A model generated the notes under the pieces. That model was not told where the DNA came from and ran no database searches. It worked only from the letters and a program-made list of their open reading frames with translations. A stretch of DNA of 64,000 nt from Spartinivicinus marinus (GTDB lineage: Bacteria > Pseudomonadota > Gammaproteobacteria > Pseudomonadales > Zooshikellaceae). The position numbers and the translations under genes are program-made. The DNA lies in assembly GCF_026309355.1 (NCBI RefSeq), contig NZ_JAPJZK010000001.1, positions 1,488,001 to 1,552,000 on the forward strand, given 5' to 3'. The stretch's first letter is position 1. Each line of letters opens with the position of its first letter. Positions 1 through 64,000 of the stretch are shown one piece after another.

Positions 1-42
1 GAGTAATAGGGTATTCTGTAGCGTAAGAATATCCTATTACTC
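1..42. repeat. Hairpin copy of structured repeat family A (short form)
   Basis: The outer 10 bases (GAGTAATAGG / CCTATTACTC) are perfectly complementary, and the pairing extends to 17-base arms with one mismatch around a short loop. The same outer sequence occurs at 5780-5891, 29436-29528 and 60366-60476, where longer internal hairpins are present. This copy lies just past the 3' end of iolE, so it may also act as an end-of-operon hairpin, but there is no T-tract on the minus-strand side. Confidence 0.8.
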
Positions 43-83
43 TATATTCAAAAGTTATTTAGAATATAATTATTTAGTACCAG

Positions 84-1001
84 TTAGCTAACAAGCTTTA
101 GGCCAGCCTTTGATACTTGCTCAGCTAAATAGTGATAGCCCATTTTTGCGTAAGTTAATGGATCAGCTATCGCAGGGTCTTGCTCTGCTTCTACTACTAA
201 CCAGCCGTTATAATCATGCTCTCTTAATAATTGAAAAATACTAGGATAATCAATACAACCATCACCGGGTACAGTAAATACTCCCTGCAAAACAGCATTT
301 AAAAAACTACTGTCAGTGTTTTTTGCCCACTGTAAAATCACTGGCCGAATATCTTTACAGTGCACATGGCAAATACGCTGAATATGTCGTTTAGCTGTTG
401 CTAGTGGGTCCCCACCAGCATAAGTCAGGTGTCCGGTATCTAACAGTAAGCCAACAGACTTTCCTGTTAGTACCATCAATTGATCGATTTCAGCCTCGGT
501 TTCAATCACAGTGCCCATATGATGGTGATAAGCAATTTTAACCCCTTCACTAAGGGTGTAATCTGCTAACTGCGTTAATCGATCTGCATAAGACTGCCAG
601 TCTGCTTCAGCAAACACCGGTCGGCATGTTAGTGGAGTCTGTCTTTTACCGTGTATACAACCAGTCACTTCTGCAAATACCATTACAGAAGAACCCAGTG
701 ACCTCAATAATTGCAGGTGGGACTGAATAGCTGCAATTTCTTCATCTACAGTCCTCGTCATTAGCTGACCACTGTACCAGCCTGATACTAACTGCAGACC
801 GTGCTTATCTAAGATTGGCCCTAATACTTCTGCCTCACGAGGAAATTTATTACCTAATTCAAAACCACTATACCCTGCCTGCTTTCCTTCAGTTAAACAA
901 ACTTCCAGGGGTGTTTCTGCCCCTAATGCTGGCATGTCATCGTTTGTCCAGGTAAGGGGATTAATTCCAATTTTTACTGCCATATTTTTACTATCATCCA
1001 T
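84..1001 (-). CDS. iolE: Myo-inosose-2 dehydratase IolE
   Basis: Catalyses dehydration of 2-keto-myo-inositol (inosose) to 3D-trihydroxycyclohexane-1,2-dione, the step between IolG and IolD in the cytoplasm. The protein has the xylose-isomerase-like TIM-barrel layout of the family. The family N-terminus (IGINPLTWTNDDMPALG) is clear, and the metal-site segments LLLDTGHLTYAGGDP, HVHCKDIRP and VVEAEQDP are present in order. The length of 305 aa is normal. An in-frame Met at residue 7 (position 983) aligns better with the usual family start, and neither candidate has a strong ribosome-binding site. It is the last visible gene of the minus-strand iol cluster, so iolA or other partners could lie beyond the window edge. 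Confidence 0.93.
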   Translation of the reverse strand: MDDSKNMAVKIGINPLTWTNDDMPALGAETPLEVCLTEGKQAGYSGFELGNKFPREAEVLGPILDKHGLQLVSGWYSGQLMTRTVDEEIAAIQSHLQLLRSLGSSVMVFAEVTGCIHGKRQTPLTCRPVFAEADWQSYADRLTQLADYTLSEGVKIAYHHHMGTVIETEAEIDQLMVLTGKSVGLLLDTGHLTYAGGDPLATAKRHIQRICHVHCKDIRPVILQWAKNTDSSFLNAVLQGVFTVPGDGCIDYPSIFQLLREHDYNGWLVVEAEQDPAIADPLTYAKMGYHYLAEQVSKAGLKLVS

Positions 1002-1060
1002 AATTCATAATGATTTAATTTAAATAATTAATACTCAAAGAACCATATACGAAGAGTATT

Positions 1061-2923
1061 TTAATAAGGTTGTTGCTTTTTAGCTTTTTCATATTTGTCC
1101 CTTGCCTCAATGACTTCCTCACGTTGAGAGACCTCAGGTATAGCAACATCCCACCAAGACCCACCATCACTAGTTGTATGAACAGGATCAGTATTTAAAC
1201 TGATGACATAGGTTTGATTGGCCTGTTTAGCTCGCATTAAAGCCGCTTCTAATTCTGTAATGCCTTGAACATGTTCAGCAATTGCTCCCATGGCCTGCGC
1301 GTGAGCAGCAAAATCAATGACAGGCGCTCCTGCTTCTATGGTTTTACAATCGGCTAATAAGTTATTAAAAGGTGCTCCTCCACAGGCTTGCTGTAATCGA
1401 TTAATACAGCCAAAGCCACGATTATCTAATACTATAATAATTAACTTTTTTCCTAGCATAACTGAAGTAGCTATTTCTGAATTCAACATCATATAACTAC
1501 CATCGCCTACCATCACAACCACGTCTCTATCTGGACAGGCCATTTTAACACCTAACCCACCAGCAATTTCATAGCCCATACAAGAGAAACCATATTCTAC
1601 GTGATAACCTTTCGGATCTGCTGTTTTCCATAATTTATGTAATTCACCTGGCAAACCACCTGCAGCACATACCACTATATCTTTAGTATCTGTCGCTCGA
1701 TTAACTGCACCAAGTACTTGAGCATCAGTGAGTAATAAGCTACCAGTACTTGCTGTTTTTTCATCGACTATTTTATTCCAGGCAACCATATTTGCTTGAG
1801 CAGTGGTTAGCCAGTCATTATTTATCTGTAATTTTTTATTTTCTTTTTTATCTAAAAAAATCTGCGACAATTGTTGCAATGCTACTTTTGCATCAGCAAT
1901 TAAAGGGAGTGCATTGTGTTTTACTGCATCAAACTGAGCAACATTAATTTGTACAAGTTGCTGGTGGTCTTTCACCAAGGTACGAGAGCTTGTAGTGAAA
2001 TCCTGCAATCGAGTACCTATTGCTATAATTAAATCGGCCTGCTCTGCTGTCGTATTTGCGGCTTGGCTGCCTGTTACTCCAATACTACCTAATTGGTTAG
2101 GATGATCCCAAGATAACGCTCCCTTGCCTGCTTGGGTTTCAGCCACAGGAATATTAAATAGTTGTGTAAATGAAGTCAGCTCTTCAATTGCCTCAGAATA
2201 ATGTACGCCACCACCTGCAATAATAAGTGGTTTTTCTGCTTTTTCGATTGCCGTAACCACATCCATCAACTGTCGTTGATCCGGTGGCTGACGCAATATA
2301 TGATGCACTTTAGGCTCAAAAAAGCTTACTGGGTAATCATAACTCATCGCTTGCACATCTTGTGGTAATGCTAATGTTGCTGGCCCACAGTTAGCAGGAT
2401 CTGTTAATGTAGCAATCGCCACTGGCAAACTGGTAATAATCTGCTCTGGTCGGGAAATACGATCAAAATAACGAGAAACTGGCTTAAAACAGTCATTAGC
2501 GGTTATGGTTGGATCAGCAAAATTTTCTACCTGCTGCAAAACGGGATCAGGCAATCGACTAGCAAAAGCATCGCCAGGTAAAAGTAAAACCGGCAAACGA
2601 TTAACATGAGCTAATGCTGCTGCGGTTACCATATTCGTCGCCCCTGGCCCTATAGACGTAGTACAAGCCATCATTCGTCGACGATTATTGGCTTTGGCAA
2701 ATGCAATAGCAGCATGGGCCATACCTTGTTCATTATGAGCACGATAAGTCGGCAGTTGATCCTGTGCATGAAATAAAGCTTCACCCAGACCAGCTACATT
2801 ACCATGACCAAAAATTGCAAAAACACCTTCAAATAATGGTAATTTATTTCCATTTATTTCAACAAACTGAGCAGCAAGATATTTAACCAATGCTTGAGCC
2901 ATGGTTAACCGGACTGTATTCAC
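1061..2923 (-). CDS. iolD: 3D-(3,5/4)-trihydroxycyclohexane-1,2-dione acylhydrolase IolD
   Basis: Thiamine-diphosphate enzyme that opens the inositol ring, giving 5-deoxy-D-glucuronate. The N-terminal ThDP domain carries the activating glutamate in RAHNEQGMAHAA, a central Rossmann-like domain spans about residues 220-350, and the C-terminal domain has the GDGS...N cofactor motif (GDGSYMMLNSEIAT, then LDNRGFGCINR). At 620 aa it is typical for IolD rather than for acetolactate synthase. The start codon is GTG, supported by AGGAG about six bases upstream. It sits 137 bp... upstream of iolE's start side at 1001-1061 and 50 bp after iolC, consistent with one transcript. The identity is strengthened by the iolE, iolC and iolB neighbours. 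Confidence 0.94.
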   Translation of the reverse strand: MNTVRLTMAQALVKYLAAQFVEINGNKLPLFEGVFAIFGHGNVAGLGEALFHAQDQLPTYRAHNEQGMAHAAIAFAKANNRRRMMACTTSIGPGATNMVTAAALAHVNRLPVLLLPGDAFASRLPDPVLQQVENFADPTITANDCFKPVSRYFDRISRPEQIITSLPVAIATLTDPANCGPATLALPQDVQAMSYDYPVSFFEPKVHHILRQPPDQRQLMDVVTAIEKAEKPLIIAGGGVHYSEAIEELTSFTQLFNIPVAETQAGKGALSWDHPNQLGSIGVTGSQAANTTAEQADLIIAIGTRLQDFTTSSRTLVKDHQQLVQINVAQFDAVKHNALPLIADAKVALQQLSQIFLDKKENKKLQINNDWLTTAQANMVAWNKIVDEKTASTGSLLLTDAQVLGAVNRATDTKDIVVCAAGGLPGELHKLWKTADPKGYHVEYGFSCMGYEIAGGLGVKMACPDRDVVVMVGDGSYMMLNSEIATSVMLGKKLIIIVLDNRGFGCINRLQQACGGAPFNNLLADCKTIEAGAPVIDFAAHAQAMGAIAEHVQGITELEAALMRAKQANQTYVISLNTDPVHTTSDGGSWWDVAIPEVSQREEVIEARDKYEKAKKQQPY

Positions 2924-2973
2924 CTTACTCTCCTATTTTTCTACTCGTTAAAGGCTTTATTCGATACTAGGGA

Positions 2974-4881
2974 CTATTGTCTGCTAGCTCGCCACACATC
3001 AATTAATTGTTGATAATTATTCGCCACCAACTCAATAAACTGTTCATCTGTTATAACCTCTTTCAACCATTGGCGGGCTGCTTCAGCAAAAATACTTCTA
3101 CCCACAGCGAACCCTTTTACAATTGGATACGCTGCAGCCGTTTTAAAACCTTTCTTTAATTCATTAACAGGGGAATCCAGGCCTAAAATAACCACACCAC
3201 GACAATGGGGTGCTCTATTGGTAATTAACTGTTGGACCTGCTGCCAAGTTTGGCCAGATTGTGGTGGCAATTTCCACCAATCGGGATAAACGCCTAAATT
3301 GTAAAAGCGCTTTAATGCTCTTGGTATAGTGTCATCATTTACTTGTAAGTCTTTAGGTGGAATCACTTCAAGCAAAAATTCATGGCCACTGGCGCAGCAG
3401 TCTTCATATAACGAAATCACTTGCTGCTCCTGCTGATGACGTAGTGTTAACTCATCATCAGGATGATAAAAAACCAGGCACTTAACAATATGCTCACTTG
3501 GCCAACTGACTAAACGACTGCCTATGCTGGTTTTGCCTTCTAAATTTACAGGACGAGAACCAGGCAACTCTACTGGCCGACCAACCCACCAATCTTTGCC
3601 AGACACCTCATTTAAAGCTGCTCGACCAAAAGTGTCGTCAATTAATACACCAGGTGTCGTCAAACTTGCCTTGTCAGCACCCAACTGAGTAGCTTTTAAT
3701 AATAATTTTTTAAGTACAGCAATTTTATTGTCTTTAGTCCCTGTTTCATTCACCATTTCAACAAATTGTTTACGATGATCAAAGGCCAGGGCACACACCT
3801 CATCCCAATTAACGGGGTGTCGAGTCGTGACTCGATGCAAATAATTTAAATGAGGATCTACATCAGGCCTGGAAATATTTTCAGCATTCGCTAAATAATA
3901 ATTCAGCTCTTCTTCAGTAGGCGTGGCAGGTGCACAACCATGTCGCGAAACCACTATCGCCCCACAAGCATTAGCTAGCTGACAGCACTCTGTTAACGAT
4001 TTATCTCTTAACCAACCGCTTAAAAAGCCACTCATAAAGGCATCACCAGCACCTAATACATTAAGCACCTCAACCTTTACTCCATGAACTGTTAAACCAT
4101 CATCTAATTTTTCAGGAATATTATCTGGAAAAACACTGCAGCCTAAAGGTCCTCGCTTAACCACAAGTACAGCATCAGTTAGACGTCGTATGTTGCTTAG
4201 GCAATTAACCGTATTGGTAGAGCCACCAGCAATATGAAACTCTTCTTCTGTACCAACAATTAAATCACAATAGGGTAATATTGTCTGTAAATGCTGGGTA
4301 ACGTTATCAGCAGATACAAACCGGTTTTCCCCTTCACCTAAACCTGTTAATCCCCATAATACTGGGCGATAATCAATATCCAGAATGACTTTGGTATTCT
4401 GTTCTCTCGCCCACTTCATCGCTTGTAAACTAGTATGAAATGTATGTTCTGTAGAGAAATGCGTACCTGTAATTAATAATGATTTGCTGGATGCAATAAA
4501 TTCAGGATCAAAATCTTCCACACTAATTGCCATATCAGCACAATCATTACGGTAAAATATTAAAGGAAAAGTATCCTGATCTTTTATCCCTAACAGTACC
4601 AGCCCGGTTAATCGTTCATTGTCAGTTTTAACATGGCTAACATCAACACCGGCCCGGCTAAGCTCTTCTTTTACAAACCTCCCCATATGCTCATTACCCA
4701 CGCGGGTTAACATGGCAGATTTTAAACCTAACCGAGCAGTGCCATAAGCAATATTACCTGATGAACCACCTAAATATTTTGCAAAAGAAGACTCATCTTC
4801 TAATCGACTACCAATCTGTTGGCCATATAAATCAACAGCAGCACGGCCAAGACATATGACATCCAAGTACTTAGTATTCAT
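2974..4881 (-). CDS. iolC: Fused 5-dehydro-2-deoxygluconokinase and DUF2090 aldolase (IolC-IolJ type)
   Basis: Residues about 1-330 are a PfkB/ribokinase domain that phosphorylates 5-dehydro-2-deoxygluconate. The sugar-site GGSSGNIAYGTARLG lies near residue 40 and the catalytic anion-hole motif GAGDAFMSGFL near 280. Residues about 340-632 match the DUF2090 domain, which in such fusions is assigned the following aldolase step (split to dihydroxyacetone phosphate and malonate semialdehyde). I therefore infer a bifunctional enzyme, and no separate iolJ is visible. The start overlaps the end of iolB by 11 bp, with AAGGG immediately upstream, which points to translational coupling. The length of 635 aa is normal for the fused form and about twice that of a stand-alone IolC. 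Confidence 0.92.
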   Translation of the reverse strand: MNTKYLDVICLGRAAVDLYGQQIGSRLEDESSFAKYLGGSSGNIAYGTARLGLKSAMLTRVGNEHMGRFVKEELSRAGVDVSHVKTDNERLTGLVLLGIKDQDTFPLIFYRNDCADMAISVEDFDPEFIASSKSLLITGTHFSTEHTFHTSLQAMKWAREQNTKVILDIDYRPVLWGLTGLGEGENRFVSADNVTQHLQTILPYCDLIVGTEEEFHIAGGSTNTVNCLSNIRRLTDAVLVVKRGPLGCSVFPDNIPEKLDDGLTVHGVKVEVLNVLGAGDAFMSGFLSGWLRDKSLTECCQLANACGAIVVSRHGCAPATPTEEELNYYLANAENISRPDVDPHLNYLHRVTTRHPVNWDEVCALAFDHRKQFVEMVNETGTKDNKIAVLKKLLLKATQLGADKASLTTPGVLIDDTFGRAALNEVSGKDWWVGRPVELPGSRPVNLEGKTSIGSRLVSWPSEHIVKCLVFYHPDDELTLRHQQEQQVISLYEDCCASGHEFLLEVIPPKDLQVNDDTIPRALKRFYNLGVYPDWWKLPPQSGQTWQQVQQLITNRAPHCRGVVILGLDSPVNELKKGFKTAAAYPIVKGFAVGRSIFAEAARQWLKEVITDEQFIELVANNYQQLIDVWRASRQ

Positions 4882-5686
4882 TACCCTTTAACTCCTCAGG
4901 AAACCAAATCTGTGCATCTGAGTTTTGAGTCCAGGTATGTTCTGGCGTAAACTCAGGCACGGTATAAGGGTTATCAGGCAGGTGACGTATCACCCAGGAA
5001 TACCACATCCCATAACCAGGCGCAGTTGTTTGCGGGTGGTCATTCCCATCAAAAATTTTCACCGTATCAAACTGCTTTATTTTATATACATCTTCACCAT
5101 GCTCAGCATGCCCATAACCTTGAGGATGGGTAAACCGATAATGATAAATTTCTGGTTGTGGATGATGATGCGGTGGGTAACTAGACCAACGTCCGGGCAT
5201 CGTTACCACCTCACCTAATACTAGCTCAGCATTAGGGTCTGCATTATTAAGATCAAAAATGGTTCTGACAAAACGCAAACAAGCACCACCTACTTGACCT
5301 TTACCACGGTGTTCATTTGCTACATCGGTATAAATTTTATAAGCAAAGCGTTTCGTATTAGGCACCTGATAAACGGTAAACTCTGTATCAGACTGGCAAT
5401 TAAACTGGACTATTGTCTGAGCTGAAACATGTATGCATTTTGGTGATTCATCAAATAACGATTGCCTGATTAATGTATAATTTTTTCCATCTACTTCAAT
5501 TGTGACTTCACCACGCATCAACAACCAGGCAGTTTCAACTTCAGTTGTCGTATTATAGGCTTCGTTTGCAGATAGTTTATGTACAGCCAGTGCAATACCA
5601 GTATTATCTTCAGCCTCGTCATAACGGGTAATGTCAGTAATACCCAGAGGAAAACCTTCCCGATAGTTTTTGATGTGAATTGTCAT
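4871..5686 (-). CDS. iolB: 5-deoxy-glucuronate isomerase IolB
   Basis: Converts 5-deoxy-glucuronate to 5-dehydro-2-deoxygluconate, linking IolD to IolC. It is a double-cupin protein of typical length (271 aa). The metal-binding cupin signature SYPPHHHPQPEIYHYRF is present in the C-terminal half. It lies upstream of iolC, overlapping it by 11 bp, and AAGGGA precedes the start by about 12 bases. The preceding 330 bp contain a family A repeat and probably separate this block from the dehydrogenase and transporter genes, so a separate promoter here is possible. Confidence 0.94.
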   Translation of the reverse strand: MTIHIKNYREGFPLGITDITRYDEAEDNTGIALAVHKLSANEAYNTTTEVETAWLLMRGEVTIEVDGKNYTLIRQSLFDESPKCIHVSAQTIVQFNCQSDTEFTVYQVPNTKRFAYKIYTDVANEHRGKGQVGGACLRFVRTIFDLNNADPNAELVLGEVVTMPGRWSSYPPHHHPQPEIYHYRFTHPQGYGHAEHGEDVYKIKQFDTVKIFDGNDHPQTTAPGYGMWYSWVIRHLPDNPYTVPEFTPEHTWTQNSDAQIWFPEELKGNEY

Positions 5687-6017
5687 TACAGTAAATTCCC
5701 TTCATCAGATTTTTTTGTACACGCAGAAAACTTGCCCTTTCCCTAGTCCTCTTCTTGAAAGCCATTACAAAAGTCAGCGGATATGGAGTAATAGGGTATT
5801 CTGTAGCCAAGGCATGGATGCCTTTTTAGCTCTTGATGGGCCAGGGATGGCACTTCAAGAGCGGCGGAAAAATACCCTGTTATTCCATATCAAATACTGG
5901 AATTTTTTTCAGCGACCTTTTGCAAGATTCTTCTGAGGGAGAGGGAGCTACTTGCTATCTTCCCTAGAGAAAGAAGATTTAATAAATAAACCCTTTTATC
6001 TACATGTCTTACATTAT
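5687..6017. other. Intergenic spacer in the iol locus, occupied by a repeat
   Basis: About 330 bp between iolB and the Gfo/Idh/MocA gene. The 112-bp family A repeat at 5780-5891 fills the middle. Open frames here on the plus strand have no ribosome-binding site or family similarity and are created by the repeat. The rest is AT-rich and shows nothing I can name. Confidence 0.6.
5780..5891. repeat. Structured palindromic repeat, family A (full form)
   Basis: The outer arms (GATATGGAGTAATAGGGTATT on the left) pair over 21 bases with two G-T type mismatches. Inside are two further hairpins: AAGGCAT(5809-5815)/ATGCCTT(5818-5824), and GCTCTTGA(5829-5836)/TCAAGAGC(5855-5862) enclosing GCCA/TGGC. 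The predicted shape is a cruciform or three-way junction. The copy at 60366-60476 keeps the architecture but with different bases in the inner stems. Confidence 0.85.
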
Positions 6018-7166
6018 TTACTCTATTTCACTAAGTTTAATCCAACGACCTTCTTTATAAGACAGTTCTGCCGCATCCAATACTTTATTTACTTCATAAG
6101 CTGCACGAAAATCTGGCCACATGGGTTTATCTGCACAAATACCTTCAACCAAATCACGTACTTCAACAATTTTCTGATCGTTATAACCAAGGCCATGACC
6201 TGATGCGACACAAAAAGCAGCATAATCCGGGTGTTCAGGCCCCACTAAGATGGTACGAAAACCTTGTCGATTACTAGGATCAGTATTAGTAAACAGCTGT
6301 AGTTCACTTAGTCGTTCCTGATCAAACACTATAGCGCCTTTTGTACCTGTTATTTCATAGGTTAAGCCCATCTTTCTGCCACAAGCAATTCGGCTTGATT
6401 CAAGCGTGCCTATTGCACCATTTGAAAACCGCACCATCATATGTGCTTGGTCATCATTTTCTACTTTGGCATATTGGTTGTTATTTTCGGTTTGACTATT
6501 ACTAAGCAAAAGGCGTTCTTTTATTACTGTTTGCAAGTCGGCCATCACCTCATTAATATCACCCACTAAATATTGAGCCATATTAATAATGTGCGACCCC
6601 ATGTCTCCTAACGTACCAGAACCTGCTAACTCTCTTTTTAACCGCCAACTAAAAGGGGTATTAGGATCAGCTAAATAATCCTCATTATGAGTGCCTCTAA
6701 AATGAACGATGTTTCCAATTTCACCGTTTTCAATAATTTCCTTTACTAACTGTGCAACCGGATTTTTTACATAGTTAAAGCCAACAAGCGTCTTAATTCC
6801 TGCTTTTTCAGCAGCTTCTGTCATTTCCTTGGCATCTACAGCATTTAATGCCAATGGTTTTTCTGAATAAACATGTTTACCTGCTGCAATAGCCGCAAGA
6901 GCCATTTCTTTATGCAGATAATTCGGCGAACAAATATCGACTACATCAATATTATGATCATTCACTAAGGTTCGCCAATCTCCCGTTGCCCGATTAAAAC
7001 CAAGTTCTTTAACTTTTTGCTCAGCTAACGTTTGGTTTACTTCTGCAAGCATTTCGCACTCTATACTTGCCAATAAAGGAAAAACTGCCGGACAGGCTTT
7101 AAATGCAATATTATGAGCTTTACCCATGTAGCCCGTGCCGATAAGACCAATTCGTAATTTTTCCAT
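6018..7166 (-). CDS. Gfo/Idh/MocA family NAD(P)-dependent sugar/inositol dehydrogenase
   Basis: A 382-aa oxidoreductase with an N-terminal Rossmann fold (IGLIGTGYMGKAHNIAF) and the family signature SEKPLALNAVDAKEM near residue 100. The C-terminal alpha/beta domain is that of the Gfo/Idh/MocA family. It is distinct from IolG at 11731. Its place between the transporter and iolB suggests it oxidises another inositol stereoisomer (such as scyllo-inositol) or a related sugar. The exact substrate cannot be read from the sequence. The 42-bp gap to the upstream ATPase gene fits a shared transcript. Confidence 0.85.
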   Translation of the reverse strand: MEKLRIGLIGTGYMGKAHNIAFKACPAVFPLLASIECEMLAEVNQTLAEQKVKELGFNRATGDWRTLVNDHNIDVVDICSPNYLHKEMALAAIAAGKHVYSEKPLALNAVDAKEMTEAAEKAGIKTLVGFNYVKNPVAQLVKEIIENGEIGNIVHFRGTHNEDYLADPNTPFSWRLKRELAGSGTLGDMGSHIINMAQYLVGDINEVMADLQTVIKERLLLSNSQTENNNQYAKVENDDQAHMMVRFSNGAIGTLESSRIACGRKMGLTYEITGTKGAIVFDQERLSELQLFTNTDPSNRQGFRTILVGPEHPDYAAFCVASGHGLGYNDQKIVEVRDLVEGICADKPMWPDFRAAYEVNKVLDAAELSYKEGRWIKLSEIE

Positions 7167-7207
7167 TGCTCATCCTTCGTGAGAGGCCTTTATAGGCTAA
7201 ATAAACC

Positions 7208-8086
7208 TTAAAGTGTCGCCAGTGATTTATTTTCAATAATTTCAGCAGAATTATTTTTATTATCAGTTGAGCCTTCTATTTCTTTTTCTTGAAAAGCATC
7301 AACCCGTGCAAACTCTTCTAGTTCTGCTGTTAGATTCTCCATTTCATCACCACCAGCCATCATAGCCAAAACATCTTCACGACTGACTTCTGTTTTACGG
7401 AAAGTACCAAAACTGGTGCCACGTTTTAATATAGTAAAGGCATCACCCACTGGATAAGCATGATGCACATTATGAGTAATGAAAATAACGGCTAAGCCAC
7501 GTGCTTTAGCTTGAGCAATATAACGTAAAACAACTGAAGCCTGTTTAACTCCAAGCGCTGAAGTGGGCTCATCTAAAATTAATACTTTCGCTCCAAAATA
7601 AACCGCTCTCGCAATTGCCACACATTGACGCTCACCGCCCGATAATGTACCCACTGGCTGAGAAGGGTCGCGCACATCAATACCAATTTTTGCCATTTCT
7701 GCTTTGGCTACTTGGTTTGCTAGCTTCCAATCGATACGACGAAAGATACCTTTACCTTTGGTAGGCTCTCGTCCCATAAAAAAGTTACGAGTAATGCCCA
7801 TTAATGGAACCATGGCTAAATCCTGAAATACCGTTGCTATACCATGGTCAAGGGCGTTTGCTGGTGAGTTAAACGAAACCGCCTGGCCTTCGACAAACAT
7901 TTGCCCCTGGGTAGGTTGGTGTACCCCTGATAATGTTTTTATTAATGTAGACTTACCTGCACCATTATCCCCCAATAAACACATTACCTCTCCAGCTGAA
8001 ACGGCTAAAGAAATATCTTGTAAAGCAATGACACTACCGAAGTATTTATGGACGTTTCTTAATTCAATTAAAGGTTTATCACTCAT
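7208..8086 (-). CDS. Sugar/inositol ABC transporter, ATP-binding protein
   Basis: Cytoplasmic ATPase for the permease at 8104-9252. A single nucleotide-binding domain carries Walker [10 protein letters not shown], the signature [14 protein letters not shown] and Walker [13 protein letters not shown], followed by the switch histidine in FITHNVHHA. Ribose-type ATPases usually have two such domains in about 500 aa. This 292-aa single-domain form resembles the fructose/inositol FrcA-type. The last 45 residues are an acidic, low-complexity tail without a known function. The three transporter genes are closely spaced (17-30 bp), consistent with an operon. Inositol as substrate is inferred from context. 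Confidence 0.9.
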
Positions 8087-8103
8087 TCTTAATGCTCCTA
8101 CCT

Positions 8104-9252
8104 TTAATGGGATTCTGTCGATTTTTTACGAACGTAATTATTAAACATCACAGCAAGCAACATCATCACGCCCATGAAGACTTTAAACCAGTCAGTATTA
8201 ACACCGGTATAGAAAATCCCCATTTGAACCGTGCCAAAAATAAGTGCACCAAATACTGCACCTATCGCAGAACCATAACCACCGGTTAATAATGCACCAC
8301 CAATTACCACTGCAATAATAGCTTCAAACTCTTTTAATAAGCCCCTGTTGGTATCCGCTGAACCTGCATCCAATACTTGTAGACAGGCAAAAACCGTTGC
8401 AGCTAATGCAGTAAAAATAAATAAAGTGATCTTGACCTTATTAACTGGCACCCCGACATTTCTCGCAGCATTTGCATCACCACCACAGGCAAATATCCAG
8501 TTACCAAACCGAGTCATTAATAATACCCAGGTAGCAAGTGTTGCAATAACCACCCACCAGATAATAGAAACAGGTATACCAGTTACCATTGGCTGTCCAG
8601 CAAAATTAGTTTCAAGCCAGCCCATTTCTGTAAACCAGGAGAATAAGCGAGCGCCCACTTCACCACTGAATAGTGATGCCAGCCAGTCATTTTCAGCGGC
8701 TTCTTTTAACCCACCTACTTGTGTTCTACCGGTAATAAGACGAGTAAATCCTATTGCCAAACCACGTAAGATAAATAAAAAGGCCAGAGTAACAATAAAA
8801 GACGGAAGTTTAGTTTTTACGACTAAATAGCCATTGAGAAAGCCAATTCCTATTGCACCAAAAAATGCAATTAAAATTGCCATCCACATGGGCAATTCCC
8901 ATACCGATACTGGAATAGCTAGTACCAAACCAGAAAATGCGATCATAGAGCCAATGGATAAATCAAATTCTCCGGCAATCATTAATAATGCAGCCGCCAC
9001 AGCGATAATACCCAGCTGAGCCGACACTTCTAGAAAGTTAATCGTACCACTGGCGCTGAACATACCACTGTCGCCAGCAAATATGCCAAAAAAACCAAAT
9101 ACTAATAATGCCCCTGCTACCGCACCTAATTCAGGACGATGCATTGCTTTGCGAATAATGCCTTGTGTTCGCAATCGCTCATCTTTTGCAAGATCTACCA
9201 CAGATGCAGCTGTTGTTGAACTCATATTGAAAACACCCTTCCTAGCCGGCAA
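8104..9252 (-). CDS. Sugar/inositol ABC transporter, permease
   Basis: Inner-membrane permease of the ribose/xylose/inositol class (BPD_transp_2), with many hydrophobic segments through its 382 aa. The characteristic [14 protein letters not shown] segment follows the second membrane helix, and [17 protein letters not shown] lies near the C-terminus. An upstream Met gives the listed start, but [18 protein letters not shown] at residue 10 (position 9225) is an equally good start. It pairs with the ATPase downstream and the binding protein upstream. Confidence 0.9.
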
Positions 9253-9282
9253 CTAAAGATACCCAATAAATTAAATACAACT

Positions 9283-10209
9283 CTATCGAATACCTTTTTT
9301 GCTTAGCTCTACCACCTGCCCAGCATTTTCTTGCGTGACAAAACCTGGACCAGTTTGTACTTCACCATTAGGTAGTACACCATATTTAGTATATTGTGAT
9401 AGGAAAATAACCGGTAAATAACCTTGTAAATATTGTTGCTGATCAATAGCAAAATCCATACTGCCTTTTTTGATCGCTTTTAAAATAGCGGGGGATAAAT
9501 CAAAAGTACCTATTTTAACTTTTCCTGCTGCTCCTGCTTGCTCAATTGCTGCAATAGTAGGGTCAGCGCCAATAGGGCCTAACGTTAAAATACCTTCGAC
9601 ATCTCTGTTTTTATTTAAATAGGCTAATAATGCATTTCGCACCTCGGTAGGGTCCGTACTCACTGCCAAAATTGCAGCATTCCCTCCCATTCCTTCCACA
9701 AAACCATCACAACGTTGATCCAATCCTGCGTTACCTTGTTCATGGTTAACACACAGCCCTTTTTTTACCCCATTCTGGCGCATTCTTTCGCCAGCACCTT
9801 TACCCGCTAAGTACTCACTCTGTCCTACATGGAGTTTCACACCTAATTGTTTATAGGTATCTGCACCTGAATTCATTGATATAACAGGAATACCATTATT
9901 GACGGCTTTTTTTATCGACTCAGCTAACGCATCCTTGTCGGGTATAGATACCACTAACCCATCCGGCTTAGTCGCAATAGCAGCATCAATAATTTGCGCC
10001 ATCTTTACCATATCGAAAGAGTCTGGAGATCGGTATTCAACTTTTACGTTGGCTTCTTTAGCTGCTTCATCAACGCCATTTTTTACCACCGACCAAAAAG
10101 GGTCTTGAGGCTGTCCATGACTGACAACGACGACACGAGAGGTGTCAGCTGTTAAAGCACCGCAAAAAGTACTGATAGCCGTTGCAGCAGCGATAATTAA
10201 TTTCTTCAT
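9283..10209 (-). CDS. Periplasmic sugar/inositol-binding protein of ABC transporter
   Basis: A 308-aa type-1 periplasmic binding protein (Peripla_BP_4, ribose/inositol class). An N-terminal Sec signal (MKKLIIAAATAISTFCGALTA) precedes the mature start near TSRVVVVSHGQPQDPFWSVVKNGVDEA. Segments DGLVVSIPDKDAL, GIPVISMNSGAD and GTFDLSPAILKAIKKG mark the ligand cleft of this family. It is the first gene of the minus-strand operon and sits opposite the regulator, so it probably lies under the divergent promoter region. Inositol is the most likely ligand, by context. Confidence 0.9.
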   Translation of the reverse strand: MKKLIIAAATAISTFCGALTADTSRVVVVSHGQPQDPFWSVVKNGVDEAAKEANVKVEYRSPDSFDMVKMAQIIDAAIATKPDGLVVSIPDKDALAESIKKAVNNGIPVISMNSGADTYKQLGVKLHVGQSEYLAGKGAGERMRQNGVKKGLCVNHEQGNAGLDQRCDGFVEGMGGNAAILAVSTDPTEVRNALLAYLNKNRDVEGILTLGPIGADPTIAAIEQAGAAGKVKIGTFDLSPAILKAIKKGSMDFAIDQQQYLQGYLPVIFLSQYTKYGVLPNGEVQTGPGFVTQENAGQVVELSKKGIR

Positions 10210-10508
10210 TACTCAAAGCTCCTTATTATAATTATGCTCTTTATAATTATGCCCTTCGCTAACGACGTTTAGAGTTTGCTGTGACTGACATCCCTTTACA
10301 ATCATGCATATCAACTAAAAATCTATGCTTTGGGTTTGGACAGGTACTATCTATATCAATTCTTTACCAGTTCTTTGCTGATTGCTTTTTAGAATTATTT
10401 TTAGCTACCTGCTTCAGTTGTTATTTATTATTTGATCAACATTAGTTTGATTTTTAACCAAAACAGCATTTTGATTCAACCACTACTCTAATGCCCTTAC
10501 AGTTATAT

Positions 10509-10524
10509 TGAAATATTTATTTCA
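10509..10524. promoter_or_regulatory. Candidate IolR/RpiR-type operator 1
   Basis: TGAAATATTTATTTCA is a near-perfect palindrome (arms TGAAATA/TATTTCA). It lies 114 bp upstream of the regulator gene and has a second copy 59 bp downstream. Binding by the adjacent regulator is an inference. Confidence 0.6.
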
Positions 10525-10567
10525 TTTCCACTATTTATTAAAATTTTTTTGTTATAAAAATCTATAA

Positions 10568-10583
10568 TGAAATATTTGTTTCA
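10568..10583. promoter_or_regulatory. Candidate IolR/RpiR-type operator 2
   Basis: TGAAATATTTGTTTCA keeps the TGAAA/TTTCA arms of the site at 10509 and lies 55 bp before the regulator start. The pair is close enough to allow cooperative binding. Confidence 0.6.
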
Positions 10584-10637
10584 TTTTTAGCAGTTATGCG
10601 CTATAAATGAAACATTACAATAACAAGGTATCCATAC

Positions 10638-11468
10638 ATGGTTGTCAATCCTCCAGAGAGCCTGGCAGAGCTGGAGTCTGCCATTACAGCTAAACATATT
10701 TCTCTGAGTAAGCGGCTTCAGCAGGTCGCACAGTTTGTGATGGATCACCCGAAAAATATTGCATTTGGTACAGTGGCTGCCATTGCTCAAGATGCCAATG
10801 TACCTCCTTCAACTTTGGTGAGATTTGCCAATGCCTTTGGCTTTCAAGGGTTTAGTGATATGCAGCGACTTTTTCGAGCCAAGCTGGTTGAGGATAACCC
10901 CAGTTATAACGAGCGTATTCGCCTGGCTAAAGAGCAACTAAGCCAGCCAAGCCCTACCTCACCTATTCAGCTACTGAATGAGTTTGCCTCAGCTAACATG
11001 CTTGCCATGGACCAACTAAAAGCTGAAGCAGATGCCGATAAGTTAGAATTAGCTATCAATATTCTGGAAAAGGCGAATGTGATCCATATAGTCGGGTTTC
11101 GCCGCTCTTTTGTCATAGCCTCTTACTTTGCTTATGCACTGCGTCATATTGATAAAAGCGCATTTCTAGTTGATGGAGTGGGTGGCATGTTTAGAGAGCA
11201 AGCTAGCGTTATTCAACCACAGGATGCAATGGTTGCCATTAGCTTTAAACCTTATGCAACAGAAACTCAAGAAACAATAAAAGCAAAGCCTGCTGAAGTT
11301 CCTTTAATCGTGATTACTGATAGTCAGCTCAGTCCATTAGTGCAACAAGCAACTGTGAGTTTTGTAGTAAAAGAAGCTGAGGTACGTTCATTTCGTTCAC
11401 TGACTTCTTCTTTATGTATTGCTCAAGCACTTTCCATTGGGCTAGCTTATCGACAGGAAGAAATATAA
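10638..11468 (+). CDS. MurR/RpiR family transcriptional regulator (probable iol regulator)
   Basis: A 276-aa regulator. The N-terminal HTH_6 domain spans about residues 10-80 (recognition region AIAQDANVPPSTLVRFANAFGFQGFSDMQ). The C-terminal SIS sugar-phosphate-sensing domain spans about 125-260 (VIHIVGFRRSFVIASYFAYALRHI, then MVAISFKPYATET). Members of this family control sugar and inositol genes in response to a phosphorylated intermediate. Its position between the transporter operon and iolG makes it the likely IolR equivalent. It is not related to the DeoR-type IolR of Bacillus. Candidate operators lie immediately upstream, suggesting autoregulation. Confidence 0.9.
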   Translation: MVVNPPESLAELESAITAKHISLSKRLQQVAQFVMDHPKNIAFGTVAAIAQDANVPPSTLVRFANAFGFQGFSDMQRLFRAKLVEDNPSYNERIRLAKEQLSQPSPTSPIQLLNEFASANMLAMDQLKAEADADKLELAINILEKANVIHIVGFRRSFVIASYFAYALRHIDKSAFLVDGVGGMFREQASVIQPQDAMVAISFKPYATETQETIKAKPAEVPLIVITDSQLSPLVQQATVSFVVKEAEVRSFRSLTSSLCIAQALSIGLAYRQEEI

Positions 11469-11530
11469 GTAGCAATCAACTTAATGAAGACCAATAGATA
11501 AAAAATTATTTCTATATTTGATAAAAAAAC

Positions 11531-11713
11531 ATAGCCAAAACGAAGGATGTTTAGGCGAGGCGAGGAAGCCCCAGGAGCTTATTGAAATAAGTGACTGGGG
11601 TGAAGACAGTTTATTGCTCCTGCATAAACTGCATTCACACCATCCTTGGTGCTTAGCGAAGATAACAAAGCACTTGTGCCCTAGGGGTATAAAGATCATT
11701 CGTGAAGGGTATA
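11531..11713 (+). repeat. Dispersed repeat family B, long form, upstream of iolG
   Basis: This 183-bp element begins ATAGCCAAAACGAAGG and ends TTCGTGAAGGGTATA, an imperfect terminal inverted repeat. It shares long blocks with 56569-56793 on the opposite strand (for example GGGGTGAAGACAGTTTATTG and GCATTCACACCATCC) and with a shorter form at 19940-20065. It separates the regulator gene from iolG and ends 18 bp before the iolG start. Open frames within it are by-products of the repeat. Confidence 0.85.
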
Positions 11714-11730
11714 CATTAGGAGAGTAATTA

Positions 11731-12720
11731 ATGATTAACTTATGCTTATTCGGCGCTGGTCGAATTGGCTCAATCCATGCCGCAAATGTATCGCAGCATC
11801 CCGATGTACAAATTAAATATATTGTGGATGTTAATCGAACAGTAGCCAACCAAATGGCAGAGCAGTATGGCGCAACTGTCACTGATGTAGATACAGCCTT
11901 GGAAGATACGACAGTTGCCGGAGTTATTATTGCCAGCTCAACCGATACCCATGCAGATTTAATGATTCGCTCGGCACGAGCAGGTAAAACCATATTTTGT
12001 GAAAAACCCATCGACCTCAATATTGATCGAGTAAAAGAATGCCTGCAAGTGATAGAAGATACTCAAGTAGCATGCGCTTTAGGCTTTAATCGCCGTTTCG
12101 ACCCTCAGTTCAATCAGCTTCATAACCAGTTAAATCAGGGTAAAATTGGTGAGTTACAAATGGTATCCATCACCAGTCGTGACCCTGCTCCCCCACCTGC
12201 TCATATTTTGCCAGCAACAGGAGGGCTATTTAGAGATATGATGATTCACGACCTGGATATGGCCCGTTGGCTATTAAATGAAGAACCAACTGCAGTATTT
12301 GCCAGTGCCAGCTGCTTGATTGACCCAACCATTGGTGAATTAGGTGATGTTGATACTGCTATGGTAATACTCAAAACTACATCGGGTAAACTATGTCAAA
12401 TCAGCAATAGCCGTCAGGCTGTGTATGGTTATGATCAACGAATCGAAGTATTCGGCAGTAAGGGTATGTTGCAAGCCAATAATAATACTGCAATTAATTT
12501 ATCTTTTAGTGGTGAACAAGGGGTTATAAGCGAAAAGCCTTTATATTTCTTTTTAGAACGTTATGCAGATGCCTATAAAGCAGAGTTAGATAACTTTATT
12601 GCTACTATTCGCGGCACCGAAAAACCACTGGCAAATCAGCATGATGGTTTACAAGCACTGGCTTTGGCAGATGCTGCATTGGAGTCGGCAACCACAGGGA
12701 AGCAGGTTATTTTAAACTAA
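11731..12720 (+). CDS. iolG: Inositol 2-dehydrogenase IolG
   Basis: Catalyses NAD-dependent oxidation of myo-inositol to 2-keto-myo-inositol, the first step of the pathway. The 329-aa protein begins with the Rossmann motif LFGAGRIGSIHAANV. It carries FCEKPIDLNIDRV, containing the active-site lysine region, and FRDMMIHDLDMARWLL with the catalytic Asp and His. AGGAGAG about eight bases upstream supports this start. It is on the opposite strand to the other iol genes and downstream of the regulator, with a family B repeat in between. A GC-rich hairpin without a clear T-tract follows the stop. Confidence 0.94.
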   Translation: MINLCLFGAGRIGSIHAANVSQHPDVQIKYIVDVNRTVANQMAEQYGATVTDVDTALEDTTVAGVIIASSTDTHADLMIRSARAGKTIFCEKPIDLNIDRVKECLQVIEDTQVACALGFNRRFDPQFNQLHNQLNQGKIGELQMVSITSRDPAPPPAHILPATGGLFRDMMIHDLDMARWLLNEEPTAVFASASCLIDPTIGELGDVDTAMVILKTTSGKLCQISNSRQAVYGYDQRIEVFGSKGMLQANNNTAINLSFSGEQGVISEKPLYFFLERYADAYKAELDNFIATIRGTEKPLANQHDGLQALALADAALESATTGKQVILN

Positions 12721-13231
12721 TACGGGGGCCAGAAAGCGCCCCGGTTCCTGTGCTTATGGAAGCCTTCGAACATGCGAGCCATGAACAATTATCGGCTTTC
12801 TGAAAAAGTAAAAGTGGGCAGCAACAAAAGAGGCTGATGTCTTGATTATCAATAAATCTAAGCAAGTGATATCCCAGAAAAACAGCCCGTTTGAAGGATT
12901 ATATACTTTTGACCTAGCTGCCCATGGAGCCAAAGCCTCCATCACAAGGCTATAGCAGAGCAGTGCTCTTGCTGTGTAGCAAAACCCTAAGCCCTAATTG
13001 TCTGGTATATCAAGTAGTTTTAGTTTGATTGTGTTTACTAAATAATATCTAGCACTTAGTAGGCTATTGTGTCTCCAAATCGATTTTTAGACACTAACTC
13101 AAGATTAACCTTCCTTAAGATACAGTTTCGCCCCATTGGGCTTCAATCCCCATTTATAAGCTAATTTCCGAATTGAAACCTGCTCCAATATCTAAGCTAT
13201 ACTCAAAAAATTAAAGAGAGAGGGCTTTTTT
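12721..13231. other. Non-coding spacer with a possible gene remnant
   Basis: A 511-bp stretch after iolG. A GC-rich imperfect hairpin follows the stop (12723-12743). Around 12750-12955 are short open stretches on both strands, none with a credible start or family match, which might be decayed coding sequence. At 12975-12994 there is a partial copy of repeat family C (TGTGTAGCAAAACCCTAAG). The rest shows nothing I can name. Confidence 0.5.
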
Positions 13232-14011
13232 ATGGCTTGTATGAATATAAATAGAATATTTCTAATAGTTTTTTTTGCTTTAAGCTATATCTCTTCACTA
13301 GCGTATGCAAATAAGTTGAAAATTATAACAGAAGAATACGCTCCGATCAGTTTTACTGAAAACGGGAAGGTGACAGGGCTTGCTGTAGAAGTGGTTGAGG
13401 AAATCCTAGCAAAGACAAATGATAAAACTAAGATACAAGTTCTACCATGGGCACGAGGTTATAAAATGGTAGAGGAGCGAAAAAATACTGTATTATTTAG
13501 TATGTCAGCCACACCTGAACGAGAAAAATTATTCACTTTGATAGGCCCTATTGCTATAGGAAAGCTCAGTTTATATAGTATTAAAGGAAATAATTTGTCA
13601 TTATCAAGTTTAGATGAAATTGGTAAATTAAAAGTGGGTGTTACTCGAGAAGGATTTGCTGAACAACTATTGACCAAACAGGGGGTTACGAATTTAAAAC
13701 AAGCAATAAAACCCCTGACTAATGCTCAAAAGCTCATGAATAAAAGAATAGATTTATGGGCTGTTTCTAGTGTTACAGTTGGTGATATTTTAAAACAGGC
13801 AGGGTTCTCTTTGTTAGATATAGAAAAGAAATATACTTTTTTTGAAGATAAACTCTATATATGTTTTTCAAAAAATTCAGATCAAAAAGTAGTCACCTTA
13901 TGGCTTGCAACACTAAAGGCTATGAAACAAGATGGAAGCTTTAGCACTATCTACAAACGATGGTTCCCTACAGAAGAGCCACCATTAGAAGTAGAGAGAA
14001 TAGGTATCTAA
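13232..14011 (+). CDS. Orphan periplasmic solute-binding protein, SBP_bac_3-like (WAR-motif group)
   Basis: A 259-aa secreted protein with a Sec signal (ending near SSLAYA) and a type-2 periplasmic binding fold. The start ITEEYAPISFTENGKVTGLAVEVVEEIL is typical of extracellular solute-binding proteins family 3. The ligand-site region LPWARGYKMVEERKNT...TPEREKLF is shared with the genes at 14020, 15285 and 53930. There is no permease or ATPase nearby, so this is either an orphan binder for a distant transporter or a periplasmic sensor. GAGAGAGGG upstream of the start serves as the ribosome-binding site. It probably forms a two-gene unit with the next gene. Confidence 0.82.
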   Translation: MACMNINRIFLIVFFALSYISSLAYANKLKIITEEYAPISFTENGKVTGLAVEVVEEILAKTNDKTKIQVLPWARGYKMVEERKNTVLFSMSATPEREKLFTLIGPIAIGKLSLYSIKGNNLSLSSLDEIGKLKVGVTREGFAEQLLTKQGVTNLKQAIKPLTNAQKLMNKRIDLWAVSSVTVGDILKQAGFSLLDIEKKYTFFEDKLYICFSKNSDQKVVTLWLATLKAMKQDGSFSTIYKRWFPTEEPPLEVERIGI

Positions 14012-14019
14012 AAGATTAT

Positions 14020-14814
14020 ATGAGTTATATGTATTGCCTCAATCGACTTTTGTTCACCGTAAGCTTTTGTTTATATATACCAACTGTATCAGCAAAAACA
14101 TGTGATCGTCTTGTGGTTGCAGGCAATGCAGAATACCCCCCTATCACTTGGACTGACAGTAAATCACAAGAAATGACAGGAGTTGCTGTAGAAATTCTAC
14201 GGCGTGCATTTAAAGACATAGCTATACCAATGACAACCTTACCATTACCTTGGGCTCGAGCACAAAAAGTTACAAAGACTGGTGCTGCCGATATATTAGC
14301 TGGTCCATATATAAATGAAGAGAGAATAGAGTACATGGATTATGTTTTTCCACCTTTCATGCAAGATCCTGTAGCAATTTTTACTAGGAAATTATCTACG
14401 TTTAACTATCAAAAATGGAGTGACTTAGTTAACTTCAGAGGAGCTACTTTAATTGGTAACAGCTTTGGTGAAGAGTTCGATGCTTATGCGGCTGATCACT
14501 TGAAAATAGAGCAGTCTCATGGTTTACTAAATGTAATTAATAAATTAAATAAAAAACGAGTTGACTATATGATATACGGACTATATCCAACCTTATCAGC
14601 ATTAGCCTCAACTGACTTAAAAAATCAAATTGTGCCTTTAAAACCATATGTAACATCAGAGGGGATGTACATTGCTATTTCTAAAAAGTCACCTTGTAGA
14701 AAGTATTATCAATTACTTAGCCAAAAGATGAATGAGTTTAAAGCTATTAATTTAACCAAGCGTCTAATAAAAAAATATCAAAAAATATGGGAGAGTAGTT
14801 TTAATAATTATTAG
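14020..14814 (+). CDS. Orphan periplasmic solute-binding protein, SBP_bac_3-like (WAR-motif group)
   Basis: Second of three tandem binding-protein genes. The signal peptide follows MSYMYCLNRLLFTVSFCLYI and ends near VSA, then DRLVVAGNAEYPPITWTDSKSQEMTGVAVEIL marks the fold. The shared motif reads LPLPWARAQKVTKTGAADI. A Met 20 codons upstream (13960) would overlap the previous gene by 52 bp and put charged residues before the signal, so I chose 14020. This leaves an 8-bp gap to the upstream stop. It has two Cys near the N-terminus and C-terminus of the mature protein. Substrate is unknown. Confidence 0.8.
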   Translation: MSYMYCLNRLLFTVSFCLYIPTVSAKTCDRLVVAGNAEYPPITWTDSKSQEMTGVAVEILRRAFKDIAIPMTTLPLPWARAQKVTKTGAADILAGPYINEERIEYMDYVFPPFMQDPVAIFTRKLSTFNYQKWSDLVNFRGATLIGNSFGEEFDAYAADHLKIEQSHGLLNVINKLNKKRVDYMIYGLYPTLSALASTDLKNQIVPLKPYVTSEGMYIAISKKSPCRKYYQLLSQKMNEFKAINLTKRLIKKYQKIWESSFNNY

Positions 14815-15284
14815 CTTAGCAATTAAAAATTTGAATTTTTTTTTGATATCTTTTAGTTAATCTTCAGGTATTAGCTCTAGAAGTTGCCCCTTTTATATTC
14901 ACCTACCCTATTGCTATTTCACAACCTCCTGTTTCTACCCCTATCTACCTCACCTGAAGCTTTTTCAAAAACAGCCGATAAGGCCAGTTAGTGCCAGTTA
15001 TCATTATATTTTTGACAATTTGATTATAAGGTATGCAGTGTTGATAGAGGGGAACTCAACACTGAGGTTAATGAAGACTCGTGTAGGAAGAGCTACTGGT
15101 TGCGGGTTTCTAAGTTGAGCGCTCTTCTCCTGTAGCCCTTATAAATTAGTTATTTAAGATCTTTCTACGGCAGCTACCGATAAATGCTAGTTATCAAATT
15201 TAAATACATGAAGGGAGCTAATTATAACATATTACAATAAGAGATATAATTAATAAAAGTATAAAATTACACTAAACTAAGTAT
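14815..15284. other. Non-coding spacer with repeat D
   Basis: A 470-bp AT-rich spacer between two binding-protein genes. Bases 14941-15000 align without gaps to 19861-19920 (shared core CCTCACCTG...TTTCAAA). An imperfect hairpin with GGAAGAGC (near 15085) and GCTCTTCTCC (near 15120) follows. No gene is visible. Confidence 0.55.
14941..15000 (+). repeat. Repeat D, copy 1
   Basis: This 60-bp segment aligns gap-free with 19861-19920. Shared blocks include ACCTCACCTG, TTTCAAA, CAGCC and ATAAG. There are two copies in the window. I cannot identify termini. Confidence 0.6.
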
Positions 15285-16013
15285 ATGAAAACTATTTTAG
15301 AAGCTAGTATATATATTTTGACAACTATCATTAGTTTAAGCGTTAGTGGTTATGCTTGCCCCCTTAAAAATATTAGCTTTGTTACTGAAAATTTAGCACC
15401 TTTTAATTACATTGAAAAAGATGGAGTATTTAAAGGAATTGCAATCGATATATTATATCATACTGCAAAAAAATTAAAGTGCAAAAGAAATCAGGTAGAA
15501 ATTAATTTCATGCCTTGGGCAAGAGCATATAAAGAATCAATATCAAATAAAAGAACTGTTATATTTACCTTAGCAAAATCAGAAGAAAGAGAGAAGTTAT
15601 TTAAATGGTCGTCGGCTTTCATAGAAACTGGTATGGCTTTATTTTTGCACAACCAATTAAAAACGGATGATTTTAATAGTTTAAAATCCATTGGAACTAT
15701 AATAAATGACTATGCAGCGTCTCTTTTAAATGAAAATTTAAAACATAAAGCCAAAATAATTTACTCAAATAATATTGATAGCCTTGCACTTATGTTTATA
15801 AAAAAACGAGTTGATGGTGCGCTGTATGAGTTAATTACATTTAAATGGATATTACATAAAAATGGGTTTAAAGAATATCACGCTCATAAAATAAATATGG
15901 TAAGTGGACATTTTGGTTTCAGCAAGGATATAGAGTCGAATGTTATAGAAGAGTTTAACTATATTATTGACAACTCAAATATTATTAATAATTACATTAG
16001 AGATCTAAACTAG
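15285..16013 (+). CDS. Orphan periplasmic solute-binding protein, SBP_bac_3-like (WAR-motif group)
   Basis: Third of the clustered binding-protein genes (242 aa). The N-terminal signal ends near VSGYA. The mature protein opens with NISFVTENLAPFNYIEKDGVFKGIAIDIL and carries MPWARAYKESISNKRT and SEEREKLFKW, closely matching the gene at 13232. The coding sequence is notably AT-rich and lysine/asparagine-rich compared with the core genes on the right of the window. It stands alone with no transporter subunits. It could be a distant-transporter binder or a sensor. Confidence 0.8.
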   Translation: MKTILEASIYILTTIISLSVSGYACPLKNISFVTENLAPFNYIEKDGVFKGIAIDILYHTAKKLKCKRNQVEINFMPWARAYKESISNKRTVIFTLAKSEEREKLFKWSSAFIETGMALFLHNQLKTDDFNSLKSIGTIINDYAASLLNENLKHKAKIIYSNNIDSLALMFIKKRVDGALYELITFKWILHKNGFKEYHAHKINMVSGHFGFSKDIESNVIEEFNYIIDNSNIINNYIRDLN

Positions 16014-16030
16014 CCAGTTAAGACTTTAAG

Positions 16031-16131
16031 ATGTGTAGAAAAACACTAAATGATTGATTTATACCATTCGCTTTGGCTATATATAGTGTAAACTGACTAA
16101 CTTTTATCTAAACGTTAGTCCGCTTTTGGAC
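16031..16131 (+). repeat. Repeat C, copy overlapping the STY0301-like gene end
   Basis: Begins TGTGTAGAAAAACACTAA, then TGATTGATTT, and ends with an imperfect hairpin (ACTAAC...GTTAGT). A second copy in the same orientation lies at 16544-16624, and the two bracket the gene at 16108-16491. The last few codons and stop of that gene fall within the repeat. Confidence 0.65.
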
Positions 16132-16491
16132 TGGTAATTTGTCCCTGTGAAAAGCTTTGGTAGGATCAAAATTGCTTGCAGCGCAAGACATATAAACTGG
16201 CCTGTTAGCTGGTGCAGGACCGGAAAAAATCCAGGTTTGATTAGAAGCATTTACGTCATTTGGTTTTAGCTGTGCAATTTCCTTGGGCTCTCCGTCATAG
16301 AGGTCAATTCGATAGATATTTGATTGCTTCAGATTCCGATCGACGCCAGACGGCCGAATAAATTCTTCCCACTCTGCAACTGGCTCAACCAACGACTGGT
16401 TCGTAGAAATCTGCTGAGGACATGTTATTTCCAAAGCGAAAATGCTCGACGAAGTAAGTGAAAGAGCCAAGTAGAGTACTATATTTTTCAT
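16108..16491 (-). CDS. Small secreted protein, STY0301-like family
   Basis: A 127-aa protein with a signal peptide (MKNIVLYLALSLTSSSIFA) followed by EITCPQQISTNQSL. The pattern of an early CP, a central YRIDLYDGEPKEIAQLKPND, then W, and a late YMSCAASN resembles the STY0301 family of small secreted proteins, whose function is unknown. The match is from memory of the pattern and is moderate. Two direct copies of repeat C bracket the gene, and one supplies its last codons and stop. The ribosome-binding site GGAGAG lies just before the start. Confidence 0.65.
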   Translation of the reverse strand: MKNIVLYLALSLTSSSIFALEITCPQQISTNQSLVEPVAEWEEFIRPSGVDRNLKQSNIYRIDLYDGEPKEIAQLKPNDVNASNQTWIFSGPAPANRPVYMSCAASNFDPTKAFHRDKLPVQKRTNV

Positions 16492-16543
16492 TTCACTCTC
16501 CTAACGATTCATGAATGCCACTCTCTGACGTACCATTGCTGGG

Positions 16544-16624
16544 TTGTGTCGCAAAGCCCTAAGTGATTGATTTTCATGGTAAAACTGGCTAAATTTTATA
16601 TAAAAGCTAACCAGTTTTTAGGCC
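16544..16624 (+). repeat. Repeat C, upstream copy, with hairpin
   Basis: TGTGTCGCAAAGCCCTAAG and TGATTGATTTT are followed by an inverted repeat at 16581-16618 (AAAACTGG...CCAGTTTT). It lies between the STY0301-like gene and the 3' end of the LD-carboxypeptidase gene, where the hairpin might also act as a terminator. Confidence 0.65.
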
Positions 16625-16642
16625 AAAAAATAGCTGATAAGG

Positions 16643-17620
16643 TTATTCTCTAATAAAACAATACTCAGACTCTTTTTCACATTTAAGAGTAGAATTAGTT
16701 CCCAAGATTAATGGATGATTTTTTCTTCCATGGCCTACATAAGGGTAATAATAAACAGGCTTATTGAATTGTTGTGCAAATTTCTCAATTACAGACTTAT
16801 AAATTAGACGTTGTTCATCTGTTGGGTCAAGGGGATAAAACTGCCCAAATATGATTGCACTGACATCTAACTCTTTCTTAAACAAAAGTTGGTGAAGACG
16901 CCTATCTAATTGACGGAACGATGTGCCAATATCTTCTAACAGAAGAATTTTACCTGATAGATTTGGCTCATATATTGTAGAAAACAATGAAGAAACTAAA
17001 GTAAAATTACCACCTCTTAGCTCGCCATTAGCACCTTTCTTAGCTAACGTATTTAATGGAATGACATTTTGGTAAAATACACCCTTAGATAATATCTGTT
17101 CCACCAAAGGTATCGGTTCTAAGTCATTTACTTGTATCTTTTTTTCATTTTTATCTTTGTTGTCCTTGTTATAGCTTGCTACAACACCATGCAAAGATTT
17201 CCATTGTAGGGTTTCATTCACAAATGAGTGAATGGCTGTGACATCACTAAAGCCAATTAATATTTTAGGTTTTGCTGATAGTAATCTTTCCTTTTCCATA
17301 TGAAGGTAAGGTAGAATATTTACTCCACCACCACCACCTTTAACAAACCATATAATATCTATATCATCATCTAATAAAGCATTTATTAAACTTTCTGCCC
17401 TAGCTTTTTCTGTATTTACATAGCCAAAGTCAGAAACGACTTGGTTCAAGTGTTTTCTTGAAATAAGATAACCATTTTTCAATAAAGCATCAACAACAGT
17501 TTCTATTTTTTCTTCATCATATTGGGTTGATACTGAAATGAGAGCAATATTTTTATAACTATCAGCTAATAATGGAAATGCTAAAAAGCAAACGAATAGT
17601 ACACAAAACTTCTTTAACAA
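16643..17620 (-). CDS. Secreted LD-carboxypeptidase, peptidase family S66
   Basis: A 325-aa protein with an N-terminal signal (MLKKFCVLFVCFLAFPLLA). S66 enzymes cut the D-alanine from tetrapeptides during peptidoglycan recycling. The catalytic serine is in IGFSDVTAIHSF, the glutamate in LLLEDIGTSFRQLDRRL and the histidine in VGHGRKNHP, all in family order. The usual RGGYG segment is replaced by the glycine-rich VKGGGGGVN, which may alter the substrate site. A signal peptide is unusual for the cytoplasmic recycling enzyme LdcA and points to the periplasm or to a microcin-resistance-like role. It stands alone. Confidence 0.82.
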   Translation of the reverse strand: MLKKFCVLFVCFLAFPLLADSYKNIALISVSTQYDEEKIETVVDALLKNGYLISRKHLNQVVSDFGYVNTEKARAESLINALLDDDIDIIWFVKGGGGGVNILPYLHMEKERLLSAKPKILIGFSDVTAIHSFVNETLQWKSLHGVVASYNKDNKDKNEKKIQVNDLEPIPLVEQILSKGVFYQNVIPLNTLAKKGANGELRGGNFTLVSSLFSTIYEPNLSGKILLLEDIGTSFRQLDRRLHQLLFKKELDVSAIIFGQFYPLDPTDEQRLIYKSVIEKFAQQFNKPVYYYPYVGHGRKNHPLILGTNSTLKCEKESEYCFIRE

Positions 17621-17705
17621 AACACATACTCCACTCTAACTGCCCCTTTGTTTTTTCTAAGTTAGCACTTAACTCGATAGAAAATATAAATGCCTAACTT
17701 AACCC

Positions 17706-17735
17706 CTAAGATGTTACTTATTAGTAACATCTTAG
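17706..17735. terminator. Perfect hairpin, possible terminator or regulatory stem
   Basis: CTAAGATGTTAC (17706-17717) and GTAACATCTTAG (17724-17735) pair perfectly around TTATTA. It lies upstream of the LD-carboxypeptidase gene, so it is either a control site or the end of a lost transcript. No T-tract follows. Confidence 0.5.
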
Positions 17736-17943
17736 TAAAGGTAAGTCAATAATAACTTGTCTTCTATACATGATATTATAAGAGGCTGACTGCTACCGTC
17801 TTCTTTTTGAATTGCGCCCTCCATCATCTGAAACGCACCACTGTTATTTTCTAAGCTACTAACTATTATTTTCTAAGCTACTATTAAATACTCTAAAAAA
17901 ACATCGCTGGGTGAGCGATAATCCAACCCCATAGTCTCCACTA

Positions 17944-18207
17944 TTAGTCTAGTCGCTGAAATAGTCTTTTAGTACTGGATAATCCGTAGCACCGACGCTT
18001 TAACACTTTCATCTTATTATTGAAGCCTTCCACAAACCCACTGTTGTCACGTCGAATAAAATAATTAGTGATTGGCTGCTTATATTTCATTAAGGTTTTA
18101 ATGAAATTGTCAAAGCATTTTAGCCCAGATTCAACGACAGTTGAAATCCATTCAGTAATTTTTCCTTTAACTATTTCTGACGTAATATGGCTATCGAAGA
18201 GGTATAG
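17944..18207 (-). pseudogene. ISL3-family transposase, C-terminal fragment
   Basis: Translation on the minus strand gives an 87-residue open stretch containing the ISL3 DDE_Tnp C-terminal signature: VVESGLKCFDNFIKTLMKYKQ, then NYFIRRDNSGFVEGFNNKMK, then VLKRRCYGLSSTKRLFQRLD and a stop. Upstream in frame is a stop codon and no N-terminal part follows, so it is a remnant. A short stretch at about 17877-17939 in another minus-strand frame (MGLDYRSPSDVFLEYL) looks like the end of a different transposase. Confidence 0.85.
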
Positions 18208-18372
18208 TCATTTCTGGTGCATCAGGTAAAGTTAATGTTGTGTAGTTTGTTCGTGTCTCCTCAGCAAGCGTATAAATTGCAAAAAATTTATTGCTACACA
18301 CTAGCCAAGGGGATACTTTTAAGCAGGGTTTGGGCATTGATCTTGTGTTGAATTACACCCTCATCCGGCTTT

Positions 18373-19830
18373 TTAACAGTCGCCGCGGGGACACCATTTA
18401 TACTTACTATTATCAACTTTTGGTGGTTTATCTGTATCCTGATGTCCTTTAACTAACACATCTCTATGGGTAACTGGAATATAAGATCCTGTATATAGCT
18501 TGTTTAATGTTAGGCTATATTTATTCTTTAAAGCCAATGGATATTCTTCTTTATCATCCTTTACATAATAAAAATAGTCATCGTTTCTCTCGTTGAGCTT
18601 TTTAGCATCCTCTACCATTTGCCACTTTATTTTCTGATATTCTTTTGAAGTTGTCGATTTAGTACGAGCAGCATTTCTATAGACCTCCTGTTTGTAAGTT
18701 AGATGACCATTATTTTCACTCTCCGAAACCCTTGTATAGCTGTTTGTTTTCCAAGAGTACTCAATGCACAGATCAATAAAAGTTTTATGAAAGCGTTTGA
18801 AACTTTCTGATTGCTGCAATAAAGAACTATCTCCTCGATTGATGAAGTCTGTCACCTTTTCTTTGATTTCTGTATTTACTTTACTTGGATTTTGTTTATA
18901 TTTATTTACAGTAGATAATGATGTCCTAACACTGGTAGCTGACCAATCAACAGGTTTTATACCAGCTACTTCAATTAAGTTATTTCTTACTTTACTCACT
19001 TCTTTCTGAATAGCTAAAAATTTTACTTGTTCATCGCCTGCAGTTTTCTGAGTTTGAAGTACTAGCTTCCTTTGCTGAACCTTAAGCATCCCATGTGGGT
19101 GCCCATTCATACGGTTAAGCTTTTCAAGTTCTTTAGTTGCTGCATTTCGAGCAGTATCAGCAGCTTGTTTAGCTGTCACAGCTTCACCAGATTTTTTCAT
19201 AAAGGAACGAGCTCCTTTGAAAATACCTTTCACCATCCCTGTTCCAGCAGTTGCTAATGTAACAAAGCTCATAATTGTTTCAACCATTTCCCAAGTTTTT
19301 TTCTTTTCCTCATAGCTTTCGATGTTACTAATTAATTGATCTCCTGATTTCATCAGTTGCGATGCCTTTTCTAAAAAGGTATCTACTGAAGCTTGAATAG
19401 CTGACTCCATATACATTAGCGCATCAAGTCCTGTTTTAGTTCGAAAATCTATAGCATTCAGTCCAGTTGCTAAGTATTCATCAGAAACTCCGAAGTCTTT
19501 AGCTTTTGTTAGTGCATTATTTAATCTACCAAAGGTAGACTGTATATGATTCCAAGTTGATTGAATCTGCTTTATCCCTTTGAATAATTTTTCACTACCG
19601 ACAGTAGAGCTATCACTCGAATATGGTTCGCTAAAATTAATACCACCTAATCCTTCGATCGTATTAACAAAGTCATGTAGCCTTTCATTGACTTCACTAA
19701 TGACTTTTTGCCTACTTTGCTCTACGTCACTGAGTAATTTATCAACAACATCAGGGTGAGCCGCGCCTGTTAGCAATCGACTTTCTAAGGTAGGGTTATT
19801 TGGGTCTGAAGGCGAGCTTAAAACCAGCAT
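18373..19830 (-). CDS. Unknown helical protein with hydrophobic core segment and C-terminal CPRGDC
   Basis: I do not recognise this 485-aa protein. It is mostly predicted helical. Long amphipathic stretches (about residues 20-180 and 225-300) flank a hydrophobic segment TIMSFVTLATAGTGMVKGIF near residues 185-205. That layout recalls alpha-helical pore-forming toxins, but I see no family signature and no signal peptide. The last residues read KYKWCPRGDC, an RGD tripeptide between two cysteines, which in other proteins is an integrin-binding loop. Apart from these two and one central Cys (LCIEYSW), the protein has almost no cysteine. It lies directly beside transposase debris, suggesting acquisition. 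Toxin or adhesin function is speculation. Confidence 0.65.
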   Translation of the reverse strand: MLVLSSPSDPNNPTLESRLLTGAAHPDVVDKLLSDVEQSRQKVISEVNERLHDFVNTIEGLGGINFSEPYSSDSSTVGSEKLFKGIKQIQSTWNHIQSTFGRLNNALTKAKDFGVSDEYLATGLNAIDFRTKTGLDALMYMESAIQASVDTFLEKASQLMKSGDQLISNIESYEEKKKTWEMVETIMSFVTLATAGTGMVKGIFKGARSFMKKSGEAVTAKQAADTARNAATKELEKLNRMNGHPHGMLKVQQRKLVLQTQKTAGDEQVKFLAIQKEVSKVRNNLIEVAGIKPVDWSATSVRTSLSTVNKYKQNPSKVNTEIKEKVTDFINRGDSSLLQQSESFKRFHKTFIDLCIEYSWKTNSYTRVSESENNGHLTYKQEVYRNAARTKSTTSKEYQKIKWQMVEDAKKLNERNDDYFYYVKDDKEEYPLALKNKYSLTLNKLYTGSYIPVTHRDVLVKGHQDTDKPPKVDNSKYKWCPRGDC

Positions 19831-19860
19831 CTCCTCACGGTATGCTGAGTTCTTTATTCC

Positions 19861-19920
19861 CCACCCACCTCACCTGTAGCCCTTTCAAATTCAGCCAATA
19901 AGTCCAAGAACCGGCTATTT
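19861..19920 (+). repeat. Repeat D, copy 2
   Basis: Gap-free partner of 14941-15000. The shared core includes ACCTCACCTG and TTTCAAA. It lies just upstream of the CPRGDC protein gene. Confidence 0.6.
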
Positions 19921-19939
19921 TTGCACAAATTCCATATTA

Positions 19940-20065
19940 TATACCCAATGCGTAGGACTTTTAGGTGAGGCCATCAAGTGACGAAGCCTCATGAGCCTAT
20001 ATTAATAGGTGATTGGGGTGAGGAACGATGATAACAAAACCTAAAAATGATTCGCGACGGGTATA
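19940..20065 (+). repeat. Dispersed repeat family B, short form
   Basis: Starts TATACCCAATGCGTAGG and ends TTCGCGACGGGTATA, matching the ends of the copies at 11531 and 56569. The central block of about 60-100 bases present in those copies is missing, so this is an internally deleted form (126 bp). Confidence 0.8.
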
Positions 20066-20256
20066 GTATCAAATTCCGTATTCCTTAAACCAACACTGAG
20101 TAAATTAGAGTTATCTAGATCAAAATCGACCTCGACCATCTACAAGGAGCGATACTCCTTATTGTGCTGGTAAGTTTTTTTACAAACGTAGCAATTCCGG
20201 GAGCACATGCAATGTAGATAATAATCAAAGCCTTATTTGGTATTCAGTAAGTTTTG

Positions 20257-20295
20257 AATCGGCAACCACAGGGAAGCGGGACATTTTAAACTAGT
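20257..20295 (+). pseudogene. Fragment matching the 3' end of iolG
   Basis: The frame reads ESATTGKRDILN followed by TAG, against ESATTGKQVILN and TAA at the end of iolG (12681-12720). The similarity continues into a GC hairpin after each stop (20299-20316 and 12723-12743). Only about 40 bp of coding sequence remain, so this is the scar of a lost or duplicated iolG-like gene. Confidence 0.75.
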
Positions 20296-20298
20296 ACT

Positions 20299-20316
20299 GG
20301 GCGCATTAAAGCGCCC
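20299..20316 (+). terminator. GC hairpin after the iolG-like scar
   Basis: GGGCGC and GCGCCC pair perfectly around ATTAAA. An AT-rich stretch (CTATAAAATAAACTATTTT) follows rather than a clean T-tract. It may also serve the minus-strand gene ending at 20365. Confidence 0.5.
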
Positions 20317-20364
20317 CTATAAAATAAACTATTTTCACTTAATCTCTTTAATAAGATATTCGGA

Positions 20365-21165
20365 TTAATATAGCACTTGATAAAGCCTAATAGCGTAAAT
20401 TTTACCAGTGTTACCACTATAGTAATGGCCATCACCAGATGTATGTAAATTAACTGGCATTGGCGTCCAAGAAACTTGCAACCCTTCATCAATATCATGC
20501 TCAACCACAAAAGGGTCAGAAATATAAGTTAACATTTGGTCATTATTTTCTTTAGAAAGATTCATCACACCTAGTGACTCACCTGAATTCCAGGTTAACA
20601 GCTCAATCGCTTTATCATTATCATACTTGCTAATTCCTGAAGGCATAAAGTCAACTGCAATTCGATAATAACTTGAGCCAACCCAACCTGAACGAGGTAC
20701 TACACTCACATGTGCAATAGGCTCCTTTGGTAAATTACCCGCTGTATCATATGTATATGCATCTTCATCTAGCACTTCATCCAGTTCATACATTCGAATA
20801 TTTCTAAACATGACATAAGCGCCCTTCACATACTCATTAAGGTATGGTGTTGAAGCACTAATATACTTACCAGCCTTGGGCATAGAAGGTGTCATTACTG
20901 CTAATAATTTAAAGTTCTCTGCATTAAGATCAACGGTATTAGAATCTTCAGATTTAGTCTTAGAGGGAGGAATATATTGTAAAGCACGCTTGTGATGCTT
21001 TTCTAACTTAACTTGTTTTTTTGGCGAAAGTGCCGCTGAGTAATCAATGGTACTCCTGTTAGGCGTGTATCGACTTTTGGCATGAGTAGGGAGGTATGTT
21101 ATACAACTAATAACAACAGCTAAGATAATAGAAACACTTTTGTTTAACTGTATATTCATAAGCAT
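20365..21165 (-). CDS. Unknown secreted protein
   Basis: I do not recognise this 266-aa protein. A Sec signal peptide is clear (KSVSIILAVVISCITYLPTHA). The mature part begins with a basic, probably unstructured region to about residue 75 (KKQVKLEKHHKRALQYIPPSK). A longer, beta-rich globular part follows, rich in Tyr, Asp and aromatic residues (YMFRNIRMYELDEVLDED, SYYRIAVDFMPSGI, GDGHYYSGNTGKIYAIRLYQVLY). There is no Cys in the mature part. The compact C-terminal beta strands recall carbohydrate-binding or adhesin modules, but I have no match to support this. It is monocistronic and followed by the hairpin at 20299. Confidence 0.65.
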   Translation of the reverse strand: MLMNIQLNKSVSIILAVVISCITYLPTHAKSRYTPNRSTIDYSAALSPKKQVKLEKHHKRALQYIPPSKTKSEDSNTVDLNAENFKLLAVMTPSMPKAGKYISASTPYLNEYVKGAYVMFRNIRMYELDEVLDEDAYTYDTAGNLPKEPIAHVSVVPRSGWVGSSYYRIAVDFMPSGISKYDNDKAIELLTWNSGESLGVMNLSKENNDQMLTYISDPFVVEHDIDEGLQVSWTPMPVNLHTSGDGHYYSGNTGKIYAIRLYQVLY

Positions 21166-21432
21166 CCCTTTATTAATTAGTGTGTTGCCAAGTTACCCTT
21201 CTACCACTCAAACTGTCTAGTGTAATATTTTTGAAAACATATAAATAGGCTTAGTTACAAGACCAAGTGTCTGAAAATTTTACTAATACTTTTTAGCGCT
21301 AGCTATATAGAGGCTGTGTGAGAATAGTAGTTTCTTGGCATGTAACTCTATATTAAAAAATATAAAATTAAAGTTTAATATACTAAATACAAGAAAGTTT
21401 AAAAAACTACTTTATTCTGTTAAGGCTAGTTT

Positions 21433-22641
21433 TTATTTACTGGCTACATTAGATGGACTGTCGACTGCTGTGCTGCGAATAAGCTTGGTCATTTGAGAAA
21501 CTAGCTCATCATAATAGGGGTTCCAGGTTAAACGCGCATATACGTTATTATTGGCTTCATTATTAGCTGCCTGATAACCCCAGCCTGAAAACCAAGGCTT
21601 AGTGCCTTGATAACATAGTGCTTCTTTTTCTTCGGACTGGCCATTATTACAAATACGGGTATTTCCAAACTGCCCATAACGAGGATTGTTTGGGGAAAAT
21701 AAAGGCCCCATATGAGAACCTGCACTAATACGATACTGTGGCAGTTTCATTGTATGACTTATAGTACGCTTGTCTTGCGGAGGATTGCCACCATACCAAA
21801 TTAATAAACTATTCGGATGGGTAAAGCTTTGGGTGAAGTAACCTGCTGTTGTTTGACTATCTACTACACTATCCGTCTCACTCAACACCATCAACACAGG
21901 TTTATTAAATGGCTTTGCTAAATCGTCTCTAACAATTTCTGAAGTCTGGTAATAAAGCGCCGCACCATTAGTAGGTAATGACTCATAACGGGTAATATTA
22001 GTTTCTGGATCAACATCTACCCAATCAATAAACCAATTTGCGATTGGGGCATATTTGACAGCATCACTCGTAGCTTGAAAAGCAGGCGAGAACAATAGCA
22101 AACCAGTAACTTTATCGTTTCGGTAGGCTTCAGAGGTAACCAAATTGCCCCCTGTCGAATAGCCTCCTAACCACAGTTCATCAACCTCATTTGCCATTAG
22201 CTTAGTATGATAGCTCACAATTGATTGCCAATCAGACAATGTCGGCAACATTAAGTCAGCAGGCTTACTACCATGACCAGGCAACAGAATAGTACGCACT
22301 AGAAACCCTTGTTTTTGTAGGGTGCGGCTGATGTCAATAAATGAATAAGGGGAATCCCCAAGTCCATGAACCAGTAATACACCTTTTGTCGTTTTCTGCT
22401 TTGGTCGTAATTCGTAGGGTGAATTAAGTATCAGCTCATGACGGGTATTATCAGTTAAATAGGCACGATTCTCTGCAAGCCATTGCTTGGTTTCATTTAG
22501 ATAAAGGCTAAAGCTTGATTGCTTATATTCGGGCAAAGCAGATGAGGGCTCAAAAGCAATACCCACTGGTCTGTTTGCACAAGCCACCAGTAATAAGGTA
22601 CTGCTAATAATGAAGAGAATAAGATAAGTAAGCTTTTTCAT
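21433..22641 (-). CDS. Lipoprotein alpha/beta hydrolase
   Basis: A 402-aa protein with a lipoprotein signal (lipobox LVAC, acylated Cys at about residue 21), so probably anchored in a membrane facing the periplasm. The serine-hydrolase fold (S33-like) is indicated by the oxyanion HGLGDSPYSF near residue 90, the nucleophile elbow LGGYSTGGNL near 165, the acid in LSETDSVVD near 260, and a His in SAGSHMGPLF near 300. An esterase or lysophospholipase-like role is plausible, but the substrate is not evident. It stands alone. Confidence 0.85.
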   Translation of the reverse strand: MKKLTYLILFIISSTLLLVACANRPVGIAFEPSSALPEYKQSSFSLYLNETKQWLAENRAYLTDNTRHELILNSPYELRPKQKTTKGVLLVHGLGDSPYSFIDISRTLQKQGFLVRTILLPGHGSKPADLMLPTLSDWQSIVSYHTKLMANEVDELWLGGYSTGGNLVTSEAYRNDKVTGLLLFSPAFQATSDAVKYAPIANWFIDWVDVDPETNITRYESLPTNGAALYYQTSEIVRDDLAKPFNKPVLMVLSETDSVVDSQTTAGYFTQSFTHPNSLLIWYGGNPPQDKRTISHTMKLPQYRISAGSHMGPLFSPNNPRYGQFGNTRICNNGQSEEKEALCYQGTKPWFSGWGYQAANNEANNNVYARLTWNPYYDELVSQMTKLIRSTAVDSPSNVASK

Positions 22642-23186
22642 TATATATCTTAGTTGTGCTGTTTTATTACCAATAGATTATTCAAGTTTAATACATCTAG
22701 TCGCTCGCTCTATTAGCTAAGGGCCTGTTAGCAACCTAATTGCTTACAACTCTATTCTCAATTAGCCCAACTACCTCAGCGAAAGCACGGGACTAAGCCC
22801 ACTACTGAAATCAAACCCGTAAGGTATAAGAGACCACAAAGTTAAACAGTTGTTCCATTATTGTTGATATGGCCATAAGCGTGTTACAGATTGGTGAATG
22901 GTTTCAATAAAAGAGGCTGGGGTGTTCCTAAGTGTATATAGCCTGTTAAGCTGAATTAGTTTGGTAGGCTTTTTAATTAATTTAAGAAAATTTTAGATTA
23001 AAGAAGATTTCCACATTGAGATAAGTGTTTATATCAAGATATTTCAATAGAGATTGAATTCACAATATTTTTATTATTTCCAATCCTTACATATTTTTAG
23101 GTAAAAATCATTAGCCATCAAGTCTCATAAAAAATATATTTTCCTATAACAAGCCCACCTAAGTGGGCTTAAGAATTTTGTTTTAA
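22642..23186. other. Non-coding spacer downstream of the RHS gene
   Basis: A 545-bp AT-rich stretch. No open frame of useful size follows the RHS gene in the position where an immunity gene would be expected. The hairpin at 23151-23170 is the only clear structure. Confidence 0.6.
23151..23170 (-). terminator. Hairpin after the RHS gene
   Basis: AAGCCCACCTAAGTGGGCTT is a perfect palindrome 17 bp past the RHS stop codon. The following minus-strand sequence (GTTATAGG) is only weakly T-rich, so termination strength is uncertain. Confidence 0.6.
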
Positions 23187-26100
23187 TTACATACTCGATC
23201 CATTTACACTGACTATTTTATTATTGTCAATATCTTGTGTAATAGTAAAAGGTTCCTTCATAAAAGAATCATTAGCGTAACCAATAGATAAAACCCGTAC
23301 TTCACCTGGATTAAGATTGACTGTTCGAAAATGAATTGCAATTCCATGTGTTGTTGGAGGACCAGAATCGAAATCTACTCCCATACTTCTTAAAGAACCT
23401 TTAAATTCATTAGCAACCTCAGCAACACCATTTAACCTTTCTGTTAAGTCAAATACTGTCATATCCTCGCCAATTCCAGCTAGAGGCCTATAAGCTGCTC
23501 TAGCCAAGTAGGCAATATCTAAACCAAACGATTGTAACCCACCCATAGCACCATCTTTTAGTGGATTTTTCCCACCAGAAATAGTTGAGGATACAACACC
23601 TTTATTAAAAGAAGCTGCATATTTCGTTATATCCCACTTTACAGCTAACTTTGTATTCTCCCCTAATGAAAAGTTATTCTGATAACTCAAGTCCAGATTA
23701 TATTTAGCTGCATATTGATAAGTAGCATTGTATGCAGCTTGTCCTGCTACATAGCTGGCATAAGACCTAGCAAAAGCCTTATAGGCGTCACGGTAGTCAC
23801 CACCCATAATTGACGTTAGATAAGCATTATATGCCGCAGAGCACCTACCAGCGCAGCCTTTGTAATCTAAAGCACCAGCTACAACTTGCCCTATAAATCT
23901 TAGTGACTTGCTGCGAACAAACTCAGCATCTACTTTTCTTGAAAGCCAAAGTCTGCTTCTAAGACGCATGGTTTCATTATGCACTTTACGCTGAGTCCAC
24001 TTGAAGGTAGCTCTTTCTAAGGCAAATTCAGGCCTTAAAAAATGACTTTTTCTATGTAACTTACGAATTTTCTTTCTTAGTTTTTTAAAACTAAAATACC
24101 CAGTTGGATCTGTTCGGTTTAGTGGGTTGTTATATACGTAAGTATATCGGTTTAATGACTGTGAATTGTAAGGGTTTTGAATAAATGGATCAGCACTTAA
24201 AAAGCGACCAAGATTTTGATCGTAAACCCGACCATTCATGTGGATTAGACCGACTGCGTCCAGGTTTTCATGCCCTGTAAAACCGCGAGTCGTTACTTTG
24301 CTTGGTAGAGCAGTATAGTTAGTGCTAGGTTTCCAGTTAGTAAAACGCTTTTTGCCCCAAGGATCATAACTAAAGCGTTCAACTACATTCGCTTTTTCAT
24401 CAGTAATTGCAACAATAGAACCTAGGTGATCCCTATGTAGATAATTAGTTTTATCTTTCCCTTCCGCTTGGGTAACAATTGCAAAACTACCAATATAATG
24501 CTTGTGTTCTACCTTGCTGTTATTAGCTACAACCTTTTCGTAAATGCCTCCCATATAGTAAGTGGTTGTATTACCATTACTGGTATTATCAATCCGGCGG
24601 ATACGAGAACGGTTGGTATCATAGTCAATAGCGGTAGATAAATTGCCCTTAGTAATTAGGCTTGGTTTATCAAATGCCGTATAAGTAATTGTACGGCCAT
24701 TACCCGACACCATATTACCATTTAAATCATAGCAATAATGGGCGTTTTGTACGCCTGCGGTTTGGGTAACTGCATGAGGCCCAGCATTAACACCACTATC
24801 ACAGCTGCCACCGTAGCTATAGTTACCCACATCCGATTTAAAAGTAATATTACCTAACTCATCATATGAGACATGCTGGGTATTTTTATAGCCATCGTTT
24901 AAAACAGCAGTACTTTCAGTCAATCTATTAAGTTGGTCATAACTATAGCTTTCCGTTATCCCTTGGCGAACATCTTCACGGCTGAGTAAATTTCCTAACT
25001 TATCGTAGCTAAAGTGAAGTAGTTCAATTTGATTTACTGACCCCAAGTTTGCAGCAATATCAGTAACCCGACCTGCTTGTGGATCGACATAACGTAAAGT
25101 TTCCACTCCATTACCTAATACCGACTCTATAACACTCCCTTGCGGATTTACCGTTTTAGCTTGCCAGTATTTTTTAGGATTTTTTTCCTTACCATCAGTT
25201 ATAGCAACTAAATAGCCTCTTTCGTTATACACATTTTTAGTGGTTAAGCCTGTAGGATAAGTAGTAACCAAAGGACGGCTGTAATTATCGTACTCAGTTG
25301 CAATCGTAAAAGATTCACCAAACGCGGTTTGTATTGTACTTACCAGCCGTTGATATTGATCATAGCTAAACTGTTTTGAAAAATTAGGGCTAGTTACTTG
25401 ATCTAATACACCTTTATAAGACTTGTCAAAAACCCACTGACTTATTTCCTGTTGGTCTTTATCTAGTTGTGCATTATCAATGCGTTTAACCTTTCTCCCA
25501 AGTAGATCATATTCGATTTTAGTAATTTGACCTTTAGCGTTTTGCTGTTGAGTTAATCGGTCCAGTGCATCGTAACCATATGTCCAGCGGCCTTTATCAG
25601 GGTCATTCATTGCAACCTTACGACCACGAGCATCGTATTCAATGGTTGTTATATTTCCTACCGGATCAGTAGTTTTTGCTAATCCGCCAAAAGCATCATA
25701 TTGATATTGAATGGTATTGCCTAAGGCATCAACTACATTCACTGCTTGCCCAAGCGCATTTTTATTAATAGTGCTTACTTGGTCTTTTTCATTAATAGCT
25801 GTTTGACTTAAACCATCAAACTCTGTCTTAGTAATAGAACCATCAGGTGCAGTTGTTTGTGTAACCCTTAATAATTCATCGTATTGATACCTTGTCCAAT
25901 AGACTTGAGTATCTGTTGAAAAATAAGGCTGTGATTGGCGCTTAACAACACCTAATGAGCTATATTCAGTGTCGGTTAACACTGATTGCCCAGTTAACGC
26001 TTGGGTTTTTGTTCGTACTTGCCTACTTAAACTATCAAAATAAACGGTTACTGGTCTATTTCCACTAGCAGTAGTGGTTACCCAATATTTTGCTCTCGCT

Positions 26101-29100
26101 GGGCAAGCATCATTACACCAGCCACGACTGATTACAGTTTCAGTACCATCAGCACGTTTTTCTTTTAAAGCACGACCTAAACTATCATATGTAAACTCAG
26201 TAACTTTACCATTAGCATCAGTCGTGCGTGTGGCTACACCAAAGAACGGATCAATAACTTGATGAGTAGTAAACCCTAGCGCATTAACTGACGATTTTAA
26301 AAAGCGCCCATTATCAGAAAAATTAAAGCGAGTCGTAGTAGTTTTAATCCCTGGCCCACTTTGAGTAATAGCAATTCGATTACCATAACCATCATACTCA
26401 TACTGAGTTTTCAGGAATAAATCACCATTATCAGGCTCTACTGTTTCTTGTAATACAATACCTGTATTCTGATCAAAACTAAGAGCACGAGTACGGGTTA
26501 AGCTAGCAGAAAAATCACTACTGCGGGTGTCTTCAATACGCGTAGCTAAGCCGAATAACCACTGACCTTCATTGTTATCGTAAGTTGTATTTACTGTTTG
26601 TTGGTAGCTACCATATTTATCAACAGTAGTAGTGTGTTTTTCTGTTGCATTACCAAACTCGTCATAAGTCAACTGTTGAGTGATGGTTGACAGTAATTTA
26701 CCTTGTAATGATTTTTGGATAGTTTTACTGTTAGCTAACAAGGCTTGATAACGAGGAATATCTCCATCACTTAGTTTGTTAACTTGCCAATCCTGCGTAA
26801 CATCCTTTAATACCACGCCATTTTTTGACAAAGTTTGGCTATGGGAGAGTAAACCAATTTTTCGATTAGCTACATCCTGAGCATAATGATTAATGGTTTT
26901 AATCCCAGTATCTACTTGGATGCTAGTCATCTTGGCAAAGCCTAATGACCCCAAGCCTTTTTGGTGAAACTTTAAACCTTCATATTCATAGGTTGTAGTA
27001 GTGAAGCCACCGATACCATTAGCTTTTTCCAACTTAGACACTACATAAGTTGTAGGCTGAATATCTCTAACTGGATATTGGCTACCAGAGCTTTTGGTGA
27101 AAATGGATTTATTGGTTAATGGCTTATACGACAGTTTGGCAACATAGCCGAGGCCGTTGGTGAATAGCTTTATATTACTAGAATTCCAGGTAGATAAAAA
27201 TGGAGTTAATTTTCCATCCCCATCTCTAGTGACAATATCCGATTTACCGTCTCCGTTAAAATCCATTACAAAGTAACGATGCCCAGTATTCCAATCACCT
27301 CTATCACTTTGGCCTGTTCTAATAGCTCCCGCTTCAATTAGTGTTTGTCCATTTGACAGCCAGCTCGACAATGTGCCTTCACCATCTCGCATCAATAAGT
27401 CGTGCTTTCCATCACCATTAATATCCATTACAAAATAGCGATGCCCCGAATTCCAACCATGGCGATCTCCCCTTTTGCCCGTAGGTGTAGCACCGGCTTG
27501 TTCGAAAGTTTTACCGTTGGAAAGCCAGCTGGATAGTGTTCCTTCACCATCCCGCATTAGCATGTCTTGTTGACCATCACCGTTAATATCCATTACAAAA
27601 TAGCGATGCCCTGAATTCCAACCATGACGATCTCCTCTTTTGCCCGTAGGTGTAGCACCGGCTTGTTCGAAGGTTTTGCCATTGGAAAGCCAGCTGGATA
27701 ATGTCCCTTCACCATCTCTCATTAGCATGTCTTGTCGGCCATCACCGTTGATATCCATTACAAAGTAGCGATGCCCCGAATTCCAACCATGGCGATCTCC
27801 CCTTTTGCCTGTTGGCGTATATCCTGCCTGTTCAAAGGTTTTACCATTGGAAAGCCAGCTGGATAAAGTTCCTTCACCATCCCGCATTAGCAAGTCTTGT
27901 CGACCATCACCGTTGATATCCATTACAAAATAGCGATGTCCCGAATTCCAACCATGGCGATCCCCCCTTTTGCCTGTTGGCGTGTCCCCAGCTTGTTCGA
28001 AGGTTTTGCCATTGGAAAGCCAGCTGGATAATGTCCCTTCACCATCTCGCATTAACATGTCTTGTCGGCCATCACCGTTAATATCCATTACAAAATAGCG
28101 ATGCCCCGAATTCCAACCATAGCGATCTCCCCTTTTGCCTGTTGGCGTGTCCCCAGCCTGCTCGAAGGTTTTGCCATTGGAAAGCCAGCTGGATAATGTC
28201 CCTTCACCATCTCGCATTAACATGTCTTGTCGGCCATCACCATTGATATCCATTACAAAATAGCGATATCCAGAGTTCCATCCATGAATATCACCTCTAC
28301 GACCAGTTGAAGTACTAGATAGCTTTATAAAAGACGCTGGGTTATCTTCAATACTTACTTGAGTTTTAGGTAAACACTCATTTGAGCTACATTTTTCTAT
28401 CGAATCGAATAAGCTATTTTTCAATTCTTTTGTAGCACGATAGTTAATAACGTAATGGCTAGTTTTATTAGGTACAAAAATATTTATTTTTGTTAGTAGT
28501 TTTTTAGTTTGATACATAGAACCAGAAACATAGCCAGAAATCACATCAAGTCTATCTTCAAGCTCAAACTTAACTTCAGTACCAGCATAAGAAACAGAAG
28601 CAGGATAATGTTCTCCAGTATCACTATTTTCTAAATATTGGTAATTAATGGCATTACCAAACCGATCTTCTACTTTATTTATTGCCCAGTTTAATGCATC
28701 TGCTTTGCCTTGGGCCTCTACTAAAGAGTCTTCAGTATTTCCAAATTCAGCTATGCGACCATCTTTGTACCAGACTTTAAAATAGGCTGGACCATTACCT
28801 GCTGAGCCATAAGATACAATTTTACGGTAGCTGGCATTTTCAGTGCGGTACTCAGTACCACTTGCCCCATAATTACCATTAACGGCTACTAATCGATCAC
28901 CACTTAGACAAAACTTGTCGTTATCGTCAAAATCTACCCCATCAATAAATCCATCTTGAATCAAAGTAGTTGGGCAGCGGGTAATGGAGGATAAGCCTGA
29001 TAAGCTCCAGCCTATACCTAACAATCCATTTCGCTGTTGGCTGTTATAAACCAACGCCAAATCAGGTTGCATTTCATTCACACCTGGAGGCAATTCAATG

Positions 29101-29243
29101 GGAATACGATAACTTGCCGCACCATTTTCGGTGACTGTAACATCGCCAGGCAAGGTGCCTACCATAGTGTTGTTGATGCTAGCTCCTGCCAAGGAGGATG
29201 CAGCTGCCCCAGCTACAACTAGCCATTGTGTAAATTTCTTCAT
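23187..29243 (-). CDS. Secreted SpvB/FG-GAP/RHS-repeat protein, probable polymorphic toxin
   Basis: A 2018-aa protein with a Sec signal (ending near AGAS). Order of parts: an SpvB-like N-terminal domain (about 25-300, GTLPGDVTVTENGAASYRIPI, PDLALVYNSQQ); seven FG-GAP/VCBS-like repeats of 55 residues (about 315-690), each with a DINGDGRQD calcium-type loop; RHS/YD repeats (about 880-1600); and the RHS core (YLHRDHLGSIVAITD ... GRFLSADPF ... NPLNRTDPTGY, about 1610-1714). A 304-residue C-terminal region follows. The architecture resembles the B/C parts of insecticidal Tc complexes and secreted RHS toxins, where the region after the core is the toxin. Here that region has a basic stretch and no fold I recognise. 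No TcA or TcC partner and no immunity gene is visible. Confidence 0.9.
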   Translation of the reverse strand: MKKFTQWLVVAGAAASSLAGASINNTMVGTLPGDVTVTENGAASYRIPIELPPGVNEMQPDLALVYNSQQRNGLLGIGWSLSGLSSITRCPTTLIQDGFIDGVDFDDNDKFCLSGDRLVAVNGNYGASGTEYRTENASYRKIVSYGSAGNGPAYFKVWYKDGRIAEFGNTEDSLVEAQGKADALNWAINKVEDRFGNAINYQYLENSDTGEHYPASVSYAGTEVKFELEDRLDVISGYVSGSMYQTKKLLTKINIFVPNKTSHYVINYRATKELKNSLFDSIEKCSSNECLPKTQVSIEDNPASFIKLSSTSTGRRGDIHGWNSGYRYFVMDINGDGRQDMLMRDGEGTLSSWLSNGKTFEQAGDTPTGKRGDRYGWNSGHRYFVMDINGDGRQDMLMRDGEGTLSSWLSNGKTFEQAGDTPTGKRGDRHGWNSGHRYFVMDINGDGRQDLLMRDGEGTLSSWLSNGKTFEQAGYTPTGKRGDRHGWNSGHRYFVMDINGDGRQDMLMRDGEGTLSSWLSNGKTFEQAGATPTGKRGDRHGWNSGHRYFVMDINGDGQQDMLMRDGEGTLSSWLSNGKTFEQAGATPTGKRGDRHGWNSGHRYFVMDINGDGKHDLLMRDGEGTLSSWLSNGQTLIEAGAIRTGQSDRGDWNTGHRYFVMDFNGDGKSDIVTRDGDGKLTPFLSTWNSSNIKLFTNGLGYVAKLSYKPLTNKSIFTKSSGSQYPVRDIQPTTYVVSKLEKANGIGGFTTTTYEYEGLKFHQKGLGSLGFAKMTSIQVDTGIKTINHYAQDVANRKIGLLSHSQTLSKNGVVLKDVTQDWQVNKLSDGDIPRYQALLANSKTIQKSLQGKLLSTITQQLTYDEFGNATEKHTTTVDKYGSYQQTVNTTYDNNEGQWLFGLATRIEDTRSSDFSASLTRTRALSFDQNTGIVLQETVEPDNGDLFLKTQYEYDGYGNRIAITQSGPGIKTTTTRFNFSDNGRFLKSSVNALGFTTHQVIDPFFGVATRTTDANGKVTEFTYDSLGRALKEKRADGTETVISRGWCNDACPARAKYWVTTTASGNRPVTVYFDSLSRQVRTKTQALTGQSVLTDTEYSSLGVVKRQSQPYFSTDTQVYWTRYQYDELLRVTQTTAPDGSITKTEFDGLSQTAINEKDQVSTINKNALGQAVNVVDALGNTIQYQYDAFGGLAKTTDPVGNITTIEYDARGRKVAMNDPDKGRWTYGYDALDRLTQQQNAKGQITKIEYDLLGRKVKRIDNAQLDKDQQEISQWVFDKSYKGVLDQVTSPNFSKQFSYDQYQRLVSTIQTAFGESFTIATEYDNYSRPLVTTYPTGLTTKNVYNERGYLVAITDGKEKNPKKYWQAKTVNPQGSVIESVLGNGVETLRYVDPQAGRVTDIAANLGSVNQIELLHFSYDKLGNLLSREDVRQGITESYSYDQLNRLTESTAVLNDGYKNTQHVSYDELGNITFKSDVGNYSYGGSCDSGVNAGPHAVTQTAGVQNAHYCYDLNGNMVSGNGRTITYTAFDKPSLITKGNLSTAIDYDTNRSRIRRIDNTSNGNTTTYYMGGIYEKVVANNSKVEHKHYIGSFAIVTQAEGKDKTNYLHRDHLGSIVAITDEKANVVERFSYDPWGKKRFTNWKPSTNYTALPSKVTTRGFTGHENLDAVGLIHMNGRVYDQNLGRFLSADPFIQNPYNSQSLNRYTYVYNNPLNRTDPTGYFSFKKLRKKIRKLHRKSHFLRPEFALERATFKWTQRKVHNETMRLRSRLWLSRKVDAEFVRSKSLRFIGQVVAGALDYKGCAGRCSAAYNAYLTSIMGGDYRDAYKAFARSYASYVAGQAAYNATYQYAAKYNLDLSYQNNFSLGENTKLAVKWDITKYAASFNKGVVSSTISGGKNPLKDGAMGGLQSFGLDIAYLARAAYRPLAGIGEDMTVFDLTERLNGVAEVANEFKGSLRSMGVDFDSGPPTTHGIAIHFRTVNLNPGEVRVLSIGYANDSFMKEPFTITQDIDNNKIVSVNGSSM
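27225..28290 (-). repeat. Tandem 165-bp repeats inside the RHS gene
   Basis: The segment ATATCCATTACAAA recurs at 27421, 27586, 27751, 27916, 28081 and 28246, exactly 165 bp apart, with neighbouring units differing by only a few bases. A seventh, diverged unit lies near 27256. Each encodes one 55-residue FG-GAP-like unit. The near-identity points to recent duplication or ongoing homogenisation. Confidence 0.92.
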
Positions 29244-29641
29244 CTACTACCTTACATTTAATGTTGTACTTCTAGTGTTTTTTGTTGAACGTCAGTTTAA
29301 AAAATGGCCGATATTATAGTGCCAATAGGAGCACATGCAACAGGGGAAGTATTTCACTTGTATTCCCCCTTAGCCCTACTCTCTCAAGGGAGAGTGTATG
29401 AATAGTGTTGTCTGTCATATGAAAGAGACACAAAAGATATGGGGTAACGGGATATTCTAGAGCTAAAAAACAGGGGTAATCAGCTACTACAAGACTAACG
29501 GCAGAAAAAGCCACTGTTATTCCATATTGGACACTTGACTTATTTTTAGCATCCTTTCACAACAGCCTTCACCAGGTTTGCAAACTATTAATCACTAAAA
29601 CTGGTCTACTGTAGACTAAAACTCAACCAAATAATAAAAAT
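29244..29641. other. Spacer between RHS and GGDEF-EAL genes, mostly repeat
   Basis: A 398-bp region largely made of a composite repeat (29335-29565) that includes a family A core. It contains the RHS promoter region next to 29243, but I could not assign boxes. Confidence 0.6.
29335..29565. repeat. Composite MITE-like repeat containing family A core
   Basis: The left end (CAACAGGGGAAGTATTTCA) resembles the left end of the element at 51710 (GAAAGTATTTCA). A CTCTCTCAAGGGAGAG palindrome follows. The family A core (GATATGGGGTAAC ... GTTATTCCATAT) spans 29436-29528, and the right end is CTTTCACAACAG. The core is more diverged than the copies at 5780 and 60366. Confidence 0.7.
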
Positions 29642-31714
29642 TCAACGATTAGCTCGTTTTTTAGAACCCTTGTCATCTGGTGCTATATGTATGTAGCCAC
29701 CACATTGATCCATCCAGTTTTCAAACTCTTCTACACTCATTGGTTTGGCAATAAAATAACCTTGCGCAATATCACAGCCTTCTGCTTTGAGAAACTCATA
29801 TTGTTCTTGAGTTTCAACACCTTCTGCAATAACCTCAAAACCTAAGCTATGCGCTAAGTGAATAATCGAGGAAGATAAAGCCGCGCTTTTTTCATTATGA
29901 GGAACCAGCTTTAAAAATGAGCGATCTAACTTTAAAGTACTGAATGGGTATTTTTGCAGATAACTTAATGATGAATAGCCCGTACCAAAATCATCCAGTG
30001 ATAGTCGAATACCAAGTGAAGATAATTTTAATAAATTCTTAACAGACTGAGTTCTATTATCAAGCAGCAATCTCTCCGTCACTTCAATTTCTATTGCCGA
30101 TTTTTTAACACTATATTTTTTTATTTGTTGTGTAAGACGGTCAACAAAATTCGCTTCTTGTAGCTCTCTAGCCGAAATATTGAGTGCAATTCTAAACTCT
30201 TCCTCCCAATACAAACTCCACCTAACAACCGTTGCAAATACCATTTCAGTAACCTGATCACCTATACGAACAATCAATCCATTTTCCTCAGACAAAGGAA
30301 TAAACCTGTCAGGTGGAGTTATCCCCTCCTCTTTATTAAACCACCTAATTAATGCTTCGCCTCCCACTACTTTATTCGTTTTCAAACATAATAATGGCTG
30401 GTAATGTATAGTAAACTCATTATCAGATATTGCTTTACGCAATCTTGAGCTGATTTCTAAACGCTGTTTAGACCAAGAGTTCATTTTTGGCTCAAAATAT
30501 TTATGGCAATTTCTACCCGCTGTTTTTGCACTATATAATGCTGCATCGGCATTCTTTATTAATTCTTGTACTGTATTACCATCTGTAGGATATATTGAAA
30601 TACCAATACTCAACGTAACATAAATGGCTTTTCCAGATATATCAACAGGCTTTACAAAACTCAGCTTCAGTTTTTCAATCACCACCTCGATCGCATTAGG
30701 CGTTTTTAAACTGGTTAATACCAGCAAGAACTCATCATCTCCCAGCCGGCAAGCTATATCTTCTTGCCGGATAGTATTTCTAATACGATCTGCTGACTTA
30801 ATGAGTAAACTATCCCCTGCATCATGTCCTAATGAGTCGTTAATATCTTTAAAGTGATCGATATCCAAATAGATAACACCTAATGAATTACTATATCGCT
30901 TTGACTGAGCTAGCAATAACTCAAGCCGATCAAGCGCACACTTTCTATTAACCAGCTTGGTTAATGAATCAAAGTTTGCTTGTTGAAATAACTTTTGCTG
31001 ATTTTCTTCTTTTTGCTTTACCTCCTCTTCCAACTGCTTTTTCATTTTTGCAATCGTTCTGAATAATTCAGATAGCTCATCCTCACCTTTAATATTTTCA
31101 GCATGAAAATCTTCCATATCAACATCATTCATACCATTCAACGAAAATGAAGATGCAAAGTGAATAACTTTATTTATCCTAAGCACTATCAAATAATAAA
31201 TAATAAACAAAATAAAGGTCGACACTAAAAATGTTTTGAAAAACTGTGAGATCAAAATAAAAACTGAGCGATCAATGAGTCGCTGATATACTCTCTGTAA
31301 ATCAACAACAACGGTAAGTTCTCCTAGGATGTTGACTTTTCCTTCTACCTCATAATTAATTTTAAATGTTTCTGCTTTAGGGTATTCAACCTCACCAACA
31401 TTCTGCTTCGAGTACTCAGACCCGTTTTCAGCAACAAATTTAACCGATGAAATATCAGGTAGCTGCGCAATCCCCTCAAGTAAACCGTTCAGCGTATCAA
31501 TATCATAATTCCAAACTTGCTCACCAATTGCTATTAAATAGCTTCTTTCGATATTTCTCAATCGCTCATCTATGGCACTTATATCAGCATTATAATCGGA
31601 GTAAATTTGTGCACAGATAACAAATAAAGTAACAATAGAGCTAATTAATAGAATACGTGCCAGCGATTTTGCTGCTAAAGAGTTTCGTCTAGTTAGTTTT
31701 TTCCATATTAGCAT
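29642..31714 (-). CDS. Membrane-bound GGDEF-EAL protein (cyclic di-GMP turnover)
   Basis: A 690-aa inner-membrane protein. Two transmembrane helices (about 18-40 and 155-180) flank a periplasmic sensor region, followed by a linker, a GGDEF domain (about 245-410) and an EAL domain (about 430-670). The GGDEF motif reads RLGDDEF: the second glycine is Asp, which may weaken cyclase activity. The EAL domain looks complete, with GGEALIRW, LNISARE, IEIEVTE, LDDFGTGYSS, LKLDRSF and EGVETQEQ. I infer net phosphodiesterase activity. It lies 70 bp downstream of a solute-binding-protein gene on the same strand, which may supply its periplasmic input. Confidence 0.9.
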   Translation of the reverse strand: MLIWKKLTRRNSLAAKSLARILLISSIVTLFVICAQIYSDYNADISAIDERLRNIERSYLIAIGEQVWNYDIDTLNGLLEGIAQLPDISSVKFVAENGSEYSKQNVGEVEYPKAETFKINYEVEGKVNILGELTVVVDLQRVYQRLIDRSVFILISQFFKTFLVSTFILFIIYYLIVLRINKVIHFASSFSLNGMNDVDMEDFHAENIKGEDELSELFRTIAKMKKQLEEEVKQKEENQQKLFQQANFDSLTKLVNRKCALDRLELLLAQSKRYSNSLGVIYLDIDHFKDINDSLGHDAGDSLLIKSADRIRNTIRQEDIACRLGDDEFLLVLTSLKTPNAIEVVIEKLKLSFVKPVDISGKAIYVTLSIGISIYPTDGNTVQELIKNADAALYSAKTAGRNCHKYFEPKMNSWSKQRLEISSRLRKAISDNEFTIHYQPLLCLKTNKVVGGEALIRWFNKEEGITPPDRFIPLSEENGLIVRIGDQVTEMVFATVVRWSLYWEEEFRIALNISARELQEANFVDRLTQQIKKYSVKKSAIEIEVTERLLLDNRTQSVKNLLKLSSLGIRLSLDDFGTGYSSLSYLQKYPFSTLKLDRSFLKLVPHNEKSAALSSSIIHLAHSLGFEVIAEGVETQEQYEFLKAEGCDIAQGYFIAKPMSVEEFENWMDQCGGYIHIAPDDKGSKKRANR

Positions 31715-31784
31715 GACTATCTGACACCACTAACTGACTCTCATTCAGCATTTTACCTATTGCATTAAGTTTATAACCTGATAA

Positions 31785-32648
31785 TTACTGCTTTGTATGC
31801 CAGTATTCATCTGGTATCGACATAGTTTCCTGACTCATTAAAGGATTACTAATCACAAGTTTCATCCGGCCTTCAATATTAGCCTTCTCAAACAAAGCGA
31901 CAATACTTGGGTGATTATTGAAAAATTCCATAAAACTACCGTCTTTATAAGATTTTGTTAACCCTTCAGTAAGTGCCTGAGCGATTTCAGGATGGTTTGG
32001 ACTGACAAAGAAAAATATTGCAAATGGATAAACAAGTAATATTTTAGACTCAACCGTTATATTAGGACTAGTTTTTTTAAACTGCTCTACCTCATCCCAA
32101 GCTTCATTTACGCCTCTTGGGAAGTAATCAACCCTACCACCAGCATTAATGATATCAAAAATCGTTTTATATTTTTTAGCTATCGTATTAAGACCCGCAT
32201 TTTTAAGAATTTTTATATCTGACCAACCGATCCCCTGCACAGCAACCATTTTTTTTAAATCATCTATTGTTTTAATCTGATTAAATTGCTCCTGATCCTG
32301 TTTATGAATAATAAATACTCTGTGTCCAAGCAGTCCTCGAAGTATTGGAATACGAACCGGGGTCAACTGTTTTTCTTTTTCTATAGAGGTTCCCATCCAA
32401 TATACATTAACCTGATCTCCTTTATTCAACATTTTTTCTAGACGAGCCTGAGAAGTATCAAGTTTTACTTTTTTTAATTGATATTTATAACCTGATTTTT
32501 CCAAAGCAAACTCAAGTAATCTATACTGATAATCAAATGCAGCTGCTCGATAAGACAGTACAGGCACGGTGACATTTAATGCAGAGGCGTACACCACACT
32601 AAACTTAACTAAGAAGCTGATTAGTACTGCAACCAACTTAATGCTCAT
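31785..32648 (-). CDS. Periplasmic solute-binding-like protein paired with GGDEF-EAL gene
   Basis: A 287-aa secreted protein with a signal ending near VVYASA. The type-2 periplasmic binding fold is suggested by LLEFALEKSGYKYQLKKVKL, IKTIDDLKKMVAVQGIGWSDIKILKNAG and GRVDYFPRGVNEAWDEV. It is less similar to the four WAR-motif proteins elsewhere in the window. With no permease nearby and a c-di-GMP enzyme immediately downstream, a sensory role is more likely than transport. That coupling is an inference from position only. Confidence 0.75.
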   Translation of the reverse strand: MSIKLVAVLISFLVKFSVVYASALNVTVPVLSYRAAAFDYQYRLLEFALEKSGYKYQLKKVKLDTSQARLEKMLNKGDQVNVYWMGTSIEKEKQLTPVRIPILRGLLGHRVFIIHKQDQEQFNQIKTIDDLKKMVAVQGIGWSDIKILKNAGLNTIAKKYKTIFDIINAGGRVDYFPRGVNEAWDEVEQFKKTSPNITVESKILLVYPFAIFFFVSPNHPEIAQALTEGLTKSYKDGSFMEFFNNHPSIVALFEKANIEGRMKLVISNPLMSQETMSIPDEYWHTKQ

Positions 32649-32723
32649 CGAAACAGTCTCTATTATATAAACCTATGCTTTACTATAGTAGCTGTGACTT
32701 TAATATGTCAGCTGACTTAAGGT

Positions 32724-32795
32724 CAGTATTGATTAAGGATTATCAACAAAAACTATAGTCATAGAATTTCCTATAACTTTTAATAATCAATACTG
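32724..32795. promoter_or_regulatory. Spaced inverted repeat in a divergent promoter region
   Basis: CAGTATTGATTA (32724-32735) and TAATCAATACTG (32784-32795) are perfect inverse complements 48 bp apart. They lie between the divergent binding-protein and TetR genes. This may be a looped operator or a repeat end. Confidence 0.5.
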
Positions 32796-32850
32796 CCAAA
32801 CAGCATCCTTCCCACTTACTCACCATTGCAGCTTGTATCTATCAGCTAAA

Positions 32851-32891
32851 TCGACTACTCTAATTGAACACCGTTCAATTAGAGTAGTCGA
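32851..32891. promoter_or_regulatory. 41-bp perfect palindrome, candidate TetR operator
   Basis: Two 19-base arms (TCGACTACTCTAATTGAAC and its inverse complement) meet at a 3-base centre. The inner part, TTGAACACCGTTCAA, looks like a TetR-family operator. It ends 40 bp before the TetR start, so it fits autoregulation. It could also form a stable hairpin in the leader. Confidence 0.7.
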
Positions 32892-32931
32892 TTGCTTGGC
32901 GCAACCCCATTCCTAAGCGAAGCTAAATGTT

Positions 32932-33534
32932 ATGGCAAGAAGACACGAACATACCCAGGAACAAATCAAGGAAATGGCTTTAAAGGCAATTGAGCAACTA
33001 CTTGATGAACTACCTGCAGACAAGCTTTCTGTACGAAAGATTGCCAGCATTATTAACTACACGCCTGGCACTCTATACACCTTGTTTCAGCACCAAAATG
33101 ATATGTTGCTGCAAGTCAATGGCCGAACCCTAGACCGCCTATATCAGCAGCTGACTGATAGCGGCTCTCAAAACGATCAGTCGCCAGAAAAAGCTATCAG
33201 CACACTCGCAAAGTGTTACTTACAGTTTGCAGCAACTGAGCCCAATCACTGGGCTTTAGTCTTTACCCACAAAATGTCTAACGACGAGTCTGTACCTGAA
33301 TGGCATCAACAAAAGATAAACCGACTCTTTGAGCTAGTTGAAGATCAGCTGGCACAACTCAGTCCTAACAAATCAACAGAGGCAATTAAGCTTACTGCTC
33401 GAACGCTTTGGGGCAGTGTTCATGGCATCACCAGCCTAGCATTAGGTGATAAGTTGTTTATTAGCAATACAACAAGCGCCGAATACATGCTAGAACAATT
33501 AATACATTACTTTTTAACAGGGCTTACAAGCTAA
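32932..33534 (+). CDS. TetR family transcriptional regulator
   Basis: A 200-aa regulator. The helix-turn-helix lies at about residues 25-60 (KLSVRKIASIINYTPGTLYTLFQHQNDML). The C-terminal ligand domain (about 80-195) has the WHG-like pattern ARTLWGSVHGITSLALGDKL. It sits 33 bp upstream of the MFS-acyltransferase gene in the same direction, so it probably controls that gene and itself through the palindrome at 32851-32891. The inducer may be a lipid or fatty acid, given the neighbour, but this is unproven. Confidence 0.88.
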   Translation: MARRHEHTQEQIKEMALKAIEQLLDELPADKLSVRKIASIINYTPGTLYTLFQHQNDMLLQVNGRTLDRLYQQLTDSGSQNDQSPEKAISTLAKCYLQFAATEPNHWALVFTHKMSNDESVPEWHQQKINRLFELVEDQLAQLSPNKSTEAIKLTARTLWGSVHGITSLALGDKLFISNTTSAEYMLEQLIHYFLTGLTS

Positions 33535-33567
33535 GGCACGCCTAAAAAAGATAAAGGAGTAGTAAAC

Positions 33568-35472
33568 ATGCACCCTAATGAGGAAAAAAGTCAGTTTGGG
33601 TTACTGAAACGACGCCGCTTTTTGCCTTTCTTTCTTACCCAGTTTTTTGGTGCCTTTAATGACAATATCTTTAAAAACTCTTTGGTTTTTTTAGTCACTT
33701 TCAATATTACTCAATTTGGTAGTCAGACTGCGTCAATTTCTGAAGACATTTTAATTAACATAGCCGTTGGCTTGTTTATTTTACCCTTCTTTTTGTTTTC
33801 GGCTTTAGCTGGGCAGATAGCGGATAAGTATGAAAAGTCGCAAATTATCCGGCGAGTTAAAATCCTTGAAATATGCATTATGCTTACCGCTGCCGTTGCC
33901 TTTTATTTTAATAACCTTTGGTTACTGTTGTTTATCCTGTTTTTAATGGGTACCCAATCCGCTTTTTTTGGCCCTGTCAAATACGCTATTATTCCTCAAC
34001 ACCTTTATGAAGATGAGCTAGTCGGTGGAAATGCCTTTGTTGAAATGGGTACGTTCCTCGCGATTTTGTTTGGCACCATTGCGGGGGGTTTATTGGCCAG
34101 TTTGGAAATGGCATCTACCTGGATTTCGATATCCATCATTGTATTTGCCATTATTGGTTATATTTGCAGTCGTGAAATCCCTGAAGCACCCGCTAGCGCT
34201 CCTTCTCTCAAAATAAGCTGGAACCCAGTTACTGAGGCCTGGCGCATCATCAAACAAGCTAAACAGTCTCATTCAGTATTCCTCTCAATTATGGCCATTA
34301 GCTGGTTTTGGTTTTTAGGTGCGGCTTATTTAACTCAGCTGCCTAATTTTACTGAAGAAATATTGCGTGGTGCTGAAGGTGTTGTCACCAGTTTGCTGGC
34401 AGCCTTTTCTATTGGTATTGGGCTGGGCTCAATGTCTTGCGAACGCTTATCTGGCCACAAGATTGAAATTGGCATTGTTCCTATAGGTAGCATTGGTTTA
34501 ACTATTTTTGGGGTTGACCTGTTCTTTGCAACACAACCAAGCAGCTCAGCAGAATTGTTAAGCTTTACTGAGTTCTTCCGAAGCGGTAGTAACTATCGTG
34601 TACTGATTGACATGACCTTAATAGGCTTTTTTGGCGGCCTGTTTATTGTACCCTTGTATGCCTTGATACAACATCGCACTCCAGAGGAATACCGAGCCCA
34701 GGTGATTGCTGCCAACAACATTATCAACTCAATGTTTATGGTGGTAAGTGCATTATGCGGCATTTTGTTTATTGGCGTTGCAGGGCTCACGATCACTCAG
34801 TTTTTTCTGGTATTGGCTTTACTCAATGCAGTCATAGCGGTGTATGTATATTCGACTGTACCTGAATTCGCCATGCGCTTTTTAATCTATTTACTTACGC
34901 ACACCATGTATCGAGTACGTAGTGAGAATATCAATAAAATTCCAGATGATGGTCCTGGCGTGATTGTTTGTAACCATGTCAGTTATGTAGACGCTCTATT
35001 ACTAGCCGGCACCTGTCACCGACCTGTACGCTTTGTGATGTATAAGCCTATCTATGATCTACCGGTACTGAATTTTATTTTTCGAGTTGCTAAGGCAATA
35101 CCTATTACTTCTCGCAATCAAAATCCTGACACATTTAATGCTGCATTTGAACGTATTTCTGAAGCACTCAAACAAGGGGAGTTAGTTTGCATTTTCCCTG
35201 AAGGCAAGCTCACCAAAGACGGAGAAATTAATGAGTTTAAAAGAGGTATTGAAAAAATTATCGAACGCGACCCTGTCCCCGTCATCCCAATGGCATTGCG
35301 AGGTTTATGGGGTAGCTTCTTCAGCCATAAAGGAGGGCACGCTCTAACGAAGCGTCCAAAGCGCTTTTGGTCCAAAGTCTCAGTAATAACTGGTGACTTA
35401 ATTCAACCAGAAGCCGTTTCTGCAGACAAACTACAGGAGGTAGTACTTAATCTCAGAGGCGAAGCACTATAA
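33568..35472 (+). CDS. MFS transporter fused to 1-acylglycerol-3-phosphate acyltransferase (LplT-PlsC type)
   Basis: A 634-aa inner-membrane protein. Residues about 1-425 form a 12-helix MFS domain related to the lysophospholipid flippase LplT (LPFFLTQFFGAFNDNIFKNSLVFL; DKYEKSQIIRRVKILE). Residues about 440-634 form a PlsC domain with the catalytic NHVSYVDALLL (HX4D) and FPEGKLTKDGEI. The predicted role is import and re-acylation of lysophospholipids. Longer relatives carry a third AMP-binding acyl-ACP ligase domain (as in Aas), which is absent here. AAGGAG before the start supports it. It is convergent with the DUF4062 gene. Confidence 0.9.
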   Translation: MHPNEEKSQFGLLKRRRFLPFFLTQFFGAFNDNIFKNSLVFLVTFNITQFGSQTASISEDILINIAVGLFILPFFLFSALAGQIADKYEKSQIIRRVKILEICIMLTAAVAFYFNNLWLLLFILFLMGTQSAFFGPVKYAIIPQHLYEDELVGGNAFVEMGTFLAILFGTIAGGLLASLEMASTWISISIIVFAIIGYICSREIPEAPASAPSLKISWNPVTEAWRIIKQAKQSHSVFLSIMAISWFWFLGAAYLTQLPNFTEEILRGAEGVVTSLLAAFSIGIGLGSMSCERLSGHKIEIGIVPIGSIGLTIFGVDLFFATQPSSSAELLSFTEFFRSGSNYRVLIDMTLIGFFGGLFIVPLYALIQHRTPEEYRAQVIAANNIINSMFMVVSALCGILFIGVAGLTITQFFLVLALLNAVIAVYVYSTVPEFAMRFLIYLLTHTMYRVRSENINKIPDDGPGVIVCNHVSYVDALLLAGTCHRPVRFVMYKPIYDLPVLNFIFRVAKAIPITSRNQNPDTFNAAFERISEALKQGELVCIFPEGKLTKDGEINEFKRGIEKIIERDPVPVIPMALRGLWGSFFSHKGGHALTKRPKRFWSKVSVITGDLIQPEAVSADKLQEVVLNLRGEAL

Positions 35473-35490
35473 TATAGCCGATGGCAAACC

Positions 35491-36534
35491 TTAGGATTTC
35501 ATGGTTTCAGCTATTGAAAGATCCTGCAATGCCTTGCGCCCAATTGGAGTTAACTGCCAAACAGAGCGAGTTCGACTTGAGCGCAAGGTATCCTTTCTAA
35601 TCAACCCCATCCGCCGTAAGTGCAAGCGAATCATTCGTAGCGAGGTATCAGTAAACTGAAAGTCGTTAATTGCATGAACTTCCTGATTTTGCTCATAAAT
35701 CGTGTTAGCAAAACGCTCTTCTAAAAAATGCGCTAATGATTGCTTAATTCGGTCTTCTGAGGCACTTTGCTGCATATGGCTAACAAACGCAGTAAAAATA
35801 TCTTGCCAAAGCAACGATGCTTTTTCAGTTATCAGCTTACAGTTACCCTGAATATAGATATTACAGATATAGGTCAACTCAACAGACTGCTTAAGTAAGG
35901 CAACAGAACGATTTTGCTGCAGCATGTCAGGATAATTCAACGCATTTTTCACTTCCTGCAACTCAGTCAGTTGCTCAGAAAAGCTCAGTTTAGCCCCCTG
36001 CTGGTTTTGCTGATCAGGAAGCGCATTAGCCCTAACCCAGCCAACTGCCTCATGCTTACCCATAAACTGCGGCAGATATTGACGCAGCGACATGATTAAA
36101 CTGTCAGTGGTATCCCAGGATAAGTGTTCATGCTTTTGCAAAGAATCACGGAATACCCTGAAACGGGCAACCCCATCAGCTGTTCTTTCTTTTTTGTTGG
36201 GTGCTAATGGATAACGAGGATCGCGAATAAAGCACAAAATTGGCTTCTTTAGCGTATTTGCATAGGTATACTCACGATGTAAAAAACTAATCCCACTTTG
36301 AGTCAAAGTGCCATAGCGCCCAGAAAGCAATAAGACGACATAGTCGCTTTCATCAATTTGCTGGCGTACCTTTGGCCAGCAATCGTCGCTATCATTATCA
36401 AATCCAGGGATAAATTCAGGCCCAACAGGAATACAGCCCAACCCAAGCAAGGCGAGAAATACCTGCTGACGCTCATCTACCAAGTCACGATAGGTAGAAC
36501 TAACAAATACTTGAAACCGTTTAGACGTTGACAT
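35491..36534 (-). CDS. DUF4062 domain protein with winged-helix-like C-terminus
   Basis: A 347-aa protein. Residues about 5-165 match DUF4062 (FQVFVSSTYRDLVDERQQVFLALL, DYVVLLLSGRYGTLTQSGISFLHREYTYA, KPILCFIRD). This domain is often found at the front of NTPase or other multidomain proteins, some linked to defence. Here no NTPase follows. The rest is helical and ends in a compact basic region (TSLRMIRLHLRRMGLIRKDTLRSSRTRSVWQLTPIGRKAL) that resembles a winged helix. It stands alone, only 18 bp from the convergent gene's stop. Function is not known. Confidence 0.8.
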   Translation of the reverse strand: MSTSKRFQVFVSSTYRDLVDERQQVFLALLGLGCIPVGPEFIPGFDNDSDDCWPKVRQQIDESDYVVLLLSGRYGTLTQSGISFLHREYTYANTLKKPILCFIRDPRYPLAPNKKERTADGVARFRVFRDSLQKHEHLSWDTTDSLIMSLRQYLPQFMGKHEAVGWVRANALPDQQNQQGAKLSFSEQLTELQEVKNALNYPDMLQQNRSVALLKQSVELTYICNIYIQGNCKLITEKASLLWQDIFTAFVSHMQQSASEDRIKQSLAHFLEERFANTIYEQNQEVHAINDFQFTDTSLRMIRLHLRRMGLIRKDTLRSSRTRSVWQLTPIGRKALQDLSIAETMKS

Positions 36535-37284
36535 CCTCTATATCGACCTGACTGTGTGAGAGGTAGAGCTTTAGCATTGCAGTCTATTCAACAATTATAG
36601 CGATAAAGATCATACTTCTAGTAGCGTTCTTTGCTATTTTACCAATTCAGGCATTTCCCTAAGCCTACAGACCTTGTATTACGCTCACTAAAAAACTCAT
36701 TAATAACCGCTATCTAGTGACAACAGCTTGCCAATATTTGTTCTGCTTTATAATTATTCAAGTCTAATCCAATGATTACCCTGCTTGAAGTCAGACTCTT
36801 CTTACTCAAGTTTCAGACATTTTGACTAAATAACCAGGCCTAAATAAGCACCTAAGTTCACATACAGGTAGGTAGTTATACTGTTTTTCTTGAACTTATT
36901 TATTTACAAAGCGAATTGAAGGCCTTAAGAAGCGTATTCCGCCCCTTATATAGATCACATTTTAAACATTTTAAAAAAAATGTTTCTATTTCAAAACACT
37001 TGTTAGACACAAAGCATATGCAGCCTGACTGCTTGAATCCCGGCATCAAAATTAAACAATAAGTTATTATATTTCAATAAGTTAACTTTTTTCTGTTTTA
37101 ATGTCTGGCACTATCAAATTATACCTCACCAACCTCATTAGCCATATTTTTTATTTTATGTCACTACGTATAAGTACTATTTAAAAAGCGACTTACCACC
37201 ATTATGCTTCGCCTCCTTATGTATGTCTTATCGGCAATGTCACTATGCATCGCCAACTTAAGTAGTAAAACAAAGGTATGCAGT
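36535..37284. other. Long non-coding spacer before the AGCS symporter
   Basis: About 750 AT-rich bases between divergent genes. I see no repeat copy, hairpin or small gene that I can support. It must hold the promoters of both neighbours. The stretch TTTTAAACATTTTAAAAAAAATG near 36960-36982 is low complexity. Confidence 0.5.
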
Positions 37285-38769
37285 ATGAGTACAACAGAAA
37301 CAGTGACCAGCCTTGAAGCTTTGGAACAAGCGCTTAGCAGCTTTGTTGATGCCGGTAACGGCCTTATCTGGGGTAACCTTCTGATATGGTTGCTATTAGC
37401 TGCAGGGATTTATTTCACAGTTTTTTCAGGCTTTATTCAAATCAGACGGTTTGGTTATTCAGCTAAAGCCCTGTTTAGCAGTCGCCAAAGCAGTGACGGC
37501 AATATTTCCTCCTTCCAGGCATTTTGTACCAGCTTAGCAGCACGGGTAGGCACAGGAAATCTAGCTGGGGTAGCAACGGCTATCTATGCGGGCGGTCCAG
37601 GCGCTATTTTCTGGATGTGGGTAATCGCTCTGCTTGGTATGGCTACTAGTTTTATTGAGTGTACCCTAGCTCAGGTTTACAAAACAGATAGTGGCGATGG
37701 CACCTTCCGTGGAGGCCCTGCTTACTATATTCAAAAAGGCCTAGGACAACGCTGGCTAGGAATTATCTTTGCTATCAGCTTAATTATTGCATTTGGCTTG
37801 GTGTTCAATGCCGTTCAATCCAACACCATCTCTGCAGCCATGCAAACTGCCTTTAACACAGGCGACATCAAGTTTATTGATTACTACATTGGCTTCGCCA
37901 TTATTATTGTTGCGGCCATTGTTATCTTTGGCGGAATCCGTTCTATTGCCCGCTTTGCAGAATACTGCGTGCCAGTCATGGCGCTGATTTATCTGCTGAT
38001 AGCCGTCGTTGTTATCCTCATGAACATTGACAAATTACCTGGCGTATTTTCCACTATCTTTGATCATGCTTTCAAACTAGAAAGCGCTGCAGGTGGTGCT
38101 GCTGGCTGGATGATTAAAGAAGCCTTCATGAACGGCTTGAAGCGTGGCTTATTCTCTAACGAAGCGGGTATGGGTAGTGCACCAAACGCTGCTGCAGTTG
38201 CCAGCCCTAATCCACCACACCCAGCAACCCAAGGTATTGTCTCAATGATGGGTGTGTTCATAGATACAGTGGTTATCTGTACAGCGACTGCAGCTATCGT
38301 TCTACTATCTAACCAGCTAGTACCTGGAAGCGAACTTAGTGGCTCAAACTTAACTCAAGAAGCCCTTACTGAGCACGTAGGCACCTGGGGTAGCTACTTT
38401 ATTGCCTTCGCTATCTTATTGTTTGCTTTCACATCTATCGTTGCAAACTATTACTATGGCGAAACTAACTTGATGTTTATCAAGGAAAGTAAAGCCTTAC
38501 TATTTGCGTATCGCCTAGTTGTACTTGGCATGATTTTATTCGGTGCAGTAGCAAAAGTAAGCCTGGTTTGGAATATGGCTGACTTGTCAATGGGTGTAAT
38601 GGCCATCATTAACATTATTGCCATCTTATTGTTGTCTAAGATTGCTTTTACAGTATTGAAAGATTTTGATGAGCAATTGAAAGCTAACAAGAAACCTGTA
38701 TTTGACCGTAAGAAATTCCCATTCTTGGATCGTACTATGGACCAAAATGTGTGGAACAAAAAAAACTAG
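37285..38769 (+). CDS. Alanine/glycine:cation symporter family (AGCS) transporter
   Basis: A 494-aa inner-membrane carrier that imports alanine or glycine with sodium or protons. Family signatures are present: SLAARVGTGNLAGVATAIYAGGPGAIFWMW and GLKRGLFSNEAGMGSAPNAAA. It has about ten hydrophobic segments and a hydrophilic tail. The longer frame opens at 37204 but lacks a ribosome-binding site. The Met at 37285 has AAAGG eight bases upstream and gives the normal N-terminus, so I use it. A strong terminator follows at 38797. Confidence 0.9.
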   Translation: MSTTETVTSLEALEQALSSFVDAGNGLIWGNLLIWLLLAAGIYFTVFSGFIQIRRFGYSAKALFSSRQSSDGNISSFQAFCTSLAARVGTGNLAGVATAIYAGGPGAIFWMWVIALLGMATSFIECTLAQVYKTDSGDGTFRGGPAYYIQKGLGQRWLGIIFAISLIIAFGLVFNAVQSNTISAAMQTAFNTGDIKFIDYYIGFAIIIVAAIVIFGGIRSIARFAEYCVPVMALIYLLIAVVVILMNIDKLPGVFSTIFDHAFKLESAAGGAAGWMIKEAFMNGLKRGLFSNEAGMGSAPNAAAVASPNPPHPATQGIVSMMGVFIDTVVICTATAAIVLLSNQLVPGSELSGSNLTQEALTEHVGTWGSYFIAFAILLFAFTSIVANYYYGETNLMFIKESKALLFAYRLVVLGMILFGAVAKVSLVWNMADLSMGVMAIINIIAILLLSKIAFTVLKDFDEQLKANKKPVFDRKKFPFLDRTMDQNVWNKKN

Positions 38770-38796
38770 TTAAGTAGTAAGACTGTCTTATTTATA

Positions 38797-38829
38797 AGCC
38801 CCAATAGCATCTGTTATTGGGGCTTTTTT
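38797..38829 (+). terminator. Rho-independent terminator after the AGCS gene
   Basis: AAGCCCCAATA and TATTGGGGCTT pair perfectly over 11 bases around an 8-base loop, followed by TTTTTA. It lies between two convergent genes and probably serves the plus strand best. Confidence 0.92.
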
Positions 38830-38837
38830 AATGCTCT

Positions 38838-39410
38838 TCACTTACGATGTTTTTTCTGTTGTAGCAGTTGGCCCTGCTGCTTAACTACATACTGAATCAA
38901 TAGTTCCTGAGCATCTGGCTCAATATCACAAAAGTCCACTCTCACCAGAAACTGCTCAAGGCTTGCTGCTTCTTCAAGCTCACTACAACTGACCACCTTT
39001 GCAAGTGCTATCAATGGCTGCTCCTGTTGCTTCAAAGTAATTTCCAAATACAACAGTTGATTTTGCTGCAAAGACTTCATTGCCCGAAACGCCATTCCAC
39101 AAGCGCTGATATTCACATCCATTGATTTTACCAACTCAGGGAGCGCAGTATCTTCAGCAATGAGTTCCATCAAACCATTAACTTTGGTATTAAGTAGCCA
39201 GGCTACTTCGGCGGCTTCGCCAGAAACTTGCCTTAAACTATTTATTGCATCTGTTATTTGCTGCTCTAATGCGGGACAAGGTAAACCTTGTGAGTCTGTA
39301 GTTGGAGCAATACCGCTGTCTTTATACTGCCCCCATTCCTGCTCAGAAATGGCTTTAAAGTATAGTCCTACTTTATCATCTATGCGAAAAAAACGGCGGC
39401 GCTCTTCCAT
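38838..39410 (-). CDS. PilZ domain protein, motor-associated
   Basis: A 190-aa cytoplasmic protein starting MEERRRFFRIDDKVGLYFKAI, where RRRFFRID is a PilZ-like c-di-GMP-binding N-terminal motif. A second conserved segment (MDVNISACGMAFRAMKSLQQNQLLYLEITL) gives the (D/N)xSxxG element, here NISACG. It follows pomB by 15 bp and is likely cotranscribed with pomAB. This suggests it tunes the flagellar motor in response to c-di-GMP, in the same broad way as YcgR. The central helical part (50-110) is not typical of PilZ and may bind a partner. Confidence 0.82.
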   Translation of the reverse strand: MEERRRFFRIDDKVGLYFKAISEQEWGQYKDSGIAPTTDSQGLPCPALEQQITDAINSLRQVSGEAAEVAWLLNTKVNGLMELIAEDTALPELVKSMDVNISACGMAFRAMKSLQQNQLLYLEITLKQQEQPLIALAKVVSCSELEEAASLEQFLVRVDFCDIEPDAQELLIQYVVKQQGQLLQQKKHRK

Positions 39411-39425
39411 CGTTTGAAATCTCAG

Positions 39426-40397
39426 TTAAAAAATCTCATCTGGCGTTAAGAAAAAGTCTGGCTCTTTCTCCTGTAATTTTTCAAATAGATCCTTGTCTTC
39501 AGCTTTTAACTCATTCAAGCCATCTTTAAGCTCTTTATCCTCTCCTTGTTTTATCACAATTTCTACTCGACGATTTTTTGCCCGATTGCTTGGCGTTTCG
39601 TTATCCACCAGAGGCCGGGTATCAGCCAAACCTTTAATTTGAAACCGACTTTGATCCATACGAGAATCGGCCATCAGCTCATGCGCCACAGAAACTGCTC
39701 TGGCTGATGCTAGCGCCCAGTTTGATGGAAACTCTTCTGTATCAATTGGAATTGAGTCAGTATGGCCTTCTACAGAAATACTACCCTTATGACTAGACAA
39801 CACTTCTGCTATTTTTGCCATCACGGGAATGAAATCTGGCTGCAATTCGGCAGACCCAGAAGGAAAAGAGCCTTTCTCCTGAACCCGAATCACTATTTTT
39901 CGTCCTTTGGTTTCTACCTCAATATTCCCCTTATCAATTTCTTCTTGAAGTGAATTAGCTAGCTTCATCGCCTCCTGATCGAGTTCTTCTTGCAACTGCT
40001 GCATGATTTCAATCAACTCTTGAAACTTTTCACTCTGAACCCCATCAGCAGCCTCAAGCTGCTCCGTACTGGCCTCCAGTTCTTGCTTGGTTACATCTGT
40101 CGTATGCTGTTGAATAATATTTAATGGCGTAGGCTCAGGGCGCCCAGGGCTAAACTCTTGCTGAATAACACTGGTACCCTTGGGAATATCTTTTTGCTTA
40201 ATAATATTTTGCACACCAAATGCACTGGCCATGGAGCCAGCAATCTGTTTGTATTTTTTAACATCCATTTCAGAAAATGAGAGTAACAAGACAAAAAAGC
40301 ACATCAGCAATGACATCAAGTCAGCAAATGTCATTACCCAAGCAGGTATCCCGGCCGGGCACGGCGGGCATTCGCATTCGTCATTATCATCAGCCAT
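39426..40397 (-). CDS. pomB: Flagellar motor stator protein PomB (sodium type)
   Basis: A 323-aa stator subunit. A short cytoplasmic tail rich in Cys and acidic residues (DDNDECECPPCPAG) leads to one membrane helix with the ion-carrying Asp26 in TFADLMSLLMCFFVLLLSFSEMD. KKYKQIAGSMASAFGVQN and DIPKGTSVIQQEFSPGRPEPTP closely match sodium-driven PomB. A long coiled linker (about 100-160) precedes the OmpA-like peptidoglycan-binding domain (about 190-300, EGHTDSIPID, NRAKNRRVEI). It starts 12 bp after pomA. I prefer PomB to MotB on these segments and on gene order. Confidence 0.92.
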   Translation of the reverse strand: MADDNDECECPPCPAGIPAWVMTFADLMSLLMCFFVLLLSFSEMDVKKYKQIAGSMASAFGVQNIIKQKDIPKGTSVIQQEFSPGRPEPTPLNIIQQHTTDVTKQELEASTEQLEAADGVQSEKFQELIEIMQQLQEELDQEAMKLANSLQEEIDKGNIEVETKGRKIVIRVQEKGSFPSGSAELQPDFIPVMAKIAEVLSSHKGSISVEGHTDSIPIDTEEFPSNWALASARAVSVAHELMADSRMDQSRFQIKGLADTRPLVDNETPSNRAKNRRVEIVIKQGEDKELKDGLNELKAEDKDLFEKLQEKEPDFFLTPDEIF

Positions 40398-40408
40398 AGC
40401 TTGACCTT

Positions 40409-41167
40409 TCAGCCTTCCTCAGAGCCACGCACTCCTTCCGGCAGATAAGTTTTCAGCATGGTTTGAATCACTCGAGGGTTTTGCCCTTCTTGTATGGCTA
40501 GTAGCGCATCAATAATCAATGATTTACTTAACGCTTCTTCATCACGACGCACTGATAACTTATCTGCTACAGGCAGCGCAACCATTGTTGCTAGCATTGC
40601 ACCATATAAGGTAGTTAACAGAGCAACCGCCATTGCAGGGCCAATTGACTTAGGATCAGACATATTGGATAGCATCTGTACCAAGCCTACTAATGTCCCA
40701 ATCATTCCCATCGCTGGCCCCACATCGCCAATAGATGAAAAAATTTTCGCCCCCAACTCATGACGAGCAATAGCCAGTCGCATATCCTTGGAAAGCACAG
40801 CCTTAACCACTTCCGGGTCATGGCCATCCACCAGCATTTGAATACCCTTTTGCAAAAACTCATGGTCAACTTGCTTATCTTCCAATGCCAGTAAACCACC
40901 TTTCCGCGCAGTTTCAGCCAGGTCAATAATCTGCTCCATCAACACATTTAAGTCGACAGAGTTGAACTTGAAGGACTTACCCATCACCCCCACAGCACTC
41001 AAAAATTGCTTCAATGTGAACTTCATTAAAACAACAAAAATACTGCCACCAATAACAATTAACAGTGACGGTACATTAACAAATACCAGCACCGAACCGC
41101 CCAGCACCATCGCCGCCAAGACGATACCAAATGCGCCAAGTAGCCCTACCAGTGTCGCAAGATCCAC
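40409..41167 (-). CDS. pomA: Flagellar motor stator protein PomA (sodium type)
   Basis: A 252-aa inner-membrane protein with four hydrophobic helices. The opening MDLATLVGLLGAFGIVLAAMVLGGS and the segment DVGPAMGMIGTLVGLVQMLSNMSDPKSIGPAMAVALLTTLYGA closely follow Vibrio-type PomA. The cytoplasmic loop contains the charged residues that contact FliG. With PomB it forms the ion channel that drives flagellar rotation. It is divergent from xseB with 144 bp between starts, the same order as in vibrios. No other flagellar genes are visible in the window. Confidence 0.93.
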   Translation of the reverse strand: MDLATLVGLLGAFGIVLAAMVLGGSVLVFVNVPSLLIVIGGSIFVVLMKFTLKQFLSAVGVMGKSFKFNSVDLNVLMEQIIDLAETARKGGLLALEDKQVDHEFLQKGIQMLVDGHDPEVVKAVLSKDMRLAIARHELGAKIFSSIGDVGPAMGMIGTLVGLVQMLSNMSDPKSIGPAMAVALLTTLYGAMLATMVALPVADKLSVRRDEEALSKSLIIDALLAIQEGQNPRVIQTMLKTYLPEGVRGSEEG

Positions 41168-41311
41168 CGGTACACTCCTTAATCTATAAGGTTGAAAGTT
41201 TGTAGAGATGCCCCAGTTTCAAAGTCTAGTCAGTTTCTTAAAAAACGCACCCCATTGACCGGCAAGGCTGGGTTAGGTACTGTTGCCAACCATCAACAGG
41301 GGAGTATGCTT

Positions 41312-41548
41312 ATGGCCAGAAAAAAAGCCTCAACCTCATTTGAGGAGTCATTGACAGCGCTAGAAACACTAGTCGAACAACTTGAATCAGGTGAACTTTC
41401 CTTAGAAGATTCATTACAAGCCTTTGAACAAGGCATCAAGCTCACTCGCGAATGTCAGCAGTCATTAACTAAAGCAGAGCAAAAAGTGAATTTATTGCTT
41501 GAAAAAAATGGCCTACAAACCATTGAGCCATTTGATACCGAAGAGTAG
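41312..41548 (+). CDS. xseB: Exodeoxyribonuclease VII small subunit
   Basis: A 78-aa protein that binds XseA to form the single-strand exonuclease [53 protein letters not shown] covers the whole family domain. An open frame extends 40 codons further upstream, but the extra part is not similar to XseB. GGGGAG seven bases before the Met at 41312 marks the real start. It is followed 9 bp later by ispA. Confidence 0.95.
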
Positions 41549-41557
41549 TTAGCTATT

Positions 41558-42460
41558 ATGATGTCGCAACAGAAGCAACTGGTTGAGTTACAACAGCGAG
41601 CCAACCATTTGCTTGATAACCTTGTAAGTAGCCGCCCAAATACTGCACCTTATTTAAAAAAAGCAATCAACTATAGCTTAACCCAAGGTGGAAAGCGGCT
41701 TCGTCCATTACTCACTTATGCAACATGTGCTGGGCTAAATGGCAGCCTAGAAAATGCTGACCCAGCAGCAATGGCTATTGAGTGCATCCATACCTACTCC
41801 CTGATTCACGACGACCTGCCCGCAATGGATGATGATGCGCTACGTCGTGGCCAACCAACTTGCCATATTGCTTTTGATGAAGCCACTGCAATTCTTGCAG
41901 GTGATGCACTCCAAGCGCTAGCATTTGAAGCTTTATCTACCAACGACTGGTATCCAGATTGCGTTCTGCCACCCTCAACCAAACTCAAGCAAATCCAAAT
42001 ATTGGCACAGGCATCAGGCATGAATGGCATGGTTGCAGGCCAGTCAATTGATCTAAGCTCTGTTGGTAAGCAACTCTCGCTTGAGCAGCTTGAAAATATG
42101 CACCATTGCAAAACTGGCGCACTCATCAAAGCCAGTATCCAACTGGGTGCACTGGCCAGTAATCAAGTAGAGGAGTCAGCCTGGCAGCAGCTAGGTCGCT
42201 TTGCAGACGCCGTCGGTCTTGCTTTTCAAATTCAGGATGACATATTGGACATTGAGTCTGATACTGAAACCTTAGGTAAAACTCAGGGAGCAGATATTGC
42301 TAATGACAAGCCTACCTATCCAGCCATAATGGGCTTATCACAAGCTAAACAAAAGGCTCAGCAACTAACTGATGAAGCACTGGCTATTTTAGCACCACTT
42401 GGCCAAGCAGCTGCCCCACTCAAGCAGCTGGCATTACTTATTATCCAAAGGAATCACTAA
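41558..42460 (+). CDS. ispA: (2E,6E)-farnesyl diphosphate synthase
   Basis: A 300-aa prenyltransferase (E. coli IspA is 299 aa) that makes farnesyl diphosphate from IPP and DMAPP. Both aspartate-rich motifs are intact: HDDLPAMDDDALRRGQ (first, about residue 83) and FQIQDDILDIESD (second, about 223). The GGKRLRPLL substrate site is near residue 45. Two adjacent Met codons (41558, 41561) are possible starts. It lies between xseB and dxs, the normal gammaproteobacterial order. A 296-bp gap separates it from dxs, so dxs has its own leader. Confidence 0.95.
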   Translation: MMSQQKQLVELQQRANHLLDNLVSSRPNTAPYLKKAINYSLTQGGKRLRPLLTYATCAGLNGSLENADPAAMAIECIHTYSLIHDDLPAMDDDALRRGQPTCHIAFDEATAILAGDALQALAFEALSTNDWYPDCVLPPSTKLKQIQILAQASGMNGMVAGQSIDLSSVGKQLSLEQLENMHHCKTGALIKASIQLGALASNQVEESAWQQLGRFADAVGLAFQIQDDILDIESDTETLGKTQGADIANDKPTYPAIMGLSQAKQKAQQLTDEALAILAPLGQAAAPLKQLALLIIQRNH

Positions 42461-42645
42461 CCTGAGTGCATAACTCAATACTAGAAATATGAACTATAGT
42501 TGAGTGGCATTCATACAGACTACAACTCTATTAGTACCTCCAACATTTCTGTAGATTGGTGAAGTATTCTGGCTAGAACAAACCCTGTTGAAATGGTCAA
42601 AAATTCATAATTCAGGTAAAATAGCCCGCTTTGGGTCACAGGGTG

Positions 42646-42685
42646 CTAGTGGTGCCCCTTACGTAAACTAACGGTGTACCACTAG
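42646..42685 (+). promoter_or_regulatory. Hairpin in the dxs leader
   Basis: CTAGTGGT (42646-42653) pairs with ACCACTAG (42678-42685) with a loop of 24 bases that contains further GGTG/CCCC complementarity. It lies about 70-110 bp before dxs. It is too short and T-poor to be a normal terminator. I cannot match it to a riboswitch class. Confidence 0.5.
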
Positions 42686-42756
42686 TGCAGTATAAAGCAC
42701 TTTCCAGCATTACCTGCTTAAAGCCTGAGCTCATCCCCATTTTAGAATGAGTTTGC

Positions 42757-44670
42757 ATGTCAATGTTTAATGAGATTCCTCTAACAAAACCAGCTACACC
42801 ACTTTTGAATCAGGTGGATTTGCCAGAACATTTACGCAAACTATCTGAAGAACAACTGCCGCAACTTGTAAAAGAACTTCGAGAATATTTACTTTTTTGT
42901 GTTGGCCAGACCGGCGGACACTTTGGTGCTGGGCTGGGAGTCATTGAACTCACCATCGCCCTTCACTATGTGTTTAATACCCCATACGACCGACTGGTAT
43001 GGGATGTTGGCCACCAAGCCTACCCTCACAAACTGCTGACTGGCAGACGCCAGTTGATGGACACCCTGCGCCAGAAGGATGGACTGGCAGGCTTTCCCAA
43101 ACGCTCTGAGAGCCCATACGACACGTTTGGGGTCGGTCACTCCAGCACATCCATCAGTGCAGCCTTAGGCATGGCAATTGCCTCAAAACTGCAAGGCGAA
43201 GACCGTAAATCCATTGCTGTTATTGGTGATGGTGCAATCACAGCAGGTATGGCTTTTGAAGCACTTAACCATGCATCAGACGTTAATGCCAATATGCTGG
43301 TCATTCTTAATGACAATGACATGTCTATTTCTAATAATGTGGGTGGACTTTCTAACTACTTTGCTAAAATTCTGTCTAGCAAAATGTACCACTCCATGCG
43401 CGAGGGCAGCAAAAAGGTATTAAGTAACATCCCCAAAGCCTGGGAGTTAGCCCGCCGAACTGAAGAGCATGTGAAAGGCATGGTAGTTCCTGGCACATTG
43501 TTCGAGGAACTTGGTTTTAACTATATCGGCCCTATTGATGGCCATGACCTGGAAACACTGGTTCATACTTTAAGCAATATTAAGGACCTGAAAGGCCCTC
43601 AGTTTCTTCATGTAGTTACCCGAAAAGGCAAAGGTTTTAATCCTGCTGAAGAAGACCCCATTGGTTACCATGCCATTACTAAACTAGAGCCAGCACCGCC
43701 AGTTAAGCCTGTTGCTCCAAAAGTGAAAAAGCCCAAATTCTCCAATGTGTTTGGCAGTTGGTTGTGTGACATGGCAGCAGCTGATGAGAAGCTGATAGGG
43801 ATTACCCCTGCCATGAAAGAAGGATCAGACCTGATTCAGTTTGCTGAGCAGTATCCTGACCGTTATTTTGATGTTGCCATTGCTGAACAACATGCTGTTA
43901 CTCTTGCAGCAGGTATGGCCTGTGAAGGATTAAAGCCTGTGGTTGCTATCTACTCAACCTTTTTACAGCGTGCCTATGACCAGTTAGTGCATGATGTTGC
44001 AGTACAAAACCTTGACGTCCTATTTGCTATTGACCGTGCTGGCTTGGTTGGTGAAGATGGCCCAACCCATGCCGGTTGCTATGATATTGCCTACCTTCGT
44101 TGTATTCCTGAAATGGTCATCATGACCCCTTCTGATGAAAACGAAACCCGACTCATGCTGTCTACAGGCTACCAACACCAAGGGCCTGCAGCTGTTCGCT
44201 ATCCTCGTGGTACAGGAGTAGGTACTGAGATTACTGAAGGGCTTGAAATCCTACCTATTGGCAAAGGTGAAGTAGTTAAACAAGGTCATGATGCTGCTAT
44301 CCTTGCATTTGGCACATTACTAGAAAATGCCCTTGAAGCTGCTGATGAACTAGGTGCAACAGTTGCCAATATGCGCTTTGCCAAACCCTTGGATGAGGAG
44401 CTCGTCAAGCAACTAGCAGAAAGCCATAAATTATTGGTAACTATTGAAGATGGCGCTGTGTTGGGTGGCGCAGGTTCAGGCGTTAACGAACTACTCCATC
44501 AACTGGACATTAACGTATCAGTTATTAACTTAGGTATTCCTGATCAGTTTATTGAGCAAGCCAAGCGCAGTGAACAACTCACAGCATGTGGTTTAGATGT
44601 AGCAAGTATTGTTACTACAGTGAAAGCACGTTTAGCTGCAGAACCAAAGGCTCACACCTCTCTTGCTTGA
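42757..44670 (+). CDS. dxs: 1-deoxy-D-xylulose-5-phosphate synthase
   Basis: A 637-aa thiamine-diphosphate enzyme that condenses pyruvate and glyceraldehyde-3-phosphate, the first step of the MEP isoprenoid pathway. The ThDP motif is [37 protein letters not shown] (about 150-190). The pyrimidine-domain signature is [15 protein letters not shown] (about 425), with [13 protein letters not shown] containing the catalytic Glu. The C-terminal transketolase domain is complete. It acts upstream of IspA, encoded just before it. A leader hairpin and a terminator flank the gene. Confidence 0.96.
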
Positions 44671-44685
44671 CTAGCTTTGTAAGCC

Positions 44686-44722
44686 AACTAAAAAAGCCAG
44701 CAAATTGCTGGCTTTTTTAGTT
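44686..44722. terminator. Bidirectional terminator between dxs and ribA
   Basis: AACTAAAAAAGCCAGC and GCTGGCTTTTTTAGTT are perfectly complementary around AAATT-type loop bases, with T-tracts on both strands. The genes on each side are convergent. Confidence 0.93.
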
Positions 44723-44738
44723 GTATATAGTGTCATTT

Positions 44739-45380
44739 TTAGGTTTCGGGAGGCGTAATCCAATGCCCCATCTTATCTGCCTTAGTCAACAAGTAACGTT
44801 CGTTATGGGGGTTTCTGCCAGTCTCTATCGGTTTTCGCTCAATGATTTTTAAGCCCGCTTTCTCCAGGGCAGCGACTTTTGCAGGGTTATTTGTCATTAA
44901 ACACAGGCTACCAATCCCCAAATACTTCAGTATTGGCTGACACATATCATAACGACGCAAGTCTGCTGCAAAACCCAACTGTTCATTAGCCTCAACAGTA
45001 TCTGCGCCACCATCTTGTAAGTGATAAGCTTTGATCTTATTTAACAGGCCAATTCCCCGGCCTTCTTGCCGTAAATAAAGAATAATTCCTCGCTCTACTT
45101 CTGCGATTGCTTTTAATGCAGCCTGAAGCTGAGCCCCACAATCACAACGCAAACTAAATAATGCATCACCTGTCAAACACTCGGAATGAACACGTGCTAA
45201 TACTGGTTCACCATCACTAACATTCCCCATTGTTAGTGCAACATGCTCTTTACCAGTCAGCTCATCTATAAAGCCGTGCATATCGAACACTCCAAACGGG
45301 GTGGGAAGCTTTGATGAAGCAACAAATGATACCGACACAATCACTCCTAACTCACTACTGCTATGAGATGGCTTAGCCAA
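44739..45380 (-). CDS. ribA: GTP cyclohydrolase II
   Basis: A 213-aa enzyme for the first step of riboflavin synthesis (GTP to 2,5-diamino-6-ribosylamino-pyrimidinone phosphate). The zinc site is intact ([18 protein letters not shown]), as is the catalytic [14 protein letters not shown] longer N-terminal tail of about 20 residues ([21 protein letters not shown]) precedes the usual start, and an internal Met is not well placed. It stands apart from the rib operon. Because the RibBA protein at 48706 lacks the zinc ligands, this gene probably supplies all cyclohydrolase II activity. Confidence 0.94.
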
Positions 45381-45435
45381 CAGTTTTTATCAAGACTAAA
45401 AAAAACAATCCCTTCGCAGATGACAATTACAGTTA

Positions 45436-46086
45436 CTAATACTTTTGCTCTAACGTTAATACATTACCTTCTTCGATCATTTTGACATGACGAAGAAAGC
45501 TCATACCTAACAGGGTAATATCTGGCATTCGACCTTCATGAACCCCTGCCTCAACATTATTGACCTTGATACCGCCAATACTCACTGACTGCAACTTTAC
45601 TTTAAAGGTTTTGACTATATCACTGGCAGTTGCCGTATTAATTGGAGTACCGTCGGCAATATAATTAACCCCAGCTGCCTTGGCTACTATCGAGTTCATT
45701 GCAACAGAAGTAGCACCAGTATCAACCAGAAATTTTGTGGGCACCCCATTGATAGCACCATAGGCATAGTAATGGCCGTCTGAAGAGCGGTTAAGGGTAA
45801 CTGTTACTTTTTTGGGTGCAGAATATTGACTGCTGTAGTCACGTGACAAACCAAAGGTGCGGGTTTTACCATTTATTTCCAGTACAGCCTCTGAAGCATT
45901 GGCACTAATCAACTTAATGCCTTTTGGCCCTGTTTTACCCTGCTTTAATATGTACCTTTTACCATCAATATTGACGACGGCTTTACCACTAAACAAACCC
46001 ACCACACTAACCTGTGGCTCAGCAGAACAGAACAGTGAGTAGCTTATGCCAGCAAGCAAACTTAAGGTTAGGATTCTTTTACTCAT
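45436..46086 (-). CDS. Retropepsin-like aspartic protease, TIGR02281 family
   Basis: A 216-aa exported protein. The signal or anchor (MSKRILTLSLLAGISYSLFCSA) is followed by a region of beta strands. The catalytic loop FLVDTGATSVAMNSIVAKAAG has the DTGA motif of clan AA single-domain aspartic proteases, and VGGIKV...LLGMSFL is the family's later conserved part. An open frame extends 14 codons upstream to 46128. I chose 46086 because it begins a normal signal sequence and has GGAGGGGG just before it. It acts in the periplasm or membrane. The target is unknown. Confidence 0.86.
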   Translation of the reverse strand: MSKRILTLSLLAGISYSLFCSAEPQVSVVGLFSGKAVVNIDGKRYILKQGKTGPKGIKLISANASEAVLEINGKTRTFGLSRDYSSQYSAPKKVTVTLNRSSDGHYYAYGAINGVPTKFLVDTGATSVAMNSIVAKAAGVNYIADGTPINTATASDIVKTFKVKLQSVSIGGIKVNNVEAGVHEGRMPDITLLGMSFLRHVKMIEEGNVLTLEQKY

Positions 46087-46164
46087 CACCCCCTCCATGA
46101 CCCACTGCATCATTTTCAATGACAGCATTTAATGACAGAATTATGAACTAAGTGTAGCGCTATA

Positions 46165-46653
46165 TTAGACTGCCCAATAATAAGCTAGCTGCATTACTCC
46201 CAGGGCAAACAATCCAGCCAACAAATCATCCAGCATTATCCCAACCCCCCCCTTAAGGTGTTGATCAGCCACTGAAATTGGCCAAGGCTTCCAGATATCA
46301 AAAAGCCTAAACAGCGCAAAACCTAATATTGGCCAGTACCATCCAGCAGGAGCAGCCCACATAGTAATCCAGTAGCCCACCATTTCATCCCAAACAATGC
46401 CAGGATGATCATGCACCTTGAGATCTTCTGCTGCTTTACCACACAGCCAGACCCCCACAACAGCAGCAACCAATACTATCAGGCTGTACCAAACCAGTGG
46501 TAACTGACACAACAACAGCCAAATAGGCACTGCTGCCAAGGTACCGAATGTCCCTGGAGCTATTGGCGCGGTTCCACTGCCAAAGCCAAAAGCCAGACAA
46601 TGAACAGGGTTACGTAAGACACTCGCTAGAGTTACTTTTGGGATTTCGGACAT
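46165..46653 (-). CDS. pgpA: Phosphatidylglycerophosphatase A
   Basis: Dephosphorylates phosphatidylglycerophosphate to phosphatidylglycerol at the inner membrane. The PgpA hallmarks are present: GFGSGTAPIAPGTFGTLAAVP near the start, the catalytic region DHPGIVWDEMVGYWITM, and GGVGIMLDDLLAGLFALG near the end, with three to four membrane helices. The Met at 46653 gives the typical N-terminus (162 aa). The longer frame from 46695 would overlap thiL by 29 bp. It is the last gene of the nrdR-rib-nusB-thiL-pgpA cluster. Confidence 0.94.
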   Translation of the reverse strand: MSEIPKVTLASVLRNPVHCLAFGFGSGTAPIAPGTFGTLAAVPIWLLLCQLPLVWYSLIVLVAAVVGVWLCGKAAEDLKVHDHPGIVWDEMVGYWITMWAAPAGWYWPILGFALFRLFDIWKPWPISVADQHLKGGVGIMLDDLLAGLFALGVMQLAYYWAV

Positions 46654-46666
46654 ATAAAGGGCACCA

Positions 46667-47653
46667 CTAAAAGTGTTGATAGCCAGAGCAGGCAACCATC
46701 ACTGGCTGACCAAGATTATCGACTATGCCTGGCTGAGCAGTAATATGGCCTATCAGGGTTATTTCACCAGCTTCAATCAAAGGAGACAGTTGCTGGATAA
46801 GATCTGCAGGTACTGTAAAACACAGCTCATAATCATCCCCTCCTGTTAAAGCTAAACTAGTTGCTCGGGCTTTATCTGTGTGGCTCATAAGCGCTTTGGA
46901 GATAGGCAGGTCAGTGAGGTCAATTTGCGCCCCCAAACACGGCCCCACTTTGGCACTGGCTGACAGGATATGGCCTAAATCAGCCAGTAATCCATCAGAA
47001 ATATCAATGGCACAATTTACACCGAGTGCTGCCAACTGCTTACCCAGAGCCAAACGTGGTTCTGGCTGGAAGTAGCGCTGATACAAATAAGCGACAGAGG
47101 AATTTTCATTAGCAGCTGCCAGGGTTGGCTGGGGGATCACATAGTCAAGCGCTGCTGCTGCATCACCCAAGGTGCCAGACACATAAATATGATCACCCAC
47201 CTTCGCATTACTGCGCAGCATGGCATGCCTGGCACTGACCATTCCTTGTACCTGGATGGAAATCGTCAAAGGCCCTTTAGTGGTATCACCTCCTATCAGC
47301 CTAATGCCAAACTGGCTTGCTGCAAGACTAAGGCCCTTGGCAAACTCCGCCAACCAATACTCATTGGCTTCAGGGAGGGTCAAGGCAAGGGTAAACCAGC
47401 TTGGAGTGGCTCCCATTGCCGCCAGGTCACTGACACTCACAGCAAGGGCACGATAACCAATTTGCTCTGCGGCTGCTTCCGCAGGAAAGTGAACATCAGC
47501 AACCAATGTATCTATAGACACAGCCAGTCGTTGCTGTTCAGGAATTGAGAGTAGCGCACAGTCATCACCTATCCCTATTTCAGCAGGGATCTCACCTACC
47601 GAGGTCAGGGATGGCTGATTAAAATAATTAGCAATGAGTTGGAATTCGCTCAA
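46667..47653 (-). CDS. thiL: Thiamine-monophosphate kinase
   Basis: A 328-aa ATP-dependent kinase that makes thiamine diphosphate, the cofactor of Dxs and IolD elsewhere in the window. The start EFQLIANYFNQ is typical. Metal and nucleotide residues are in EIGIGDDCALLSIP, SDLAAMGATP and LIGGDTTKGP. AIDISDGLLADLGHIL and LTGGDDYELCF are further family motifs. It lies between nusB (88 bp upstream) and pgpA, a conserved arrangement. Confidence 0.95.
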   Translation of the reverse strand: MSEFQLIANYFNQPSLTSVGEIPAEIGIGDDCALLSIPEQQRLAVSIDTLVADVHFPAEAAAEQIGYRALAVSVSDLAAMGATPSWFTLALTLPEANEYWLAEFAKGLSLAASQFGIRLIGGDTTKGPLTISIQVQGMVSARHAMLRSNAKVGDHIYVSGTLGDAAAALDYVIPQPTLAAANENSSVAYLYQRYFQPEPRLALGKQLAALGVNCAIDISDGLLADLGHILSASAKVGPCLGAQIDLTDLPISKALMSHTDKARATSLALTGGDDYELCFTVPADLIQQLSPLIEAGEITLIGHITAQPGIVDNLGQPVMVACSGYQHF

Positions 47654-47740
47654 TCTTTACCAAAATCCACTGATTTACTGACAGCTTGGATATTTCACCC
47701 GATCATAGGTAGCTCATCAGAGCACAATGAACGGTTTGAA

Positions 47741-48217
47741 CTATGGTTTCAGCCGGTGGCTATTGACTTCCTGATAACGGGCTCTAGCAGCGACTTTGTC
47801 CAACACCCCATTAACATATCGATGGCTTTCCTCAGCACCAAACCGCTTGGCCAGCTCAATTGATTCATTAATTACCACTTTATAGGGAACATCAATTCGC
47901 TTTAACAGCTCAAAGGCCCCGATACGAAGGGTGTTTAGTTCAACTGGATCAAGCTCTTTTAAATCGCGGTCTAGATAAGGCTCAATAGCTTGTTGGATAT
48001 CAGCCAGGCTATGGGTAACACCATGAAGCAAATCATGAAAATAGCTGACATCCACTTTTTTCATGTCATTATCAGTACGAAATTGCGCTTCAATTGCTGC
48101 CACATTACCACCAGCCATGTGCCATTGATAAAGTGCTTGCAGTGCAAACTGACGAGCCTTACGGCGAGCTGAAGGTTTGGGTTTATCCCCAGTAGGGTGT
48201 GATACTGCGTCGCTCAC
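47741..48217 (-). CDS. nusB: Transcription antitermination factor NusB
   Basis: A 158-aa all-helical RNA-binding protein that, with NusE and others, prevents early termination on rRNA operons. [20 protein letters not shown] at the start, then [24 protein letters not shown] and [30 protein letters not shown], are all diagnostic. It follows ribH by 5 bp, the common gammaproteobacterial pairing. Confidence 0.96.
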
Positions 48218-48222
48218 TTAAC

Positions 48223-48699
48223 TTAAGCCTCTAAATTACTTAACAAACTTACCATTTCCAGCGCTGACAAAGCCGCTTCTTCGCCTTTGTTACCCGCCTT
48301 GGTACCAGAACGCTCGATCGCCTGTTCAATAGTGTCTACTGTCAGCACACCAAAGCTAATGGGTAGTTCATAGTCTAAAGAAATGGTGCTTAGCCCTTTG
48401 GTACACTCGCCGGCCACATACTCAAAGTGAGGGGTACCGCCACGAATCACTGCACCTAAAGCAATAATGGCATCATATTGCCCCTGCTTGGCAACTTTCT
48501 TTACAGTGAGAGGAATTTCAAATGCACCTGGGCAACGAACAATCGTTATGTTATCCCGATCAATACCATGCCTAATCAGTGTATCAATAGCCCCTTGCAG
48601 TAAGCTCTCAACCACAAAGCCATTCCAGCGAGCAACAACGATGACATATTTACCATCATTGGGGGTTAAGAAGCCTTCTACTGTGTTAATTTCTGACAT
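48223..48699 (-). CDS. ribH: 6,7-dimethyl-8-ribityllumazine synthase
   Basis: A 158-aa protein forming the lumazine synthase capsid or pentamer. It condenses the pyrimidine product of RibD with the four-carbon product of Rib[37 protein letters not shown] and the catalytic [22 protein letters not shown] (with the key His) are intact. It follows ribBA by 6 bp. Confidence 0.96.
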
Positions 48700-48705
48700 T
48701 GATTA

Positions 48706-49827
48706 CTATGCCTCTTCAAACGGGATATATTCACAAATTTCTAATTCAAACCCAGAAATAGCACCAAATTTCATTGGCGAGCTAAGCAGTTTCATTTTAC
48801 CTACCCCTAGCTCTCTAAGAATTTGTGAGCCGGTCCCAACCATTAAGTAAGCCCCTGAGCCAGATTGGCCTGGTGCTCGCTGGCTTTGCTCCGGGTGAAA
48901 AAATCGGTTCATGCTACCTTGAAAATCTAGTGAGGCTGTTGGGTTCAACAGCACCACTACCCCTTTACCTTCATCTGCCACCTTTTTAAGCGCTTTTTGA
49001 ATACTCCAGCTTGAATGCTGAGGAGGCTGCGCTGCTAGCAAATCACGAATCGGGTCAGTCACATGCACCCTTACCAGGGTCGGCTCATCTGTACCGATTT
49101 CACCAAGTGCCAATGCAATATGGGTATTACCTTGAATAGAATCTTTAAACGCTGTGAGTTCAAACTCGCCAAACTCGGTTGTTAACGTTTGCTGATCCAC
49201 TTTTGTAACGGTTCTTTCATTTAATATCCGATAGTGAATCAAGTCGGCAATGGTACCGATTTTTAACCCATGCGTCTCCGCAAATGTTTCCAGGTCTGGC
49301 CGGCGGGCCATGGTACCATCTTCGTTCATAATTTCCACAATAGCTGCAGCAGGTGTCAGCCCTGCCAACCTGGCCAGATCACAACCAGCTTCAGTATGGC
49401 CCGCTCTACTCAGCACGCCACCCGGCTGCGCTCTCAGAGGAAAGATATGACCAGGCTGAACAATATCATCTGGTTTACTGTCAGGCGCGACCGCCACTTG
49501 AATTGTTTTTGCCCTATCTGCAGCAGAAATACCAGTAGTGACTCCATGGGCCGCTTCAATTGAAACAGTAAATGGTGTGCCATATTGACCACCATTCTTG
49601 CCCTGCACCATAGAGGGCAAACCTAAATAATCACAACGTTCGCCAGTCAGAGTTAAACAAATCAGCCCTCGTGCTTTACTCGCCATAAAGTTTACTGCCT
49701 CTGGCGTCACTTTTTCAGCGGCAATAATCAGGTCACCTTCATTTTCCCTATCTTCATCATCCATCAAGATAACCATCTTACCCTGACGAATATCTTCGAT
49801 TATTTCCTCAATGGCATTTAGCTGCAT
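48706..49827 (-). CDS. ribBA: 3,4-dihydroxy-2-butanone-4-phosphate synthase with degenerate cyclohydrolase II domain
   Basis: A 373-aa protein. Residues 1-200 form an intact RibB domain ([33 protein letters not shown]), which makes the four-carbon unit for lumazine. The C-terminal 170 residues have the RibA fold, but the cysteine cluster that binds zinc (CxxxxxxxxxxCxC in the ribA product) is replaced by [17 protein letters not shown], with no Cys. The catalytic region is also changed. I therefore expect only RibB activity, as described for RibBX-like proteins in other proteobacteria. It lies between ribE and ribH. Confidence 0.93.
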
Positions 49828-49841
49828 AGTATTTCCGCCTG

Positions 49842-50495
49842 TTACTTCAAGAAGCCATGAGTGGCTAAAAATGCTTTATTTATAGGGGATTCAGACTGCT
49901 GATCAGTTGCTGTTAATAAGCGCTCTAAATACCGAGCGATAATATCCACTTCAAGATTAACCTGAGTGCCTTGGCTATAGTGTTTAATAATAGTGTTAGT
50001 AATGGTATGAGGAACAATATTAAGTAAAAACTGACTACCACTAACTTCATTGACTGTTAAGCTGACACCATCAACCGTTATCGAGCCTTTTTCAGCAATA
50101 TATTTTGCCAGTTGAGCTGGCGCTTCTAGCCAAAACCGATGAGCTCGAGCATCTTTAAAATGTTTAACTATCGTCCCAACACCATCAACATGACCACTGA
50201 CGATATGGCCACCAAAATGGGTGGTTGGAGTCATGGCTTTTTCTAAATTAACAGGGTCCCCTGCTTTTAAGTCTGCCAAAGTGGAGCAACGTAAACTTTC
50301 TGCTGATACATCAGCGGTAAAACTTTGCTGGCCAAGTTTTACAACCGTCAAACAGACACCATTGGTCGCAATGGAATCACCCAATTGCACACCTGCTATC
50401 CTTAAATCCTGAGTATCAATGGTAAGCGATAAGTCCCCTGCATGGGGGCTAAGCGAGCGGATTATACCAACCGCTTGAATGATGCCTGTAAACAT
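49842..50495 (-). CDS. ribE: Riboflavin synthase, alpha subunit
   Basis: A 217-aa enzyme that dismutates two lumazines to riboflavin and a pyrimidine. It has two tandem lumazine-binding domains (about 1-95 and 98-195). The start MFTGIIQAVGIIRSL and the repeated GDSIATNGVCLTV and GSITVDGVSLTV motifs are diagnostic. It lies 7 bp after ribD and 14 bp before ribBA. Some annotations call the same gene ribC. Confidence 0.95.
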   Translation of the reverse strand: MFTGIIQAVGIIRSLSPHAGDLSLTIDTQDLRIAGVQLGDSIATNGVCLTVVKLGQQSFTADVSAESLRCSTLADLKAGDPVNLEKAMTPTTHFGGHIVSGHVDGVGTIVKHFKDARAHRFWLEAPAQLAKYIAEKGSITVDGVSLTVNEVSGSQFLLNIVPHTITNTIIKHYSQGTQVNLEVDIIARYLERLLTATDQQSESPINKAFLATHGFLK

Positions 50496-50502
50496 AAGAT
50501 AG

Positions 50503-51669
50503 CTAACTAAGCTTATTAATGGGTTGGATCAGCATTCGCCAGTCTCTACCTATTTGGCGAACATCTCTCATTTCAAGAGCAATATTATCCGCCATTTTGG
50601 GCATATCGAAAACCGTTAATAATGGCTTTGCCTCATGCCCCATAATAACAGGAGCCATATACACTATTAGTTCGTCTACCAACCCCGCTTTAGTAAATGC
50701 ACCAGCCAGGGTAGAACCAGCTTCGATCATAACTTCATTACAGTGACAGTGCTCAGCCAAGTAGTTAAGTAATAAATCTAAAGGCACCCGCTGATTACTA
50801 TTATCACCACTTACTGAACCTGTCGTACTTGTATCATTAAATACGACAACTTCTGCTCCCAGCTTTTCTATACGACTAATCGCATTGGGCTCTTTACAAG
50901 TCGTCGCAACCAGTACTTTACCTGCACCATTAAATATTTTTGCTGATACTGGTATTTTAAGCTGACTATCGACAACAACGCGCAAGGGCGGTGGGCACGC
51001 TTTTGCAGCCTCTATGTGGAGCTGCTCAGAGCGAACGGTTAATGCTGCATCGTCATCAATAATTGTTTTGACGCCAGTTATCACTGCACAACTTCTGGCA
51101 CGCCACTGCTGCACATCAGCTCTGGCAGCAGATCCTGTAATCCACTGACTTTCACCACTGGCTTTAGCTGTACGGCCATCGATACTCATAGCAAGCTTGC
51201 AGCGCACTAGCGGTCGTTTAATAGTCATACGCTGGCAAAACCCCTGGTTAAGCTGATAAGCCTCCCCGTACAGCAATCCTACTTCCACATCAATTCCTTG
51301 TTGTTGCAAGAGTTTTTTCCCACTTCCAGCAACCAGTGGGTTGGGGTCAAGCATGGCAATAATGACTTTGGCAGCACCCGCTTCTACTAAAGCATCAGCA
51401 CAGGGTGGGGTTCTACCAAAATGGCTACAAGGTTCAAGAGTGACATAAACAGTACTACCTTTTGCTGCTGCTCCAGCTTGTTTAAGCGCATGAACTTCCG
51501 CATGGGGTTCACCAGCTCTCTGGTGCCAGCCCTCACCAATAACTTTACCCTCTTTAACTACCACACAACCTACCCGAGGGTTCGGCCTAGTTGTATATAG
51601 CCCCTGTTTTGCCAACTGTAAGGCACGGCTCATCATGGCATGGTCAATGGCAGAGAATTCTGTTGACAC
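50503..51669 (-). CDS. ribD: Riboflavin biosynthesis protein RibD (deaminase/reductase)
   Basis: A 388-aa bifunctional enzyme for steps two and three of riboflavin synthesis. The N-terminal zinc deaminase (about 10-150) has HAEVHALKQAG and EPCSHFGRTPPCADALVEAGA. The C-terminal reductase (about 155-385) has CKLAMSIDGRTAKASGESQWITG and a NADPH-site region. The protein is about 20 residues longer than E. coli RibD. It leads the rib operon, but a MITE-like repeat separates it from nrdR. Confidence 0.95.
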   Translation of the reverse strand: MSTEFSAIDHAMMSRALQLAKQGLYTTRPNPRVGCVVVKEGKVIGEGWHQRAGEPHAEVHALKQAGAAAKGSTVYVTLEPCSHFGRTPPCADALVEAGAAKVIIAMLDPNPLVAGSGKKLLQQQGIDVEVGLLYGEAYQLNQGFCQRMTIKRPLVRCKLAMSIDGRTAKASGESQWITGSAARADVQQWRARSCAVITGVKTIIDDDAALTVRSEQLHIEAAKACPPPLRVVVDSQLKIPVSAKIFNGAGKVLVATTCKEPNAISRIEKLGAEVVVFNDTSTTGSVSGDNSNQRVPLDLLLNYLAEHCHCNEVMIEAGSTLAGAFTKAGLVDELIVYMAPVIMGHEAKPLLTVFDMPKMADNIALEMRDVRQIGRDWRMLIQPINKLS

Positions 51670-51709
51670 GCGTTCACCTCATTAAAATTGCCACAAAACA
51701 AAAAGAGGG

Positions 51710-51832
51710 TGTCGCGAAAGTATTTCAAATCAAACCCCTTCTCCCCCGTGGGGAGAAGGTTAGGATGAGGGGTTCACCCTCACCCCAGCCCTCTCCCAGC
51801 AGGAGAGGGTGCTAAAAATGACTTTTGCGACA
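51710..51832. mobile_element. Small MITE-like element with TGTCGCGAAAGT terminal inverted repeats
   Basis: A 123-bp element between nrdR and ribD. The ends TGTCGCGAAAGT (51710-51721) and ACTTTTGCGACA (51821-51832) are inverse complements with one mismatch. Inside are two palindromes, CTTCTCCCCCGTGGGGAGAAG and CCCTCTCCCAGCAGGAGAGGG. No coding capacity and no clear target-site duplication are visible. Related ends flank the structured repeat at 60308-60513. Confidence 0.8.
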
Positions 51833-51876
51833 ATCTCAATAGAAAGAGGAGTAGAAAAATACCGATTTGAAAAGCG

Positions 51877-52338
51877 TCAGCTTTCACTGTCCTGCTTTAG
51901 CCGGTCAATTTCCTCACGAAACTCGTTTAAATCCTTAAATTGCCGATACACGGAAGCAAAACGAATATAAGCAACTTCATCCAGTTTTTTTAGCTCGTGC
52001 ATAACCATTTCGCCAACCAGCAAAGATTCCACCTCTCTTTCTCCCCTGGCTCGAACCCGGTGCTTAAGTCGGCTAATGGCCTCTTCTACCTGCTCCATAC
52101 TGACCGGGCGCTTCTCCAAAGCACGCAGCATTCCCCCTCGCAGTTTATCTTCATCGAAAGGCTCACGACTTCCGTCTTGCTTAATCAACCGAGGCATCAC
52201 CAGCTCAACAGTTTCATAAGTCGTAAAACGCTCGCTACAAGACAGACATTCACGACGCCGCCTTACCTGGTTACCCTCAGTTACTAACCGAGAGTCTGTG
52301 ACCTTAGTGTCATGCGCACCACAAAACGGACAATGCAT
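51877..52338 (-). CDS. nrdR: Transcriptional repressor NrdR
   Basis: A 153-aa regulator that senses ATP/dATP and represses ribonucleotide reductase genes. The zinc ribbon [40 protein letters not shown] lies at residues 3-45, followed by the ATP-cone ([28 protein letters not shown]...). It is the first gene of the classic nrdR-rib cluster. A 207-bp gap containing the MITE-like element separates it from ribD, so its transcription may be partly uncoupled. Confidence 0.96.
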
Positions 52339-52603
52339 AGTAGTTCTGAGCCCAACCCGATTCCTGCATTTAGTTGCTTTTTAGAGCCTTTTCTTCAGCC
52401 CTAAACAATAGATAATTCTGGTAATTTATAGTCAAGCATACTACCTATAAATAGCACTAATACAAGCCTGTGGTTGAATTAAGTCAACACCATACAAACA
52501 GGGGGAGGTAACTCATCAATACAACAAACTGACCAAATCAAGCACTGTTGAGCGTACCGTACCAAATAATTCAGTTGTCGTTTTCTATAGAGCACCCACA
52601 AAA

Positions 52604-53644
52604 CTAAAGAGAAACTTTTTCTAAAATTGCTTGAATCTTCTGGTAATGACTACCTTTCCAGTACACCTGCTGACAACTCTGGCATTGATTAAACTCATCA
52701 TAAAATTCAAACACACCTTCAGGCACCTGATCATAAATAGTATCTTTGTTGACTGCCTTTATTTCACCATTACATTTGCTGCATAGGGTTAACGGTCGAA
52801 CCAAATCATAAAGTCGATAAAACGCCATAATCTCAATAAACTGAGCCAATGGATCGGTATTTCTCACCCAACGCCCATAGCAGACATTACTTCGCTTTAG
52901 CAGACCAATATCCCGGCTTAACAGAATACGCTGCTGCTGTTCAGCAATAGATGCAAGCTTTTGATCTCCTAGATCACTGTTCTGATAGAAACAGTCAAAA
53001 CCAGCTATCCGCAAGTAGCGAAGCAGCCCACCCAAGTGAACATCAAGTAGAAAACGCGGCCCCGACTCTGGCAGTTGTTGCACAATCGCTTGTGGATGAG
53101 GATACGGATGCACTACAACTGTATCCTTATTTTTCAATAAATAAGTAAAGTCGACAGACTGCTCATTAGCTGTTATGTAAGCCACTTCAACATGGGGCAA
53201 GCCTAATGACTCAATCACATCTTTGATAGATGGCTTATCGTCAAATGTAAAATGGATTGTGCTATCGGGTAACAAGTCAACGCACTCACCTAAAAAATGT
53301 ATTTTACTGGCATACATTTTTTGATTCGCCAATTGACTGTTCTCTAAAAAACCAGGCCATAATTGAATAATCATATTTTTTGCCTGAATTTCATTAATTC
53401 CAGCTAAGGCAGCCAGCTTTTTTATCCAGCCAGGATATAACGAAAAAACCAGGGTGCGGTTTATCTTCGGAAATAGACCATTTTGATGTTTAAGGTAGTT
53501 AATGTAGTGATGGTGACTGTTAAACCCATATAGTTGGGCCAGTAATTCTCTTGCCGTAGCATGTTTAATAGAGTCACGAGGCCAGTGTTTAACAATAGAT
53601 TTTGCTTGCTGCTTAAAAGCACGCGCAGAAATGAGTAAGGGCAT
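52604..53644 (-). CDS. Mut7-C RNase domain protein with ubiquitin-like domain
   Basis: A 346-aa protein. Residues about 190-340 match the Mut7-C (PIN-fold RNase) domain: RFLLDVHLGGLLRYLRIAGFDC, LASIAEQQQRILLSRDIGLLKRS, and a zinc ribbon (CSKCNGEIK ... CQSCQQVYW) at the end. The part before it (about 110-185) has the beta-rich pattern of the Mut7-C ubiquitin-like domain (IHFTFDDKPSIKDVIESLGLPHVEV). The first 100 residues, helical and basic, are extra. The role is probably RNA processing or decay, but no target is known. It stands alone. Confidence 0.82.
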   Translation of the reverse strand: MPLLISARAFKQQAKSIVKHWPRDSIKHATARELLAQLYGFNSHHHYINYLKHQNGLFPKINRTLVFSLYPGWIKKLAALAGINEIQAKNMIIQLWPGFLENSQLANQKMYASKIHFLGECVDLLPDSTIHFTFDDKPSIKDVIESLGLPHVEVAYITANEQSVDFTYLLKNKDTVVVHPYPHPQAIVQQLPESGPRFLLDVHLGGLLRYLRIAGFDCFYQNSDLGDQKLASIAEQQQRILLSRDIGLLKRSNVCYGRWVRNTDPLAQFIEIMAFYRLYDLVRPLTLCSKCNGEIKAVNKDTIYDQVPEGVFEFYDEFNQCQSCQQVYWKGSHYQKIQAILEKVSL

Positions 53645-53929
53645 AACATTTACCTTTGTCTAGCCTAACAGTGCCAACGTCCCACTCTACAGGCACTAGC
53701 CATATATACTTTGACAATCAGTTAATGTTACTTAAAAGAGTCAAGCTACAAATAATACTTCCTGGCAGATCAGCCTTCTCTTGTGGGAAGATGGATGCGA
53801 AGTCACCCAATAACAACAGCTTACTGGATACAGCTACAAAAGCAAAGCCCTTCTCAGCACCAGCTACTAGTACAGCTCAGCCAGAAACTGCTAAGCTTTT
53901 AGCTAACACTCTACTTGAAATAAAATCTC

Positions 53930-54697
53930 ATGAGGCTGCTAACTGCTCTTTTTATCGTTTTACTTAGTTTCTCTGCTGTTGCAGAAGAAGCAAATTTATT
54001 AGAAATCACCACTGGCGAATACCCTCCCTGGTCAGCTAAAGATTACAAGCATGGCGGATTTGTTCACCACATGATTACAGAAGCCTTTCAACGAGAAGGC
54101 TACAAAGTGGATTACACATACCACATATGGGCAAGAAATTATAAAGAAGGACAAAAAGGGAAATACCATGCTACCGCATTTTGGTACCACTCTGAAGAAA
54201 GAGCGAAATCCTTTTATTACAGCGACGCGCTATATTCTGAGGATGTGGTTTTTTTCCATTTAAAAACCACTGCTTTTACAACATGGAAAACCCTGAAAGA
54301 TTTAGAAGGATACCGAATTGGTGCCACCAGAGGCTACACCTACACGCCAGAGTTTTGGAAAGCTCAAGAGACTGGCACATTAAATATAATTGTTAATAAG
54401 TCAGATAAAATTAATTTCAAAATGCTGTTAAGAAAAAGAGTTGATCTTTTCTTAATGGCTACAGTTGCCGGCTATAGTCTTTTACAAAAAGAATTCTCTG
54501 CCCCCCAAGCTCAAACCTTAACCTACCACCACACCCCTTTATTTAGCAGCACTGCCCATTTATTATTTCCAAAAACAAGAGAAGATGCACAGCCTTTACT
54601 TAAAGCTTTTAATAAAGGCTTACAGGCGATAAAACAAGATGGCTTCTACGATAAGTATTATGATTTACTTTTGGAGGGTTATTATGAAAATCCTTAA
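53930..54697 (+). CDS. Orphan periplasmic solute-binding protein, SBP_bac_3-like (WAR-motif group)
   Basis: A 255-aa secreted protein. The signal MRLLTALFIVLLSFSAVA leads to the mature sequence opening EEANLLEITTGEYPPWSAKDYKHGGFVHHMITEAF. The shared motif is IWARNYKEGQKGK, then HSEERAKSF. It is the fourth member of this group in the window and the most distant in position. No transporter partner is adjacent. A short frame upstream (53656-53967) overlaps its start and is not supported as a gene. The substrate is unknown, and a sensory role is possible. Confidence 0.8.
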   Translation: MRLLTALFIVLLSFSAVAEEANLLEITTGEYPPWSAKDYKHGGFVHHMITEAFQREGYKVDYTYHIWARNYKEGQKGKYHATAFWYHSEERAKSFYYSDALYSEDVVFFHLKTTAFTTWKTLKDLEGYRIGATRGYTYTPEFWKAQETGTLNIIVNKSDKINFKMLLRKRVDLFLMATVAGYSLLQKEFSAPQAQTLTYHHTPLFSSTAHLLFPKTREDAQPLLKAFNKGLQAIKQDGFYDKYYDLLLEGYYENP

Positions 54698-54937
54698 TTT
54701 ATAATCGGCACTAAAAATCAGTGCAACCTCACTTAATAAAAAACGATCAAAGACTTCACCTAAAATATTCTCAACGCATCTTCAAACATAAAACCATATA
54801 CACAAGCTATATAAATTTTATGGATGTTGGCTCGCCCCCCCTATCATTATATTTTATTTTACATTGAGGTGACAAAACAAGCTGGTGTTTATTGTTAAAT
54901 AAACATACAATCAAACAAATTTATATTGGTGCGAATC

Positions 54938-55144
54938 ATGAAAAAAGTATTGCTATCTTTAAGTTTGGTTATTTTAGCTGGTTGCGCTAACCCCAAAATA
55001 ATTCAGATGAAAGATGGATCAACAATTGAAACAACAGACAATGTCTTTTTTGACGAGGAGACAGAGTTCTATTGGTATATCAATAGTAAAGGAAGAAAAA
55101 AATCTATTAATAAAGATGAAGTTATTAGTATTGAAGATATGTAA
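54938..55144 (+). CDS. YgdI/YgdR-like lipoprotein (DUF903)
   Basis: A 68-aa small lipoprotein. The lipobox is LAGC with the acylated Cys near residue 15. The body (MKDGSTIETTDNVFFDEETEFYWYINSKGRKKSINKDEVISIEDM) fits the DUF903 SH3-like fold of YgdI/YgdR, whose exact role is unknown. An earlier in-frame codon at 54926 exists, but MKKVLLSLS is the natural signal start. Confidence 0.88.
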   Translation: MKKVLLSLSLVILAGCANPKIIQMKDGSTIETTDNVFFDEETEFYWYINSKGRKKSINKDEVISIEDM

Positions 55145-55243
55145 ACTGATTCGTACCACCAAGGATGTTACATTAATCTTTATTAATAGCTTAAGGATAA
55201 CACTATAAAGTGCTCTTTTATGCGGGAGATGGATCCCTGAGTA

Positions 55244-55660
55244 TCACTTTACCAACTTACTCAGGGGCTTCTCTATACAGAATCGCCTAAGAAAGTAGTA
55301 AAAAAGCCCCATGCATACTATTTGAACACCTAAAAGTCCAAACCAGCCTAGCTCAGGGATAAAAAACATACATGGGATAAAGCTAACTGATATCAAGCCA
55401 AATAATACAGCCGCTTTAAACTCAAGCATCCGGCTTTCGAATACCCACAACCGAACCAGCTCAGTCAATCCTACTGCTATTAAAGCAAAGACAGCCAAAA
55501 AAACAGCAATAGTAACGTTGAGTCGTGGATCCATTTCAGGCAGTATTCCTGTTTCTTGGTAATAAGCTTGGCGCATATCCATGTGTATTATCGAAACGGT
55601 ATACACAACAGAAAGCATTCCTAACAAAATACCAAACACTTCGATAAAAAGCTTTTTCAA
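55244..55660 (-). CDS. Unknown four-helix membrane protein
   Basis: I do not recognise this 138-aa protein. Four hydrophobic helices are evident (about 5-25, 48-68, 82-102, 105-125), with a basic C-terminus (RRFCIEKPLSKLVK). The loop after helix one (DMRQAYYQETGILPEMDPR) faces the other side. It resembles the DUF4345-type small membrane proteins only loosely. It is convergent with the lipoprotein and 31 bp from the DMT transporter's 3' end on the same strand, so it may be cotranscribed or downstream. Confidence 0.6.
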   Translation of the reverse strand: MKKLFIEVFGILLGMLSVVYTVSIIHMDMRQAYYQETGILPEMDPRLNVTIAVFLAVFALIAVGLTELVRLWVFESRMLEFKAAVLFGLISVSFIPCMFFIPELGWFGLLGVQIVCMGLFYYFLRRFCIEKPLSKLVK

Positions 55661-55691
55661 CGAACTATCTCAACAAACTATTTCTAACAAG

Positions 55692-56567
55692 CTAGGCCTC
55701 TACTGGCCCCCTACGTTCAAACCGCTTGGCCAGGTATTCATTTAACAGTAAAGCAATCAGAATAAAGCTCCCTCCTAAACAGAGCTTCAAAATATCAGCA
55801 TTTCGGTTCCAAATCAGCAAGTTAACCAGAATGCCTGCAGGAATAAGCGCATTATTCATGATAGCTAGTGCCCCGGCATTAACCAGGGTTGCACCTTTAT
55901 TCCAAAGAAAATAGCCAACACCAGAGGCGACAATACCTAGCCATAATAAAATTCCCCATTGTAGCCCTGACTCAGGATATTTGGGCTGCCCCATAACACC
56001 CCAAGCAACCAGGGCTACCACTAAGGCACCCAAATAAAAGCAACCAAACACGGCATGCTGGGGTAACTGTTCTGACTCTCGCTGCATAATGACTTTGTAA
56101 CCCACCTGCCCCAATGCAAAACAGAGATTAGCGGCCTGAACGACAAAAAAGCCCAGCACATAATCTTGGGTTAAATTGTCATAACGCATTACCGCTGCTC
56201 CCAATACAGCCAGTCCAGCCGTTAACAAGTAAATGGGGGAAAACCGTCCTGCTAACAAGTCATAAGCTAGCGTCACATAAATTGGCGTAAATATCGTAAA
56301 TACAAGGACTTCGGGTACGGTTAACAAGAGAAATGACTGGTAATAAAACACATACATCATTCCCAACTGCACAGCCCCTACCCCCATCAGCTTGAGCATT
56401 AAACCAGGCTTTAGCCATTGTTTTCTTAGAAAAGGCAAAAACACTAAGCTGGCAAGTATGATTCTCGTTAACACCGAAAAATAGGCATCTACCTGGCCTG
56501 CCAGATACACACCAATTAAGCTAAATGAAAAAGCCCAAAGTAAAGTGACACCTACTAAGTAATACAT
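55692..56567 (-). CDS. DMT/EamA family metabolite transporter
   Basis: A 291-aa inner-membrane carrier with ten predicted helices in two EamA halves (about 1-135 and 145-280), such as LLWAFSFSLIGVYLAG, LTVPEVLVFTIFTPIYVTL and GILLWLGIVASGVGYFLWNKGATLVNAGALAIMNNALIPAGILVNLLIW. The substrate is unknown. The frame is open 55 codons further upstream, but that part lies in a family B repeat and is not protein-like. The Met at 56567 has AAGGG five bases upstream, and this AAGGG belongs to the end of the repeat. Confidence 0.88.
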   Translation of the reverse strand: MYYLVGVTLLWAFSFSLIGVYLAGQVDAYFSVLTRIILASLVFLPFLRKQWLKPGLMLKLMGVGAVQLGMMYVFYYQSFLLLTVPEVLVFTIFTPIYVTLAYDLLAGRFSPIYLLTAGLAVLGAAVMRYDNLTQDYVLGFFVVQAANLCFALGQVGYKVIMQRESEQLPQHAVFGCFYLGALVVALVAWGVMGQPKYPESGLQWGILLWLGIVASGVGYFLWNKGATLVNAGALAIMNNALIPAGILVNLLIWNRNADILKLCLGGSFILIALLLNEYLAKRFERRGPVEA

Positions 56568-56568
56568 A

Positions 56569-56793
56569 TATACCCTTCTCGAATGATTTTTAGGGTTTGT
56601 TGTCGCCGCTAAGCACCATGGATGGTGTGAATGCAGTTTATGCATGGTGGTATGGATACCACTAATTAGAGCAATGCAGGAGCAATTGCCGAGGAGCAAT
56701 AAACTGTCTTCACCCCAATCATTTATAAACACATAAACTCATGGGGCTTCATCGCTTGACAGCCGCCCCTAAAAACCCTTCGCTTTGGGTATA
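56569..56793 (-). repeat. Dispersed repeat family B, longest copy
   Basis: A 225-bp element. Read on the minus strand it begins TATACCCAAAGCGAAGG and ends GAGAAGGGTATA. It shares GGGGTGAAGACAGTTTATTG and GCATTCACACCATCC with the copy at 11531 but has an extra block (GCAATTGCTCCTGCATTGC region). Its terminal AAGGG lies at ribosome-binding-site distance from the start of the transporter gene. Confidence 0.85.
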
Positions 56794-56872
56794 GTTTAAA
56801 ATTCACACAGCAGTATTTAGGGGGAAGCAATAATGACAAAAACCAGCGTGCTATGCCAGATTAAGCAATAAC

Positions 56873-56900
56873 AAAAAACCCGGCAAATGCCGGGCTTTTT
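56873..56900 (-). terminator. Terminator of glyA
   Basis: CCCGGC and GCCGGG pair around AAAT, with A- and T-tracts on each side (AAAAAACCCGGC, GGGCTTTTT). It lies 26 bp past the glyA stop on the minus strand. Confidence 0.9.
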
Positions 56901-56926
56901 GTAAGGTTTTAGCGATGCTTCAGCAA

Positions 56927-58183
56927 TTAGCTGTAAACAGGCAATTTAGCGCAAATTGCTTTTACCTTTTCTTTAACAGACTCAGCAACTGACTCATCAT
57001 TGATGTTATCCAGTACATCACAGATCCAGCCTGCTAACTCTTTAGCATCCGCTTCTTTAAAACCTCTGCGAGTAATTGCTGGAGTACCAATTCTTAAGCC
57101 ACTGGTAATAAAGGGTGAGCGCGGGTCATTAGGCACTGCATTCTTATTTACAGTGATATTTGCTTTGCCTAATGCAGCATCAGCATCCTTACCGGTATAT
57201 TCCTTATCGATTAAATCAACCAGAAACAGGTGATCATCGGTACCACCAGAAACAATCTTAATGCCTCTGCTCAAGAAAACATCACACATAGCTTGAGCAT
57301 TTTTAACCACTTGCTCTTGATAGGCTTTAAATTCTTCACTCATAGCTTCTTTAAAGCAAACCGCTTTTGCGGCGATCACATGCATTAAAGGACCACCCTG
57401 GCTTTCAGGGAATACAGCGAAGTTTAATTTCTTCTGTAATTCTTCATCGTTGCCAGCGGCAAGAATCAAACCACCACGAGGACCACCTAAGGTTTTATGG
57501 GTAGTCGTTGTGACTACATGAGCATGTGGAACAGGCGAAGGGTAAACACCTGTAGCAATCAAACCAGCCACATGAGCCATATCCACTAAAAGATAAGCAC
57601 CAACCTTATCAGCAATTTCACGGAAGCGAGCCCAGTCAACTACACGAGAATAAGCAGAAAAGCCGCCCACAATCATTTTTGGCTTGTATTCCAGAGCAAG
57701 CTGCTCAACTTGATCATAGTCGATTTCACCCGTTTCAGGGTTTAAGCCATACTGTACGGCATTATATATACGACCAGAGAAACTTACTTTTGCACCGTGG
57801 GTTAAGTGGCCACCGTGAGCTAGGCTCATTCCTAAAACAGTATCGCCTGGCTTCAACAGAGCCATGTAAACTGCTGCATTTGCCTGGGAACCAGAGTGAG
57901 GTTGAACGTTAGCATAATCTGCTTTAAATAAGGCTTTAGCTCTTTCTATAGCCAGCTCTTCAACCACATCAACATGCTCACAACCACCGTAATAACGCTT
58001 GCCAGGGTAGCCTTCAGCATACTTATTAGTCAGCACAGAGCCTTGCGCCTCCATTACCCGCGGGCTGGCATAATTTTCAGAAGCTATCAGCTCGATATGC
58101 TCCTCCTGCCGACAGGTCTCGTCTTGCATCGCTTGCCATAGATCTGGATCAAAACTGGCAATATTCATATCACGTGTAAACAT
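56927..58183 (-). CDS. glyA: Serine hydroxymethyltransferase
   Basis: A 418-aa PLP enzyme that interconverts serine and glycine and feeds one-carbon units to folate. The start [19 protein letters not shown] and [24 protein letters not shown] are near-identical in pattern to E. coli GlyA. The PLP lysine is in [14 protein letters not shown] and the substrate loop in [20 protein letters not shown]. The length is normal. It is divergent from ettA with a 431-bp spacer and is followed by a strong terminator. Confidence 0.97.
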
Positions 58184-58614
58184 GAAAATCCTCTACTCCC
58201 ATCTTAAACACAAGGTTACCGCGGCAATGCTCCGCTATTTACTGAAAAGCCAAAGGCGCTAATTTATTGGTAGTACTTTTTAGTGATAGTACTTTTTGCA
58301 GTAGAATGCCTTTACTAAAAAAGCACTACCACTAAAAATGTCATGTACTATTAAGACCTTTACCCATATACAGGTCTGCTAACTGCAATTAAAGTAATAT
58401 TGTACCTCATTAGAGCAATGCAAGGCATATGAAATAACGGCAACAACATTAACTATTTTACTCAAGTTTGCTGATAAACGGTTTAATTACGGCATTTTTC
58501 GTCTTATATTCGACACATCTATTATCAAAAACTGACTGCTACGGATTGCCATCAGCGACCGCTTTCGGTACCTTGTGCAGCATTTTTAACCAAGCAAAGT
58601 GTTAATACATAACA
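58184..58614. other. Divergent spacer glyA-ettA with long hairpin
   Basis: A 431-bp non-coding region holding the promoters for glyA and ettA. The imperfect 80-bp inverted repeat at 58271-58350 is the main structure. I could not assign individual promoter boxes or a PurR-type operator with confidence. Confidence 0.55.
58271..58350. repeat. Long imperfect inverted repeat
   Basis: The left half (TAGTACTTTTTAGTGATAGT then ACTTTTT) pairs with the right half (AAAAAAGCACTACCACTAAA then AATGTCATGTACTA). The stem is about 27 bp with one bulge of about six bases and an unpaired loop of about 18. It looks like an independent MITE-like or foldback element, in one copy here. Confidence 0.65.
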
Positions 58615-60276
58615 ATGGCTCAATACGTTTATACTATGAACCGAGTGGGGAAAGTGGTTCCCCCCAAACGTGAAATTTTAAAAGACATTTCTCTCTCCTT
58701 TTTTCCTGGCGCCAAAATTGGTGTTTTAGGCTTAAATGGTGCAGGGAAGTCTACCCTGCTAAAAATCATGGCAGGGATCGATACCGAAATAGAAGGTGAC
58801 GCTCGCCCACAGCCTGGCATCAACGTAGGTTACCTGCCACAGGAACCCCAGCTAGATCCAGAGAAAAATGTAAAAGAAATTGTTGAAGAAGCCGTTTCTG
58901 AAATTAAAGAAGCCCAGCAACGTCTTGATGAAGTCTACGCCGCTTATGCCGAACCTGATGCAGATTTTGACGCATTAGCAGCCGAACAAGCTCGTCTGGA
59001 AAATATTATTCAATCCGCCGATGCCCATAACCTGGAGCGCAAACTGGAAGTCGCGGCTGATGCACTTCGTTTACCGCCTTGGGATGCTCAAGTGAAAAAC
59101 CTATCAGGTGGTGAAAAACGCCGGGTAGCTTTATGCCGTTTATTATTATCTAACCCAGACATGCTGCTACTAGACGAGCCAACTAACCACTTGGATGCAG
59201 AAAGCGTGGGCTGGATGGAACGCTTCCTTCATGAATACCCAGGTACTGTCGTCGCGGTTACCCACGATCGTTATTTCCTTGATAACGTTGCTGGTTGGAT
59301 TCTTGAGCTTGACCGTGGCCACGGTATTCCATTTGAGGGTAATTACACCCATTGGCTGGAAACCAAAGAACAACGTTTAGCCATTGAAGAAAAGCAGCAA
59401 CAAGCAAAAGACAAAGCTATCAAGCATGAGTTAGAGTGGGTTCGCTCTAACGCCAAGGGCCGCCAGGCGAAAAGCAAAGCCCGTCTTGCTCGCTTTGAAG
59501 AAATGAACTCACAAGACTTTCAAAGCCGTAACGAAACTAACGAAATTTACATTCCACCGGGTCCACGTTTAGGTGAAAAAGTCATTGAGTTTAATGGCGT
59601 CAGCAAAGCCTTCGGTGACAAGCTACTCTTTGAAAACCTATCTTTTGCTATTCCCAAAGGAGCCATCGTCGGTATCATCGGTGGTAACGGTGCGGGTAAA
59701 TCCACTTTATTCAAACTTATTTCAGGTCAAGAGCAGCCTGATAGTGGTGAAGTGACTATTGGTGAAACCGTAGAACTGGCTTTTGTTGATCAAAGCAGAG
59801 ATAGCTTGGATGGCAGCAAAACGGTTTGGGAAGAAATTTCCGAAGGCCAAGATATGATCCGTATCGGTAGTTACGAAGTACCATCTCGGTCTTATGTGGG
59901 CCGCTTTAACTTTAAAGGCTCCGATCAACAAAAATTCGTTAAAGATTTATCCGGTGGTGAGCGCGGCCGTTTACACCTGGCAAACACCCTGAAAAAAGGT
60001 GCCAACGTATTATTACTGGATGAGCCTTCAAACGACCTGGACGTAGAAACCTTACGTGCATTGGAAGAAGCCTTACTGGCCTTCCCAGGCTGTGCGGTAG
60101 TAATTTCCCACGATCGTTGGTTCTTAGACCGGATTGCTACTCACATTTTGGCATACGAAGGCGACTCAACCGTAACCTTCTTCGAAGGCAACTACACCGA
60201 GTACGAAGCCGACAGGAAAAAGCGTCTGGGCGATAATGCTCAACCGAAACGGGTGAAATACAAGCGATTGGCTTAA
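58615..60276 (+). CDS. ettA: Energy-dependent translational throttle protein EttA (ABC-F)
   Basis: A 553-aa cytoplasmic ABC-F ATPase (E. coli EttA is 555 aa) that acts at the ribosomal E site according to energy state. Domain 1 has GLNGAGKST (about 41), LSGGEKRRVAL and LLLDEPTNHLD. Domain 2 has GGNGAGKST (about 357), LSGGERGRLHLA and LLLDEPSNDLD. The start AQYVYTMNRVGKVVPPKREILKDISLSFFPGAKIG is typical. The linker region (about 240-320) carries the arm and P-site motif. No membrane domain is present, as expected. Confidence 0.95.
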   Translation: MAQYVYTMNRVGKVVPPKREILKDISLSFFPGAKIGVLGLNGAGKSTLLKIMAGIDTEIEGDARPQPGINVGYLPQEPQLDPEKNVKEIVEEAVSEIKEAQQRLDEVYAAYAEPDADFDALAAEQARLENIIQSADAHNLERKLEVAADALRLPPWDAQVKNLSGGEKRRVALCRLLLSNPDMLLLDEPTNHLDAESVGWMERFLHEYPGTVVAVTHDRYFLDNVAGWILELDRGHGIPFEGNYTHWLETKEQRLAIEEKQQQAKDKAIKHELEWVRSNAKGRQAKSKARLARFEEMNSQDFQSRNETNEIYIPPGPRLGEKVIEFNGVSKAFGDKLLFENLSFAIPKGAIVGIIGGNGAGKSTLFKLISGQEQPDSGEVTIGETVELAFVDQSRDSLDGSKTVWEEISEGQDMIRIGSYEVPSRSYVGRFNFKGSDQQKFVKDLSGGERGRLHLANTLKKGANVLLLDEPSNDLDVETLRALEEALLAFPGCAVVISHDRWFLDRIATHILAYEGDSTVTFFEGNYTEYEADRKKRLGDNAQPKRVKYKRLA

Positions 60277-60592
60277 CCCCCTTATCTCTCACACTCAATC
60301 ACTAGCACTGTCGTAAAATCTCGTTTTAGCTCTCTCGGTAGGAGGGCTATCACTAAAGCCTGTGTATATGGAGTAATAGGAAATTCTGTAGCTGCGACAG
60401 GGATGTCGCTTTAGCTCTTGATATGCCAGAGAAGGCATTTCAAGAGCGGTGGAAGAATAGCCTATTATTCCATATCGAACACCAATCTTATTTTTTACAC
60501 TATTTCGCGACAGCCTCACAACCACACCTTACTTGCCCCCTTAACCGCCTTAGCTATAGTTAAGTAAGCTGATCTTGGATATAGGTATCGCT
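60277..60592. other. Spacer between ettA and a PilZ gene, mostly repeat
   Basis: About 315 bp, of which 60308-60513 is a composite repeat with a structured family A core. The remainder, 60514-60592, holds the promoter region of the PilZ gene and no other recognisable feature. Confidence 0.6.
60308..60513. repeat. Composite MITE-like repeat with family A core and CTGTCG ends
   Basis: The ends CTGTCGTAAAAT and ATTTCGCGACAG are imperfect inverse complements and resemble the ends of the element at 51710. The core (60366-60476) has outer arms ATATGGAGTAATAGG/CCTATTATTCCATAT. Inner hairpins are GCGACA(60394-60399)/TGTCGC(60404-60409) and GCTCTTGA(60414-60421)/TCAAGAGC(60440-60447) enclosing ATGCC/GGCAT. 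Compared with 5780-5891, paired bases change together. Confidence 0.85.
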
Positions 60593-60970
60593 ATGGCAAA
60601 AGATTCTTCTGGTGATCAAGAAAGGCGCAAGTTTAGTCGTATTGCATTCGATGCAGGCACTGTCCTCACTCAAAACGAGCAAGATTGGAAAGTGTCACTG
60701 GTTGATATTTCCTTAAAAGGGATTCTTGTAAAAGCCCCAAAAGATTTTGATATTAATCCAGATAAACCCCTGCTAGCTAAAATTCAGCTGGATAATGTTC
60801 TCAATATTACGATGGCCCTGCGCTTTGCCCATAAAGAAGGCGATCATATAGGTTTTACTTGTACTCAAATTGATATTGACAGTATTTCCCATCTACGGCG
60901 TCTGACTGAGCTTAACCTTGGCTCAACTGATCTGTTGGAAAGAGAACTCTGCGCACTCGGCTGTGATTGA
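60593..60970 (+). CDS. PilZ domain protein (cyclic di-GMP receptor)
   Basis: A 125-aa single-domain cytoplasmic PilZ protein. The RxxxR motif is in QERRKFSRIAFD, and the (D/N)xSxxG motif is in VDISLKGILV, so both c-di-GMP contacts are present. HKEGDHIGFTCTQIDIDSISHLRRL closes the domain. The frame opens at a TTG six codons earlier (60575). I chose the ATG at 60593, preceded by AGGT at usable spacing. It lies just before radA, but any functional link is unclear. Confidence 0.88.
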   Translation: MAKDSSGDQERRKFSRIAFDAGTVLTQNEQDWKVSLVDISLKGILVKAPKDFDINPDKPLLAKIQLDNVLNITMALRFAHKEGDHIGFTCTQIDIDSISHLRRLTELNLGSTDLLERELCALGCD

Positions 60971-61021
60971 TCCAAGCTAACCCTGCCAGCTAAAATGTTC
61001 ACTTCTTGATAGCAGGGTTTA

Positions 61022-62398
61022 ATGACAATGGCTAAAAAAGCCAAAACAGCTTTTGTATGCACAGAATGTGGCAGTGAGTCTTCCAAGTGGCAAGGGCAAT
61101 GCCCTGACTGCAAAGCATGGAATACTTTTACTGAAATTAAGTTAGGGGCCTCTCCAGCCAGTCGCGCAGCTTCTGCAAATTTTAGCGGATTTGCTGGTAG
61201 TCGTACTGACATAACCCTACTTCAAGATGTCGATGTTTCCGAAGCCCCTCGTTTTAGCAGTGGAATCAGTGAACTTGATCGGGTTTTAGGTGGTGGCTTT
61301 GTGCCTGGTAGCGCTGTGCTCATTGGAGGCCACCCAGGCGCAGGAAAAAGCACGATTTTATTACAAACGCTCTGTCATATAGCCCAAAACCAGCCTGCTT
61401 TATATGTATCTGGCGAAGAATCCCTGCAACAAATTGCAGCCCGTGCCGAGCGTTTAGATTTACCCAAACATCAATTAAAAATGCTCGCAGAAACCTCCGT
61501 TGACCAAATTGTTGAAGTGGCTAAACAGGAAAAGCCCAGCATTATTGTGATTGACTCGATCCAAGTAATGTTTCTTGAAGGGGTTGATTCTGCACCTGGT
61601 GGTATTTCCCAAGTTAGAGAAAGTGCTTCATTTTTAACTCGCTTTGCTAAGCAAACCAATACCGTCTTATTGATTGTGGGGCATGTGACCAAAGATAACT
61701 CTTTGGCGGGACCAATGACTCTCTCCCATATTATCGATACCCAACTGATGCTGAGTAATACTGACGACTCTCGTTTTCGAATTTTACGCGCCACTAAAAA
61801 CCGATTCGGTCAGGTTAATGAGCTAGGTATTTTCGCCATGACCGAGAAAGGGATGCGAGAAATTAAAAACCCTTCGGCTATATTTTTATCTCGCTCAGAG
61901 CAGCCTGCCCCTGGCTCCATTATTAATGTTTTATGGGAAGGCACCCGACCACTCTTAGTAGAAATTCAAGCTTTAGTGGTTGACTCTCAACTCGGCAACC
62001 CAAGGCGGGTAACCGTTGGTTTGGACCAAAACCGGATTGCCATGTTATTAGCGGTACTGACTCGTCATGGGGGCATTTTCACCAGCGACCAGGACGTGTT
62101 TGTCAACGTAGTGGGTGGTGTGCGTGTGACTGAAACCAGTGCCGATTTAGCGTCTATTTTAGCCATGGTTTCCAGCTTAAAAGACCAGATAATTCCTCAC
62201 AATGTAGTGGCGTTTGGTGAAGTTGGTTTATCCGGGGAAATTCGCCCTGTTTCCAGTGGCCAAGAGCGGATTTATGAAGCAGCGAAACATGGTTTTAAAA
62301 AAGCCATTGTACCTGCAGCCAATGCTCCCAAAGGGGCTGTTGCCGATATGCAAGTTATTGGTGTAAAAACCTTAGCAGAAGCACTGGATGCACTGTAA
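61022..62398 (+). CDS. radA: DNA repair protein RadA
   Basis: A 458-aa RecA-like helicase that helps branch migration during recombination. The N-terminal zinc finger (CTECGSESSKWQGQCPDC), Walker A (GGHPGAGKST, about 100), the KNRFG motif (ATKNRFGQVNELGIF, about 260) and the C-terminal Lon-like domain (FGEVGLSGEIRPV, about 395) are all present in order. Either Met1 or Met3 may be the start. It is followed 2 bp later by the thiD-like gene. Confidence 0.96.
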   Translation: MTMAKKAKTAFVCTECGSESSKWQGQCPDCKAWNTFTEIKLGASPASRAASANFSGFAGSRTDITLLQDVDVSEAPRFSSGISELDRVLGGGFVPGSAVLIGGHPGAGKSTILLQTLCHIAQNQPALYVSGEESLQQIAARAERLDLPKHQLKMLAETSVDQIVEVAKQEKPSIIVIDSIQVMFLEGVDSAPGGISQVRESASFLTRFAKQTNTVLLIVGHVTKDNSLAGPMTLSHIIDTQLMLSNTDDSRFRILRATKNRFGQVNELGIFAMTEKGMREIKNPSAIFLSRSEQPAPGSIINVLWEGTRPLLVEIQALVVDSQLGNPRRVTVGLDQNRIAMLLAVLTRHGGIFTSDQDVFVNVVGGVRVTETSADLASILAMVSSLKDQIIPHNVVAFGEVGLSGEIRPVSSGQERIYEAAKHGFKKAIVPAANAPKGAVADMQVIGVKTLAEALDAL

Positions 62399-62400
62399 AA

Positions 62401-63201
62401 ATGGCTGAAAAAACTGACAAATCATCAAAACCACCTGTTATTGTTTGTTTTTCTGGCCTAGACCCAACTGGCGGTGCAGGTATTCAAGCCGATATTGAAG
62501 CCATTAAAGCCAATGATGGTCACTGCGCATCATTAATTACCAGCCTAACAGTACAAAATACTCATAATGTAAAACGGCTAGAGCCAGTTAATACCCAATT
62601 ACTGGCAGAACAAACAGATGTTTTACTCAGCGATATTCAGCCTAATGGTTTTAAATTAGGTGTGCTTGGCAGCTCTGAAAATGCAGCGCTAGTTGCTGAC
62701 ACTATAAAACAATTTCCACACTGCCCTGTAGTATTAGACCCAGTACTTGCAGCCGGCGGAGGAACAGCTCTTGCGACTATTCAACTAATTGAGGTCATTA
62801 AACATCAGTTGTTACCGTTAACCACTATTTGCACCCCAAACACTATTGAGCTACAGCAATTAACCTCAAAGCAGTCAATAAACCAAGCAGCCCAATTATT
62901 GCTTGAGCAGGGTACTAAAGCGGTACTAGCGACAGGCGGCCATCTTTTAGACTCAGCCAACACTATACAACACCAACTGTTTACCAGTAATCAACCAGCA
63001 CAGACTTTATTTTCTCCACGATTGCCGGGGGAGTTTCACGGCTCTGGCTGTACGCTCGCTTCAGCATTAGCAACTCAGCTTGCCTTACAAAAGCCGATTA
63101 ATTCAGCCTGCCAGCAAGCACTGGATTTTACGTACCAAAGCTTGCTAAATGCTGTGCAAATCGGCAGTGGTCAATTAATTCCTACTCGACGCTCCTATTA
63201 A
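62401..63201 (+). CDS. thiD: Hydroxymethylpyrimidine/phosphomethylpyrimidine kinase
   Basis: A 266-aa ribokinase-fold enzyme that phosphorylates HMP and HMP-P for thiamine synthesis. CFSGLDPTGGAGIQADIEAIKANDGH and the anion-hole GEFHGSGCTLASALATQLAL are diagnostic, and VVLDPVLAAGGGTAL is the middle signature. It is 2 bp after radA and 5 bp before thiE, suggesting one transcript. Its product goes to ThiE and then to ThiL, which is encoded at 46667. Confidence 0.94.
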   Translation: MAEKTDKSSKPPVIVCFSGLDPTGGAGIQADIEAIKANDGHCASLITSLTVQNTHNVKRLEPVNTQLLAEQTDVLLSDIQPNGFKLGVLGSSENAALVADTIKQFPHCPVVLDPVLAAGGGTALATIQLIEVIKHQLLPLTTICTPNTIELQQLTSKQSINQAAQLLLEQGTKAVLATGGHLLDSANTIQHQLFTSNQPAQTLFSPRLPGEFHGSGCTLASALATQLALQKPINSACQQALDFTYQSLLNAVQIGSGQLIPTRRSY

Positions 63202-63206
63202 AAATT

Positions 63207-63851
63207 ATGACGACTCAGCTTCACGGCCTGTATGGTATTACCGACAGCCAACTGCTTCCTGACACAAATGCATTAATCAGTGCTGTTGAAGCTGCCCTCA
63301 AAGGGGGCATGAGAATTTTACAATATCGAGATAAATCTCAAAATAAAATAAAAAGATTCAATCAAGCCAGTCAGCTAAAAGCACTATGTCAGCAGTATAA
63401 TGCTTGTTTGATTATTAATGATGATATTCACCTGGCTGCAGAGGTAAAGGCAGATGGCGTTCATTTAGGCCAGCAGGATCAAGCCATTACTCAAGCGAGA
63501 GAAGTCCTGGGGAAAAATGCCATCATTGGTGTGACCTGCCATGATAGTTACCCATTAGCAGAAGCAGCCTATCAACAAGGTGCAGACTATATTGCTCTTG
63601 GTCGCTTTTTTCCTTCCGCTACCAAACCTAATGCGCCACCAGCAAGCTTATGCATAATTCAGCAAGTCTCAGCTAATATTCCTTTACCTATAGTAGCCAT
63701 TGGCGGAATAACGCTGGATAATGCTTCAATGGTTATCAATGCTGGTGCTCATCTGATGGCGGTTATTCATGGTTTATTTGCCAGCGATAATATTCAAGGC
63801 ACTGCCCAGCAATTTACTCAGTTATTTTCAGGAGCAAGCTGTATCTCTTAA
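63207..63851 (+). CDS. thiE: Thiamine-phosphate synthase
   Basis: A 214-aa TIM-barrel enzyme joining HMP-PP and the thiazole phosphate. GLYGITDSQLLPD, ILQYRDKSQNK, LIINDDIHLAAEVKADGVHLGQQD and GRFFPSATKPNAPPA follow the family order, and the PPi-binding region IVAIGGITLDNASMVINAGAHLMAVIHGLF is intact. It is coupled to thiD by a 5-bp gap. The hemL gene follows 45 bp later, a neighbourhood found in related gammaproteobacteria. Confidence 0.95.
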   Translation: MTTQLHGLYGITDSQLLPDTNALISAVEAALKGGMRILQYRDKSQNKIKRFNQASQLKALCQQYNACLIINDDIHLAAEVKADGVHLGQQDQAITQAREVLGKNAIIGVTCHDSYPLAEAAYQQGADYIALGRFFPSATKPNAPPASLCIIQQVSANIPLPIVAIGGITLDNASMVINAGAHLMAVIHGLFASDNIQGTAQQFTQLFSGASCIS

Positions 63852-63895
63852 TCAACTGAAGACTACTACGCCTGTTTTACATAGGAATAAGCCTA

Positions 63896-64000
63896 ATGTC
63901 CAAGTCAGAACACCTTTTTCAGCAAGCCCAACAACATATTCCTGGCGGGGTTAATTCCCCAGTAAGAGCCTTTAAAGGGGTAGGTGGTACACCGATATTT
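63896..64000 (+). CDS. hemL: Glutamate-1-semialdehyde 2,1-aminomutase, N-terminal part
   Basis: The first 35 codons of hemL run off the window edge. The visible protein ([20 protein letters not shown] then [14 protein letters not shown]) contains the family's [12 protein letters not shown] motif near the start. The full enzyme is PLP-dependent and makes 5-aminolevulinate for haem. AGGAATAAGCC precedes the start as a moderate ribosome-binding site. Confidence 0.93.

Follow-up and report, generated by a model that had tools for sequence, protein, structure and literature searches.

The window, by which we mean the whole stretch of 64,000 nucleotides of Spartinivicinus marinus DNA that was analysed, carries copies of a structured element of the TwoAYGGAY family (RF01731), which occupies at least 63 distinct places in this genome and is also found in other genera. 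We regard the copies as dispersed structured RNA elements, probably CsrA/Rsm-binding, that may titrate or tether CsrA/Rsm. A known RNA family of open function takes here the form of a dispersed, RNA-structured repeat with lineage-specific expansions and a probable affinity for CsrA. The copies are tied together by their conserved GGA loops and by their Rfam family, neither of them named in an earlier note on this DNA, whose overall interpretation is partly supported.

The only intact element among the four copies of the window, copy A (5781..5890, plus strand), has both GGA loops and is recognised by RF01731 (48.1 bits for a cut-off of 43, matched span in Rfam 5765-5905), by the own-genome model R1 (125.6 bits) and by its fold (-57.3 kcal/mol, z -8.1). 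According to the consensus structure, its outer stem P1 is formed by a 5' arm at 5781..5802 and a 3' arm at 5868..5890. Hairpin P2 (5809..5824), with the stem AAGGCA/TGCCTT, contains the GGA of predicted CsrA site 1 at 5816-5818, and hairpin P3 (5829..5862), with the loop AGGGAT, contains that of predicted CsrA site 2, of the type CANGGANG, at 5845-5847; all these parts lie on the plus strand, and the spacing of the two predicted sites is 29 nt. Copy B (60366..60475, plus strand) scores 119.2 bits with R1 and 33.5 bits, under the cut-off, with RF01731. It retains the GGA of the P2 loop at 60401-60403 and has lost that of P3, where the loop reads AGAGAA; its fold has a z of -10.0. Two copies are decayed. 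Copy C (29437..29527, plus strand) consists of outer arms only, its inner hairpins being scrambled and the GGA loop absent, and is unreported by R1 at E 0.001. Copy D (1..47, plus strand; R1 31.3 bits), cut by the window edge, has its outer arms joined without inner hairpins. The opposite strands of copies A and B give z values of -7.8 and -10.2 and are about 8 kcal/mol weaker; since they fold nearly as well, folding energy alone does not discriminate between strands. The GC content of the window is 0.407.

All four copies listed in the earlier note are found at their positions, and the search for more that it recommended yields the at least 63 places mentioned above (E ≤3.6e-13), detected with R1, a model built from alignment A1 of 25 own-genome copies. 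RF01731 alone gives 24 matches in the own genome, of which 11 exceed the cut-off; 14 control genomes yield no match. The raw R1 tallies (86 in the own genome; 90, 40, 7 and 11 in G001 to G004) are inexact, as they rest on 150 scored candidates per genome (150 of 2585 in the own genome); since one palindrome may be hit on either strand, they are not taken as copy numbers. Within this genome, different copies have arms in common. With respect to mechanically called open reading frames, which are not an annotation, those of the 63 copies that lie in tandem gene pairs run against the genes in 28 cases and with them in 15 (p 0.066); 17 lie between convergent and 3 between divergent genes. Collections of plasmids and phages contain no match to the window copy or to one copy from genome G190, and exact window-type patterns are absent from the genome-contig and viral-contig sets, which may exclude the genome itself and those closest to it. 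Two long copies, L109 and L110, are extended inside hairpin 1 by an insert of about 60 bp that, by eye, appears to pair with itself.

Covariation in the element is strong; given the many further copies as well, neither of the two outcomes that the note named as refuting it has occurred. Alignment A1 defines 40 pairs and 994 cells, of which 96.7% are paired, and when partners are slid relative to each other pairing falls to 39-55%. Two-sided changes occur at 22 of the 40 pairs, a number reached by none of 500 shuffles, although the cells depend on one another, since a subtype switch in about half of the copies accounts for much of the hairpin 1 variation. Further hairpin 1 stems (GAGACA, GCAACA, GTGACA and others) contribute separate changes. 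The stem swap between AAGGCA/TGCCTT and GCGACA/TGTCGC that the note had singled out is real: at three hairpin 1 pairs, 12, 11 and 12 of the 25 copies differ on both sides from the most frequent pair, and unpaired cells number 0, 0 and 1. The second difference it described, GCCA/TGGC versus ATGCC/GGCAT, is likewise present in copies A and B. Together with the folds of these two copies, the shuffles bear out its view that this is not a random palindrome.

The strand that folds is indicated by the unequal use of non-canonical pairs. A G-U pair on one strand is an A-C mismatch on the other, so that an excess of the former means that it is the fold of the GGA strand that is kept; an excess of wobble pairs over A-C mismatches indicates a single folding strand, in the simplest case RNA. 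In the 25 own copies, 86 cells are G-U and 7 are A-C, or 24 versus 7 when pair types are counted (p 0.003). The asymmetry is weaker in a wider set of 50 type-1 own copies, with 176 versus 28 cells and 28 versus 20 pair types. In copies from other genera, 63 G-U and 3 A-C cells are found (p 1.3e-15); this count covers 82 of 84 copies, two being too short, with a median arm length of 28 bp, 2202 Watson-Crick pairs and 44 other cells. These results support the note's proposal of a foldback RNA whose shape is under selection. The asymmetry is as strong where the upstream gene does not read into the element (19 G-U and no A-C in other genera).

Conservation resides in the loops. Across 61 aligned copies, from which L109 and L110 are omitted, the loop 2 positions C, A, N, G, G, A, N and G deviate in 5, 2, 49, 3, 0, 2, 33 and 3% of cases. 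We take this loop to be the CsrA/RsmE consensus CANGGANG, variation being confined to its N positions. For the GGA of loop 1 in the same copies the deviation is 2-7%, compared with 25-48% for the adjoining positions. The difference is due to a second subtype (11 of 61 copies), in which hairpin 1 has been exchanged but GGA is retained in 10 of the 11. As judged from the letters, a CsrA/RsmA-type loop consensus thus appears to be conserved, fully in loop 2 and for GGA in loop 1, with the stems free to change. When loop windows are taken as fixed positions, not as folded hairpins, 53 of the 63 copies have GGA in both, 8 in one and 2 in neither, and TCC in place of GGA, as expected of a flipped loop, is found in none. 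A strict count that demands uninterrupted stems gives 34 copies with at least two GGA hairpins, 24 with one and 5 with none. A related Rsm consensus, RUACARGGAUGU, has been published (PMC7937890).

The element also occurs widely in the order. The hairpin GGCCANGGANGGCC is present in 163 of 293 genomes and reaches at least 20 copies in 17 of them, belonging to six families, with a maximum of 164. The same stem with the loop AGG is found in 117 of the 293 genomes with a maximum of 6, and the GGCCANGGANGGCC pattern read backwards has a maximum of 9; some genomes, such as G046 (10 versus 9), are without enrichment. Copies were inspected in six high-copy genomes from four families besides that of the window. 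In the sister genus, all 12 copies read have GGA in both loops, and their arms, which are different in each copy, pair by eye. A twin-core pattern matches named genomes in at least 116 stretches; 80 such loci, chiefly of Marinobacter but also of Haliea, Parahaliea, Kineobactrum, Microbulbifer, Idiomarina and Alcanivorax, supplied the 84 copies from other genera, most of which come from different genomes, a set from which exact duplicates were removed and in which a few near-identical copies (for example L210 and L213) remain. In these 84 copies the median pairing score of an arm is 24 with its own partner and 6 with the partner of another copy, and left arms of different copies resemble each other to the same degree of 6. 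Within one genome the arms mostly differ (G253, G168), although two copies in G243 have similar ones. MAFFT misaligned 4 of 23 cores across lineages, and therefore no generic all-lineage covariance model is given.

Gene context was classified for 71 copies from other genera, of which 26 were set aside as lying inside mechanical open reading frames; the remaining 45 comprise 14 along, 13 convergent, 12 opposite and 6 divergent. A second rule, applied to 82 copies, gives 24, 23, 19 and 6 in that order, with 10 unclassed on one side. In G243, 11 head-to-head pairs of elements are separated by 130-172 bp (L323-L332, L342), and many of them consist of two different arm types that face each other like a composite unit.

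The mechanism we envisage starts with transcription of the GGA strand. The RNA would then fold into an outer stem enclosing a junction, from which two hairpins emerge that both display a CsrA/RsmA-type GGA loop. CsrA dimers are able to span two sites on one compact RNA, and a single dimer could in the same manner bridge both sites of a copy. Many intergenic copies might then jointly titrate or tether CsrA/Rsm, titration being the simplest effect of so many predicted CsrA sites; alternatively, the elements may locally mark the transcripts that carry them. Several observations count against this reading. The asymmetry is independent of the direction of the upstream gene and is weaker on 50 copies, the window holds decayed copies, and neither a GacA box or terminator was found in the own genome nor a conserved promoter in other genera. 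Nor does the presence of csrA discriminate, as it is found in all 25 genomes tested, including 8 with zero exact hairpins. The own genome encodes a canonical CsrA of 66 amino acids and a CsrA-like frame of 158. Elsewhere in the same genome (G000:C1, near 3740766 and 640480), loci L027 and L028 specify near-identical proteins of about 104 amino acids with two CsrA-like matches per chain, the second just under the Pfam cut-off.

The literature offers some support for CsrA as the ligand. A 2010 list of candidate RNAs includes TwoAYGGAY, probably real and probably not cis-regulatory, from the human gut, gamma-Proteobacteria and Clostridiales (PMC2864571). A motif analysis predicted that the family binds CsrA and read it as a CsrA-binding sRNA (PMC4333381). 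The literature search found no demonstration of its function. Among the matches listed (titles and the beginnings of abstracts, with few subscription journals), none describes dispersed CsrA-binding repeats; the sole relevant match is a study of the targets of three Rsm proteins in P. putida, which include a 'long palindromic region', located downstream of PP_3547 in strain KT2440, as well as stretches between genes at ISPpu8 (PMC7937890). This Rsm-bound region is possibly the same element, in which case it would support the CsrA reading.

The copies could instead be mobile palindromes whose hairpins serve a transposase as single-stranded DNA, in the manner of REP/RAYT, IS200/IS605 or MITE elements; GGA would then be part of a recognition signal and CsrA irrelevant. 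The copies are indeed dispersed and intergenic, often form head-to-head pairs in other lineages, and single-stranded DNA would tolerate G-T wobble as well. Their occupancy also differs between the own genome, G000, and the related G001: of eight sites compared, 4 are occupied in both, 3 are without the element in G001 and one holds there another subtype, reversed. None of the eight is a clean empty site, and at nine more sites a single alignment spans both flanks and the element; overall, 37 of the 63 copies have a qualifying flank match, in 40 stretches, some of them through repeats only. Matches to Y1_Tnp, whether RAYT-like or not, number 7 in the window's genome (6 of them alike in score and length), 4 and 7 in the Spartinivicinus genomes G001 and G002, and 2 in G168, but there are none in G243 despite its 62 exact hairpins. 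Target duplication is not above the cross-copy control, the likeness of a copy's own flanks averaging 3.92 versus 3.85 across copies for the 63 own elements and 3.41 versus 3.27 for 83 from other genera. Such transposases read features of the stem, whereas here conservation lies in the loops across families with unrelated stems. We consider this origin unlikely. The label 'REP/MITE-like' used in the earlier note thus holds for a dispersed palindrome but not for target duplication, and transposases are found in the window's genome and not in the high-copy G243.

Perfect arms could also be kept by template-switch correction during replication, in which case the palindromes would be neutral and the compensatory changes mutational and unselected. 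The arms from other genera invite this idea, since they are near-perfect yet unrelated between copies (the medians of 24 and 6 above), a state that slow compensation, point by point, would hardly attain by itself. Template switching does not explain, however, why G-U should be spared but not A-C (63 versus 3), nor would it preserve the GGA loops, which are not palindromic, in a single orientation, with none of 63 flipped, so that we judge it improbable. Still less probable, in our estimation, is an ordinary autonomous Csr/Rsm sRNA duplicated many times. Rsm-type RNAs have GGA hairpins, and an intact element has two; the motif paper, too, treats the family as a CsrA-binding sRNA (PMC4333381). 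Against this, a GacA box (up to 2 mismatches) is absent within 300 nt upstream of all 63 own copies, as it is from the downstream control; a terminator-like T-run follows the stem in 8 of 63, compared with 13 of 63 on the control side; and the 60 nt upstream of 83 copies from other genera hold no conserved promoter, only the last base being conserved and TANNNT occurring in 8%, compared with 11% and 14% in controls. The small RNA suggested in the earlier note, if understood as an autonomous gene, is therefore not supported. A GacA-box search of the own genome gives 15 one-mismatch sites versus 5 for the reversed control, and Rfam detects no Rsm/Csr RNA at the 10 stretches examined of these 15; a canonical sponge RNA was thus not located in this genome.

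The preferred reading, that of dispersed structured RNA elements that probably bind CsrA/Rsm, sets these copies apart from known systems in several respects. Copy A scores above the TwoAYGGAY cut-off and shares the two GGA-loop hairpins and the outer stem, whereas the published descriptions, in the portions consulted, include neither tens of copies nor copy-specific arms (PMC2864571, PMC4333381). CsrB and RsmX/Y/Z, which are sponge RNAs, carry GGA in hairpin loops and sites of the CANGGANG type. The element resembles them in both features and differs in having two sites per copy and many dispersed copies, with none of the gene signals sought above. REP/REPIN, BIME, ERIC and MITE sequences are dispersed intergenic palindromes, like the element, which in some lineages is also paired head-to-head; unlike them, it has a strand-asymmetric structure, no target duplication and, in other genera, copy-specific arms, and in G243 no Y1 transposase.

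A broader proposal, which we put forward only tentatively and hold to be somewhat doubtful, is that RNA structure maintains dispersed repeats that provide each genome with twin CsrA sites in the tens or perhaps even hundreds, with copy-specific self-complementary arms in several genera, and that these together make up a CsrA/Rsm sponge or tether distributed over the genome, whose expansion took place independently in several lineages within the order. The copies point to the GGA loops as the letters that matter and to one strand as the active one, and they indicate that the family is capable of existing as a dispersed repeat. If CsrA binding holds true, titration models that count a few Rsm/Csr sRNAs would be incomplete in several groups of Gammaproteobacteria. 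The copy-specific self-complementary arms raise a new question about the evolution of repeats.

Other repeats and insertions were also observed. The G001 ortholog of the copy at 60366-60475 contains, in its 3' arm, an insert of about 178 bp with inverted ends of its own (L125, 10200-10378). Within the window, repeats with the motif AAGTGACTGGGGTGA, which is presumably ERIC, lie at 11587-11669, 56596-56726 and 20002-20024, and ERIC-like sequence is also part of an insert beside an element in G001 (L140). A large RHS/TcdB-like frame extends over 23187-29243 of the window, and its 165-bp repeats match FG-GAP.
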